A stretch of 52,184 nucleotides of DNA from Bacteriovoracaceae bacterium. Its GTDB lineage: Bacteria > Bdellovibrionota > Bacteriovoracia > Bacteriovoracales > Bacteriovoracaceae. The notes beneath the pieces were generated by a model. It made no database searches. It saw only the letters and a program-made list of their open reading frames with translations, and was not told the origin of the DNA. Location of the stretch: assembly GCA_016784965.1 (NCBI GenBank), contig JADHTQ010000029.1, forward strand, positions 1-52,184. Direction: 5' to 3'. The translations under genes were made by a program, and so were the position numbers. This document shows, piece by piece, positions 1-52,184 of this stretch; the stretch's first letter is position 1, and each line of letters begins with the position of its first letter.

Positions 1-117
1 GCTGGTGTAAATATCTTCGATTATTTAGTGTGGTTGCAAAAAAACAAAGAAGATGTAAAGCAAAATAGCGAAAAATATCTCCCATGGAACTTTAAACCAG
101 AAGATATGATAAATTAA
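1..117 (+). CDS. IS66-family transposase, C-terminal fragment
   Basis: The window opens inside a reading frame that runs 38 codons to a TAA. The visible tail, with GVNIFDYLVWLQKN near its start and LPWNF close to its end, resembles the very C-terminus of IS66 (TnpC-type) transposases, which typically finish with a conserved PWN(Y/F) motif a few residues before the stop. The N-terminus and catalytic DDE core lie outside the window, so intactness cannot be judged. The frame ends only about 20 bases before a plausible element terminus, as is usual for IS66. Assignment is from motif memory only. Confidence 0.6.
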   Translation, partial: AGVNIFDYLVWLQKNKEDVKQNSEKYLPWNFKPEDMIN

Positions 118-138
118 GCAGATTCACCGCAAGGGTAC
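1..138 (+). mobile_element. Right end of an IS66-like insertion sequence
   Basis: The transposase tail is followed by a short spacer and by a sequence ending in GGGTAC at 133-138. Read outwards on the other strand it starts GTAC and includes GCGGTGAA, similar in style to IS66-family terminal repeats, which usually begin GTAA. The exact boundary is a guess because the left end and the target duplication are not in the window. Confidence 0.35.
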
Positions 139-187
139 ATAAAATTTCACTGAAAGTTGATAAGTCCTAAATTTCTCCAACATACTA

Positions 188-257
188 GCTCTCCTCGGTT
201 GGCAATTAATGGGGATTCGCGCGCATGGGGCCCCATTACTTGCCAACCGAGGAGAGC
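188..257. repeat. 27-bp inverted repeat with 16-base loop
   Basis: Arms at 188-214 and 231-257 are reverse complements with a single mismatch. The loop (215-230) is GC-rich and contains GCGCGC. The arm core is CTCTCCTCGGTTGGCAA. A transcript would form a very stable hairpin. No T-run follows on either strand, so it is not a standard intrinsic terminator. It sits about 50 bases beyond the putative IS66 end. Confidence 0.85.
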
Positions 258-282
258 GGTCTCAAAACCAAAAACCCAAATC

Positions 283-334
283 CAAACCGCTCACCCAAAC
301 CGCTCACCCAAACCGTTCACACAAACCGTTCACA
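283..334. repeat. 13-bp tandem repeat, four copies
   Basis: Units at 283-295, 296-308, 309-321 and 322-334 follow the pattern CAAACCGYTCACM. The first two copies are identical to each other, and so are the last two, suggesting stepwise duplication of a two-unit block. A degenerate partial copy follows. Function unknown. Confidence 0.8.
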
Positions 335-566
335 CAAACTTCCACCCCAAACTTAATAAACAACAGGTAAATCATACCTACCAAAAAATTCACCTACCAG
401 AAGTGACAACTTTTCAAGGTACCCTCTTTCTATCAACTTACCCCTCCCCCCCAAATATTTACAATCGTTTACATCCAACAATTAACCCCTCCCCCACCCC
501 ACCTTGTTTAAAATTTACATCTCAAGTATAATGAGAAAGCAAACAACGCAGGTGAGAGAGGAAACC

Positions 567-1844
567 ATGGCACAAAACAGATACTCCCAATACCTTTACC
601 AAGACTTTCTCCAATACTGTAAATATTTTTTGTTATTATCATCGTGCATGCTCCTTATCTCCTGCAAAACCCCAAATGCCAACAAGCAGTTTGGTTACGA
701 TGGAGTTGATAGCTTCGGTCGTTTGGGTGAACAATATCAAAATACTTCAAGACGACCTACTACCTTCAACACAATCCCCAGAACCTATGATGTCAGTAAC
801 ACATTAAGCGACTTAACCGACCCTCCAAGCAAATGCCCCTCCACTTCAGGCGGAGCAGACTCTATAAACATCTACGGAGCAGGCCGAACATTTCAATCAT
901 CTAAAGGCCCTGGCTCCAAAACAGTATATAGCAAAAATCTCAAAAAAATTCTTCAAGCTGCAATGAGAAAGTCTGGGATACCAAAGAATTGTTACACGGC
1001 AACCCTAACTGATTTAACAAAAAATCCCAAACGTCCAGAAGAGGTCACTCTTGGTAAGAGAAAAAGTAATGAATGGAGTGCAAGTATTTATAAAGTCCTA
1101 ACCCTCTTGGCGGTTGTGAAAAAAGTTAATGATGGGAGACTCAATCAACATAGCAGAGTTGGTACAAAGCATCGTGCATGTTCTAGATATGCAAACAAGA
1201 ACATCAAACAGCTTCTCGACTTAATGATTAAAAAGTCAAGTAACCCTGCCACTCGCTGTGCTAAAGCAATAGCAGGTGGAGCAAGTACGGTAAATAAAGT
1301 TGCAAAAAACTTTGGAATCCGCGGATTTAATACAGGAGCCAGTGGCCGAGGGGGAACGGGAAGCTCCAAGGGCATATCCCAATTTTACACAAAACTCCAA
1401 AATAACGAATACGGCTTTTCTTCTTCTAATTTGAAGCTCATGAAAAATGTGCTCAATCCTCCAAACAGTGCAAGGTTCCCAGAGGGTTTACATCGACTAG
1501 GAATTCCATCAAAAAATATCTTAAGAAAAGGTGGCTCCTATTATACAAGTAACTTAGGCAAACGAATTATTGCCGATAGCGCGTCTGTCACTATTCCAAA
1601 CTGCCGCCATCAAAACGGAAACCAATGTCGCTTTAACTTAGTTGTAAAAGTACAAGGTCCAAGTTGTTCTAAAAAACTGCTCCCAACTTCTATCCGTGAT
1701 AAAAATAAGCGCCAAACGATGCGTGCCCTGAGTACGGCAATTTCCGAAGTTACAAAAAGCATTGCACACAAATATGGAGGATCACGATCAGGTTCTTCCA
1801 GTAGTTTTGGTGGCAATGACGATGACGATGACGACGACTTTTAG
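567..1844 (+). CDS. Beta-lactamase/PBP-fold lipoprotein
   Basis: Predicted 425-residue outer-membrane or periplasmic lipoprotein. The chosen ATG follows GAGAGG at a good distance; an upstream in-frame ATG at 504 lacks such a site. A hydrophobic stretch ends in the lipobox LISC (Cys33). The body carries the three spaced motifs of serine beta-lactamases and penicillin-binding proteins: SIYK (S173-K176, SxxK), SSN (224-226, replacing SDN) and KGG (321-323, replacing KTG). Spacing resembles class A enzymes. It ends in a Gly/Ser linker and seven consecutive Asp residues. It could be a beta-lactamase, a small DD-peptidase or an inactive relative; the altered second and third motifs make a classical lactamase uncertain. 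Known of the family: acylation of the SxxK serine by D-Ala-D-Ala peptides or beta-lactams. Confidence 0.7.
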   Translation: MAQNRYSQYLYQDFLQYCKYFLLLSSCMLLISCKTPNANKQFGYDGVDSFGRLGEQYQNTSRRPTTFNTIPRTYDVSNTLSDLTDPPSKCPSTSGGADSINIYGAGRTFQSSKGPGSKTVYSKNLKKILQAAMRKSGIPKNCYTATLTDLTKNPKRPEEVTLGKRKSNEWSASIYKVLTLLAVVKKVNDGRLNQHSRVGTKHRACSRYANKNIKQLLDLMIKKSSNPATRCAKAIAGGASTVNKVAKNFGIRGFNTGASGRGGTGSSKGISQFYTKLQNNEYGFSSSNLKLMKNVLNPPNSARFPEGLHRLGIPSKNILRKGGSYYTSNLGKRIIADSASVTIPNCRHQNGNQCRFNLVVKVQGPSCSKKLLPTSIRDKNKRQTMRALSTAISEVTKSIAHKYGGSRSGSSSSFGGNDDDDDDDF

Positions 1845-1978
1845 AATTTAAAAAATCTATTATCTAAAATAACCCTCAAAAACCAGCAAGATTTTCCCAC
1901 ACCCCACAAATCCCGACTAAACCACAATAGCTTTAATCAATCTGTCCGATAAGTAATTGATACGCTGCCCCTCGAAGT

Positions 1979-2668
1979 ATGGCGAAAGGGCAAAAAGGGC
2001 GAAAAATGTATCAGTTGCTGAATTTGTTTTCAAATATTCCCAACATCAATGATTACAATTGGTATGGCGGGGCTCCACATAAATCTCTTTGGAAACGAAT
2101 GTTCTCCCTGTACCCCATCAATCTGGCAAAAAATGGTAGTTTAATGTTGTTAAATTATGACCTTCTGTTGAAATTGTGGGAGAAAAACTTACTAACATCT
2201 ATTTTTTATAAAAAACATAACAAACTATACCTTTGTAAAGACGACCAACTGGTGACCAATAGCTCAATTGACCAGATTCAACTTCTAACTCACGCGCGCC
2301 TAACCACATCACCTCGTGAAGTGGTGCAGATTAAAGTCCATACGTTGGGGGGTACACCGGTTTATTCTAAAATAACTTATGGAAAAAACAACTCTGTCGA
2401 TTGCATAAAAGGCTTGATGCAAAAAATTCAAACAATAATCCATCATACCAAAACACAGGGGCAAAATATTGTAGAAATTCAAATTAATCATACTCACCCA
2501 TCGCTAGATTTCATTGCAAACGAAGGCGACAATCTCAAATTTATTTTAAATGGTTTGGGAAAACAAGACTGCATCACCGGAGCGCAGTTGTGTCAATTTA
2601 TCGACTATCCGCTCACTATTTCGGCGATCACTCCAGGTCAGCTAACTTACTCCAAAACGTGGAGTTGA
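1979..2668 (+). CDS. Uncharacterised protein, possible JAMM/MPN-like C-terminus
   Basis: A 229-residue protein I do not recognise with confidence; no signal peptide, probably cytoplasmic. The start at 1979 is taken as listed, but ATG 2006 (residue 10) is also possible, since AAGGGC lies just upstream of it. The C-terminal third has a beta-strand followed by HTHP (H171, H173), then after about 20 residues GKQD (D197), then PLTISAITPGQLTY near the end. This order resembles JAMM/MPN metalloproteases (HxHP ... SxxD ... hydrophobic strand), although the serine is a Gly and the loop is long. Function is not assigned. It stands alone between two unrelated genes. Confidence 0.55.
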   Translation: MAKGQKGRKMYQLLNLFSNIPNINDYNWYGGAPHKSLWKRMFSLYPINLAKNGSLMLLNYDLLLKLWEKNLLTSIFYKKHNKLYLCKDDQLVTNSSIDQIQLLTHARLTTSPREVVQIKVHTLGGTPVYSKITYGKNNSVDCIKGLMQKIQTIIHHTKTQGQNIVEIQINHTHPSLDFIANEGDNLKFILNGLGKQDCITGAQLCQFIDYPLTISAITPGQLTYSKTWS

Positions 2669-2770
2669 CACTGTATAATTAAGTAATTATTTACATTTTT
2701 AGTTTTACTTTCAAAAAGAAATTAGCTTATATGAGATATAAACTTGAATGAAAACCTCTAGGTGGAAACT

Positions 2771-4426
2771 ATGACGAAAAAAATTATGATAAGAGATCTA
2801 ACTCTTAGGGATGGACAGCAGTCCCAACTGGCCACAAGAATGACCCAAGCCCAAGTTGATAAAGTCCTACACCATTTTCCCGATGCCAATTTTCATGCAA
2901 TGGAAGTTTGGGGGGGAGCAGTACCTGACTCGGTTATGCGGTTTTTAAACGAAGATCCATGGGAAAGGTTGGCCAAAATAAAAAAAGTTATCGGCAATAC
3001 TTCCAAGTTGACAGCACTATCTCGCGGCAGAAATCTATTTGGCTATAATCCCTATCCCGAAAAGGTTATTGAAGGATTCAATAGAAACGCCATTGAGGTT
3101 GGCATTGATATTATGCGAATATTTGACGCACTAAACGATATACCAAATATGGCCCCCACTATTGATATTGTGGGTAAAAATGGAGGTCAGGTTGATGCTG
3201 CCGTTTGCTATACAGTTGATTCTCACTTTACCTTAAAAGAAAAGATCGCTGCATTCTTTCAGGGTAAAAAACTACCTCAAAACCTCTTTGATGATGAGTA
3301 CTTTATAGATAAAGCCGTGCAATTAGACCAATTTGGACCAGATATTATTACACTTAAAGATATGGCCGGTCTGCTCGATCCTGCACGAGCATCGACACTG
3401 CTTAAAAAAATTAAAGACAAAATTAAGGCCCCTCTTAATCTGCACACCCATTGCACTCCTGGTTTTGGACTTGCTTCAACGGTCATGGGTATGATTAGTG
3501 GCTGCGATATTATCGATACCTGCATTTTAAATTTTGCTGGTGGGCCTGCTGCACCACCATTTGAGCTGATCTACTTTTTTGCAAATAAGATGGGAATCGA
3601 TACGGGTGTTAACTTGGAAGCAGTCGGCGAAATAAATGTCAAGTTAGCAGAGATTAGAAAAGAGCTGGGGCAATTTGATAAAACAAAAATGTTACCCAGG
3701 CCCTTTAATATCGGCAAGGATACTCTTCCAAAAGAGATTGAAAAGCATTTTGATACAGGCGTCGAAATGATAGAGAAGAAAAACTTTAATGGGCTACTTG
3801 AGGAAGTCTACAAGATAGAAAAATACTTCAACTTACCAGCACCAAATGTCGCAGTCAGATTGGCACAAATTCCTGGGGGTATGTACACCAATATGGTCGA
3901 TCAGTTAGAGGTAATGAAGCTGTCTCATCTTTTTGACGAAGTTTTAGAGACTATTCCATCTGTTCGCCTCAAGGCCGGCTGTCCACCACTGGTAACACCT
4001 ACTAGCCAAATTGTTGGATCACAGGCAGTAAATGGGGTGGTAAATAGCGCCAAGGAAATTCCCTTTTATAAAAATGCCACATCTCAATATGTAAACCTGG
4101 TAAAGGGTAGTTATGGTAAAACGCCATTTCCTGTCGAGGAAGAATTTCGCTTTGAACTTGCTGGAACTCGTCAAGAAACAGCGTTTGACCCCTCGAGTTA
4201 TAAAAAGCCTGACAACCCAGTTCTTCCGGAGTATGGCAACGTTACTCTTGCAAAAGATGAAAAAGAGATGTTGCTGCTCGAGCTTTTTCCGGCGGTGGCA
4301 AAAAAATACTTAAGCGGAAAACGCAAAGATGCGTTCCTACAAGAGGTGGAAGAGCAAGACAGGATCGAACAGGGCAAGATTGAGTCCCTGTATCAAGCTG
4401 TCAGCGGAAACTATCTTGGCATATAG
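2771..4426 (+). CDS. Biotin-independent carboxyltransferase subunit (transcarboxylase 5S / PycB / OadA type)
   Basis: A 551-residue member of the pyruvate/oxaloacetate carboxyltransferase family, which moves CO2 between carboxybiotin and pyruvate. ATG 2771 is preferred over GTG 2762 because AGGTGG sits just upstream. Visible motifs are RDLTLRDGQQSQLATRM at the N-terminus, DALND, TLKDMAGLLDP (the lysine expected to be carbamylated) and LHTHC (metal-binding HxH), all typical of the TIM-barrel domain. The C-terminal region continues the family's second domain but there is no AMKM biotin-attachment site, so the protein must work with a separate carrier. The biotin carrier encoded at 37414-37875 is a candidate partner. 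Alternatives are the B subunit of two-subunit pyruvate carboxylase, the alpha subunit of oxaloacetate decarboxylase lacking its biotin domain, or a transcarboxylase 5S subunit. Confidence 0.85.
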   Translation: MTKKIMIRDLTLRDGQQSQLATRMTQAQVDKVLHHFPDANFHAMEVWGGAVPDSVMRFLNEDPWERLAKIKKVIGNTSKLTALSRGRNLFGYNPYPEKVIEGFNRNAIEVGIDIMRIFDALNDIPNMAPTIDIVGKNGGQVDAAVCYTVDSHFTLKEKIAAFFQGKKLPQNLFDDEYFIDKAVQLDQFGPDIITLKDMAGLLDPARASTLLKKIKDKIKAPLNLHTHCTPGFGLASTVMGMISGCDIIDTCILNFAGGPAAPPFELIYFFANKMGIDTGVNLEAVGEINVKLAEIRKELGQFDKTKMLPRPFNIGKDTLPKEIEKHFDTGVEMIEKKNFNGLLEEVYKIEKYFNLPAPNVAVRLAQIPGGMYTNMVDQLEVMKLSHLFDEVLETIPSVRLKAGCPPLVTPTSQIVGSQAVNGVVNSAKEIPFYKNATSQYVNLVKGSYGKTPFPVEEEFRFELAGTRQETAFDPSSYKKPDNPVLPEYGNVTLAKDEKEMLLLELFPAVAKKYLSGKRKDAFLQEVEEQDRIEQGKIESLYQAVSGNYLGI

Positions 4427-4559
4427 GTGGTGTGCAAGCACAAATAAATAGTTATTTGATAAACTAGATCACAGCACATCCCCCAAACTAAAAATTCTTA
4501 TATAAAACTGGCATATGATGTTAAAGTTATATTGTATTGAATCAGTCATAGGAGGAAAA

Positions 4560-5018
4560 ATGAGAACTAAAATTTATACACTAATTATATTGTTATTTAG
4601 CTGTTTTGCTGCACATGCTGCTGCTCCTTCTACTGACAGAATTGAATACCTATTTAGCTTATTAAAGATGAAACAAAATCACCAAGCAACCATCACTCAA
4701 ATGGTTCAAAGACAAACCGGGGCCCAGTCTGGTCTCCAAGATTTTTATCAAGAATATTCCAGTTTTTTAAACCAAACCCTGGGTTGGGATGTTCTAAAAG
4801 GCGATATCATCACGATGTGGAAGAAATCATTCACTGCAGAAGATATCAAAGGAATAATCAAATTTTACGAAACTAAAGTGGGCCAAAAAACTGTTGTAGT
4901 AGTGCCACAGCTGATGACTTATGGGCAAAACATTGCCATGAAGCGACTTGCAAACAATCAAGATAAATTACAACAGTTAATGAAAAAGCTACAAGCACAG
5001 GTGAAGAAGTCTAACTAA
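4560..5018 (+). CDS. Exported DUF2059-type protein
   Basis: A 152-residue secreted protein. The start follows a strong GGAGG at ideal spacing; upstream in-frame starts lack this. Residues 1-20 form a Sec signal peptide ending near AAHAAA. The C-terminal half reads FTAEDIKGIIKFYETKVGQK, followed by VVPQLM, which is the signature of the DUF2059 family (helical periplasmic proteins of unknown function). The protein is Gln/Lys-rich at its end. It sits 57 bases upstream of another exported protein gene on the same strand. Confidence 0.8.
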   Translation: MRTKIYTLIILLFSCFAAHAAAPSTDRIEYLFSLLKMKQNHQATITQMVQRQTGAQSGLQDFYQEYSSFLNQTLGWDVLKGDIITMWKKSFTAEDIKGIIKFYETKVGQKTVVVVPQLMTYGQNIAMKRLANNQDKLQQLMKKLQAQVKKSN

Positions 5019-5075
5019 ACTAAGGCCTCTGTCTAAAAGTGGACACTGTTTGCAGCTAAAAGCAGGAGTTGTATT

Positions 5076-7160
5076 ATGCAATATTTAGTAACAATCTTAA
5101 TTCTCATTACACTTTCAATTGGCCCAATGGTTAAACCAGACTCTGCCCATGCTAGCATGGACTCGGCAATGGAAACGATGATGTGGGGAACATTTGGCCT
5201 AACGATGATAGATGGCATTTCAAAACTCGGCAGCAACAGTAGTGGTGGCGGCAGCGGCATGGGCGGCGGCGGCGGCGGTATGATGGGCGGTGGTGGCGGA
5301 ATGAATCCGATGATGATGATGATGATGATGGGTGCTATGAGCGGCAAAGGTGGCGGCGGTGGTAATAACATGATGCCGATGATGATGATGATGATGATGG
5401 GCGGCGGCGGCATGGGTGGCGGAACTGCCGGTATCAGAAACCTAGCAATGATGTCGGCAATGATGGCAAGCCAAGAAGGCTCTAATAACCTAATGAAAGG
5501 CATGTCTGCGGCAATGTTAGTAGCAGGAATTGGTGTGACAATTGCAGAAATGAATGGCTCTATTGGAGGCGGCCAAGGAGGTGGCGGAGGTAGAGGTGGA
5601 TATGCTGGTGGAGGTGGACAACCTCATGCTACCGTTGCAAGGCAAGGTGGACAGCCTTATGCTACAGTTGCAGGGCATGGTGGACAGCCTCATGCTACAG
5701 TTGTAGGACCAGATGGGCAATCTTATACAACATTTACAGGGCCACAGGGACTAAAATATTTGAAAGGGGCAAATGGAAAAGTTTATCATAGTGGGCCAGA
5801 CGGAAAACTATTCGAAGTAGTTGGAGTACCTGGACTTGGTGACAATGTTGGACTTCCTGGTATTGCTGGTGCAGGTCCAGCATCATTTGGAACTGGTGCA
5901 GCTAATGTTTCATGTAATACTGCAGTATATTCTTCAGATCCAGCAGCAGTATCAAGAACTGAAAATGAAGAGGCAAAAATCAGGGCCTTAATTCAAATGG
6001 CAGTATTGGCCCAATACGATCCTCAAGATTTCTATGAAAAAAGAAAAAAAGGTGACAAAAAAAGAACCTACAAGGATATAACTCTAGCGATTAAAACCGC
6101 AAAGAAATACTTGCATAATGAGACAAGAGCGTTAAAAGATCGCGCATGGTGGCGCAATGATATGGAGGGAGATGACATCATTGCAAGTGCAGAAAGCATC
6201 GATAAATCTTTTGTAGGGGCGATCAATGTTCAAAAAGAAAAACTGGGAGACATTGAGGATCGCAACACCCTTATGTTAATTAATGCTAGAACTTATGCTC
6301 TTATGTTCCAAAAGATTCAGCGAAATGCATCAGAGCTTGCCAACGCAAGAAAGCGTAAGATTGATCGGATGTCCAAAGAAATTAAAAGCTCTTCTCTACT
6401 TTTAGACCCCGACCTTCCACCAAATGCTACACCGGAAGCTAAGCAAAAGCGTGTGACAGAAACAAGCCATATGAAAACTTATTTAGTAAATGCACTAGAG
6501 CACAGTGAACATGTTCTTCAGTGCCCAGAAGGTCAACAACAAAATAGTGACAATGAAGGAGCAAGTGCTGAAGATGCAAATGCTGAAGATACAAGTGCAA
6601 ATGAAGGGGGAAGTGAAGTGCCACCAAAACCTTGTGACCGAAAATTTGAGAAAAAACATATCTATGTTGATGGACTCTTTAACTGTCTTTATATTGGCGA
6701 AAAATGTAAAAAAGACTTTATGGTAAAAGATGTTATCGCCCAAAAAGTGCTGCTTAAAAGTAAGGTCAACTTGCATCCTTTAATAAAAGATGGTTTTCGC
6801 AAACTATATGGGCTATCTACCAAAAAGAAAAAATCAGACCAGCACAGCTTTCTTGCATTATCGCCTTCTAAGCTTGAGGATAAAACTGCAGCAGCTTTAA
6901 TGACCCTGCAACCTTTTAGTGACATAGAAGCGGCAACTGACCTTCCGGGCAGAGTTGCACGATATCATCAGAATTTAAGAAACTATCTTTTGCATCCAGC
7001 AACTAGGGCACCAATTTGGTCAGCAATTGCTGAGTCACTCGATCTAGTAACAAGAAAGGGCGAACTTGTAGATGCCATGCTTCACAATCGACGTTGTAAA
7101 CTTGACGAAATTACTGAAGCTGCAAGAGAAGCTGAAGAAGCCATAAAAGACAGAGAATAG
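5076..7160 (+). CDS. Exported Gly/Met-rich repeat protein
   Basis: A 694-residue protein with an N-terminal signal peptide (cleavage likely near SAHAS, residue about 27) and a CAGGAG ribosome site. Residues 50-120 are almost only Gly and Met and include two runs of seven Met. Residues 180-223 hold four 11-residue repeats of the type GGQPHATVAxx, and the following stretch (PQGLKYLKGANGKVYHSGPDGKLF) continues a beta-rich, glycine-punctuated pattern. The remaining 400 residues are helical and charged, with several Cys (CPEGQQQ, CDRKFEKKH, CLYIGEKCKKD) and an acidic, low-complexity linker around residues 490-515. I recognise no family. A surface or envelope protein with a flexible N-terminal region is likely. 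The preceding gene also encodes an exported protein, so they may be co-transcribed. Confidence 0.75.
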   Translation: MQYLVTILILITLSIGPMVKPDSAHASMDSAMETMMWGTFGLTMIDGISKLGSNSSGGGSGMGGGGGGMMGGGGGMNPMMMMMMMGAMSGKGGGGGNNMMPMMMMMMMGGGGMGGGTAGIRNLAMMSAMMASQEGSNNLMKGMSAAMLVAGIGVTIAEMNGSIGGGQGGGGGRGGYAGGGGQPHATVARQGGQPYATVAGHGGQPHATVVGPDGQSYTTFTGPQGLKYLKGANGKVYHSGPDGKLFEVVGVPGLGDNVGLPGIAGAGPASFGTGAANVSCNTAVYSSDPAAVSRTENEEAKIRALIQMAVLAQYDPQDFYEKRKKGDKKRTYKDITLAIKTAKKYLHNETRALKDRAWWRNDMEGDDIIASAESIDKSFVGAINVQKEKLGDIEDRNTLMLINARTYALMFQKIQRNASELANARKRKIDRMSKEIKSSSLLLDPDLPPNATPEAKQKRVTETSHMKTYLVNALEHSEHVLQCPEGQQQNSDNEGASAEDANAEDTSANEGGSEVPPKPCDRKFEKKHIYVDGLFNCLYIGEKCKKDFMVKDVIAQKVLLKSKVNLHPLIKDGFRKLYGLSTKKKKSDQHSFLALSPSKLEDKTAAALMTLQPFSDIEAATDLPGRVARYHQNLRNYLLHPATRAPIWSAIAESLDLVTRKGELVDAMLHNRRCKLDEITEAAREAEEAIKDRE
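5310..5399 (+). repeat. Two (ATG)7 trinucleotide tracts
   Basis: Perfect runs of seven ATG triplets at 5310-5330 and 5379-5399 encode the poly-Met stretches of the exported Gly/Met-rich protein. Each is preceded by CCG. The region between and around them is GGC/GGT-rich. Changes in copy number would keep the frame and alter the number of Met residues. Confidence 0.9.
5613..5744 (+). repeat. 33-bp coding repeat, four copies
   Basis: Units at 5613-5645, 5646-5678, 5679-5711 and 5712-5744 each encode an 11-residue GGQPxATVxxx repeat. The first three are close in sequence; the fourth (DGQSYTTFTGP) is diverged. Confidence 0.85.
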
Positions 7161-7838
7161 TTAGCGTACTTCTTCAAGTAGATGTTCGATCACAAAAGCG
7201 CAATTATTCATTGCCTGAGATAAGTTCTTGGCAAAACTAGACGGAACTTCATCTCTGGCATTGTCTGTAATTGCCCGCACTTCTAAAAAAGGGATTTGGT
7301 GGAAACGACTAGCTCTAGCACCCCCGGCTCCCTCCCAAGCAACAACCAAAGCATTAGTGTCTTGGTAGAGTTGATCGGCCCTTTGAGCATCAACAATATC
7401 TTCATCTCCACTGGCAATCTTTCCCAAGTGGACTTTAAAATTTGGATGTTGAAAGAGCTTTGCCTTGCCTAAAAGTTCAGTGTTACCTACAAAGCTGGGG
7501 TTTAAAGCATCTTTATCGAACTTTTCATTGTAGTCGTGCTCAACTGTCTGGCTTGCCACAACTACATCAAAAACATCTACAGTTGTACAAAGACTGCCGC
7601 AACTGCCAGCACAAATTACTTGTGAAACATTTTTTAAGGTAGAGATTAAAAAGCTCGTTTGAATTCCAAATTGCACTTTACCATGGCCACCAATGGCACA
7701 ATAGAGCTTTAGTTGTGGTATATAAGAGACATTCAAATATTTAATTTTAATATTTTCTATCTTTAATTTTTTGCTTTTAAAATAATTTAATATGGGAGTT
7801 AGCTCTCCCTTTAAGGGACTAACGAGTAACGTACACAT
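7161..7838 (-). CDS. mtnN: MTA/SAH nucleosidase-like protein
   Basis: A 225-residue member of the nucleoside phosphorylase superfamily. The N-terminal half contains IGGHGKVQ and ICAGSCGSL, matching the glycine-rich nucleoside-site strands. IASGDED near residue 142 matches the IASGD loop of 5'-methylthioadenosine/S-adenosylhomocysteine nucleosidases. AWEGAGGARAS supplies the ribose-binding Glu (E169) and AITDNA the catalytic Asp (D192). Known chemistry: hydrolysis of the N-glycosidic bond of MTA, SAH and 5'-deoxyadenosine. Futalosine hydrolase is an alternative, as it shares the fold. The gene starts three bases after the moaA stop, with GGTGG as ribosome site, so it is co-transcribed with moaA. 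Confidence 0.75.
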   Translation of the reverse strand: MCTLLVSPLKGELTPILNYFKSKKLKIENIKIKYLNVSYIPQLKLYCAIGGHGKVQFGIQTSFLISTLKNVSQVICAGSCGSLCTTVDVFDVVVASQTVEHDYNEKFDKDALNPSFVGNTELLGKAKLFQHPNFKVHLGKIASGDEDIVDAQRADQLYQDTNALVVAWEGAGGARASRFHQIPFLEVRAITDNARDEVPSSFAKNLSQAMNNCAFVIEHLLEEVR

Positions 7839-7841
7839 TGA

Positions 7842-8765
7842 TTAACCACCGATTTTATACATAGATTGGTCCGATTCTTTGATACGACTCCAGGGTTTTT
7901 GTTCTACTAAGTGATTTATCACTTCTTCTATGGCATCTTTAGAAGCACCCTTGATATTTTCACCATGGCCCATCATCAAGCAGGGTCTTAAAGTTCCATC
8001 AGCTGATAAACGCAAGCGTGAGCAGCTTTGGCAGAAGGGCTGTGATTCTGAGGCAATAAAGCCAATGTGTGCTCCATTTGATAGTGCAAAGTTTTTGGAT
8101 GTAGAGTCTTGGGGCATAGGAAGCTGTTTACAGCTCCATCTTGTTTTGATTTTTGCCATTACCTCATCGGCAGATATAAACAAATTTTCAAACTGATCGC
8201 GGATAGTGCCAATTTTCATCAACTCTAAAAACCTCACTTCAACTTTATATTGAGCAGAAAATTCTATAAAATCCTCTATCTCATCATCATTAAGGCCTTT
8301 CATCAAGACAGTATTGATTTTGACAGCAAAGCCGTACTCTTTTGCCCCCAAAACTGATTTTAAAACCTCACTAAAGGCATCGGATCTGGTAATTAATTGA
8401 AACTTGCTTTTGTTTAGGCTATCCAGGCTAATATTAATATACTTGCAATTAGTGTGCTGTAGTTGATTGAGCAGAGGAAATAACTTTATCCCATTTGAGG
8501 TTATTCCCAGTTTTTTGCTTGGAATCATGCTTAGTTTGGAAACAACTTCCAATAAGTCACGCCTGAGAGTTGGCTCACCACCAGTTAGCCGAAACTCATC
8601 TACTCCAAATTCTGTAAGTATCTGGCATATATTAACTAACTCATCTACAGAAAGAACGCTTGAAGGTCCTTTGATTGCTTGTATATTGGGTCTACAATAG
8701 ACGCACTTAGAATTACACTCATCCAAAAGAGAAATGCGTAATTTTTTGATCTTTCTTTGTCCCAT
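7842..8765 (-). CDS. moaA: GTP 3',8-cyclase MoaA
   Basis: A 307-residue radical-SAM enzyme for the first step of molybdenum cofactor synthesis (GTP to 3',8-cyclo-7,8-dihydro-GTP). The N-terminal cluster motif CNSKCVYC gives C17, C21 and C24; FRLTGGEPTLRRDL is the SAM-binding GGE region; FCQSCSRLRLSADGTLRPCL supplies the second 4Fe-4S cluster's cysteines and the arginines that contact GTP. The protein ends in Gly-Gly, as MoaA proteins do. It is slightly shorter than the usual 320-340 residues. It is divergent from moeA with about 140 bases between starts, and its downstream neighbour is the nucleosidase gene. Confidence 0.93.
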   Translation of the reverse strand: MGQRKIKKLRISLLDECNSKCVYCRPNIQAIKGPSSVLSVDELVNICQILTEFGVDEFRLTGGEPTLRRDLLEVVSKLSMIPSKKLGITSNGIKLFPLLNQLQHTNCKYINISLDSLNKSKFQLITRSDAFSEVLKSVLGAKEYGFAVKINTVLMKGLNDDEIEDFIEFSAQYKVEVRFLELMKIGTIRDQFENLFISADEVMAKIKTRWSCKQLPMPQDSTSKNFALSNGAHIGFIASESQPFCQSCSRLRLSADGTLRPCLMMGHGENIKGASKDAIEEVINHLVEQKPWSRIKESDQSMYKIGG

Positions 8766-8903
8766 AATGAAGCCATCACCGCTATTAAAACATACAATGC
8801 TACTAAAACTGATGTGGTCTGTCTGGATTTTATTGAAAATTTTAGAGATTCTTGTGGTATAGTCCTTGTCATTTTTAATTTATAACTAACTGGATGAATA
8901 TTT

Positions 8904-10124
8904 ATGATATCAGTCGATCAGGCCCAAAAACATATTTTAGATAATATCATTGAGGTGGTATCTAAAAAAGTGCCACTAACTGACGCCCTAAATAAAGTTT
9001 TAGACGTTGATATCTACGCAAGCAGAGATCAACCACCGTTTAATCGTTGTGCCATGGATGGTATTGCTATAAATCTATCCACTTTTAACACTCCTCCCAA
9101 GAGTTTTATAATTGAGGGAATTGGGCCTGCTGGAGTTGCTGCCAACAGTTTAGTCGATCCAAAAAACTGCCTAGAAGTCATGACAGGCGCTGTTTTGCCC
9201 GTCAATTGTGATTGCGTTATACGCTACGAAGACCTCGACATAAAAGACAATATTGCCACCATAAAAGAGAATACCCCGCCATTAAAGAGTATGCAAAACG
9301 TTCACCAAATGGGCAGTGATTTTAAAAGCGGTGAGCTCCTACTTAAAAAGGGGTGTTTGATTCGATCCCCAGAAGTGGCCATTTTGGCCGCTACAGGCCA
9401 CAGCGAGGTAGCGACTAAAGCATGTCCCAAAGTAGCAGTAGTAAGCACTGGAGATGAAGTTGTACCCATTGAAGCAAACCCACTACCCTACCAAATAAGA
9501 AATTCAAACTCCTGGGCCATCAAAAGTGAGCTTGAAAGCTTTGGAATATCCGAAGTTGATTTTTTCCACCTAGCAGATGATGAGGCACAGACATATGAAA
9601 ACTTAGAAAAAATTTTAACTAACTATCAAGTCGTCATTTTATCCGGAGGAGTATCTATGGGTAAATTCGACCTGATTCCGGATGCCTTGACCAATCTAGG
9701 TATAAAAAAAGTTTTTTATAAAGTGAGTCAACGCCCCGGCATGCCTTTGTGGTTTGGTGCAATAAAGGGTCGCTCCATGGTCTTTGCTCTTCCTGGAAAT
9801 CCTGTGGCGGCAATAACTTGTCTGCGTAGATTTGTGCTGCTGGGCCTTTTTAAATCATTAAGCGCAAATGCTTTGAACGCAGTCTTACCTGTTTATGTCA
9901 GATTGGCAGAAGATTTTGAGTACAAAAAAGATTTTACCTACTACCTACCTGTTAGTTTAATGCGCAACGCAAATGACGCCCCTGTTGCCAACGCAGTGAA
10001 GCTAAATGGTTCCGGTGATTTCTACTCTCTGCATAAATGCAATGGATTTATTGAATTTCCAAAACACCGAAGCTCCTTTCTCAAAGGAGAGATATACCCA
10101 TTTTATCGTTTTGGCCGTTTATAG
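8904..10124 (+). CDS. moeA: Molybdopterin molybdenumtransferase MoeA
   Basis: A 406-residue protein of typical MoeA length; it inserts molybdate into adenylated molybdopterin. Family motifs visible are PPFNRCAMDGIA near residue 45, EVMTGAVLP, VVSTGDEVVP opening the MoCF-binding domain, SGGVSMGKFD, and LPGNPVAAITC. The C-terminal domain IV is present and ends in a short beta-rich tail. It heads a plus-strand group moeA-tatA-tatC-moaC and is divergent from moaA, so both transcription units could be controlled from the 138-base gap between them. Confidence 0.92.
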   Translation: MISVDQAQKHILDNIIEVVSKKVPLTDALNKVLDVDIYASRDQPPFNRCAMDGIAINLSTFNTPPKSFIIEGIGPAGVAANSLVDPKNCLEVMTGAVLPVNCDCVIRYEDLDIKDNIATIKENTPPLKSMQNVHQMGSDFKSGELLLKKGCLIRSPEVAILAATGHSEVATKACPKVAVVSTGDEVVPIEANPLPYQIRNSNSWAIKSELESFGISEVDFFHLADDEAQTYENLEKILTNYQVVILSGGVSMGKFDLIPDALTNLGIKKVFYKVSQRPGMPLWFGAIKGRSMVFALPGNPVAAITCLRRFVLLGLFKSLSANALNAVLPVYVRLAEDFEYKKDFTYYLPVSLMRNANDAPVANAVKLNGSGDFYSLHKCNGFIEFPKHRSSFLKGEIYPFYRFGRL

Positions 10125-10182
10125 TGGTTTTTTTGAGTAAATATAGTACAATCTCTTAGAGTTTTTAACACAGGAGGTATTA

Positions 10183-10359
10183 ATGTTAGGATTAGGCACA
10201 GGAGAATTAGTTCTTGTTGGAATTTGTGTAGTTGTTTTTGTAGGACCCAAAAGAATTCCAGTCCTAGGTAGCTCGCTTGCCCTTGGAATTAAAAATTTCA
10301 AAAAAGTAATGAACAATGTTTTTGATGATCCCAAACTAGAAGACGACAGCAAACACTAA
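10183..10359 (+). CDS. tatA: Sec-independent translocase subunit TatA/E
   Basis: A small gene of 58 codons preceded by a strong AGGAGG. The product opens MLGLGTGELVLVG, has one transmembrane helix (about residues 8-20), then the hinge VGPKRIPVLG, an amphipathic helix (LALGIKNFKKVMNN) and an acidic tail ending DDSKH. This is the classic TatA/TatE layout: a short N-terminal helix, the F/V-G-P-K-x-(L/I)-P hinge and an amphipathic helix. It is short for TatA and closer in size to TatE. The tatC gene follows after four bases, so these two subunits would form a minimal twin-arginine translocase without TatB. Confidence 0.92.
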   Translation: MLGLGTGELVLVGICVVVFVGPKRIPVLGSSLALGIKNFKKVMNNVFDDPKLEDDSKH

Positions 10360-10363
10360 TGAA

Positions 10364-11110
10364 ATGCAAGAAAAAAGTGTCTTAGAGCATCTAGAAGAAC
10401 TTCGAACCACCATTATTTATATAAGTGTTATAATCCTGGCAAGTTTTATGGTTACTTTCCACTTTGGAAGTTTTTGTTCAGAGCTGCTTTTGGCACCTTT
10501 GCGGGATGTATTTAGTAGCGATGCACTGCTAACAGATGGCAAGATAATTTATCTTGGAATTCTAGATAAAATTCTATCCCAATTTCAAGTTTCACTATGG
10601 GTCTCAATAATAATCTCTTCGCCCTTGTGGTTTTATCAAGTTTGGAGGTTTATTAGACCTGGGCTTTACCCACAAGAAGTTAAAGTTATCGCTCCATTTA
10701 TTTTTTTTAGTTTCATTTTATTTTGCTTAGGGGTGGGCTTTGCTTATTTTATAGTTTTACCCCTGTTGATTAAAGTACTGGGACACTTTGGGGTATCGGG
10801 CGTTCAAGCAACTATTGGCCTAAAAGAGTACCTAATACTTGCCAGCAAAATTTTAGTCTTAGCGGGGTTTGTTTTTCAAGTGCCAAATATTCTGCTAGTC
10901 ATCGGCTTAATGGGAGTCGTCAAAGAAGAGCAACTAAGGCAAAAGCGAAGATATGTGTATGTAGTTTTGGCCATATTGTCGGCAATGATCACTCCCCCGG
11001 ATGTTTTAACAATGCTTATTCTGTGGGGACCATTGATTTTATTATACGAGGTGGGGCTGCTTTTATTCATAATTATAGTGCGTCCCTATTTAAAACGAAG
11101 TGAGCAATGA
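10364..11110 (+). CDS. tatC: Sec-independent translocase subunit TatC
   Basis: A 248-residue polytopic membrane protein with about six hydrophobic segments. HLEELR near residue 9 is the conserved cytoplasmic N-terminal motif that reads twin-arginine signal peptides. The start lies four bases after the tatA stop without a strong ribosome site of its own, pointing to translational coupling. The final codons overlap moaC by four bases (ATGA). TatC with TatA exports folded proteins, in many bacteria mainly cofactor-containing redox enzymes, which fits its position inside molybdenum cofactor genes. Confidence 0.93.
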   Translation: MQEKSVLEHLEELRTTIIYISVIILASFMVTFHFGSFCSELLLAPLRDVFSSDALLTDGKIIYLGILDKILSQFQVSLWVSIIISSPLWFYQVWRFIRPGLYPQEVKVIAPFIFFSFILFCLGVGFAYFIVLPLLIKVLGHFGVSGVQATIGLKEYLILASKILVLAGFVFQVPNILLVIGLMGVVKEEQLRQKRRYVYVVLAILSAMITPPDVLTMLILWGPLILLYEVGLLLFIIIVRPYLKRSEQ

Positions 11111-11574
11111 ATAAAGATAAGTTTTCCCATGTTAATGAAAAAAATAATCCGTGCATGGTAGATGTTAGTGACAAAAAAGAAACGGTGAGATTCGCTCATG
11201 CCCAAGCAATTATTACCTTACCACAGGAAGTAATGGTCCACTTTAGTGGTGGTGAGATAAACTCTAAAAAGGGGCCCGTTTTTCACACTGCAATTATAGC
11301 AGGCACCATGGCCACAAAAAAAACATCCGACTTAATACCATTTTGTCATCCATTAATCATTGATGCTTGTGACCTACAAATTGAAGTTGTTAACCAATTT
11401 GATGTCCGTATCGATTGTAAAGTAAAAATTGCTGGCAAAACTGGAGTGGAAATGGAGGCCTTAACTGGAGCATCAGTTGCAGCACTTACAGTCTATGATA
11501 TGTGCAAGGCATTTTCCCATGCAATGACATTGCATGACATCAAGTTAATAAAAAAAACTGGTGGTAAAAGCTAA
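11107..11574 (+). CDS. moaC: Cyclic pyranopterin monophosphate synthase MoaC
   Basis: A 155-residue protein matching MoaC in length and motifs: MVDVSDK near the N-terminus, IPFCHPL, KTGVEMEALTGASVAALTVYD and the terminal KTGGKS. With MoaA it turns GTP into cyclic pyranopterin monophosphate, the first molybdenum cofactor intermediate. The start codon overlaps the tatC stop in ATGA, so translation is coupled. The stop codon directly abuts the stop of the convergent ankyrin gene with no intervening base. The later genes moaD, moaE, moeB and mobA are not in the window. Confidence 0.94.
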   Translation: MNKDKFSHVNEKNNPCMVDVSDKKETVRFAHAQAIITLPQEVMVHFSGGEINSKKGPVFHTAIIAGTMATKKTSDLIPFCHPLIIDACDLQIEVVNQFDVRIDCKVKIAGKTGVEMEALTGASVAALTVYDMCKAFSHAMTLHDIKLIKKTGGKS

Positions 11575-12348
11575 CTAATTTGTTCCCTCTAGGATTTTTA
11601 CTATTTCTGTGTGTTGACCATGTTTAGCAAAGTTGAGAGCTGTCCATCCATTTTTGTTTTTGGCCAATTTATCTGCTTTTAACTTTAAAAGAAGCTTAAC
11701 CATTTTGGGATATCGATACATTGAGGCCAACATCAGTGGAGTAATACCATTTTTATCTGAGTCATTAACACTAACACCTTTTTTAATTAAAACGACGGAC
11801 ATACCCTTTTGTCCCGATTTAACCATGTACATAAGGGCCGACCATCCCCTTTTGTTTTTTGCTTTTATATCCGCACCATTTTTGATTAATAACTTAACTG
11901 CATCTAGTTTATTATTTTCAGCAGCATATAGCAGTGGTGAGTTTCCATCCCGGTTTTTTTCATTAATTTTGGCTCCTTTGCTGAGTAAAATTTTGATAGT
12001 TTTTAGATACCCATGCAAAGCAGCAAGCATTAAAGCGGTCACTCCTTTATTATTTTTAATGGTAGCATCGGCCATTTCATGGAGAAGCAGCTGCACATGA
12101 CTTGAGTGTGAGACCATAGTAGCATACATTAAAACAGATGTTCCATCAGCTCCAACTGTATTGATGTCTGCTCCCCGTTTTAATAACTCCCAAGTACTAT
12201 CTTCTTCGCCATTTTTAGCTGCTTGAAGGAGGTATTTATTGAGCATCCCCGAAGTAGCAAAATTCCACTTCCAAGGCCAACAATTTGCAGGCGTGTGCAG
12301 TGAAAAATAAGTACTCAAAATGAGTATTAAATACCTTAGTTTGCTCAT
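11575..12348 (-). CDS. Exported ankyrin-repeat protein
   Basis: A 257-residue protein with an N-terminal signal peptide (hydrophobic residues 5-20, then TPANCW) followed by six or seven ankyrin repeats of about 33 residues. Repeats show the expected pattern, for example NKGVTALMLAALHGYLKTIK, then ILLSKGAKINEKN, and DGNSPLLYAAENNKLDAVKL. Ankyrin repeats act in protein-protein binding; exported versions in bacteria often hold or inhibit partners in the periplasm. It is divergent from the subtilisin-like protease gene, and could be a partner of it, but this is only position. There is no normal ribosome site: TATAAT lies six bases before the ATG, so the mRNA may be leaderless. Confidence 0.8.
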   Translation of the reverse strand: MSKLRYLILILSTYFSLHTPANCWPWKWNFATSGMLNKYLLQAAKNGEEDSTWELLKRGADINTVGADGTSVLMYATMVSHSSHVQLLLHEMADATIKNNKGVTALMLAALHGYLKTIKILLSKGAKINEKNRDGNSPLLYAAENNKLDAVKLLIKNGADIKAKNKRGWSALMYMVKSGQKGMSVVLIKKGVSVNDSDKNGITPLMLASMYRYPKMVKLLLKLKADKLAKNKNGWTALNFAKHGQHTEIVKILEGTN

Positions 12349-12354
12349 ACTCCC

Positions 12355-12360
12355 ATTATA
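12355..12360 (-). promoter_or_regulatory. Perfect -10 box six bases before the ankyrin gene ATG
   Basis: TATAAT on the minus strand ends six bases upstream of the start codon at 12348. Transcription would begin at or next to the ATG. The -35 region 17-18 bases further up is poor. GGGAGT lies between box and ATG but is too close to the start to work as a ribosome site. Confidence 0.4.
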
Positions 12361-12519
12361 GTCGTTATCATTAACTCTAGAAGCGTAGGCAATTTATCCT
12401 TACTGATCCCCTTATCATGGCATTATTTACCTGGGATGGGAAACAATCAAAATTGAGTTTAAGATAAACACATAAGTACATTTATTTTGATAATCCTATA
12501 TTCTTCAAGGAGGAAGATA

Positions 12520-14217
12520 ATGTCTATTGCATTTTCGAAAAAGCACTGCCTAGTATTTTTTGTAATCTTTTTTATGGTATTTAATGTATTTGCTGAACAT
12601 GAATCTGTACCGGGTGAGATGATTATAAAACTAAAAGACGGTGTAAGTAGTAACTTTTTGAACAAAAAGGATTTAGGTATTGAAGTTGATCGCTCAATAG
12701 ACTTATCATACGGCGTTTTATATGTGGTAAAGCTTTCTGGGAATAAACCGGAAAAAGAAGTTTGGACTAATTTGCAAAAATTAAAAGATGTAGAGTACAT
12801 TGAAAAAAACTATATTTATCATCTTGTTAAACCAGTTAGAGAAGGTGATATAACGATTGATAACATCATGGGCCTGGCGGCTCCAACAGACCCTAAATTT
12901 AATCAACTATGGGGACTTCACAATACTGGCACGAATGCCCCAAGTAGCTTTGGTCAAATCGGAGTGAAAGGAGCAGACATTGGTGCTTTAAAGGCGTGGG
13001 AGCTTTCCAAAGGGAGCAAAGATATTAAAGTCGCAGTAATCGACACAGGAATTGATTACAACCACCCAGACCTAAAAGATAACATGTGGATTAATGAAGC
13101 AGAGGCAAATGGAAAAGAAGGCGTTGATGATGACGAAAATGGATACATCGACGACATCCATGGGTACGACTTTGCAAACAATGATGGTGATCCAATGGAT
13201 GGTCACAACCATGGTACTCACTGTGCAGGGACAATTGGTGCTGTTCACAATAACGAAATTGGTGTTGCAGGAGTTATGGCCAATGTCACCTTGGTTGCAG
13301 TAAAATTTTTAAGTGATGCAGGCTCAGGTACCTCAGAAGACGCTTTAAAGGCCATAGATTACGCCGCAAAAGTTGGGGTCAATGTCATGTCAAACTCTTG
13401 GGGAGGTGGCGCTTATTCACAGGCATTACACGAAGCTATCCAACGAGCAAGTGAGAAGGGCATTGTATTTGTTGCAGCAGCAGGCAATAGCAGCTCAAAC
13501 AACGACACTACACCCCACTATCCATCAAACTATGAAGTTGAAAACGTCATTTCAGTAGCGGCCCACACCTACAAAGATGAATTGGCATCCTTTTCTTGTT
13601 ACGGAAAAGGCACTGTAGACATCGCGGCTCCAGGCCACAATATCTTATCGACAACAAAAGCTGGAGGTTATGCAGTCTATTCTGGTACCTCAATGGCCAC
13701 GCCTCACGTTGCCGGTGTTGTCGGTCTATTATTGGCCTATGAAGGACCAATGCCACACACTGATTTAGTAAATAGAATACTTAAAACCAGTGTCCCAGTT
13801 ACTGCTTATCGCCGCAAAGTTATCTCAGGTGGAAGAATTAGTGCCTATAATTTACTAGCTTCGATAATGCCTCCCAGGTATGAACCAGATCCCTCACTTT
13901 GGGAGTCGGTGCCACTTGAACAAGTTTTTGAAAGTGAGCACCCATATAAAAATGCAGCACAGGTAAGTCGGACATTCACAGTACCCGGAGTCAAGCACAT
14001 TCGTATAATAATTGAAAAATATGACCTAGAAAAAGGGTATGACTTCTTAAAGATAACAGACAAAGATGGTAAACTAATTGAAAAGCTTGATGGTGCCGGT
14101 GATAGCTATGAGACTGATTATATTACAGGAGATACCATTATCGCCAAATTTACATCAGATAGCTCTATTACAAAATGGGGATTTAAAATAAGCGAAATTC
14201 AAATAATTAGAAAATAG
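12520..14217 (+). CDS. Secreted subtilisin-like serine protease with CUB-like tail
   Basis: A 565-residue S8-family protease. ATG 12520 follows AAGGAGG; a longer frame start at 12487 does not. Layout: signal peptide (1-25), inhibitor-I9-type propeptide (about 30-105, PGEMIIKLKDG onwards), catalytic domain (about 125-450) with Asp175 in VAVIDTGIDYNHPDL, His231 in NHGTHCAG, oxyanion Asn323 in AAAGNSS and Ser391 in SGTSMATPHVAG, then a C-terminal beta-domain (480-565) with IEKYDLEKGYDFLKI and FTSDSS, resembling a CUB-like or P-type binding domain. All four catalytic positions are intact. It should be an extracellular or periplasmic broad-range endopeptidase; in a predator it would suit prey protein digestion, which is inference. 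Confidence 0.92.
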   Translation: MSIAFSKKHCLVFFVIFFMVFNVFAEHESVPGEMIIKLKDGVSSNFLNKKDLGIEVDRSIDLSYGVLYVVKLSGNKPEKEVWTNLQKLKDVEYIEKNYIYHLVKPVREGDITIDNIMGLAAPTDPKFNQLWGLHNTGTNAPSSFGQIGVKGADIGALKAWELSKGSKDIKVAVIDTGIDYNHPDLKDNMWINEAEANGKEGVDDDENGYIDDIHGYDFANNDGDPMDGHNHGTHCAGTIGAVHNNEIGVAGVMANVTLVAVKFLSDAGSGTSEDALKAIDYAAKVGVNVMSNSWGGGAYSQALHEAIQRASEKGIVFVAAAGNSSSNNDTTPHYPSNYEVENVISVAAHTYKDELASFSCYGKGTVDIAAPGHNILSTTKAGGYAVYSGTSMATPHVAGVVGLLLAYEGPMPHTDLVNRILKTSVPVTAYRRKVISGGRISAYNLLASIMPPRYEPDPSLWESVPLEQVFESEHPYKNAAQVSRTFTVPGVKHIRIIIEKYDLEKGYDFLKITDKDGKLIEKLDGAGDSYETDYITGDTIIAKFTSDSSITKWGFKISEIQIIRK

Positions 14218-14233
14218 CGTTTAATTGAGGTGC

Positions 14234-14257
14234 GGCTGCCATAAATTTTTGGCAGCC
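14234..14257. terminator. 8-bp hairpin after the protease gene
   Basis: GGCTGCCA at 14234-14241 and TGGCAGCC at 14250-14257 form a perfect stem with an eight-base AT loop, 16 bases after the stop codon. No T-run follows, so it would be a weak or factor-dependent terminator or an mRNA 3' end stabiliser. Confidence 0.35.
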
Positions 14258-14392
14258 TCACTACACTTCCTAAGTGACAAACTTTTCCTCACCTAACACT
14301 AAAACCTAATAACTAATTGATTTTAAAGTTTAAACCCATGTTTTCCGATATGTTAAACAGAAGAGGTATCTGAATAGGTAGATAATATAGAT

Positions 14393-17300
14393 ATGGTAAG
14401 ACAAACGTTTGTAATATTATCCGTTTTCATTTTAGTAGCCGTGATGCAGTCTTGTGTTCCAAAATCTCTGGATCCAAATTCAACTTCACTGGGAAATGCT
14501 CCCGATACTAAAAATGCCATGAGTAGTGACCTTGCTCCCCCGACAATAGGATTGGATCAACAGATATATACCGTAGAGGATATACCATTTGTGTTTTTTA
14601 GATTAAACCCAGGTATACCAAGCCAGAATGAGGCCCTAAATTACACCATAGTGACCTATCCACAAAATGGTGTCTTATCCGGGTGTTCACTCTCTGCCAT
14701 GCTCGATAACCGCGATTGCCGATATACACCAGATAGAAATTTTTACGGCCAGGACTATTTTACTTATAGAGTAAGAAATGACAGGTACACTTCAATCGGC
14801 TCTGCAATGGTGATTATCAACATCAATTCTGCAAACGATCCACCTTCCATGTCGAAAGTAGAAAATATCACGATTGAAGAAGGGGTGCGAGACGTGGAAC
14901 CAAATGGCATAACAATTGCCATTGATGAAGGTGGCGGAGTTTATGAAGACAGTGAACACTTGTCCTTCACTATTTCTTCTAATGACCCCAATAAATTTGA
15001 TAACAATGACATTAGGGCCACCTGGAATGGCTTTGTTTTAAATAAAGTTTCCGGTATCTATCAAATCCCTGACTCCAGCGGTGATGCAAATGTTGCGCCC
15101 ATCAAAGTGTACATTAGGTCCAAAGCAGACGATATGAATACTGATCGCTATGGCCCGATCAAATTTGATACCAAAATTACAGATAGTAGCGGACTGGAGA
15201 CTACAAGTGAATTTTTTATCTCGGTCACTGGTACAAATGCTGCGGCAACAATTAGAAATTTTAAAAGTGACCCCAATGAAACCATTGCCGAAAACACTTT
15301 CGTTGCGGCCCACCAACTCGTTATCGATGAAGGTGCAGGAGACGGCGAAGATTTATCACCACTGGTGATAAAAGTAGCAAGCAGTAATATAACCATCATT
15401 GACGTCGATAATATCAGAGCACAGTGGGGCAGCCTGGTATTACAAGAGGGCGCCTGTTCCAATACACTTTTTAGAAGCGAGCAAGAGTGCACTAGTCGGC
15501 AACAAACCTGGTTACCTGGCATTTGTGAAAACGATACTGCCATCGTCAGTAAGTTTGGTTGCGAAACTGATGGCAATCCTAACACTAATTGGTACAAACT
15601 GTTCACTGTAGGGGATCGAGAAAATGATGCTAGTTCTTGGCCCATATCTTTAAAAATTATACCATTTCAAAACACCACTACCGTTGACCCCACCCAACCA
15701 GTGACAATTACAGTCGATGTCACCGATGATAGTTGGAACAGTTGGGATAGTAATGTATCAAGGGCCTCCTTTTTAGTTAACATTACACCCGTAAATCAAC
15801 CACCCATTTTTTACTTTCCTCTAGAAAACAAGCAGGTGCTCGAAGGATCACAGGTATTTTTTAACATAATGGTCGACGAGGGGGGAGGAGCTGATGAAGA
15901 TAGTCAGCGGGTCAACATCACAATTACATCTGGGAACCAGAGCATTGTGGCAAATGATAACATCAGCATCAATGGAGGAAGTAACAGCTATACGACTCCA
16001 GCAGGAAGCGGTAGCGACCACCTTTTAACAATTCCCGTTTCAATTTTACCCGCTGGAAATAATCAATACGTTGGAGATGTAAGTTTTCAAGTAGTCATTA
16101 AAGATGATGCCGCCGAGGGACCTCTAAGTGATACTAGTAACTTCACAGTTAATTGGACTCAAATCAATAATGCTCCCTCTGTTATTTCCAAGGCAACAAA
16201 CCAAACGGCTTACCCAGAAGACGATCCATCCCCCATCCAAATTAAGTTTGTTGTAGATGAAGGTGGTGGCGTTTCTGAGGACGACCAGAAAATGAAGGTA
16301 AAACTAAGTTACAGCTGTGCCAATGACACAAATTGTGCAGACGCTCCTCAAAATAGCATTATCGCAGATCTACATATTACTCCCAAGTGGGGAACAACCA
16401 GTTTAGTGTTAGATCCAAATGCTGGCACTGATCCCAATTACGCTGGAGTCTACGCACTCGGAGACTCTACAGCAGATGCTGCAGAACGAGACTTAGTATT
16501 AGAACTAGATCCCAATCAATACGTCAATACATCAATCTCAGGGGCCATTACTTTTTTTGTCTCTGTTAACGATGAGGGTACTTATCCAAGCAATGATCCA
16601 AACGCCTCATTCACGTTTGAGATTACACCAGTAAATAATTTGCCCATTTTTGAGGATCCAGAAGACATTTATGATGGAAACATTGTGGCCTTTGAAGGTA
16701 ACTCTATCCCATCTTTTGACCTTACTATTGATGAGGGCGGTGGGATTGATGAAGACGACCAAAACCTAATTGTTACAATTACCTCAGCAGGCGCTGATGA
16801 CAACGATATTCACATCACCCTTGATGGCAATGATGTCGGAAACGTAGCTGCTATTAACGGTACAGATAGCGCCAACGACCATACCATCTCAATTGTACTA
16901 GACATCCCATTTGGAGATAATGATTTTTTTGGCCAAGTACCTTACGTAGTAGAACTAGATGATGGTACCAATAAAGTAACCCAAGAATTTATTGCTACTT
17001 GGAATGCAGTTGACGATGATCCCCAAATCATCAACACCGATTTTGGTGCCATAATTAACCCCAATGAAGTAGTCGATGAAGGGGATGCTGCAGGCATCAG
17101 GCACCACATGTCCATAGATGAAGGCGGGGGCAGCAGAGAAGATTACCAAAACCTAAAAATTGTTGTGGCCAGCGATAAACCTGAAATAATCAGCAACTCA
17201 AACATATCTCTATTTTGGGGAGACAGAGAGTTAACCGGCAACAATGCCATCCCAGAAGTATATGATGTTCAAGATTTAGGCGTGGATGCCTCAAGTCAAC

Positions 17301-20300
17301 CATTGTTTGTTAATATAGCACTTAAAGATAATGTTAACACTGAAGACTCAGGTCCTGTTACAATTACCTTAGCAGTCAGTGACAAACCTGCAGCACCTGT
17401 CATTGGAGCTGATCCCAATACAGAAGCCTCGTTTACCGTTACCATTAACCAAGTTAACGATCATCCGCGCATCAGTTATATTGCCGACCAAAGCACTAAC
17501 ATGCTATCTCGTTTTGCACCTTTTTCATTTAATATCGATGAAGGTGGTGGGGCCAATGAAGATGATCAAGGTCTAGAAATCAAAATTACAACTACGGCAA
17601 TTTCACAACCCAATCTTTTACCTTATGGATCTTGCAACGAAATAGCCTACTCGACTCAAAGTGACTGCGAAGATGCAAACGCAATTTGGAGTCCTAACAT
17701 AGAAGTTTACGTAGGCAATGATCTCAACACAGCACTTGAAAACGAAATTACCGGCATTGAAGACGGTGGCTATCATCAAGTAGAGGCAAATAGTGTTGAC
17801 ACCGATAATATTGATTCTTCATTAAACATATTTTTACAACTTATCCCAAGGCTTGGATTTGCTGGTTCTTCAACCGTTACGATTTCAGTCAAAGACAGCG
17901 AGGGCGCTGAGTATTCTCGCAGTTTTGTAGCTTCTGCACTGGAAGCAATGGCAATTCATGGTGGCTGGAATGAAATATATGCCCTCGGAGCGAAAAAAGA
18001 CAGGTACGGACAGGTTTTAGGCGAGTGTGATGGTAGACTGAATATTACCAAAAAGACATGTCAAGAGGCTGCGGGAAGTTGGACTTATGGCACAAGCCTG
18101 AGCCAAGTTAAATTTGGATGGAATGATTTTAACTTGCAAGGGGCAGTAAACCAAAGTGGAATTACGGGGTGGTATATTTACAGAAACAACCAAGGGCCAC
18201 TTGATTCTGACTTTGATTTTACCAAACCACTTAAAACTGCCGATGATGTGGGAACCACTCGCATCTTTAGTGATGATACGATTCAAACAGCTAGTGGAAT
18301 CGGCAGTAATATAGTCCGAAGAATTGTAGTCAACAACGGCAGTATTCATGCTGCAACACTTGGTGGGCTGTCGATATTAACCAGTGATAGTAGCAACTTT
18401 AAAAACCTCACCACAGATGTTGGAATTGGAGATAATCAAGTTACAGATGTATTTGTTGATGGTCAAAATATCTATCTTGGAACTGATTCTGGACTGTCAA
18501 TTTCCACAGATGGTGGTAGTACTTTTGTCAACCGAACTGACGCTAACGGATTAGATAGCATTCTGATTTATACAGTAACTGTAGACGAAAATAATAATAT
18601 CTTTGCCGCAACTGGGGCGGGACTATCTATCTCAGAAGATTCTGGTAGAATTTTCACCAACTTATTATCCGGGGATACTTATACTGACGTCACTGTCGAT
18701 AGCTCTGGCAAAATCTACGCCGCAAGCCAATCAACCGGAATATATATTTCCACTGATGGTGGTAGCACTTTTGCCAATAAAAATAATGCCACCAATAGTT
18801 TGGCCGATGATTCTGTTAATCACTTAACGGTGGCCGATAATAAAATTCTCGCATCAACCCCCAATGGACTATCAATATCTGAAGACCAAGGACAGACCTT
18901 TACCACTAAAACTACCAACAATGGGCTGGGAAGCAACTTGATACACTCTACCTTCGTGGATGGTACGACTATTTATGCCGCCACAGATGAAGGGCTATCT
19001 ATTTCAACAGATGGTAGTAGTTTTGGTGCTTGTTCATTTGTTGATCCAAATACTGCCACCAAATCATCGTGTGAAGCTTACGGAAGTTGTAGTGACTCTA
19101 ACCAAACAACAGAAATCCAATGTTTGGCCCATGGATCTTGTAGCAATACATATTACCAATCACAAATTGATTGTGAAGCAGAAGGTAGTTGCAGCAACGC
19201 TGATTTTACAACTAAAGAGCAATGTGAGTACTACAATGGAGAGACCTGGACCAGTGTTAATACTTGGACTAAAGAGACTTGGAGTAATAAACCAACCTGG
19301 ACTTCCAACACTTTAACCAAAACAGACGGGCTGGCTTCTGATAGGGTCTTTGATGTTTATGTCGATGAAAATAAGACCATTTTTGCTGCAACTGAAGGTG
19401 GCATAAGTGTTAAAAAAGATGGAGATCCCAACTTCACCAATTACGTCTACGGTGATGAGGGTAAGGTATTCTGGTATCAAGTAAGACCCGTACTAAACGA
19501 TCATATTACCGGCACAGGAGAATATAAACTAAGCTCCTTGCGCGTAGTTGTACCACCTACTAATAAAGCTCTCGTGCATCGCTGGATAGTGAACCAAGAT
19601 ATTTGTGGTCGTATGCAAAAAGAAATTCAACCCTTTTTGCATTATCAGTGTGACTATATTGGCCCTGGCAACACTGAAACAGTAGACTCGACGATCTACG
19701 ATTTAGGATACGATATTATAGTTGATCGCTTTGAATCAGGCTGTAACTATGATGACAGTACTGTCTGTGGTGGCTTTGGATGCATAGGTCTTAATACTCC
19801 CACTTTGAATGCTCCAGAGGGAAGCATTTACTATAATCGTGCAAATGGTACCTGTTACGCCAACGTGAGAGACCCCTTTCAACCTAATGTACAAAATATT
19901 TGGAAGACCGTTTCAGAACTATCCGCTTTAGACTCCAATGATTTAAAAGTTTTTATGACAAGAAAGTCAAATCACGCAAAACTACCTCCCCTTACTCTAG
20001 TAGATCAATCTCAAGCACAAAAAATCTGTGCTTCCCAAGAGAATAAGATAACTGTCAGCATTGATGGCAACGACATATCTTTGGACTCTGATTTATTAAC
20101 TAGAAAGGAACAGATTGCTGCTTCTTCCTGGTCGCCAAACTTGAGTGATACAGATATTGACACTCTAGAGCGTGGGCAATATATGAACACCTCCTCAAAG
20201 TGCAATACATATAATGGACACGAACTCTTTTATACTGATGCCTGGCTGTTCTCTGAAGTTTACGAAGATGTACTGCCTTTTACTTCTAGCTCTAAGCTGA

Positions 20301-21895
20301 GATTAGTTACTACAGGCTCTACCAAAACCAAAGAATGTGTTTCTCGCTATGGAATCCAAGATATGGTTGGAAATGTCCGGGAGTGGACCTTAGAAAGGAT
20401 GTATTGCTCTCCAGAAGATGAAGGTGCAACCTGTGAAGCTGTAACATTCTCAAAAAATAGTGACAAACAATTAAAAAACTATGCCAATGATCTGCTATTT
20501 GCAAATGATGGAGCATTTGTTTATTACCAGCTAGATGGTATTACTGGTCCATGTGCTGATACGTACATCGATAATAACCATGACGATATCTGCGACATAG
20601 GAATCTTTCCTATAGGAGAGTGGAAGTATTACCCCGTTAACAACGATGCCTGGAAATTTTTTCTTCCCGTTGGTCTCCCCGCTGATGATGAGATAAGTAG
20701 TGAGTTTGACGCATTGTCGATTGGCAACAGTGAAACAGATATCATGAAGGAGGCAAAATTTCATGGAGACAAAATAGCAGTAAACTCCAATATATTACTA
20801 AACCCCCAAGGAGACACCGTCATCGACGATTACTATCTAACGGCGGGCAACGGTCAAGGTGTTACAGTGGGCAATAACAGGGCGTTTGTTGCAGATGGAC
20901 CAAGAGGTGTGGTAGAAGTCAACTTGTCTGATATGAGTAAAGTCAGAAGTTACGAGGCAAATGATACCGACAATGCTACCGCTTTATTGCCAATCCTAGA
21001 TGGCAATGATTTGTTTGTTGCTTACGGTGTTGCTGGACTTTTAATTATAGATACAACTACTCATGAACAAGTTGAATTAAAAGACATTGGAGTCGCCACC
21101 GACGTTGTGGTCAGAGGAGACTACGCCTATGTAGCTACCGGTACAAACGGTGTATCTATCATCGACTTAAGTGGAAGTGATCCCAATAAGGTTGGTGAAT
21201 ATAAATACATGGATACTCCCTCCGAGGGTAACGATGTCTACAATGGAACGGCAATCAGCATAGATATTGAAAATAATTATTTATTTATTGCAGATGGTAC
21301 TAATGGATTAACAATTGCAGAAATTAATACCTCTGATGGCTCAAGTGTTACCTCTATAGCTAAACTTTCAATGGGCAACAATATTTTGGCCCAAGATGTT
21401 TTTATTTCAAATGACTATGCGTATGTTTCATGCCTTGATTCGGGTCTTAAAATTGTCAATAAATCCAACCTGAGCACCCCTGTACTGCTCAGCACCTTCG
21501 ACACCAATGGACAAACCTACAGCAGTTCAATCAGTGGCGACTATGCCTACATTGCAGATGGCACCAATGGCATGCTAATAGTGGATATCAGCAATCCCTT
21601 GCGGCCTATCAAGAAATGGAGATATCCCAATATTACCGGAGCAGTTGCAGTCTTTACCTCAGATAAGGTTTATACCGTCAATGACAGCGGGTTGATGATT
21701 ACCAAATTGTTTGAAAACATTAACAATACTGCAGACGTCCAGGTACCGGGGCTGGGAGGCTTTACAACAGGGGGAAGCTACCTGTCTGGTGGATCTCCTG
21801 CCGGTCACTATACTTTGGAGATGATAGATCCCTTTTCCTCAACTGATACTTCGACAGGATTTCGCTGTGTCACACCATATACCTACGATTACTAG
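14393..21895 (+). CDS. Giant mosaic surface lipoprotein (cadherin-like repeats, two propellers, split FGE-like domain)
   Basis: A 2,500-residue protein with a lipoprotein signal (VMQSC, Cys about 21). Order: a tandem-95/cadherin-like module (about 60-145, with YFTYRV); seven repeat units each marked by DEGGGxxEDxQ or close variants (near residues 177, 310, 493, 620, 779, 907 and 1047); a fibronectin-like segment (about 1235-1300, GITGWYIYRNNQ); a propeller of about seven blades with ISTDGGSTF motifs (1300-1690); a formylglycine-generating-enzyme (FGE)-like domain (KLPPLTLVDQSQAQKIC to YGIQDMVGNVREWT, up to about 2000); an LVIVD-type propeller (about 2150-2443, DYAYVATGTNGVSIIDLS); and the FGE C-terminus (GGSYLSGG ... 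GFRCV, 2456-2495). Four stretches hold Cys cassettes of the type C...TxxxCExxxGxW. Probably an adhesin or prey-contact protein; this is inference. No catalytic role is claimed for the FGE part. Confidence 0.8.
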   Translation: MVRQTFVILSVFILVAVMQSCVPKSLDPNSTSLGNAPDTKNAMSSDLAPPTIGLDQQIYTVEDIPFVFFRLNPGIPSQNEALNYTIVTYPQNGVLSGCSLSAMLDNRDCRYTPDRNFYGQDYFTYRVRNDRYTSIGSAMVIININSANDPPSMSKVENITIEEGVRDVEPNGITIAIDEGGGVYEDSEHLSFTISSNDPNKFDNNDIRATWNGFVLNKVSGIYQIPDSSGDANVAPIKVYIRSKADDMNTDRYGPIKFDTKITDSSGLETTSEFFISVTGTNAAATIRNFKSDPNETIAENTFVAAHQLVIDEGAGDGEDLSPLVIKVASSNITIIDVDNIRAQWGSLVLQEGACSNTLFRSEQECTSRQQTWLPGICENDTAIVSKFGCETDGNPNTNWYKLFTVGDRENDASSWPISLKIIPFQNTTTVDPTQPVTITVDVTDDSWNSWDSNVSRASFLVNITPVNQPPIFYFPLENKQVLEGSQVFFNIMVDEGGGADEDSQRVNITITSGNQSIVANDNISINGGSNSYTTPAGSGSDHLLTIPVSILPAGNNQYVGDVSFQVVIKDDAAEGPLSDTSNFTVNWTQINNAPSVISKATNQTAYPEDDPSPIQIKFVVDEGGGVSEDDQKMKVKLSYSCANDTNCADAPQNSIIADLHITPKWGTTSLVLDPNAGTDPNYAGVYALGDSTADAAERDLVLELDPNQYVNTSISGAITFFVSVNDEGTYPSNDPNASFTFEITPVNNLPIFEDPEDIYDGNIVAFEGNSIPSFDLTIDEGGGIDEDDQNLIVTITSAGADDNDIHITLDGNDVGNVAAINGTDSANDHTISIVLDIPFGDNDFFGQVPYVVELDDGTNKVTQEFIATWNAVDDDPQIINTDFGAIINPNEVVDEGDAAGIRHHMSIDEGGGSREDYQNLKIVVASDKPEIISNSNISLFWGDRELTGNNAIPEVYDVQDLGVDASSQPLFVNIALKDNVNTEDSGPVTITLAVSDKPAAPVIGADPNTEASFTVTINQVNDHPRISYIADQSTNMLSRFAPFSFNIDEGGGANEDDQGLEIKITTTAISQPNLLPYGSCNEIAYSTQSDCEDANAIWSPNIEVYVGNDLNTALENEITGIEDGGYHQVEANSVDTDNIDSSLNIFLQLIPRLGFAGSSTVTISVKDSEGAEYSRSFVASALEAMAIHGGWNEIYALGAKKDRYGQVLGECDGRLNITKKTCQEAAGSWTYGTSLSQVKFGWNDFNLQGAVNQSGITGWYIYRNNQGPLDSDFDFTKPLKTADDVGTTRIFSDDTIQTASGIGSNIVRRIVVNNGSIHAATLGGLSILTSDSSNFKNLTTDVGIGDNQVTDVFVDGQNIYLGTDSGLSISTDGGSTFVNRTDANGLDSILIYTVTVDENNNIFAATGAGLSISEDSGRIFTNLLSGDTYTDVTVDSSGKIYAASQSTGIYISTDGGSTFANKNNATNSLADDSVNHLTVADNKILASTPNGLSISEDQGQTFTTKTTNNGLGSNLIHSTFVDGTTIYAATDEGLSISTDGSSFGACSFVDPNTATKSSCEAYGSCSDSNQTTEIQCLAHGSCSNTYYQSQIDCEAEGSCSNADFTTKEQCEYYNGETWTSVNTWTKETWSNKPTWTSNTLTKTDGLASDRVFDVYVDENKTIFAATEGGISVKKDGDPNFTNYVYGDEGKVFWYQVRPVLNDHITGTGEYKLSSLRVVVPPTNKALVHRWIVNQDICGRMQKEIQPFLHYQCDYIGPGNTETVDSTIYDLGYDIIVDRFESGCNYDDSTVCGGFGCIGLNTPTLNAPEGSIYYNRANGTCYANVRDPFQPNVQNIWKTVSELSALDSNDLKVFMTRKSNHAKLPPLTLVDQSQAQKICASQENKITVSIDGNDISLDSDLLTRKEQIAASSWSPNLSDTDIDTLERGQYMNTSSKCNTYNGHELFYTDAWLFSEVYEDVLPFTSSSKLRLVTTGSTKTKECVSRYGIQDMVGNVREWTLERMYCSPEDEGATCEAVTFSKNSDKQLKNYANDLLFANDGAFVYYQLDGITGPCADTYIDNNHDDICDIGIFPIGEWKYYPVNNDAWKFFLPVGLPADDEISSEFDALSIGNSETDIMKEAKFHGDKIAVNSNILLNPQGDTVIDDYYLTAGNGQGVTVGNNRAFVADGPRGVVEVNLSDMSKVRSYEANDTDNATALLPILDGNDLFVAYGVAGLLIIDTTTHEQVELKDIGVATDVVVRGDYAYVATGTNGVSIIDLSGSDPNKVGEYKYMDTPSEGNDVYNGTAISIDIENNYLFIADGTNGLTIAEINTSDGSSVTSIAKLSMGNNILAQDVFISNDYAYVSCLDSGLKIVNKSNLSTPVLLSTFDTNGQTYSSSISGDYAYIADGTNGMLIVDISNPLRPIKKWRYPNITGAVAVFTSDKVYTVNDSGLMITKLFENINNTADVQVPGLGGFTTGGSYLSGGSPAGHYTLEMIDPFSSTDTSTGFRCVTPYTYDY

Positions 21896-21978
21896 CATTT
21901 ATGAATGAGCATAATTTTTTATAATGCGACAAAGCTTACAATTTTGATCTATATAGACGATTGTCAAGGAGTCGTACT

Positions 21979-22407
21979 ATGAAAAACTTTCAACTGTTCG
22001 TATTTATTACAATCTTTTTTTGCATACAAGCAAGAGCAACCACACCAGATAGAATTATCATCACTGCAAAAGACTCCCCTACCCAAACCATTGCTAAGTT
22101 AAAGCAACTTACAAAAAAAAGTAAATTTGTTTTTACTAGCGACCTAGAGTTAATTATTAGCCTAACTGCCACAAAAAGGCCAAATCATATGAGTTTACAG
22201 GGATCAAAAAAGGCCACGACTGCCGGATACATCTTCAGCAGAGTTGATGAAAAAAATATTGTTGAACTCTCTATTGATAACCGCTCGGGACATATTTGCC
22301 CATCCTACCAAAGCTTAAACTTTGTCTTTGAGTTTTTGGCCAATAAAGTCAAAATTGGAGCAGTTGTTACAATGACTAATTCCCCAAATACTCAAAAATG
22401 TGACTAG
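21979..22407 (+). CDS. Small exported protein of unknown function
   Basis: A 142-residue protein with a clear signal peptide (FVFITIFFCIQARATT, cleavage near ARA). The start at 21979 has CAAGGAG upstream; an in-frame TTG at 21961 does not. The mature part is short, mixed alpha/beta with Thr/Lys-rich character and two cysteines (HICPSYQS and the penultimate Cys) that could form a disulfide. I recognise no family. It lies downstream of the giant lipoprotein gene with 83 bases between, on the same strand. Confidence 0.65.
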   Translation: MKNFQLFVFITIFFCIQARATTPDRIIITAKDSPTQTIAKLKQLTKKSKFVFTSDLELIISLTATKRPNHMSLQGSKKATTAGYIFSRVDEKNIVELSIDNRSGHICPSYQSLNFVFEFLANKVKIGAVVTMTNSPNTQKCD

Positions 22408-22424
22408 AGCGCACCCCCCCTTGT

Positions 22425-22480
22425 CAATTCCCTCAATTATTAGTAAAGTTATTGATTTTAAAGGGAATTAAGGGGAATTG
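22425..22480 (+). promoter_or_regulatory. guaB leader with two mutually exclusive hairpins
   Basis: CAATTCCCT at 22425-22433 can pair either with AGGGAATT at 22462-22469 or with GGGAATTG at 22473-22480. The second partner contains most of the AGGGG ribosome site (22471-22475) of guaB. Pairing with the first copy leaves the ribosome site free; pairing with the second hides it. This is a direct sequence observation; any switch function is inference. Confidence 0.35.
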
Positions 22481-22481
22481 C

Positions 22482-23951
22482 ATGAAAGATTTAGATATAA
22501 GTCCTACCCTCACCTATGATGACGTTTTAATCAAACCATCCTACTCAGAAATATTGCCAGCAGATGCAATTTTAAAAACTTTGTTTTCTAAAAACATTGG
22601 TTTGAACATTCCGCTCATCTCTGCTGCGATGGATACTGTAACCGAGGCACCAGTTGCCATCGTTATGGCCCAAGAAGGTGGTATTGGTGTTATTCATAAA
22701 AACCTCTCCCCACAACATCAAGCAGACCATGTAGAAATTGTAAAAAAGTATGAAGCAGGCATAGTTCAAGATCCAATCAGTGTCTTTCCAGACATGTCTT
22801 TAAAGGAAGCTGCCAAGCTCATTGCAAAACATAAAATCACAGGAGTGCTTGTCGTAGATGTTGCAAAGAATTTAGAAGGCATTTTAACAAGCAGAGATAT
22901 GTTGTTTGAAACTGACATGAACAAGCAAGTCAAAGATATCATGACTACCAAAGATCGCTTGATCACAGGCCCCCAAGGTATCTCAATGGAAGATGCCAAA
23001 ATGCTGTTACACAAACATCGCATTGAAAAACTTCCAATTGTAGACCAAAACAAAAAGTTAAAAGGACTCATTACTATTCGTGATATAAAAAAGAATATTG
23101 ATTTCCCAAACTCCAATAAAGACTCCCTGGGTAGGCTTAGAGTTGCTGCTGCTATTGGAGTAGGCACTGAAGGTCTGGAAAGGGCAAGTCTGTTGGTTGA
23201 AGCAGGAGTGGATGCTCTTGTGGTCGATACGGCCCATGGTCACTCTGCTGGAGTTTTACAAATGGTCAAGCAGCTGAAAGTACAATTTGGCTCAGTCGAC
23301 ATTATTGCCGGTAATGTCGCCACAGAAGATGCCTGTAAAGACTTGATCAAAGCTGGAGTTGACGGTATTAAGGTAGGCATTGGTCCTGGTTCGATCTGTA
23401 CGACGAGAGTAATCGCAGGCATTGGAGTTCCCCAGCTCAGCGCAGTTATGGAATGCGCAAGGGTTTGCAACCAGCAAAGTGTCCCAATTATTGCCGATGG
23501 TGGGGTGAAGTATTCTGGGGACATTGTCAAAGCACTCGCTGCAGGTGCCAACTCTGTTATGCTTGGGTCGATGTTTGCAGGAACTGCTGAAACTCCAGGC
23601 GAGACAATTTTATACAAGGGGAGACCTTATAAAGTATATCGTGGAATGGGGTCACTTGGGGCCATGTCACTTGGATCAAAGGACAGGTATGGCCAAGCTG
23701 ATGTTAAAGAAATTGGAAAACTAGTTCCAGAAGGAATCGAAGGTCAAGTGCCATTTAGAGGACCACTTGCTGCTAACATCTATCAGTTAGTTGGAGGCAT
23801 CAGATCCGGCATGGGCTACGTCGGTGCCAAGACCTTACAAGAGTTAAAAGCAAAGGCCAAATTCATAAAAATAACTTCTTCTTCATTAAAAGAAAGTCAT
23901 CCCCATGATGTAAAAGTAACAAAAGAGGCCCCCAACTACTCAGTAACCTGA
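22482..23951 (+). CDS. guaB: IMP dehydrogenase GuaB
   Basis: A 489-residue enzyme converting IMP to XMP with NAD+, the committed step to GMP. ATG 22482 follows AGGGG; the in-frame TTG at 22452 is not needed. The N-terminal catalytic part (TYDDVLIKPSYSE, PLISAAMDTV) is interrupted by two CBS domains (about 95-210), with the catalytic loop GPGSICTTRV (Cys306), then DGGVKYSGDIVKAL and GSMFAGT for phosphate binding. Length is standard. guaA follows after 19 bases, so they form a guanine nucleotide operon, probably including the methyltransferase gene further down. Confidence 0.95.
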   Translation: MKDLDISPTLTYDDVLIKPSYSEILPADAILKTLFSKNIGLNIPLISAAMDTVTEAPVAIVMAQEGGIGVIHKNLSPQHQADHVEIVKKYEAGIVQDPISVFPDMSLKEAAKLIAKHKITGVLVVDVAKNLEGILTSRDMLFETDMNKQVKDIMTTKDRLITGPQGISMEDAKMLLHKHRIEKLPIVDQNKKLKGLITIRDIKKNIDFPNSNKDSLGRLRVAAAIGVGTEGLERASLLVEAGVDALVVDTAHGHSAGVLQMVKQLKVQFGSVDIIAGNVATEDACKDLIKAGVDGIKVGIGPGSICTTRVIAGIGVPQLSAVMECARVCNQQSVPIIADGGVKYSGDIVKALAAGANSVMLGSMFAGTAETPGETILYKGRPYKVYRGMGSLGAMSLGSKDRYGQADVKEIGKLVPEGIEGQVPFRGPLAANIYQLVGGIRSGMGYVGAKTLQELKAKAKFIKITSSSLKESHPHDVKVTKEAPNYSVT

Positions 23952-23970
23952 GTTAAAGCAGGAGTAGACT

Positions 23971-25521
23971 ATGGATCGACAAATATGGATCGCTGACTTT
24001 GGATCGCAGTACACCCAGCTAATTACTAGAAGATCCAGAGAGCTTGGTTTTTCTTGTGAAATGTTGACCGTCGAAGAGATAAAACAAAGGATTGAAGCAG
24101 GTAAATACCCCAAGGCCTTAGTGTTATCAGGTGGACCAAACTCTATCTTTGATGATGACTCCGATTACTCATATCTTTTTAAAAAAGACGATCTGCCCAT
24201 TTTAGGAATTTGCTATGGAATGCAATTGATTGGAGATCATTTTAAAGGAACAGTGGAAGAAGGTGAAAAAGGCGAGTATGGAAAAACAGAAATAACTTTT
24301 ACTTCTGACTTTAAAATTGATGATTGTCCAAATAGCATAAGTGCCTGGATGAGTCACTCTGATCACATTACTAAACTGCCACAGGGATTTAAAACCATAA
24401 TAAAAAGTGCCAATAACTTTATTGTTGGTGTAAAGCATGTAACACTTCCCATACTTGGTTTGCAGTTTCACCCAGAGGTAGAACACACCCAAAATGGTGC
24501 TTTGATTCTCCAGCACTTTTATAAAGAGATGGCAGGACTTACTGCCGATTGGTCCTCACAAACTATGTTACAAGAGGCCATGGAAGAAGTTTCCAAAGTC
24601 GCCAACCATAAGGTTCTATGTGCATTTTCTGGAGGTGTAGACTCTCTAGTATCAGCGGCCTTGGCCCATAGAGTACTTAGAAATAACCTACATTGTTTTT
24701 TTGTAGATAACGGTCTTCTTCGCCCTCAAGACTACTTCCACATTGAGGAGTTAAAAGCAGAAACTAACTTACAAATTGAGATAATCGACGCCAAAGAAAT
24801 CTTTTTAAACAACTTAAAAGGAGTTTCTGACCCCGAGAAAAAAAGAAAAATAATCGGCAAGACTTTCATTGACGTCTTTGAAAGCAAAGTCCATGAGTAT
24901 CAACAAAAATTTAATATAAAGTTTGAATACCTCTTGCAAGGAACACTTTACACTGATGTGATTGAATCAAAAAGCCCCCATAAAAAAGATGGAAAAAGCG
25001 TTGTTATAAAATCTCATCACAATGTAGGAGGCCTTCCCGAAAAAATGAACTTAAAGCTCATTGAACCTTTAAATCTACTATTTAAAGATGAAGTGAGAGC
25101 TTTGGGCCTGGAGTTGTCGATAAATAAAAAATGGCTCTTTAGACATCCATTTCCAGGGCCGGGCCTGGGAATTAGAATTTTAGGAAAAATAAAAAGTGCT
25201 TCAATCACAAAAGTACAACAATCAGATCAAATACTTTTTGAAGAATTAAAGCACTTTGATGTTTACGATAAAGTTTGGCAGGCCTTTACAGTGCTTTTGC
25301 CTGTAAAAACAGTAGGTGTTAAAGGGGACGCTAGAGCATATGAAGAAGTAATTTGCCTAAGAATTGTCAATAGCTCCGATGGCATGACTGCAACGTGGTC
25401 AGATCTCCCCAGAGATTTTTTCAACAAGGTATCATCTAGAATTACCAATGAAGTTGCTGGAGTCACCCGCGTCGTCTATGACATTACCCAAAAACCACCA
25501 GGCACTATTGAGTGGGAGTAA
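23971..25521 (+). CDS. guaA: GMP synthase (glutamine-hydrolysing) GuaA
   Basis: A 516-residue two-domain enzyme that aminates XMP to GMP. The class I glutamine amidotransferase domain has the nucleophile in GICYGMQ (Cys81) and the His/Glu pair in QFHPEVEHT (H167, E169). The ATP-pyrophosphatase domain has the PP-loop SGGVDS (220-225). The dimerisation domain ends with PPGTIEWE, the normal GuaA C-terminus. An AGGAGT ribosome site precedes the ATG. The stop codon lies inside a small GGGAGT/ACTCCC palindrome that runs to the next gene's GTG start. Confidence 0.96.
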   Translation: MDRQIWIADFGSQYTQLITRRSRELGFSCEMLTVEEIKQRIEAGKYPKALVLSGGPNSIFDDDSDYSYLFKKDDLPILGICYGMQLIGDHFKGTVEEGEKGEYGKTEITFTSDFKIDDCPNSISAWMSHSDHITKLPQGFKTIIKSANNFIVGVKHVTLPILGLQFHPEVEHTQNGALILQHFYKEMAGLTADWSSQTMLQEAMEEVSKVANHKVLCAFSGGVDSLVSAALAHRVLRNNLHCFFVDNGLLRPQDYFHIEELKAETNLQIEIIDAKEIFLNNLKGVSDPEKKRKIIGKTFIDVFESKVHEYQQKFNIKFEYLLQGTLYTDVIESKSPHKKDGKSVVIKSHHNVGGLPEKMNLKLIEPLNLLFKDEVRALGLELSINKKWLFRHPFPGPGLGIRILGKIKSASITKVQQSDQILFEELKHFDVYDKVWQAFTVLLPVKTVGVKGDARAYEEVICLRIVNSSDGMTATWSDLPRDFFNKVSSRITNEVAGVTRVVYDITQKPPGTIEWE

Positions 25522-25527
25522 ACTCCC

Positions 25528-26292
25528 GTGATATCAACTTCTGATAATCCACAGGCCAAGTATTATGAAGACGTTTATAAAAAAATCCAGGCCAATGCTT
25601 GTGGTGATGTCAAAAGCTGCAATGAATCCTTATTTACATTTGTAAAAATGGATGTTTTAAAACATCTCCCCTTACCTTCAACACCAAATGATGTGTTACA
25701 AATCCTAGAGGTTGGTTGCGGTATCCAATCTGTTTTTAACAACATTGAGCTTAGTGACTTGAAAGTAGAAGTAAATGCCATAGACTTTTGTCAAACAGCA
25801 ATTGATTTGTCCCAAAAGTTTAATACTAAAAAAAACATAAGCTACTATAACAAAAACATCTCTTCCATTACAGACACTAATTGCTTTGACTGTGTCGTCG
25901 ATGCTCACTGCCTGCATTGTATTCCAAATGAAGATGATTACCATCAAGCGCTAAACAATATATATCATTCACTAAAGCGCAATGGAATCTTTGCCTTGGA
26001 AACAATGGTAGCTCACAAAAAGATGTCATTTGATGATGGTTATCATTTCTGTCGCGATACTAAAATTCTGTGGAAAGAAAAAGTAAGCGCAGCCACAACT
26101 ACAACTGATATACCAGTTCGAAGAATCGAGGACTGCTTATCACTAGAACAAATTTTACTGTCTATTGGATTTCAAATAATCTACTTCATCTGTCCAGTAG
26201 GTTTTAAGGTCATTCCAACAGAAACCAGAAATTTCACACATCCTTATGATCCTGACTTGCTTCGGGTTGTTTGTAGACGAATCTTAAATTAA
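25528..26292 (+). CDS. SAM-dependent methyltransferase
   Basis: A 254-residue class I methyltransferase. The glycine-rich SAM motif ILEVGCG is at about residue 63, the acidic residue VNAID follows about 20 residues later, and CVVDAHCLHCIP marks motif IV. The rest is typical of small-molecule methyltransferases (for example DALETM-type segments after ALNNIYHSLKRNGIFALET). The substrate cannot be inferred. Start is the GTG six bases after the guaA stop; GGGAGT across the guaA end may serve as ribosome site. Position suggests co-transcription with guaBA, although a functional link to GMP is not evident. Confidence 0.75.
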   Translation: MISTSDNPQAKYYEDVYKKIQANACGDVKSCNESLFTFVKMDVLKHLPLPSTPNDVLQILEVGCGIQSVFNNIELSDLKVEVNAIDFCQTAIDLSQKFNTKKNISYYNKNISSITDTNCFDCVVDAHCLHCIPNEDDYHQALNNIYHSLKRNGIFALETMVAHKKMSFDDGYHFCRDTKILWKEKVSAATTTTDIPVRRIEDCLSLEQILLSIGFQIIYFICPVGFKVIPTETRNFTHPYDPDLLRVVCRRILN

Positions 26293-26369
26293 GATACGAT
26301 ACCAGACTAAACTAATTATATCACAAAAGAGATTTGCGGGGACATTCTTGCAACACAACCATCAATAGG

Positions 26370-27065
26370 TTACCTTGGCTTTACAGAAGAAGTATCGGAT
26401 AAATCGTCTCCACTGGCAGCAACATCGGACGGAGCCTTTACAGGAGCGCGAGAAGTTTTCCTTGCTCCATCAAACTGCCGTGGTGAATTATTAGTGCCCA
26501 CGGCTGCATAATTGGAATGATTCAAATTGGTTACAACCGCCACTGCAAATCTCTGACTCAAGCCGTCAAATATTTTCTTAAGACACTTGGTTATTATACT
26601 AGATATACATTCCCCTGTCTCAGGAATTTTTAAACATTTTTTCGTAAGCTTTTCTTTTACTCTAATCTCATGTGGAGGCATTTCGTATAGAGCAGTATCG
26701 GAATCAACATATCCTCCTGAAACATTGAACACATACTTCCCGTCATTAAGTTTGGAGCATCCCATATAAATCCCAAGTATCATATCATAATCACTTGTTT
26801 TACCAATACTGTCATATGATGTTCCAGTATTGTATGACTTCGCTTTTCCTCTTGGTATACCTGCATTAATATATTTCGCTATCAGATTCATCACCATTTG
26901 CCCTACTGAAGAATCTGTAGCAATATTACAATCATGAAGTTTTGGTTTACATTCCCAATTGTAGATACCAACACTGGTCTTTGGCCATATCTTTTTGGGC
27001 CTTTTTGAATAAAGGCCATCGGAAATAAATAGTGCATATAAAATAAAACAAATTCTTGTTATCAT
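26370..27065 (-). CDS. Exported protein of unknown function
   Basis: A 231-residue protein with a short signal sequence (ITRICFILYALFISDGLYS). The mature part has several cysteines (WECKPKLHDC, MGCSKLN, KKCLKIPETGEC, TKCLKK) that could form disulfides, and a Ser/Asp/Pro-rich disordered tail after about residue 190. The region with SDYDMILGIYMGC and YVFNVSGGYVDSDTA suggests a beta-rich core. No family recognised. It is isolated, between the guanine operon and the Fic region, on the opposite strand. Confidence 0.6.
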   Translation of the reverse strand: MITRICFILYALFISDGLYSKRPKKIWPKTSVGIYNWECKPKLHDCNIATDSSVGQMVMNLIAKYINAGIPRGKAKSYNTGTSYDSIGKTSDYDMILGIYMGCSKLNDGKYVFNVSGGYVDSDTALYEMPPHEIRVKEKLTKKCLKIPETGECISSIITKCLKKIFDGLSQRFAVAVVTNLNHSNYAAVGTNNSPRQFDGARKTSRAPVKAPSDVAASGDDLSDTSSVKPR

Positions 27066-27260
27066 ATGAATATCTGCCCCATAGTGTGGTTTAACTATTC
27101 TAACAACCCTATACTATTATAGTTACTCATAAAATGATAATGCTATATTAGTAGTTCTGCAATTCACAGGGTGAAATAAAGTTTTCAGTCGGATTGGTTT
27201 GTTGAGGTTTTACTGAAACTGGATTTTAAGTGTGAGTGTTACGACACTTGATAACAAATG

Positions 27261-27390
27261 TGCAGATTAGTGCCGGTTCATGTTTGTCTATGTAAAATCA
27301 TGTGACTAGGTGCAAATTAGTGCAAAATAAAACAAATTGGTGCAAATTAATGTAAAATTGTGCATTTCTGTGCAGATTGGTGTAATATAT
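27261..27390 (+). repeat. 10-bp phased TG repeat array upstream of the Fic gene
   Basis: Thirteen consecutive 10-base blocks; twelve start with TG and the exception (27331) is AACAAATTGG. Best-conserved blocks are TGCAGATTAG (27261), TGCAAATTAG (27311), TGCAAATTAA (27341) and TGCAGATTGG (27371), giving consensus TGYAAATTRG. The period of exactly 10 bp would place each TG on the same face of the DNA helix. The array runs up to five bases from the start codon and overlaps the likely promoter, so it may be a multi-site operator. Confidence 0.75.
27359..27388 (+). promoter_or_regulatory. Candidate promoter of the Fic gene
   Basis: TTGTGC at 27359-27364 and TAATAT at 27383-27388 are 18 bases apart. 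The -10 box ends six bases before the ATG at 27395, and no ribosome binding site is visible between, so the transcript may be leaderless. Both boxes lie inside the 10-bp repeat array. Confidence 0.45.
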
Positions 27391-27394
27391 AAAC

Positions 27395-28873
27395 ATGAAG
27401 ATCATAGGATATGAATATTTAAGGCAAAAGCTTACCAATGAAGGCCATAAAATTTCAAGGTTTAGGGTTGAGACTCATCTCATCGATAAAGGTAGAGACC
27501 TCATAGAATTAAAAGGAAACCGTGAAATTCGCTATTTAAGAAGCACTAGAAAAAGCCCTAAAAACGATTGGGAACACCTCATATTTGGTCTAACTCATGA
27601 GGGAGTACATATTCCTCTAATGATTCCATTTTTTAGGAGTAAAGGGGCTACTGCGACTAAAGATTTTATTCTATCTCACCAGGCCGGAAAATATCATCGC
27701 ATAATCTGGTTTTATTATGAGGAGCTGATAAAAGAAAGGTTATCAATTCCTGATACTCAAGTTGGTAGATATGCAGAGGTTTTAAACCAGTCTCTCTACT
27801 ATACAGGTAGTCCATCTAAAATTAAAAGATATAAAATTGTCGATAATAGGATTGGGCACAATATTTTAACACCTATTATTCGAAAGGGTGTGTTTTTTAA
27901 AGGTGCTGAGGATATAAGAGGTAGTGCAAAGCTTCTACTGGATCAGTATGCACCTGAATTAATTGAAAAGTCAGTCAACTTTCTCTATGTAAAAGAAACA
28001 AAAAAATCCAACGAAATAGAAAAGGAACATCCTGATAAAAAACGTGAAGCCAGATTCGTTGAACTACTTAAAAGAGCACACGAGGTAGATAAAATCAATG
28101 AGAAAGTTGTCATCGAGCTTCAAAACGCAATTGTCGATCCAAGGTATGCAGCAGCCTCCTATAGGGAGTTTCAAACCTATATTGGAGTAACAGATCTTTT
28201 TGGCAATGAAGCTATTCATTATATTTGCCCCAAAGCAGAAGATAATCGCGATCTAATGGCCAGCTATGAGCACTTATGTAAAGACATTATGGAGGATGAT
28301 ACAATTGACCCCATTATCGCTGCTTCTGTAATTCCATTTTTATTTGTCTATCTACATCCAGTTGAGGATGGAAACGGAAGGATTCATCGTTTTCTTATCC
28401 ATTATGTGCTGTCAAAAAAAGATGTCACCCCAAAAGGAATGATCTTTCCCGTTTCAGCTGTTATTGCGGCCAATATAGATAAATATGATAAGGTATTAGA
28501 AAATTTTTCCAACGAAATTGTACCAATTATTAACTATGAACTAGATGAATTAGGTCAAATGACTGTTTTAGACAGTGATACAAAACATTTGTATCTTGGG
28601 ATCGACCTTACAAAGGCCTTGGAGTTTATCTCTTGGACCATCAAAGAAACCCTAGTGAATGATTTCAAAAAAGAACTAGAATACATGAAGCGCTTTTTTA
28701 ATTCCAAAGACCAAATAAGAAAGGTCGTTGACATCCCTGACAGAAAGTTAAACATTTTAATAAATAGTATTATAAACAATCAAGGTAGGTTGTCTCAAAA
28801 AAAGAGGAAAACTCAATTTAGTGAACTTACTGATGATGAAATAAAAAAAATTGAAGCGATTGTAAGAAAGTAA
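27395..28873 (+). CDS. Fic-domain protein (AMPylase-like)
   Basis: A 492-residue protein with a central Fic domain. The active-site loop is HPVEDGNGRIHR (H321 to R332), matching HxFx(D/E)GNGRxxR except that the core Phe is Val. Fic enzymes transfer AMP or related groups from nucleotides to hydroxyl side chains of target proteins. The N-terminal 190 residues (RFRVETHLIDKGRDLIELKG onwards) form the extra domain seen in long stand-alone Fic proteins. The C-terminus (LNILINSIINNQGRLSQKKR then FSELTDDEI) looks like the winged-helix-type segment common in this group. No obvious S/TxxxEG/N inhibitory motif was found. There is no partner antitoxin gene next to it. The phased repeat array directly upstream suggests tight, possibly self-imposed, control. 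Confidence 0.88.
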   Translation: MKIIGYEYLRQKLTNEGHKISRFRVETHLIDKGRDLIELKGNREIRYLRSTRKSPKNDWEHLIFGLTHEGVHIPLMIPFFRSKGATATKDFILSHQAGKYHRIIWFYYEELIKERLSIPDTQVGRYAEVLNQSLYYTGSPSKIKRYKIVDNRIGHNILTPIIRKGVFFKGAEDIRGSAKLLLDQYAPELIEKSVNFLYVKETKKSNEIEKEHPDKKREARFVELLKRAHEVDKINEKVVIELQNAIVDPRYAAASYREFQTYIGVTDLFGNEAIHYICPKAEDNRDLMASYEHLCKDIMEDDTIDPIIAASVIPFLFVYLHPVEDGNGRIHRFLIHYVLSKKDVTPKGMIFPVSAVIAANIDKYDKVLENFSNEIVPIINYELDELGQMTVLDSDTKHLYLGIDLTKALEFISWTIKETLVNDFKKELEYMKRFFNSKDQIRKVVDIPDRKLNILINSIINNQGRLSQKKRKTQFSELTDDEIKKIEAIVRK

Positions 28874-28940
28874 TTTTCGTAAATGTTTGGTAAACTTATA
28901 CTTACACACCAATAAAGTTTAAATAACCCTGGGAGCAAAC

Positions 28941-29840
28941 ATGATTGGAAAATTTCGAGATATTGTTTTTTCATCTGCAAATGACAACGATGAAGATATT
29001 TATACAATTGATATTAACGGAAAAAACTTATCAAGACTGACTCAAACTTCTGATAAAGGAGTCTCAAATAGAACACCCGAGTGGTCTCCTAGCGGCAAAA
29101 GTATAGCTTTTCAATCAAACTGTGGTGGCAATCCAGAAATATATATTTTAAATCTTGTGTCAAAAGAATATAGAAAGTTAACTGATACCCCAGATGGTAG
29201 TGCCCATCACCCGGCGTGGTCTCCAGACGGCAAGACTATTGCTTATGTTGCAGATACAGGCAAGGGATTTGAGCTATATACCATAAAGGCCGACGGAACA
29301 AATCAAACCAAAATCTCCCTGGAAAACTTAGGTGCCACCAATATTTTCAACCCATGTTTTGGTCAAAGTAGTAAGTATATTTATTTCGTTTTAGAAGTTG
29401 ATATTGAGCATCCTGACCAATTGTGGAGAATTGACCTTGATGGATCTAACCCCAAATTTATAGGCCCTGAAGGACTTTCAATATTTGAGTTTGATATATC
29501 TACAAGTGATAACACCATAGTATTTGACGCAAAGACCAATAATGCTTCACATTTGGGAGACTGGGATATATATACGATGAATAGTGACGGTTCAAATATA
29601 AAGCGCTTAACAAGTTTAAAAGCAATGAGCTCAAGACCAAAATGGCTATCTGATGGTAAAACGATAGTATTTCACTCGAATCGCTTTGGTAAAAACTATC
29701 ATCAACCTAGTGCTAATGATCCTCTAGAAACATGGATACAGTGGTGGAATCAATTTGAGATCTGTATTATGGATGAACGTGGTGATACCGTTATGAGGTT
29801 AACGAATAATAAATTGCGAGACCTACATCCAGACGGCTAA
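28941..29840 (+). CDS. TolB-like WD40/PD40 beta-propeller protein
   Basis: A 299-residue protein made of about six PD40-type repeats: each has the pattern (P/H)xWSPDGKTIA(Y/F) followed by (E/D)IYxxxxDGxNxxxLT, for example TPEWSPSGKSIAFQSN and HPAWSPDGKTIAYVAD. This is the propeller of TolB and DPP-type proteins, a binding scaffold. Unlike TolB it has no signal peptide, so it is probably cytoplasmic. GGGAGC precedes the ATG as a moderate ribosome site. Function beyond binding is unknown. Confidence 0.8.
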   Translation: MIGKFRDIVFSSANDNDEDIYTIDINGKNLSRLTQTSDKGVSNRTPEWSPSGKSIAFQSNCGGNPEIYILNLVSKEYRKLTDTPDGSAHHPAWSPDGKTIAYVADTGKGFELYTIKADGTNQTKISLENLGATNIFNPCFGQSSKYIYFVLEVDIEHPDQLWRIDLDGSNPKFIGPEGLSIFEFDISTSDNTIVFDAKTNNASHLGDWDIYTMNSDGSNIKRLTSLKAMSSRPKWLSDGKTIVFHSNRFGKNYHQPSANDPLETWIQWWNQFEICIMDERGDTVMRLTNNKLRDLHPDG

Positions 29841-29972
29841 CTTCCTACAGAAAATGAGGTCCCACGCTGATCTCATAATTAGATTGAATGCATTCCGTTT
29901 ATATATTTCCTGTATGTTGCTTTTTGAGTTATAAGGAGACAACTAATAACGATGGCGACAAAAGAGGAAACC

Positions 29973-30545
29973 ATGAAAAAAAACACCATTCCAACAACAC
30001 TAACAATTTTACTTGGATTACTGCTGATTGTGACTACAAGTGCAAATGCTGTATCTTTTAAGCAAGTCAAAGTTGAACAAATTAATTCTACTCTTATACA
30101 AAGCCTATACCCGCTTGCCGATAGACTTCAAGAAAATTCATATGAATTTAACGGATCATGGTCAGAAACATCTTTGGCGCTTTTTAAGGTTACTCCCAAA
30201 AATGGTCAACCTGAAGATAAGATGATTCGCCAACTCATATGGAAAGAAAGTGGTTATGAGGGTGTAGATGACGTGGATGGAAGCTTGATGGAAGAATTTG
30301 ATCACCGTTTTGTATACGATATGTTTGTAGACGAATTTGTAGATGATATGACAGAAACACACATGAGAGATCTCGATTATTTTTATACAATACTTGGCAG
30401 AGGGGCAAAATCAATTCATATAAAAGTTTACCTCGTAGGATTCTATGGTTCTTACTACTCAGGAAGCTTTGGTCACAGAGGAATGGCAATTTATAACGAT
30501 CGCACACATGAGGTATTACTGATAACTCTTGGAAGCTCAGAATGA
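29973..30545 (+). CDS. Exported protein of unknown function
   Basis: A 190-residue protein. ATG 29973 follows GAGG at good spacing; the in-frame ATG at 29952 adds a polar MATKEET head before the signal peptide and is less likely. Signal peptide: hydrophobic LTILLGLLLIVTTSANA with cleavage after ANA. The mature part is rich in acidic and aromatic residues (YDMFVDEFVDDMTE) and ends in a beta-like segment with YGSYYSGSFGHRGMAIY. No family recognised. It is followed closely by the tRNA-Val gene on the opposite strand. Confidence 0.6.
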   Translation: MKKNTIPTTLTILLGLLLIVTTSANAVSFKQVKVEQINSTLIQSLYPLADRLQENSYEFNGSWSETSLALFKVTPKNGQPEDKMIRQLIWKESGYEGVDDVDGSLMEEFDHRFVYDMFVDEFVDDMTETHMRDLDYFYTILGRGAKSIHIKVYLVGFYGSYYSGSFGHRGMAIYNDRTHEVLLITLGSSE

Positions 30546-30586
30546 CGAGTCGTGTCCCGTTTAGGAACCAGGAACCTTTTGGGAAA

Positions 30587-30661
<75 letters not shown>

Positions 30662-30685
30662 ACAATTAAAAGTATGTGGGAATTA

Positions 30686-30713
30686 ATATTAATTAATTAA
30701 ACTCATTTGTCTA
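30686..30713 (-). promoter_or_regulatory. Likely promoter of tRNA-Val
   Basis: On the minus strand TAGACA (30713-30708) is followed after 16 bases by TAATAT (30691-30686). Transcription would start about 20 bases before the tRNA 5' end. Confidence 0.5.
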
Positions 30714-30743
30714 TAAAAAATGGAAGATTGCCAAAAAATAGCT

Positions 30744-30749
30744 TATAGT
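30744..30749 (+). promoter_or_regulatory. -10 box close to the ABC exporter ATG
   Basis: TATAGT at 30744-30749 ends eight bases before the ATG at 30758, and no ribosome binding site is visible in between. Transcription starting 7-9 bases after the box would give a leaderless message. The -35 region is poor. Confidence 0.35.
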
Positions 30750-30757
30750 GCCCACTT

Positions 30758-32401
30758 ATGTTCCAGCGACTCAGATATGATTTTTTCCAGTTTATTTTAA
30801 ACCAGATCAAGGAGTATTGGCCTTACTATCTCATGGGTGTCATCTGCTTGTTTTTTACCCATTATATTCAAAGCTACCTACCCTATTATGCCAAAGAACT
30901 TGCTGATATGGCATCGGCGGGGATGGAAGGTATTTCATCTAGTAAATTTATCTTTATGGCACTTGGAATCATTGTCTTTCGGACCTCCTCGCGGTTGCTA
31001 TTTTTTTATCCCGCTAGAGTTCAGCAAAAAAACCTCCGAACTGAGCTTTTATCAAATCTTGAAAGTAGCTCGCCCAACCGGTATGGCCGTTTTTCTAATG
31101 GACAGCTATTTCATATACTCATAAATGATATTGACAATATACGGGCCTTTTTTGGATTTGCTTTTTTACAAGTTGGCAATATTTTGGTAGCAATTAGCGT
31201 TCTAATGCCCAGAATCATCGCTTTCAATCCATCTCTAGCAATATGCTTATTGCCAATCCCGATCACCTTTTTGGTATTTACTGCAGTTGTGTGGAGAAAC
31301 CGTTTTCACTATCGCAAAATTCAAGACCTCCAGGGTGAGGTTCAAAACTTCATTATTGAAAGTTATGATGGGAAGAGAACTATTAAAAATTATCATGCGG
31401 AAAGTTCTTTTATCTCACTATTTAGACAACACTCGTTAAAAGAGTTGGGTCACTTTTATCGCGCAGGACTTGGTATATCGATTTTAAAACCGGCAATCCC
31501 ATTTGCCATTGGATTATCGCTCTTATGGGGAGCATATGTAATTAGACAAAATGATCTAGGAGCATCATCTTTGATCTTTTTTTCAGGTTTTGTTTTTTTG
31601 TTTCTAGAACCCATAATGTATCTTGCCTGGATTGGTGTCATCTTTTCTGGAACCGTAGGTTCTTGGAATCGAATCAAAGAACTTGTTAGCTCGCTAGATC
31701 AAGAGTCTGAAAGGGAGCTAATTCTAAGGTCCCAAAATACAAACAATGATGTTGAAAATTTTATTGTCCCATTTTGGGAAAAAACCATAAACTTGGAGAT
31801 TCCGAGTAAGAGTTGGACAGCACTGGTGGGCAAGACAGGTTGCGGGAAAAGCCATATATTGACAGAGCTTGCCGATATCTTAACCCTAAAAGGTAGCAAA
31901 ATTGCTTACGTTGCCCAAACTCCCTACCTGTACAATGACACAATGTTCAACAATATCTTCTTAGGTCAAAAAGTCAGTGAGGAAAAAAAGCTGCAGGCAC
32001 TTGAGTTAATTAAGTTATTTGCCCTAAATTACCTAGAATCTAAAGAGCAAATTTTTAATATGCAGGTAGGCGAACATGGCAAAAAGCTCTCTGGGGGAGA
32101 GGCCAAAAGAGTCTGTTTGATTAGAAGCCTAATGGGTAGTAGTGATATTTTAATTTGGGATGACCCCTTTTCATCGATTGATGTGCTCCTTGAGAGCAAA
32201 ATTGTAAATAGTATTAAAGATCACCCACAAGTTGTAAATAAAACAGTAATATTATCTTCCCATCGCTTAACAACCGTTAAAAAAAGTAAACAAGTTATAT
32301 TTGTTGATAAATCAGAAGGCATAGTAGAAACAGGTTTGGTTTCTTCTATTTTAAATGACAAAAGTAAGGTGTATGAGTACTTCAAAGATCAATTGGTTTG
32401 A
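30758..32401 (+). CDS. ABC exporter half-transporter, degenerate Walker B subunit
   Basis: A 547-residue fused membrane/ATPase protein of type IV exporter organisation: about six transmembrane segments (20-300) and a nucleotide-binding domain (about 335-547). Walker A is GKTGCGKS, the Q-loop is AYVAQTPYLY, the signature is LSGGE (around 445) and the H-loop is SSHRLT. The Walker B reads ILIWDDP, so the catalytic Glu is Asp (D469). Its partner gene overlaps by 29 bases and has the complementary defect. Together they would form a heterodimer with one full and one degenerate ATP site, as in TM287/288- or BmrCD-type exporters. Substrate unknown. Confidence 0.87.
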   Translation: MFQRLRYDFFQFILNQIKEYWPYYLMGVICLFFTHYIQSYLPYYAKELADMASAGMEGISSSKFIFMALGIIVFRTSSRLLFFYPARVQQKNLRTELLSNLESSSPNRYGRFSNGQLFHILINDIDNIRAFFGFAFLQVGNILVAISVLMPRIIAFNPSLAICLLPIPITFLVFTAVVWRNRFHYRKIQDLQGEVQNFIIESYDGKRTIKNYHAESSFISLFRQHSLKELGHFYRAGLGISILKPAIPFAIGLSLLWGAYVIRQNDLGASSLIFFSGFVFLFLEPIMYLAWIGVIFSGTVGSWNRIKELVSSLDQESERELILRSQNTNNDVENFIVPFWEKTINLEIPSKSWTALVGKTGCGKSHILTELADILTLKGSKIAYVAQTPYLYNDTMFNNIFLGQKVSEEKKLQALELIKLFALNYLESKEQIFNMQVGEHGKKLSGGEAKRVCLIRSLMGSSDILIWDDPFSSIDVLLESKIVNSIKDHPQVVNKTVILSSHRLTTVKKSKQVIFVDKSEGIVETGLVSSILNDKSKVYEYFKDQLV

Positions 32402-34151
32402 GTTTTTCGTTTTTAAAACGGCAAACATTAAGCTGTCATTAATAGGCGTATGCTTTGCTCTGTCGGCCATTTTAGGTTTTTTTATACCGCATTTTATCCT
32501 AGATCTTTCTGATAGCTATGATGTGACCAGCAGATTTTCTCAGGCACTAATCAATCTCTTTTTGCTCTTTGTTGCAATTTACCTAAACCGAGCAATTTAT
32601 GAGTTGACCATCAACAGTTATGTATGTGGATTGGTCCAGAATGTTCGAGAGGTCTGTTATAGCAAATGGTTGCTCAACTACAACATCTTTAATTCTCGTG
32701 CATCAAAGAGAAAGGATTACCCTCAAGGGGAAGTCATTGCGCGAATTATGAGCGATACAGAATCTTTGATGGAGCTGATTCGCTCTGGCAGCTTCGCCAT
32801 AATACTCGATATCTTATTTGTTATTTCAGGCCTTATAAGCTTTATTTCCATTAACGTCATTGCTGGAAGTTTTCTAACTGGCATAGAGATTATTGCTACA
32901 ATTTTGCTCATTTGGGGTAGTAAATATATGCGCAAGATCTTCCACACCGTCCGCTACTGGCGGGGAATGGTTTCAAGAATTGTGGCCAATGTAATGGGAG
33001 GCATGAAAGAAACCTACTACTGTGACCATCAAAACTATGTTACAAAAAAGGGTGAGAAGGCCTTTGACACATTCATGAAAAAACAACTGCGGGCCAACTG
33101 GTGGGATGCTGCTTACTACTCAGTTGCAGAGTCGATGTACCCCATTTTTTTACTCTGTGTAATTTTTATTTTTCCCTATTCTAAAATCACTCAAGTGGCC
33201 ATTATTTTTGCCATTGTCGATCTGATTCAAAGAACAATTGCCCCAATCAAAGGAATTGCAAGTAAGATGGCCAATATCCAAAGAGCAATTTCTGGGATGC
33301 AACGCATCTCAGAGTTCGTGCTGGACATTGAAAGCGGATATTCATCAAATGGTGATAAGGTCAATCGCAACTCATCACATACCTTTACTCGCCTTGTTAT
33401 AGATATTCCCCACTTTGCTTACTCTACTCAAATTGATGATAAAAACAGACAAGCAAATTTTCACCTGCGCAATATAAAGTTTGAGGCAAATTTTGGTGAG
33501 CTCATTGGAGTCGTCGGGGTTTCTGGGTCAGGCAAATCTACCTTGCTAAATTGTATGACCGCAAACATTATCCCCCGCGATGCAAATTTTGTTATTAAAG
33601 GTTCGAAGGAAGATATTAGTCTTGAAGGAATGAGTGACTCCAAAACGGTTATCCAGTATCGCTCACACATAGGCCTAGTCTCCCAAGATTCCCACCTTTT
33701 TTCAGAATCTTTAATCTTTAATATCACCATGCAACGGGAGACTCCTGCTGATTTTACTGAGTTTTGGAGTCGAATCACTGAAAAAATCGAGTACTTTAAC
33801 ACCTGGAAAATTGCTCCTGGTGACATTATTGAGCCAAAGGCCCTATCTCTTGGTCAAAAGCAGCTCATTGCTGCCATTCGTGCTTGCTATATAAAAAGGC
33901 CAATTATCCTATTCGATGAAATATCCTCTGCCTTAGACTCAAAGTTGGAAATTGCACTAAAGGCAGTTATAAACTTAATACAACAAAATGCACTGATAAT
34001 CATTGTGGGGCACCGCTTAGAGACCATTATTAGCGCCAACAAGATTTGGGTGATGGATCAGGGACAATTTGTTAGCTCAGGAACTCATCAACAATTACTA
34101 GAATCATCTAAAGAATACAGAAACTTTTTAAATGAACTCTCACTTACCTAA
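32373..34151 (+). CDS. ABC exporter half-transporter, catalytic Walker B subunit
   Basis: A 592-residue fused exporter subunit. ATG 32373 has AAGG just upstream; ATG 32355 further inside the previous gene is an alternative. Membrane domain about 20-330, ATPase domain about 335-592 with Walker A GVSGSGKST, Q-loop LVSQDSHLF, signature LSLGQ (491-495; the central Gly is Leu), Walker B ILFDEISSALD with catalytic E516, and H-loop VGHRLET. The altered signature would face the partner's degenerate Walker site, while its good Walker site faces the partner's LSGGE. Overlap with the first gene indicates coupled translation. Confidence 0.88.
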   Translation: MSTSKINWFEFFVFKTANIKLSLIGVCFALSAILGFFIPHFILDLSDSYDVTSRFSQALINLFLLFVAIYLNRAIYELTINSYVCGLVQNVREVCYSKWLLNYNIFNSRASKRKDYPQGEVIARIMSDTESLMELIRSGSFAIILDILFVISGLISFISINVIAGSFLTGIEIIATILLIWGSKYMRKIFHTVRYWRGMVSRIVANVMGGMKETYYCDHQNYVTKKGEKAFDTFMKKQLRANWWDAAYYSVAESMYPIFLLCVIFIFPYSKITQVAIIFAIVDLIQRTIAPIKGIASKMANIQRAISGMQRISEFVLDIESGYSSNGDKVNRNSSHTFTRLVIDIPHFAYSTQIDDKNRQANFHLRNIKFEANFGELIGVVGVSGSGKSTLLNCMTANIIPRDANFVIKGSKEDISLEGMSDSKTVIQYRSHIGLVSQDSHLFSESLIFNITMQRETPADFTEFWSRITEKIEYFNTWKIAPGDIIEPKALSLGQKQLIAAIRACYIKRPIILFDEISSALDSKLEIALKAVINLIQQNALIIIVGHRLETIISANKIWVMDQGQFVSSGTHQQLLESSKEYRNFLNELSLT

Positions 34152-34185
34152 AATTACTTTGAGATTTTATTCATTTTTAGGTAAG
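34143..34185. repeat. 11-bp inverted repeat at the ABC gene end
   Basis: CTTACCTAAAA (34143-34153) and TTTTAGGTAAG (34175-34185) are perfect reverse complements separated by 21 AT-rich bases. The first arm contains the TAA stop. It could fold at the mRNA end; there is no T-run after it. Confidence 0.6.
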
Positions 34186-34233
34186 ATATCTCCCATCTTG
34201 ATTCTAGATTAATTAACTATGAAGGAGACTCGA

Positions 34234-35286
34234 ATGTCTGTGCGAAAATTTTCATTGGCGACCTTAACATTTTTAGTAATTGGGTTGATCTTTTTTTCTT
34301 GTACCGAAAAAGTTTCATCTGGCCCACATTTCATTTTTAAACCAGCTCCAAGGCCTGGAATTGCAGCAAAAGTGGCGGATACTGAAATTTCACAAATTGA
34401 GCTTCATGCCGAAATTGAAAGTGAAATTTATGAGGCACAGATGAGAGTATATAAACTCAAATTTGAAAAACTAAAGGGAATGATTCTGGCCAAGATGATG
34501 AAAATGGACCCCAATAAAAAAGGGCTCACAGATCAGGAGTTTACTGACAAATTTATTCTCAAAGGAAAGGAGGCATCTGAAACTGAAATCAATTTATTTA
34601 TCGCCGAACGCAAAATCCCCAAAGAGCATATTAATGCCCAAATGAAAGAAAGAATCAAACAATATCTGGCGGTTCAAATCAAGAAAAAAGCAATTGATGA
34701 CTGGATTGCTCTGCAAACAAAAAAGCACACCGTTGAGATCTATTTGACTAAACCAAAGCGTCCAGTTTTTGATATAGAAGTGGGGAATGCTCCATTTAGA
34801 GGTGGGGCAAATGCTAAGGTGACAATCGTTGAGTTTACTGACTTTCAGTGTCCTTTTTGCTCCAAGGCCAATGACATAATGGCAGAGCTTAAAAAGAAGT
34901 ATGGAGATAAGATCAAAATTGTTTATAAAAACTTTCCACTACCATTTCACAATCATGCAAAAAAAGCTGCCGAAGCAGCACTATGTGCAAAAGAACAAAG
35001 CTTAGATCTTTTTTGGAAAATTCACGACGAAATGTTTAAAAATCAAGACAAGTTGGCAGACAAGGATTTAAAAGAGCTGGCCAAAAAAGTTGGCCTCGAT
35101 GTCGCAAAGCTTGAAAGCTGCCTCACTTCACATAAATATGCAATGCAAGTCCAGGCAGATATAGAACAAGGTAAAAAAGTAGGCGTTAAATCTACCCCCA
35201 CCTTTTTTGTTAACGGACAAATGGTCAATGGTGCACTACCTGTTGAAACTTTTTCTGAAATTATTGATGAGGAATTAAAAAAATAA
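34234..35286 (+). CDS. DsbA-like thioredoxin-fold lipoprotein
   Basis: A 350-residue envelope protein. ATG 34234 follows GAAGGAG; the in-frame ATG 34219 lies before that site. A signal ending FFSC (Cys23) suggests a lipoprotein. Residues 45-165 are helical and charged, similar in layout to SurA-type chaperone N-domains ([17 protein letters not shown]). Residues 180-350 are a DsbA/DsbC-like thioredoxin fold with redox motif CPFC (C206-C209) in [13 protein letters not shown] and the cis-Pro loop [12 protein letters not shown]. Known role of the family: oxidising or isomerising disulfides in exported proteins, plausible here as many exported neighbours have Cys pairs. The stop codon overlaps the argF ATG by one base. 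Confidence 0.85.
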
Positions 35287-36284
35287 TGGATACTAATTTA
35301 AAAAATAAAAGCTTTGTTAAATTATTGGACTTTGATCAACAAGAGATCGAATACCTCCTAGAACTTTCCCGTGATCTCAAAAAAGCAAAAAAAAATGGCA
35401 GTGAAAAAGAAAACCTAAAGGATAAAAACATTGCTCTAATTTTCGAAAAGGCATCTACCCGTACCAGGTGCGCTTTTGAAACTGCCACTTACGATCAAGG
35501 GGGCCATATCACCTACTTGGGCCCAAGTGGCACACAAATCGGATTCAAAGAATCTATGAAAGATACTGCTAGAGTTTTGGGTCGCATGTATGATGGAATT
35601 CAGTACCGCGGGTTTGGCCAAGAAGTTGTAGAGGAGCTTGCCCAATATGCGGGAGTGCCTGTGTGGAACGGACTAACAAATGAGTTTCATCCAACCCAAG
35701 TACTTGCAGATCTTCTAACGATGATTGAACATTCAGATAAACCATTGAACAAAATTAAATTTTGCTATCTGGGAGACGCTAGAAACAATATGGGAAACTC
35801 TCTAATGGTGGGCGCTGCCAAAATGGGAATGGACTTTAAAGTTGCCGCCCCTAAGCAGTTCTTTCCTGAAGCTGAGCTGGTAGATAGATGTCAAGAGATT
35901 GCCAAGACCACTGGTGCAACTATTACTCTTTTTGAGTCTGTTGAAGATGCAGTAAAAGGTGTTGATTTTTTATATGCAGATGTTTGGCTTTCTATGGGTG
36001 AGCCTGCAAAATTGTGGGAAGAAAGAATTAAGCTTCTCTCCCCTTATCAAGTCAATCAAAAAGTAATAGAATTAACGGGTAATGATGAGGTAAAATTCCT
36101 ACATTGCCTTCCGGCCTTTCACAACTTAGAGACCACAATAGGAAAAAATGTCTACGACCAGTTCCAAATGGAAGCACTAGAAGTTACCGAAGAGGTTTTT
36201 GAGGGAAAACACTCAATTGTTTTTGATCAAGCAGAAAATCGTCTCCACACCATTAAGGCCGTCATGGTGGCCACTATGACCTAA
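35286..36284 (+). CDS. argF: Ornithine carbamoyltransferase
   Basis: A 332-residue enzyme that makes citrulline from ornithine and carbamoyl phosphate. Motifs: [13 protein letters not shown] (carbamoyl phosphate site STRTR), [20 protein letters not shown] (ornithine loop) and FLHCLPAFH (catalytic Cys). Length and motifs fit anabolic ArgF/ArgI; the catabolic ArcB form cannot be excluded. Translation is coupled to the upstream gene by a TAATG junction. Its last four bases overlap the end of the convergent sodium-pump beta-subunit gene. Confidence 0.93.
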
Positions 36285-37408
36285 CCCAACACAGAAAGAA
36301 GTACACCAGCTGCAATTGCAGAACCAATTACTCCTGAGACGTTTGGCGCCATAGCATGCATCAACAGATAGTTATGTGGATCTTCTTTTAGACCGACCAT
36401 ATGCACCACTCGCGCAGAATCTGGCACCGCTGAAACCCCAGCAGCTCCTACTAGCGGATTAATTTTATTTTCTTTATGTAAAAATAAGTTTAGAAATTTA
36501 GCAAATAAAATTCCACCGGCGGTCGCGACAATAAATGAGATCGCACCAAGGGCAAAGATCAAAATAGACTGTGGTCTAAGAAAAGTTTGTGCCTGAGTGC
36601 TAGCTCCAACTGTCACACCTAAAAGGATGGTTACACTGTCAATAAAAGCATGTCTTGCAGTATTAGCTAGGCGATCTGTTACACAACTTTCTTTTAAAAG
36701 GTTACCAAAAAATAGCATACCCAAAAGAGTCATCGCACCGGGAGCAATTAGAGAACACAATAAAAATGCAACAATGGGAAAAATTACTTTCTCTCTTTTG
36801 CTGACCTGTCTTGGTGCTTTCATTCTAGTCAGTCGCTCTTTTTTGTTGGTCAATAAATACATAACGGGAGGTTGGATAACGGGTACCAGCGCCATGTATG
36901 AGTAGGCGGCAATTGCAATGGGTCCAAGCAGCTCTGGGGCCAGCATAGAAGATAGAAAAATGGCAGTAGGCCCATCTGCCCCACCGATGATTCCAATTGC
37001 ACCTGATTGAGCAGGAGTAAAACCTAAAACCATAGCACCGACAAAAGTACCAAAAATACCAATTTGCGCTGCTGCACCCAACAGGACTAGTTTAGGGTTT
37101 GAAAGCATTGTAGAAAAATCTGTCATTGCTCCAAGGCCTAAAAAAATCAAAGGGGGATAAATCCCTTTTGAGACCCCCATATAGAGATAAGACAGCACAC
37201 TGCCCTCATCATAAACACTTAAAAGAAGACCTTCAATTGGAGGAATGTTTCCTATTAACACACCAAAACCGATGGGCACTAACAAAAGTGGCTCATAGTC
37301 TTTTACAACTGCCAAATAGATAAAGATACACGCAATGATCATCATGATAATATTGGTATAGTGTAGATGAGCAAATCCGGTAGTGCTTAAATAGTTCATG
37401 ACACTCAT
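36281..37408 (-). CDS. mmdB: Sodium-pumping decarboxylase beta subunit (MmdB/OadB/GcdB)
   Basis: A 375-residue membrane protein that takes CO2 from carboxybiotin and drives Na+ out. About nine hydrophobic segments; [10 protein letters not shown] (D145 within it) is the hallmark sodium/carboxybiotin site, and [18 protein letters not shown] is the second conserved loop. GGAGGG precedes the ATG. It is the last gene of the mmd operon, five bases after the biotin carrier gene. Confidence 0.93.
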
Positions 37409-37413
37409 ATTAA

Positions 37414-37875
37414 CTACCCTCCAATCTCAATAAGTGCCTGATCTTGTCCGACGTTATCACCTTCACTTACCAAGATAGCAGCAACTTTACCGCTAAATGT
37501 TGAATTGATTACATTCTCCATTTTCATAGCTTCCATAACCAAAATCTTTTGCCCAGCTTGAATTTGGTCTCCAACTTTCACGCAAACTTCTTTTATTTGC
37601 CCGGGTATCGGAGCGACCACTGCCTTGCCGCTACTTACTGCAGGTGCTGCAGTGGGTGCCACAACTGGGGCACTAGCAGACCTGGCAGGTCTTGCAGCTG
37701 GTTTAAAAACAGTGTTTGATTCTTTGGCCACCTGGTTGGTTAGTAAGTTTTTTATCTCATCAATATCAACATGATGGGTTTGCCCGTTTACTTCTACAGT
37801 TGCTTTTGTTGTAGAAAAATCTTTGACAGTCACATCGTACGAGTTGCTGTTTATTCTAAACTTATAATTTCTCAT
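37414..37875 (-). CDS. mmdC: Biotin carboxyl carrier subunit (MmdC-type)
   Basis: A 153-residue protein: a small N-terminal beta domain (1-50), an Ala/Pro-rich flexible linker (58-82, many AP pairs) and a C-terminal biotinyl domain with EAMKMEN, where K118 is the biotinylation site. The linker style is typical of carriers from sodium-pumping decarboxylases and transcarboxylase 1.3S. AAGGAG precedes the ATG. It must carry the carboxyl group between the carboxyltransferase and the membrane beta subunit. Confidence 0.93.
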   Translation of the reverse strand: MRNYKFRINSNSYDVTVKDFSTTKATVEVNGQTHHVDIDEIKNLLTNQVAKESNTVFKPAARPARSASAPVVAPTAAPAVSSGKAVVAPIPGQIKEVCVKVGDQIQAGQKILVMEAMKMENVINSTFSGKVAAILVSEGDNVGQDQALIEIGG

Positions 37876-37880
37876 TTTTT

Positions 37881-38276
37881 CTATCTCCTTCTAAAGGCAT
37901 TTTCCCGCAGTCCTAGATTTGCAAATCTTCCACCAATCTTCCACAGGGATTCTTTGTCATCATACATATCCCAAGTAATTTTTTGGGAATTTTCAAGAAA
38001 GTGCCGCTCCATGTGTAGGGCCATGGCAATGGCCAAATAGGTGTCATCTTCAGTCTTGTCCACAACGGTAGACTCACTGGGGGGCCCAACCACTGGTGTA
38101 GCCGTCTTGGCTTTTCGTTCCAACATTTTTAAAATTTTCGGCAAAACTGTTATGTAAATACTAATACATATAAGTCCTACAAAAACAACGGACATACCCA
38201 AAAGACTAAACGTTAGAGCATTTAAATTCTCAGTAAAAACATTAGAAAAGCTAACATTAATTGTATTATTAAGCAT
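37881..38276 (-). CDS. mmdD: Sodium-pumping decarboxylase gamma subunit (OadG/MmdD-type)
   Basis: A 131-residue protein with a single N-terminal transmembrane helix (about 22-50, LTFSLLGMSVVFVGL) followed by a charged linker (KMLERKAKT, then TPVVGPPSE) and a C-terminal helical tail. This is the OadG layout; gamma/delta subunits hold the decarboxylase complex together. The tail includes ALHMERHFLENS, which is longer than in many OadG proteins. The next gene starts five bases after the stop. Confidence 0.82.
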   Translation of the reverse strand: MLNNTINVSFSNVFTENLNALTFSLLGMSVVFVGLICISIYITVLPKILKMLERKAKTATPVVGPPSESTVVDKTEDDTYLAIAMALHMERHFLENSQKITWDMYDDKESLWKIGGRFANLGLRENAFRRR

Positions 38277-38308
38277 AACTTACCTTTTATTTAAAACCTC
38301 TACATAAG

Positions 38309-39859
38309 CTATAGAGGGATATTCCCGTGCTTCTTTAAAGGGTTTGAGTCTTTTTTATTCTTGAGTAATCCCAACGCTTTAATGATGCGTAGTCTTGTCG
38401 TTTTAGGTTCAATAATGTCATCCACATATCCGCGCTCTGCTGCTTGATAAGGAGTTAAGAAAGTATCGATATACTCTTGCTCTTTATCTTGAACAAATTT
38501 TGCTGGATCATTGCTCTTTTTTGCTTCACGCCCATAGAGAATTTCGCTAGCACCTTTTGCGCCCATTACAGCAATCTCAGCAGTAGGCCAAGCATAGTTC
38601 ATGTCTCCTCTTAAATGTTTTGAAGACATTACACAATACGCTCCACCATAGTTTTTGCGAGTTACAATTGTAATTTTAGGAACAGTAGCTTCTGCATAAG
38701 CATACATTAGCTTAGCACCATGACGTATGACACCTGCATATTCTTGAGCAGTACCTGGCAAAAAGCCTGGAACATCAACCAGTGAAACAATTGGTACATT
38801 AAAGCAGTCACAAAATCTAATAAAACGTGCCGCTTTAACAGATGCATTACAATCTAAGACTCCAGCTAATACTTTTGGTTGATTGGCAACAATCCCAACA
38901 GGCATTCCACCATAACGAGCAAAACCAACTACTACATTGCCCGCAAACTCAGGTTGAACCTCATGAAAATCGCCATTATCTGCTGTCAAATGAATAACAT
39001 CTTTAATATCATAGGCCATCATAGTGTTATTGGGTATGAGTTGATTAAGCTGCTCTTCGGCACGATCTACTGGATCATCAGTCATTAAAACTGGTGGGGA
39101 CTCAGCATTATTTTGAGGTAAAAAAGAGATCAAGGCCTTAATATACATTATTGCATCTTCTTCTGAGTCTGCACCGTAGTGGATAACCCCACTTTTGCTT
39201 GCATGCATCGCTGCTCCGCCCAAGTCTTCTTCACTAACATTTTCATGTGTCACAGACTTAACAACTTTGGGACCAGTTAAAAACATATAACTATTCTCTC
39301 TCACCATAATGCTAAAATCAGTAAGAGCGGGTGAGTACACAGCACCACCAGCACAAGGACCCATTATTACAGAAATTTGAGGGATAACCCCTGAGGCCAT
39401 TACATTCCTAAAAAATATGTTTGAATAACCCGCTAGACTTTCTATCCCCTCTTGAATGCGAGCGCCGCCAGAGTCTACTAAACCAATAACGGGTGCGCCA
39501 TTTTTAATGGCCATGTCCATTATTTTACAAATTTTTTCAGCATTAGTTTCTGAAAGAGATCCGCCATTTACCGTAAAATCTTGGGCATAAACAAAGACAA
39601 TGCGACCATTAATTGTTCCATGGCCCGAAACTACCCCATCTCCAGGATTTATCTTTTTTTCCATTCCAAAGCGGTTGCACCGATGCGCCTTAAATACATC
39701 TATCTCTTCAAAACTACCCTCATCTAATAATAACTCTAATCTTTCTCTAGCCGTCTTTCTGCCCTTTTTGTGTTGGGCAGCGATTCGATCCTTTCCACCA
39801 CCAAGACGAGCTTGTTCTCTGAGCTTCATCAATCTATCAAGTCTTTCTTCGATTTTCAT
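38309..39859 (-). CDS. mmdA: Methylmalonyl-CoA decarboxylase / propionyl-CoA carboxylase carboxyltransferase subunit
   Basis: A 516-residue crotonase-fold carboxyltransferase. ATG 39859 follows AAGGG; the GTG at 39898, which overlaps the epimerase stop as GTGA, is the alternative start. [19 protein letters not shown] matches the usual family N-terminus. Other motifs are [69 protein letters not shown] and [16 protein letters not shown]. It transfers CO2 between methylmalonyl-CoA (or propionyl-CoA) and carrier biotin. Because its operon holds beta and gamma sodium-pump subunits and an epimerase but no biotin carboxylase, methylmalonyl-CoA decarboxylase is the best call. Glutaconyl-CoA decarboxylase is less likely with the epimerase present. 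Confidence 0.9.
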
Positions 39860-39894
39860 ACCCTTCCCTTTGTCTGCTCTATAAAATTTTTTTG

Positions 39895-40299
39895 TCACTT
39901 TTCATCACTGCAAAATTCTGTCAAAACTCCATGAGTAGATTTTGGATGCAAGAAAGCAACTTTTTTGCCCCCCGCTCCGTCAATTGGAGTTTTGTGTATC
40001 AGCTTGGCACCAGCCTTTTGTGCTTGCTCTAATTGAGATTTTATATCATTTGTATAGTACGCAACGTGATGTATTCCTTCACCATTTTTCGACATAAACT
40101 TAGCAATAGGGCTATCGTCGCTGGTTGGTTCCAAAAGCTCTATATGGGTGTCTCCAACGTGGAAAAAAGCAGTCCTAACTTTTTGTGATACTACCTCTTC
40201 CATCCCCTGACACTTTATACCAAGAACATTTTCGTAGAAAGCGATCGACTCCTCCAGGGACTTCACAGCAATTCCTAAATGATCAATCTTTTCTACCAT
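39895..40299 (-). CDS. mce: Methylmalonyl-CoA epimerase
   Basis: A 134-residue vicinal-oxygen-chelate protein. [11 protein letters not shown] supplies the first metal His, HIELLEP a Glu, EGIHHVAY the second His, and GVLTEFC the last Glu. Length and motifs are those of methylmalonyl-CoA epimerase, which interconverts the R and S forms. It is first in the mmd operon, directly upstream of mmdA, consistent with feeding S-methylmalonyl-CoA to the decarboxylase. Confidence 0.93.
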
Positions 40300-40388
40300 T
40301 AATAGTACACCTAAAAAAAAACTAGATTACGTTATCAGATTGCAACTAACCTTGCAAATATGTTATCTTTAAGATTAAGGAGAAATAT

Positions 40389-40856
40389 ATGGAAGAAGCT
40401 AAAAATTATTGGAGAAAATGCAGTACCTGCAAAAAAGAAATTGGATATGGAGCAGCGTATCAGGTATGTAGTGTCTCTACTTGTCGTAAATCTGTCTACT
40501 GCTCCGTCACCTGCTGGGATATTCACGTCCCTGTTATGAATCACAAAAGCGCATGGGCCGAAGAAGAAATAGCTCCACCAAAAATACCTGTTCACCAAGA
40601 AGAAAGTAGAGCACCTCGTAGAATTATGGTAAATACTAGTGGGCAAAAAGGATCTGTTGTTCAAAGAAGCGACATACCTATAGATATTTTAATTGTTGCT
40701 TCAAAACTTAAACATTACATCAAAGTTAAATATGACCTAAACACCTCGGCCAATGTTATGGAAAAGTTATCAGATATCGTTAGAAAAGTTACTGATGATG
40801 CTGCAGAACATGCGCGCTTAGAAGGCAGAAAAACAATTATGGACAAGGATTTTTAA
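40389..40856 (+). CDS. Zinc-finger / histone-fold protein
   Basis: A 155-residue protein in three parts. Residues 11-52 hold eight possible zinc ligands: C11, C14, C27, C32, C38, C42, H46 and H52, spaced as in MYND/ZZ-type cross-brace fingers. Residues 57-93 are a Pro/Glu/Arg linker. Residues 95-155 resemble an archaeal-type histone: a first helix (DILIVASKLKHYIKVK), loop NTSANVMEK, a central helix (LSDIVRKVTDDAAEHARLEG), and the hallmark RKTI...D (R147-D154) loop. The protein stops one residue after the conserved Asp, so the third helix is nearly absent, as I recall for other bacterial histones. AAGGAG precedes the ATG. Likely a DNA-binding chromatin or regulatory protein. The stop overlaps the next gene's ATG. 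Confidence 0.82.
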   Translation: MEEAKNYWRKCSTCKKEIGYGAAYQVCSVSTCRKSVYCSVTCWDIHVPVMNHKSAWAEEEIAPPKIPVHQEESRAPRRIMVNTSGQKGSVVQRSDIPIDILIVASKLKHYIKVKYDLNTSANVMEKLSDIVRKVTDDAAEHARLEGRKTIMDKDF

Positions 40857-41881
40857 TGAAGAAAACGGCAGATGCATTTGTACTGACCGGGTCCAAAAAC
40901 CAATTAAAAATTTTACTCATTAAGAGAAAAAATGATCCATACAAGGGAAGTTGGGCGTTTCCCGGGGGATTTATTGAAAAAGACGAAAGGCCAATAGATG
41001 CTTGCTACCGAGAGCTTTTTGAAGAAACGGGACTTGACCTTACCAAGCTACAACCAAACCCTAACTTCGCTTACCCACTTTTAATCCGTAAAAAAAAGGG
41101 GCGTGATCCAAGGGGACCTGTGATCACCTACCCTTACCTCTTTTGGATACCAAAACCTTTGGAAGTAGCAGGTGCAGACGACGCCGAGCAAGCTAGTTGG
41201 GTTGCTATTGACCAGGTCGACGAGCTAGCTTTTGATCATGGAGCAATTTTGTGTGAAGCCTTAGGACTTCTATTTCCTGGCATGCATAGTTACCAAGAGC
41301 ACTTTAAAGATGTAAAGCTCCCTCAATTGATGTTAAAAAATTTCCAAGCAGAAACAAGTGCACCCATAATATTTTTCGGTGGTAGTTTCAATCCTTGGCA
41401 TGAAGGTCATGAAAAATGCGTCGAACTGTGTACCAAACAATTCCCAAACAGTAGCATAATTATCATCCCCGATACAAACCCATGGAAAGAAATCAATGGT
41501 ACACTACATAGGCACCGCTGCTTTTGGTCTGGTTTTCACAGCATTTGTAAAAAAATGAAACTTCCCAACGTATCCATCTATCCAGGTCTGTGGGGTATGG
41601 AAGAAGCGGTCCACGTCATTGATTGGATCGACAAAACTAACTTTTTAAATATTAGATTATTAATTGGTGATGATGTTTTGTTTGATATTTTAAAATGGAA
41701 AGATAGCACAAGGTTACTTACTATCCTAAAGGGACTTTTAGTTGTTCCACGAATTCATGAGTTTACAGACTTACAAGACATTAGCTTAGACATTTTAAAA
41801 GTTAATCCGCAATTAGAAATTGAAGTACTGCCCCAACACGAATTTCAAGACATCTCATCTACAAAGCTTAGAGATAGTTGA
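40856..41881 (+). CDS. Nudix hydrolase fused to NadD-like nucleotidyltransferase
   Basis: A 341-residue fusion. Residues 1-150 are a Nudix domain with a full Nudix box from G38 to L60 (GGFIEKDERPIDACYRELFE then ETGL), which fits Gx5Ex7REUxEExGU; it resembles ADP-ribose pyrophosphatases. Residues 168-341 are a nucleotidyltransferase with GGSFNPWHEGH (175-185, the ATP-binding GxFxPxHxGH motif) and the C-terminal ISSTKLRD (the usual ISST.(I/L)R). This suggests nicotinate or nicotinamide mononucleotide adenylyltransferase activity and NAD-derived ADP-ribose turnover. In the known NadM-Nudix bifunctional enzymes the order is reversed. The start overlaps the histone stop in TAATG. Confidence 0.82.
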   Translation: MKKTADAFVLTGSKNQLKILLIKRKNDPYKGSWAFPGGFIEKDERPIDACYRELFEETGLDLTKLQPNPNFAYPLLIRKKKGRDPRGPVITYPYLFWIPKPLEVAGADDAEQASWVAIDQVDELAFDHGAILCEALGLLFPGMHSYQEHFKDVKLPQLMLKNFQAETSAPIIFFGGSFNPWHEGHEKCVELCTKQFPNSSIIIIPDTNPWKEINGTLHRHRCFWSGFHSICKKMKLPNVSIYPGLWGMEEAVHVIDWIDKTNFLNIRLLIGDDVLFDILKWKDSTRLLTILKGLLVVPRIHEFTDLQDISLDILKVNPQLEIEVLPQHEFQDISSTKLRDS

Positions 41882-41990
41882 TCAGTCCTCTTGCTTAAAG
41901 CTTTTTTAAAATTATAAACTTGGGTTTTTAGCGGTAAGAATGTAGAGTTATAGTTAACTTTAATAATTTTTATTGAGGAGCAAATAAAAG

Positions 41991-42431
41991 ATGATTGTAG
42001 GTACTTTAAAAGACACAAATATATTCAAAGGTGTTGAAGATGAACACCTAGAGGCCATCGAAAAATTTTGTCAAACCAAAGATTTAGATGAAGAGGACAC
42101 TATTATTGCACTGTCTGACACAGACTATGATATTTACAGGGTAATGGAGGGAAAAGTTGGCGTAGAAGTTAACGATTCACCTGGACAGTATGTGGCCAAA
42201 ATCGGCAAAGGTGGAATCTTTGGAGATATGGCATTTTCCAGAAAATCTAAAAGAACTTCAAATGTGGTTGCCCTAGAAAAAACTCAAGTTTTAAAAATCG
42301 ATGGACCTAAACTTGATGAGTATCTCAACTCTAACCACGATGTTGGTTACCAAGTTATGAAAAATTTAATGAAAATACTATGCCAAAGGTTGGATACCAC
42401 CACCTTTATGCTTAGTATGTACAAAGACTAA
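41991..42431 (+). CDS. Cyclic-nucleotide-binding domain protein
   Basis: A 146-residue protein consisting of one cNMP-binding (CAP-like) beta-roll: LKDTNIFKGVEDEHLEAI, IYRVMEGKVGVEV, IGKGGIFGDMAFSRKSKRTSNVVA (the phosphate-binding cassette region; FGDMAF with an Arg/Lys-rich follow-up), then the C-helix. There is no DNA-binding domain, so it would be a regulator of a partner or a stand-alone sensor. GAGGAG precedes the ATG. Whether it binds cAMP, c-di-GMP or nothing cannot be told from sequence. Confidence 0.85.
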   Translation: MIVGTLKDTNIFKGVEDEHLEAIEKFCQTKDLDEEDTIIALSDTDYDIYRVMEGKVGVEVNDSPGQYVAKIGKGGIFGDMAFSRKSKRTSNVVALEKTQVLKIDGPKLDEYLNSNHDVGYQVMKNLMKILCQRLDTTTFMLSMYKD

Positions 42432-42588
42432 ATAGATTCAATATATCAAAGTCCATATTCCGGCCCTTTATATTTCATGGCATTAAAAAGTCAAACGTTA
42501 CAATTTTTTGTAGAGTTTATTTATAAACTATTTCATCAACAAATTAATTAGATTACAATATTATAAACTACTTTAAAAAAGGTAATAC

Positions 42589-45258
42589 ATGGCTTTTAAA
42601 TACATTTTTTTCATAATAGTTTTTCTAACAATTCAAGCTTCATCTGCCTCTAGACGCAAAGGGTGTGAGAGTGTCGCTTCATGTAAGGCCCGAGATGGTG
42701 AAGTTTGCATCATTGCAACAGATTGCCACAAACCCATCGGTATAAAACTGACAGTCGATTGTAAGAAAAACAAATGTATTTACGCTGATCCCAATGATGA
42801 TGCAAACCCCAATTCACTTGCAGATGGAACATCATTGAAAACTAAGGCAAAAAAAACAGCTTCAAAGAAGAAAGCCTCATCTGGATCTGCAAACAAAAAC
42901 AAAGGTAAAAACAAAAGTAACGAGATGTTAAAAATGCTACCCATGGCCCTTGGCCTTTTAGGTAATCTCGGCGGTGGTGAGAGTGGTGGTGATGGTGGCG
43001 GCAGCGATGGAGCTCAACAAGGACAGGCGGTTGGATCTCCCCAAAGAGGGTCAGGTGGCTCAATGTCCGCCCCCGGTAAATTTACACAAAACAATTCGCA
43101 AAGAGAATCTTTGAGTGACCTAAAAAATAACCTCAAAACATTATCAAAAAAGCGCGAAGAAAGTATCAAAAAGGTGTATGCAACTTGTTTGGCAATTAAG
43201 CAAGCTCTAACGCCTAAAAAAAAGAAAAAGGGAGCAAAAAAAAATAATGTGATTACCGAGGATATTAAACTACTAGCAAAAGCTTGTGGTAGCTATCTCC
43301 AAGAAATAAAAAAAATTAATAATGAGCACAGTTTAGAAAATAATTTAAATGCAGACAAAAACAAATCTGACTCGTGTTCAGGAGATCACTTTGCTGCAAT
43401 TAAACAAGTTGTGGCCCAAAAGCAAAAGTCTGCCACACTAATTCAAAATAGAGGTTATGCCGCAGACAAGTTAACAAAAGAAATTAATAAGCAATGTAAA
43501 GATATAGAAGATTGGAGCAAGGTTAGAAAAAAATTAGTAGATAAGTTTGAAAATAAGCAAACAGAAATTGGTAAAAGACTTAAACAGTTTCTAAACTGTC
43601 AAGCTAGTCTCAGTCAACAAATACCTGAGAGCATACCTCACGCAGAAGCACTAGATAGCTTGTTGGCCCTTTTTAACCAATCAATAACAAACAAATTAAC
43701 TAGAGCAGACGATACATTAAAAAAAGCTAAACAGAAGAAGAAACAGAAGAAGAAAAAGAAGGACATGGTTAAACAAAAGTATAAAAAGTTTGATGAATTA
43801 TTTAAAGCATTAAAAGCTCAATATCACATAGATAATCCACAGGAGACCTTTATAAAATCATGGAATACCCTAGCACCACAAATCCCAACACATCTAAATA
43901 GTTACCGACCTCAATTGGGAACTGAGCAAAATCCATGTTTTGGTCATGTAAAAAAAATTAGCTCACAGGTTAAAAACATAACTAAACAGTTTAAAAAGAT
44001 AAATAAAAATTCAAAAAAGACACTCACTAAGTCACTACCTCCCATAGAGGATTCTGACTTTGTAGAGCTTGCTGGCGCCTTTGGTAAAGAAATGAACGAT
44101 TTTTCCATTGATCCAGCAGGTAAAGAACCAAGAAACATATTAGGTCTGACCAAATTTCAAATGATGGAGGTATATGCACTGGCGTCTAATATCTACAATG
44201 AAGAGTTTCAAGCAAAGTTTGCTCACCCCACCACCAGATTTGAGCTATGGTGCAAATATAAAACAAACTCTCAAGAGATCTCCGAAATGGAAAAAGAATC
44301 GGCAAGCCTGGTCTATAAAATTGCAAGCTACTCCCAAGAGATGTTAGGGCTTGGTAAACGAAGTATGGCAGCAGGAAGCCTTAAGGTCATGGCCACCCAC
44401 TTTCAATCCTGTGATGTCATTGACTTTGCCAACTCCGGCAAAAATGGAAGTTGTTCGCCCTTTGTACAAAACGGCCAGCAGGGGCAAAGTCCCCGTGCCA
44501 TAGTAGGAGGTAAAAATAGCAGCAGAAGCAATCCTCAATGCATTCCCACAAGCGATTCTCAACATAAATACCGCATGGGCGGGAAATTCTCAGGAAGCTC
44601 TAATTATATAAACCCTTTAGGTAATGTTGATTGCTCTGGTTTTACCTCAGCTTCTATGGCCGCCTCTGGGCTTAAATGGTCAAGTGATCAAAGTGGAGCT
44701 TATAGATCTCTTGGCACTGCCCAAATTGATGGTGTCACTCGTTCTGCAAATAGTTGTTTTGAAGCACCCGTGATGGATGGGACCTCATCTATAAAACCGG
44801 GAGACCTCATAAATAGCTCAAACGACCATAGCATGCTGGTCCAAACTGTAGGTTTAGACCCATTTGGAGTGGGTGGAGCTTCCACGCCCAGCGATTGTAG
44901 TCGCATCGGTCCGGCTCAACTGGATTTTACCGTCTCCCACAGTTCTGCTCAGGGTCTATCGGGAGTGCAAACAACACATGTTAGAAATTTAAGAGCAACT
45001 CGGCATGTGGCCCAATTTGTAAAAATGGCCAGACAAACGTGCTACGCAAAGGTTACAAATAGCCAGTATCAAGCGGGAAGGCAAAACCTTGGAAGTGGCT
45101 CTAGAGGCAATAGATACTTTACCATTGCCAGGCATTTAGGCGATAAAAAAGCCGGCTGTACAACAACTCCAGCACGACTAAAGGGAGAAGAATGCATTCA
45201 AGACTGTTACCGAGATGCTATGAAAGATAAAGGTTGTGCTTGTTCTAAAGAACTTTAA
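42589..45258 (+). CDS. Exported multidomain protein with NlpC/P60-like domain
   Basis: An 889-residue protein with a signal peptide (1-20), a six-Cys module (KGCESVASC to CKKNKC, about 25-65), a Gly/Ser-rich linker (about 122-160), a long Lys-rich helical part (about 165-500, includes KKAKQKKKQKKKKKD) and a C-terminal NlpC/P60-like domain. In it NVDCSGFTSASMA gives the candidate nucleophile C682, PGDLI a conserved strand and NDHSMLV the candidate His H747. These enzymes cleave peptidoglycan stem peptides. The last 130 residues add several Cys. AAAGG precedes the ATG. It starts a run with a small exported protein and a trypsin-like protease. Confidence 0.72.
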   Translation: MAFKYIFFIIVFLTIQASSASRRKGCESVASCKARDGEVCIIATDCHKPIGIKLTVDCKKNKCIYADPNDDANPNSLADGTSLKTKAKKTASKKKASSGSANKNKGKNKSNEMLKMLPMALGLLGNLGGGESGGDGGGSDGAQQGQAVGSPQRGSGGSMSAPGKFTQNNSQRESLSDLKNNLKTLSKKREESIKKVYATCLAIKQALTPKKKKKGAKKNNVITEDIKLLAKACGSYLQEIKKINNEHSLENNLNADKNKSDSCSGDHFAAIKQVVAQKQKSATLIQNRGYAADKLTKEINKQCKDIEDWSKVRKKLVDKFENKQTEIGKRLKQFLNCQASLSQQIPESIPHAEALDSLLALFNQSITNKLTRADDTLKKAKQKKKQKKKKKDMVKQKYKKFDELFKALKAQYHIDNPQETFIKSWNTLAPQIPTHLNSYRPQLGTEQNPCFGHVKKISSQVKNITKQFKKINKNSKKTLTKSLPPIEDSDFVELAGAFGKEMNDFSIDPAGKEPRNILGLTKFQMMEVYALASNIYNEEFQAKFAHPTTRFELWCKYKTNSQEISEMEKESASLVYKIASYSQEMLGLGKRSMAAGSLKVMATHFQSCDVIDFANSGKNGSCSPFVQNGQQGQSPRAIVGGKNSSRSNPQCIPTSDSQHKYRMGGKFSGSSNYINPLGNVDCSGFTSASMAASGLKWSSDQSGAYRSLGTAQIDGVTRSANSCFEAPVMDGTSSIKPGDLINSSNDHSMLVQTVGLDPFGVGGASTPSDCSRIGPAQLDFTVSHSSAQGLSGVQTTHVRNLRATRHVAQFVKMARQTCYAKVTNSQYQAGRQNLGSGSRGNRYFTIARHLGDKKAGCTTTPARLKGEECIQDCYRDAMKDKGCACSKEL

Positions 45259-45276
45259 AATGTAAGGAGAAATCTC

Positions 45277-45741
45277 TTGAAAAGAATAACTTCACTATTC
45301 ATCTGTTATTTATTAATAATACCAAACTATGCATTAAGTATTGACTGGAAAAGTGTCAAGTGCCCAACCGATGTGAAAGTATTGGCCCGTGAGCTACTAG
45401 AAGTAGAATTGGCCGGCAGACAACTGCCCAAAAAGGGACCTTGCCTCGACCAAAACAAGTTCAATTATGTCTCAGCAACTCACTCTCCCAGGGAAGAAAT
45501 TAAACTCAAGGTAGATAAAGTCCTAGATGGTCCGTATAAGATATCCATAAAAGAGCCAAAAGATTTAGGCCTTGGAGAATTTGAACTAAAGTTTCATATT
45601 GCAAACAAAGGTTTAAGTTATGAAGATAAAATCAGGGTATTAATCCTCCATGCCCCAGAAGTTGCCTCCAATCACCCATGTGGGGAGTTAACTCTTTTTC
45701 CCAAACAATTTATGGTAAGAAAACAATGTCTCAAAAATTAA
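45277..45741 (+). CDS. Small exported protein, TTG start
   Basis: A 154-residue secreted protein. TTG 45277 sits seven bases after AAGGAG and gives a good signal peptide (MKRITSLFICYLLIIPNYALS); no ATG nearby does. The mature part contains Cys residues near both ends (SVKCPTD, GPCLDQ, HPCGEL, KQCLKN) that may form disulfides, and a beta-rich middle (ELKFHIANKGLSYED). I recognise no family. It lies 18 bases after the NlpC-like gene and its stop is 11 bases before the trypsin-like gene start. Confidence 0.65.
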   Translation: MKRITSLFICYLLIIPNYALSIDWKSVKCPTDVKVLARELLEVELAGRQLPKKGPCLDQNKFNYVSATHSPREEIKLKVDKVLDGPYKISIKEPKDLGLGEFELKFHIANKGLSYEDKIRVLILHAPEVASNHPCGELTLFPKQFMVRKQCLKN

Positions 45742-45752
45742 GGAGCGCTAAC

Positions 45753-46559
45753 ATGTTCTACCTACTTATCTGTGTCTTGATAATTGTACCTCTTAGTGCC
45801 AATGAAAAACTTATTGGCGGCAGACCAGCGCTTTCTACCGAGTTTCTATCAACAGTTAGAATTAGAAACAATTGTACAGCTGCCAAAGTTGGAGAAAACA
45901 AACTGTTGCTTGCTGCTCATTGCTTAGTGAATGAAAAAAATAAGATTCGTTTGAATATGTCTATCGGTAAGTCCATTTTTATAAAAAATCACTATCTAAA
46001 AAAATGGCAGGAATATAAAATATCCAAGCATTTTATTCATAATAGCTTTAGGCGCGAAGTCAGGCGTCATATCAGACGCAGAGATGAACGCCAAAATTTT
46101 GCAGAAAAATCATTTGATATCGCTTTAATTGAAGTTGATAGAGCACTTGAGGGAATTCCTACTGCACCGATTGATTTTTCCAAAGTAAAACCTGGCGACA
46201 AATTAATAATTGGTGGTTTTGGATGTGAAAAAAATATTTTTACTCCAACTCCCGCGCGCCTTAAAAGACTCAAGATGGGATTAACTGTGGCCATTTATAA
46301 AAATAAAATTTATAAATACGTCATCGATGCAAGTAGCACACTTAAGTATAATATAATAACTGCTGCCCGCAATTTATCAACTACCTACCCTGGACTGTGC
46401 CCTGGTGATTCGGGGGGGCCTGTATATCGCTTTGGGAATGATAAAAGCATTGTTGGTGTTAACTCTTATTATGTGTTTAAAAACAACACTGGTGTCCCCT
46501 ATGCAAATCTTCACACACGTTTAAGTGCCCTCAAGATTTGGTTAAATGGTATTTTATAA
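45753..46559 (+). CDS. Secreted trypsin-like (S1) serine protease
   Basis: A 268-residue chymotrypsin-fold protease. ATG 45753 follows AAGGAG; longer frames (45678, 45726) overlap the previous gene and lack a site. After the signal peptide comes LIGG, the usual activation N-terminus, with a very short propeptide. Catalytic His56 (LLLAAHC), Asp122 (FDIALIEVD) and Ser220 (CPGDSGGPV) are all present, with C41-C57 as the expected disulfide. Residues 95-113 are a strongly basic insertion rich in Arg and His (RREVRRHIRRRDER). The rlmL-like gene follows with no gap. Confidence 0.92.
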   Translation: MFYLLICVLIIVPLSANEKLIGGRPALSTEFLSTVRIRNNCTAAKVGENKLLLAAHCLVNEKNKIRLNMSIGKSIFIKNHYLKKWQEYKISKHFIHNSFRREVRRHIRRRDERQNFAEKSFDIALIEVDRALEGIPTAPIDFSKVKPGDKLIIGGFGCEKNIFTPTPARLKRLKMGLTVAIYKNKIYKYVIDASSTLKYNIITAARNLSTTYPGLCPGDSGGPVYRFGNDKSIVGVNSYYVFKNNTGVPYANLHTRLSALKIWLNGIL

Positions 46560-47690
46560 ATGACTGCCCCTAAAAAATATGAGCTCTTTATTGCCGCCCC
46601 ACCAGGATTAGAAAAAGTTACTTTGAGCGAAGTAGAATCACTACCCACTCTTTCTAACATCAAAGAAATTAGTGGAGGGATATCGGTTAGCTCCGATCTT
46701 ACAGGTTTAGTCGATTTGAATATTAGCTTAGGTTCGGCAAACAGAGTACTGCTTAGACTTGCAACTTTTTTGGCCCCAACTATTCCCCAGTTTGTAAAAA
46801 GGTGCTCCCATATTAATTGGGGAGACTACCTTACTGCCCAGTCGAACGTACAATGCTCAATTTCTACTGCAAAATCAAAGCTGTACCATGAAAAAAAAAT
46901 TGAACAATTATTACTGGAAGCAATTGACAAAAATCACCCCCATTTATTAAAAGATAAAAAAGGTAAAACCGAAAAGATTTTTATTCGCATTCAAAATAAT
47001 CATTGTACTATTAGTATCGATACCACAGGTGACCACTTACACATGCGTGGATATCGCAAAGCAACTGCCAAAGCACCTATAAGAGAAAATCTCGCCTTTG
47101 GCATTTTAAAATTAATTAATTGGAAACCAAATCAACCACTAATCGATCCTATGTGTGGATCGGGTACTTTTGTAATTGAAGCAGCTCGTATATCTTGTGG
47201 AGTTTTACCAGGTATTGACAGAAGCTTTAGTTTTACCAATTGGCCCTGCTTGGCCTCACAAATTGAAGTTATTGATAAACTAAAATCTAATCACCTCAAT
47301 GCATCTAATTTAAAAGTAGAGACTTTCATACAAGGATTCGATAAATTCATGGGAGCAATAAAAGCAAGCCACCTTAACGCCCAAACTGCAGGCGTTTACA
47401 GCAAAATCACTTTTGAGCAAAAAGATTTTAGTAAGCAAAGTAGTGACCAAAAGTGTGGACACATAATCATTAATCCACCATATGGAGAACGCATTGGAAA
47501 GCTGGATGATTTAATTGAGCTATATCAGTTAATTGGCAAAGTAGCAAAAGAGCGTTTTAAAGGATGGAAGATCACTATACTGTGCTCCAATAAAAGTTTA
47601 AGAAAAGAAATTTCACTCCCTTTGAAGTCATTAACTTTAATCAACAACGGAGGAATAAGAGTGTACGTATACCATGGACAAATCATTTGA
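46560..47690 (+). CDS. rlmL: 23S rRNA guanine-N2 methyltransferase RlmL-like (THUMP domain)
   Basis: A 376-residue protein with an N-terminal THUMP RNA-binding domain (about 50-155, HINWGDYLTAQ to HLHMRGYRKAT) and a class I methyltransferase domain. MCGSGTFVIEAARI is the SAM-binding motif I and INPPYGERIG is the N-6/N-2 methyltransferase NPPY motif. This fits the RlmL/YpsC group (m2G2445 type), shorter than the fused RlmKL of gamma-proteobacteria. The start is directly after the protease stop, so it may be translated from that mRNA. Its last 54 bases overlap the convergent MATE gene. Confidence 0.85.
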   Translation: MTAPKKYELFIAAPPGLEKVTLSEVESLPTLSNIKEISGGISVSSDLTGLVDLNISLGSANRVLLRLATFLAPTIPQFVKRCSHINWGDYLTAQSNVQCSISTAKSKLYHEKKIEQLLLEAIDKNHPHLLKDKKGKTEKIFIRIQNNHCTISIDTTGDHLHMRGYRKATAKAPIRENLAFGILKLINWKPNQPLIDPMCGSGTFVIEAARISCGVLPGIDRSFSFTNWPCLASQIEVIDKLKSNHLNASNLKVETFIQGFDKFMGAIKASHLNAQTAGVYSKITFEQKDFSKQSSDQKCGHIIINPPYGERIGKLDDLIELYQLIGKVAKERFKGWKITILCSNKSLRKEISLPLKSLTLINNGGIRVYVYHGQII

Positions 47691-49022
47691 CTTTGTTTTC
47701 AAGTGCTTTACAAACAAGATGGCCATACCAACTCCTTTTATTAAAGTCGTTATTGAAATGGCCCACCATACTCCCTGAATGCCAAATCCAAGAGTCAATG
47801 CAAAAAGTGAGGCAAGTGGAATTCTAACTAGTGTTAGTGGCACCCTTAAAAACATATATAACTTCGTTTCACCAAGACCATTAAAGGCCCCTTCAAATAA
47901 TACTTCAAAACCTAAAAGAATCTCAAAGTAACCCACAATTTTTAAGTACATTGCTCCATGTTTGACAATTTGAGGATCAGAGTTCAACAAACTAATTAAG
48001 TGCTCCGGAATGAAGATAAACATCAGTGATATCGGTAAAAGTAGCACTGTAATTAGTATCGATCCTTTAATGGCAATTTTTAAAATAGATTCTATATCCC
48101 CCCTTCCAACACTTTGGGCAATAAGGGTACTAATTGCAATTGAAAAGCCAACACTAAAATAATACGGAAACCCTTCAAATCGATTTCCAATATTGAGGCC
48201 TCCAAGTGGCTCCATACCAAATTGCGTAATTGTTGCAGTTAGAACGGGAAAAACTAGACACCAAACTAAATTGGTCAAAGTGGAATTAATTCCAATTTTA
48301 AAAATCTGCTTATTATAATTGCCGGTGAACTTTAAAAAGGTCTGGGATTTACCAATATATTCTTTTTTATTTAAATAAATCTGACGAAGGATTAAACCAA
48401 TTAAAATACTAAGCACCGAAGCAAACTTAGCACCGGCGATACCCATCTGAGGGAAAATTGAGTATCCAAAAATGAAGCATGGGTCCAATAATGCATTTAG
48501 AGTTAAAGCAAAGAGCATTATTAAGTTGCTTACTTTGGTATCCCCGTAGGCATTAAAAATATAACCTTGAAGAGTAAATAAATAAATAATTGGAAGTCCA
48601 TAGATAAAGACATCGAAAAATTTAGTGGCCAACACTAAAGTTTCACTATCTAAACCCATGTATAAAAAAATTGGTCTTTTAAACAAAAAGCACATCACAC
48701 TAATAATTAAAGACCAGAATAAACTAAGCCACAATGAATCTGCTATTACCTCATATACCGCCGTTTTTTTCTTAGCAGCAAAAAACTGAGCGACTAAAGT
48801 GGAGGTAGCTGTTAAAGTCAAGTTCATTAAAGAGTAGATTGCCCACTATAAAAATGCCACTGCTCCTGCTGCTGCCACCGCTTTAGAGCTAATTTTGCCA
48901 ATCCAGAAAATATCGATGAACTCAAACAGAATTAGCCCCAAAAATCCAAAAATTGCCGGAGTGGCAATGGATAATATTTCTTTGTACGTTTTAATATCGT
49001 AATACTCTCTGAATTTTTCCAA
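47637..49022 (-). pseudogene. MATE-family efflux transporter interrupted by an in-frame amber codon
   Basis: Reading the minus strand from TTG 49022 (AAAGGG six bases upstream) gives a normal MATE N-terminus, with IATPAIFGFLGLILFEFIDI then FWIGKISSKA, up to codon 58. Codon 59 is TAG (48846-48848), and the same frame then goes on with WAIYSLMNLTL to a total of 461 codons, the usual MATE size. The open part after the stop (ATG 48827, 396 codons) lacks the first transmembrane helix and half of the second. Single-base change of a sense codon (for example TGG, CAG or TTG to TAG) would explain it. Either a recent pseudogene, a sequencing error, or readthrough. The 3' end overlaps rlmL by 54 bases. 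Confidence 0.8.
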
Positions 49023-49163
49023 TTTATACCCTTTACGTCTGTGTTCACCAGCTACATGGATCTACCAAAGTAATCTCTGCATGTAAATTGTTGTATCCTT
49101 TCAATCTGGCCACAAACCAAACGGAAACTGCAACGGAAACTGTTTCTGCCGTTTCTGTTTTTG

Positions 49164-49985
49164 TTAAAACAGAGTATCTGAATAGGTTTTAAAGTGAGTT
49201 GCTTCAAACTGGTGCTGCGCACAAAAATATTGAAACAACATTCTTCCCATAGCTGGATCTACAGGGGAGCTCTCTGCATATAAATTTGGATATGTTCTGG
49301 TCCAGACTGTTTCTAAAAAGCTTAAAATATTGGTTTTTGAATGATTCACATTTAAAGCACTATTAATTTTTAAATCCTCTCTATTAATACAGTTGAAGCA
49401 ACCAACTCCACCATGCTCGGGCAGTAGGATATAAGGCCTTATCTGCCCCCCAAATGGAGTGTGGCACAGAATGCAATATTTGCGCTCTGGAAAAAATCCT
49501 TGCTCTAGCAATAACTTCCCCAAAAACCAAGCAACACTGCCACTTGCTAAATTGTGATCGTCTTGTAAACCCTGCTCTAAGTAAAAAATCCCATTGCTTA
49601 GCACCCGAAAAGGTCCTTGAAATTCTCCAGCACTGATCCGATGTTCATCGTGCAAGTCATCAAACGTACAAATTTTTGCTACCACTTCAATATAAAAACA
49701 CATTATACAAAATGCCTTATAATTTGCTCGAATTTTAGAGTAAGTCCAAATTGGTATCCATTCTTTGGCACTGTACATATCTGAGTTTTTTGATGAGTGG
49801 GCCAGCTCAATTTTCAACATGTATCCCAACTCTAAGGTGGAGCTTTTGTTCTTTTTACCTCCTCCACGCCCTCCATAAAAGGCAACCGAGACGGCATGGC
49901 CACTTCTTAGTAAAACCTTGCCAATTATATCGCGCTCCCGAAAATTTATTTTTGAAATAAGAATTCCTTCAATTTTACTCTGCAA
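49164..49985 (-). CDS. recO: DNA repair protein RecO
   Basis: A 273-residue RecO: an OB-fold N-domain (EGILISKINFRERDIIGKVL), then a helical domain and a CxxC...CxxC zinc site (YCILC and CFNC, about residues 180-205). RecO anneals DNA and loads RecA with RecR. The start is TTG (49985), which gives the family's usual MQxKxEGI opening; GGGGAG lies 11 bases upstream. It is slightly longer than average. It is transcribed toward the MATE gene and away from rnhA. Confidence 0.87.
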   Translation of the reverse strand: MQSKIEGILISKINFRERDIIGKVLLRSGHAVSVAFYGGRGGGKKNKSSTLELGYMLKIELAHSSKNSDMYSAKEWIPIWTYSKIRANYKAFCIMCFYIEVVAKICTFDDLHDEHRISAGEFQGPFRVLSNGIFYLEQGLQDDHNLASGSVAWFLGKLLLEQGFFPERKYCILCHTPFGGQIRPYILLPEHGGVGCFNCINREDLKINSALNVNHSKTNILSFLETVWTRTYPNLYAESSPVDPAMGRMLFQYFCAQHQFEATHFKTYSDTLF

Positions 49986-50065
49986 TTTTGTTATATCTCC
50001 CCTAAAGTCAAAATAAGTGTAAATTAGAAACCAGAATTTATTGATTATGGCCTGTTACAATCATT

Positions 50066-50094
50066 TTGCAAACTTACATCTTGCAATGTAATAT
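50066..50094 (+). promoter_or_regulatory. rnhA promoter, probably giving a leaderless mRNA
   Basis: TTGCAA (50066-50071) and TAATAT (50089-50094) are exactly 17 bases apart. The -10 box ends nine bases before the rnhA ATG, and there is no ribosome binding site in that gap, so the mRNA would start within a few bases of the start codon. Confidence 0.6.
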
Positions 50095-50103
50095 GCAATT
50101 TAT

Positions 50104-50598
50104 ATGTCAAAGATAAAACAGGTCACAATTTTTTGCGACGGCAGCAGCCTAGGAAATCCAGGTCCTGGAGGTTATGGGGCCATTTTAATTTACAAAGGCC
50201 ATGAGCGCGAGTTGTCTGGGGGATTTCGCCTTACAACCAATAATCGTATGGAGATTATGGCCGCTATTTTCTCTTTGGAGTCACTCAAAGAAAGCTGTAG
50301 CGTGGTCATCAATACAGACTCTAACCTTCTGGTCAACACCATGATGCTGGGATGGGCCAAAGGCTGGCGAGCACGCAACTGGAAAAAGAAAAAGGGAGGT
50401 ATGGCCAAAAATACCGATCTTCTTGCCAAGCTTTTAGACCTTTGTGATAAACACGATGTTGTATTTAATTGGGTTAAAGCACATGCGGGGCAGGTCCAAA
50501 ATGAGCGCTGTGATCAGCTTGCAAAAGAAGCCGCATCACAGAGCAACCTTCCTGTTGATATAGGTTATGAGGACTCATTGAATGAATCTGACGAGTAA
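50104..50598 (+). CDS. rnhA: Ribonuclease HI
   Basis: A 164-residue RNase HI that cuts RNA in RNA-DNA hybrids. Catalytic residues are all present: D12 in FCDGSSLGNPG, E50 in NNRMEIMA, D72 in NTDS and D137 in NERCDQLA, with H127 in KAHAGQ. The basic protrusion (GWRARNWKKKKGG) is also conserved. It is divergent from recO. The promoter is so close that the mRNA is likely leaderless. Its last 17 bases overlap the start of the glycosyltransferase gene. Confidence 0.95.
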   Translation: MSKIKQVTIFCDGSSLGNPGPGGYGAILIYKGHERELSGGFRLTTNNRMEIMAAIFSLESLKESCSVVINTDSNLLVNTMMLGWAKGWRARNWKKKKGGMAKNTDLLAKLLDLCDKHDVVFNWVKAHAGQVQNERCDQLAKEAASQSNLPVDIGYEDSLNESDE

Positions 50599-51646
50599 AA
50601 TACTTGTGACTCCTAAAAAAATTTTAGTCGTTAAAAATAGAGCACTTGGAGATTCTATAATTGGACTCTCCGCCATAATGTATCTAAAGCAGCTATTTCC
50701 AAATTCAGAATTAACCTACGGAGTCCCCGAATGGATATATCCATTTTATTTGGGGGTAGAAACTAAGGCCGACCACTTACTTTCCATTAATTTAGACAAA
50801 ACCTGGAATTGGCCAAAATTGTTTTTTACTATTTTTTCCAAGCGTTTTGATTTGATCATTGAATTACATCAATCCGGTCGCACAAGCATTTTTTTTAAGG
50901 GATATTCATTACTTACAAATACTCAATACCGCTTTCACAATCACAATGTTAGTAATTTTGACCAAGCAGACAATGCCATCTTAGATCAAGGTGTAACCAA
51001 AGCTTCTATGCAACGTGACCTCGATGGTTGTTGGTCAGCTGTAAGTAATATTTTAAATAACCCTAAGCTTTCTGTTCCCTCCTACACACAATTTCAACCA
51101 AGTTTAAAAATTAAAAACAATGATCTAACTACTAAACCTGTAAAATTTATTATCTTTGGTGTAGTCGCCACCAGAAAAACAAAAATGTGGCCTTTGACCA
51201 ACTATTTGATCATCGCCAAAAAAATATTGGAATGTTGCCCAGAAGTTAAAATCCTCATTCCACTTTCTAACTCCAAAGATGACCAGAATATTGAAAAAGA
51301 AATCACTAGCTCAAACCCACCATCTAATATTGAAATAATTAAAAGCCCCCTAAAAACTCTTCCCCACTATCTCGTTGGGGCACTACTATATCTTGGAAAT
51401 GATACGGGATTAAAACATATCTGTGCTGCTTTGGGAGTAGTAACATACACCTTTTTTGGCCCAGAAGAGCCACTTGAATGGCACCCTTACGATCAATCAT
51501 TACATAAATTTTTCTTTATCCCCAATTTGCCTTGCAGAACTGTTACTTCTCACTTTTGTGGGATCCCCACCTGTGATCACTTAACTTGTCAAACCATGAT
51601 CTCACCAGTTGATGTATGGGAGCAATTACATCATAATTTTAAATAG
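50582..51646 (+). CDS. Glycosyltransferase family 9 (heptosyltransferase-like)
   Basis: A 354-residue GT-B fold protein of the ADP-heptose:LPS heptosyltransferase type. KILVVKNRALGDSIIGLSA near the N-terminus is the family's nucleotide-sugar/acceptor loop, and LYLGNDTGLKHICAALG (about residue 275) the second conserved element with the NDTG-H motif. It probably adds a heptose or related sugar to the LPS core. A C-terminal C...C...C pattern (PCRTVTSHFCG and TCDHLTC) may bind metal or form disulfides. Start ATG 50582 lies inside rnhA; GTG 50606 is an alternative. Confidence 0.82.
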   Translation: MNLTSKILVTPKKILVVKNRALGDSIIGLSAIMYLKQLFPNSELTYGVPEWIYPFYLGVETKADHLLSINLDKTWNWPKLFFTIFSKRFDLIIELHQSGRTSIFFKGYSLLTNTQYRFHNHNVSNFDQADNAILDQGVTKASMQRDLDGCWSAVSNILNNPKLSVPSYTQFQPSLKIKNNDLTTKPVKFIIFGVVATRKTKMWPLTNYLIIAKKILECCPEVKILIPLSNSKDDQNIEKEITSSNPPSNIEIIKSPLKTLPHYLVGALLYLGNDTGLKHICAALGVVTYTFFGPEEPLEWHPYDQSLHKFFFIPNLPCRTVTSHFCGIPTCDHLTCQTMISPVDVWEQLHHNFK

Positions 51647-51808
51647 TTAAGCCACCATATTAACTCACAATAAAGTCTAAAACCAAGAGCGTGTAGAATT
51701 TTCAATAAATAAAAAAGCTCGTGAGACGGCACATGGTTTCTGATATAAGTCCCGTGAATACGAAACTCAATTTACACAAATATAATTTATTTAAAAGGAC
51801 AACTCATT

Positions 51809-52075
51809 ATGATTACAAGATCTCTGACTATTATGTTAGCTGTTTTGCTACAGTTTTACATTAGTAGTGGTATGGCACTTACCCTAGATGGTAAGTTTGC
51901 CATATACGAAAGTATGCAATCAAGCAATAAGTCAAGGCAGCAGTTCAGCTTACCAACCACCTACCAGCACACAAAGTTAATAGTAAGAACCAAAGAAGGC
52001 CACATCCAAATCAAATATGGAAAAGATAGAAACAGTGTTTTTGATATTAACCTGAACTTTTCACCTATCGCATAG
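51809..52075 (+). CDS. Small exported protein of unknown function
   Basis: An 88-residue protein with an N-terminal signal peptide (ITRSLTIMLAVLLQFYISSGMA, cleavage near GMA). AAAGGA precedes the ATG, and TATAAT at 51781-51786 could be its -10 box. The mature part is about 65 residues, basic and Ser/Gln-rich with beta-like stretches (TKLIVRTKEGHIQIKYG). No family recognised. It is separated from the glycosyltransferase gene by 162 bases that show no other gene. Confidence 0.6.
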   Translation: MITRSLTIMLAVLLQFYISSGMALTLDGKFAIYESMQSSNKSRQQFSLPTTYQHTKLIVRTKEGHIQIKYGKDRNSVFDINLNFSPIA

Positions 52076-52184
52076 CATCCATTAAATATTGATAACCATT
52101 TAAAATGATCAATAAAAATCATAATAATTTTCTTATTTTTGTACCCAAATGGCCGAGATTAGGCCCAAAACTCCTCAGAAATCG

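Follow-up and report, generated by a model that had tools for sequence, protein, structure and literature searches.

What does a run of ten-base repeats do directly ahead of a Fic gene, and which protein would recognize it? The question is raised by an array of thirteen 10-bp units at 27261-27390 on the forward strand of the window, which is the whole 52,184-nucleotide stretch of DNA analyzed here. The array was considered as a proposed operator, and it was compared with the upstream regions of related Fic genes and with known regulatory systems.

The ten-base array of the window

When the window sequence was read in tens, TG opened 12 of the 13 blocks, and the sole exception was the block at 27331 (AACAAATTGG), as the initial annotation had described. 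The self-identity of the array was 0.53, 0.52, 0.57, and 0.49 at lags of 10, 20, 30, and 40, and all remaining lags gave approximately 0.17-0.32. In 20,000 first-order Markov shuffles, neither the TG phasing nor the lag-10 identity of the array was ever reached, and the peaks at multiples of 10 confirmed the suspected periodicity. The measured consensus, TGYAAATTNR, carries 6.5 bits per block with the TG positions strongest, and it is near the TGYAAATTRG given previously. The best copies are located at 27260, 27310, 27320, 27340, 27350, and 27370 and the weak copies at 27280 and 27300, all on the forward strand.

The array was the strongest 10-bp-phased stretch of the window, and no other stretch came up to it. 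Across the 4,585,181-base genome, five phased TGY blocks were matched at a single site, the array, and the reversed control pattern had no match. Other dense arrays were found neither elsewhere in this genome nor in 299 other genomes, and none of 13 viral contigs carrying two adjacent units contained a long array. Elsewhere in the window, a 13-bp tandem repeat (CCAAACCGCTCAC, 4.5 copies) lies at 282-339, and a tandem pair of overlapping ABC transporter genes lies at 30758-34151.

Four bases, rather than the five first counted, separate the end of the array from the ATG at 27395. The promoter scan detected no sigma-70 promoter inside the array, so the overlap with a presumed promoter that had been claimed for this locus was not recovered. 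The only consensus-like site was a weak TTAACT-18-TATTAT at 27091-27120 (+), upstream of the array in the remaining intergenic stretch (27066-27260) toward the divergent gene at 26370-27065 (-). The last array unit plus the four bases to the ATG (27381-27394, +) was also read directly from the sequence. It includes TAATAT at 27383-27388 (+), a weak and possible -10 element missed by the scan, which would set the mRNA start near the ATG if it were used. No Shine-Dalgarno-like sequence was seen ahead of the Fic ATG in these 14 bases.

The Fic protein and the spread of its family

The gene at 27395-28873 (+) encodes a Fic-domain protein of 492 aa, which was assigned to the PADLOC candidate family PDC-S24. 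The Fic domain was detected with Pfam PF02661 (E 2.7e-9), and residues 3-491 aligned to positions 6-486 of 497 in the PADLOC profile PDLC04966 (E 4.9e-133). All 85 aligned proteins, the window protein and 84 relatives, matched the PDC-S24 profile, with SoFic as a distant second. The Fic motif HPVEDGNGRIHR at residues 321-332 fits the active-site motif of class II Fic/Fido enzymes, HPFx[D/E]GN[G/K]R, with V replacing F, and the family consensus is HPFEDGNGRIHR. An inhibitory-helix-like SNEIE was located at residues 205-209, followed by K where the N-terminal inhibitory helix of class II enzymes, (S/T)xxxE(G/N), has G or N. PDC-S24 is a computed phage-defense candidate, and the window enzyme is suspected to be anti-phage. 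A literature search, in which subscription journals were thinly covered, returned no paper naming PDC-S24 and nothing on its regulation.

The AlphaFold2 model of the protein had a mean pLDDT of 94.4, and its Fic core best matched SoFic and Coxiella Fic2 (3eqx, 8cil) in a structural search. The N-terminal 125 residues reached a pLDDT of 94 when modeled alone. Against the PDB, Foldseek gave no clear match for this domain, and VIA-align gave weak matches with Z of 4.8 and 3.5, the latter to AbiEi. The structural alignment of the C-terminal helices extends to the HTH end of SoFic/CbFic2, and the model lacks a wing. When motif similarity and protein similarity were correlated domain by domain, no domain stood out as a DNA-binding candidate.

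Approximately 120 orthologues with roughly 26-46% identity were gathered, and homology served to predict their start codons. Rather than a random sample, the discovery set held the best 80 loci out of at least 579. No close orthologue was found among 58 relatives, and 369 genomes from the phylum of the window contributed three others, which share 30-31% identity. Relatives were located on 302 plasmids, and the genomes that carry them span more than twenty phyla; identity between members from different phyla reaches 85%. Together, the rarity in its own phylum, the plasmids, and the cross-phylum identity form the pattern of a mobile gene. Phage records yielded no homologue. Two viral contigs (L112 and L113) carry the same Fic family with a long array, upstream of position 3968, of repeats spaced by 20 and 30 bp. 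On a Deinococcus psychrotolerans plasmid (L026, 1-6299), the Fic gene is flanked by hsdS and hsdR, which belong to a type I restriction system, with a MazEF-like pair adjoining.

No neighboring gene recurred beside the orthologues, and among 102 adjacent genes no Pfam family was represented more than twice. Defense genes were only scattered among the neighbors. Because no neighbor recurs, a specialized partner regulator encoded beside the Fic gene is unlikely.

Direct repeats over the orthologous promoters

In 92 orthologue upstream regions, identical 6-mer pairs at distances of 20, 30, and 50 bp numbered 136, 162, and 168, compared to approximately 14, 15, and 11 in shuffles, and pairs at distance 10 showed no excess. 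Periodicity was individually significant (p<0.05) in 51 of 93 Fic upstream regions and non-significant in the other 42, compared to 15 of 400 upstream regions of other genes at the same loci. An expectation-maximization search that tied three copies together gave the usual form, a same-strand triplet of RTAAYNRTTTTTC spaced by 30 and then 20 bp, and this order clearly beat 20-then-30 and the off-by-one spacings tried. Among 676 spacings (15 to 40 bp), 30/20 ranked first in the discovery set (26.5/42 against a mean of 17.4, sd 1.1). It ranked first again (22.4 against a mean of 17.0, sd 1.0) in 28 independent loci obtained with a different query and a different genome draw. The pattern was absent from nine SoFic-type upstream regions (rank 836 of 1,089), which form a small control.

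Three further loci carry short repeats of their own. In genome G000, three 11-bp direct repeats (GTGAAAGAATA-like) precede another Fic gene of that genome, a 345-aa SoFic-like one (L002, contig C81, ~1190-1230). Three 11-bp repeats ACGGCATAATA lie shortly ahead of the start codon of a 370-aa Fic gene, a second paralogue with tandem repeats (L003, contig C79, ~1140-1185). Four head-to-tail 10-bp units resembling TGCAAATTGG occur on the minus strand of a viral contig (L017, near 2230), where the neighboring listed ORFs include no Fic gene.

In the window and many orthologues alike, AAATT and TTTTT tracts follow a 10-bp phase. They would also fit intrinsically curved promoter DNA, in which the bend from phased A/T tracts would itself aid or hinder RNA polymerase and no specific protein would be needed. 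However, G and C coincidences at 20, 30, and 50 bp were as strong as those of A/T (z 4.9, 5.5, and 5.6), and this equal share disfavors curvature alone. In addition, the 30-20 order is specific, and the repeats are separated by whole multiples of 10.0, not of approximately 10.5. Such spacing suggests that a rigid protein grid, and not just helical phasing, is at work. We therefore regard curvature as very unlikely, and the earlier idea of intrinsically shaped DNA as the whole explanation lost ground.

The dense form was not shared. Lag-10 periodicity was found in none of the orthologues, and the window stands alone among approximately 120 cases in having every 10-bp slot filled. Its unit was a poor match to the family motif RTAAYNRTTTTTC in both orientations. 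This divergence would fit a possible joint change of operator and protein. Across phyla, Fic protein similarity tracked motif similarity (partial rho 0.34, compared to 0.18 at control spacings); the correlation is modest and partly reflects shared descent. The initial annotation had named a lack of conservation in relatives as part of what would refute it, and this test went in its favor for the architecture but not for the sequence. Its regulatory site of phased contacts was upheld, since orthologue promoters carry same-strand repeats at exact 10-bp multiples, and its uninterrupted 10-bp array gave way to the 30-20 triplet as the usual form. The same thinly covered subscription literature applies to our finding nothing published on phased direct repeats before Fic genes.

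The absence of dense orthologues would also be expected if a single operator unit had recently been multiplied in tandem in the window, neutrally and with only a few copies that matter, and the most similar copies do lie close together, within 27310-27350. Yet pairwise comparison gave approximately 5 to 6 of 10 identical positions at every lag from 10 to 70, so that copy identity is flat with distance. Moreover, drift at other positions has left the TG of 12 of the 13 copies intact, a pattern that points toward selection. Neutral expansion is accordingly an improbable account of the array.

In 43 aligned orthologue promoters, copy A abuts the -35 element, copy B contains the -10 element, and copy C lies in the leader, most often 24 bp ahead of the start codon. 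In 31 of 67 loci, a second triplet was found upstream of the first, at no fixed distance. The placement of the three copies over the promoter bears on a type III, ToxIN-like RNA antitoxin, in which the repeats would be transcribed and would neutralize the Fic toxin as RNA. Tandem repeats directly ahead of a toxin-like gene, and the weak promoter-like site upstream of the window array, would fit such a system. In the orthologues, however, the promoter coincides with two of the three copies, which would therefore stay untranscribed. ToxIN-like systems have transcribed, structured repeats and a terminator, whereas no terminator was found in a scan of the window array. The array RNA folded no more stably than shuffles (z -0.68), and it had no match in Rfam. 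We consider an RNA antitoxin extremely improbable.

The reach of the triplet was traced in 14 whole orthologue genomes. The search gave 17 matches in 11 genomes, one or two in each, and all 17 shared the Fic strand and lay 18-164 bp ahead of the Fic gene, with none elsewhere; the reversed control triplet had no match. As far as these 14 genomes show, the operator is private to its own gene, and its binder most likely travels with that gene.

A candidate self-repressing Fic enzyme

A private triplet and the lack of a recurring neighbor make the Fic protein itself the simplest binder. On these sequence comparisons, we consider it reasonably probable that the array is an operator by which a PDC-S24-family Fic represses its own promoter. 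The repeats were observed directly, as were their geometry and conservation, their position over the orthologue promoters, their confinement to the Fic promoter in the genomes searched, and the family of the gene; we infer Fic as the binder, repression as the effect, and the link to phage. Several Fic subunits would dock cooperatively onto the same-strand repeats, which set a fixed grid of 10 bp. The usual triplet would offer them contacts at 0, 30, and 50 bp, over the -35 side, the -10 element, and the transcript start, and bound Fic would keep RNA polymerase off the promoter. Repression would limit the amount of a potentially toxic, AMP-transferring Fic until the cell requires it, for which phage infection is a plausible occasion. 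In the window, the same grid filled at every slot may support a longer and more graded assembly, and polymerization of Fic along one DNA face is compatible with this arrangement. Several observations weigh against self-repression: the poor fit of the window unit to the family motif, its dense form without a counterpart among relatives, the 42 upstream regions that lack individual significance, the N-terminal domain without a clear structural match, the missing wing of the C-terminal helices, and the part played by shared descent in the motif-protein correlation.

The same repeats could instead be bound by a host protein, either a global or nucleoid-associated regulator or a dedicated repressor encoded at an unlinked site. 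In its favor, Fic is a presumed binder whose DNA-binding domain would be putative. The same geometry recurs, however, in hosts of more than twenty phyla without a conserved neighbor, and the triplet occurred solely at the Fic gene in the 14 whole genomes. We consider a host binder unlikely, and self-repression by Fic remains our preferred reading.

A Fic toxin that represses its own promoter has a precedent in CccR of Yersinia pseudotuberculosis, which has a C-terminal HTH and whose dimer binds a pair of inverted 10-bp boxes separated by a 26-bp spacer (PMC9755527). Like CccR, the window protein is a Fic enzyme with repeated boxes of approximately 10 bp near its own promoter, and its SNEIE segment is a possible counterpart of the N-terminal inhibitory motif of CccR. 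In contrast, it belongs to another Fic family with an extra N-terminal domain, and an inverted pair with a 26-bp spacer was absent. The repeats of the window and its orthologues are on the same strand, as a continuous 10-bp array or as 30-20 triplets. CccR-like inverted repeats were seen at other Fic genes. The repeats CTTACATAAG and CTTATGTAAG precede a 375-aa Fic gene (L004, contig C15 of G000, ~950-1010), and inverted repeats such as TATGTATAGAAAATGGGTTTTTCTATACATA lie upstream of SoFic-type genes at L164, L168, and L170, where they take the place of direct repeats.

SoFic is a known anti-phage system (SoFic/CbFic2 group: PMC10628234, PMC12249575). Although this group shares the Fic fold with the window model and gives its best structural matches, identity to the window Fic is approximately 17%, and SoFic-type upstream regions lack the 30-20 pattern. 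BldC, lambda Xis, and RdfS are small wHTH proteins that bind head-to-tail with approximately one protomer per 10 bp (PMC11963761). That spacing is compatible with the window only, whereas the usual contact spacings in the family are 20 and 30 bp, and the presumed binder here is a 492-residue Fic enzyme. RptR is a separate 9-kDa regulator of a phage-defense island that binds three 9-bp repeats with a palindromic core (PMC12255303). Both cases have short direct repeats at a known or candidate defense promoter, autoregulated in RptR and putatively so here, but the presumed binder here is the Fic enzyme rather than a separate small protein. The operator layout of same-strand repeats at 30 and then 20 bp was not found described in the literature searched.

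A more speculative extension, which we hold as a doubtful possibility, is that a putative head-to-tail Fic assembly on the promoter grid also keeps the enzyme inactive. Loss of the assembly, for example on phage infection, would then both open the promoter and free active enzyme, and the window would represent the fully filled form.

Through the proposed autorepression, a widespread and uncharacterized candidate defense gene gains a testable control mechanism. Its operator layout, direct repeats spaced by 30 and then 20 bp at exact multiples of 10.0, is kept across more than twenty phyla, and the repeat signature can serve to recognize genuine family members. If Fic does repress itself, regulation and toxicity would reside in one polypeptide, moving between phyla as a single gene.
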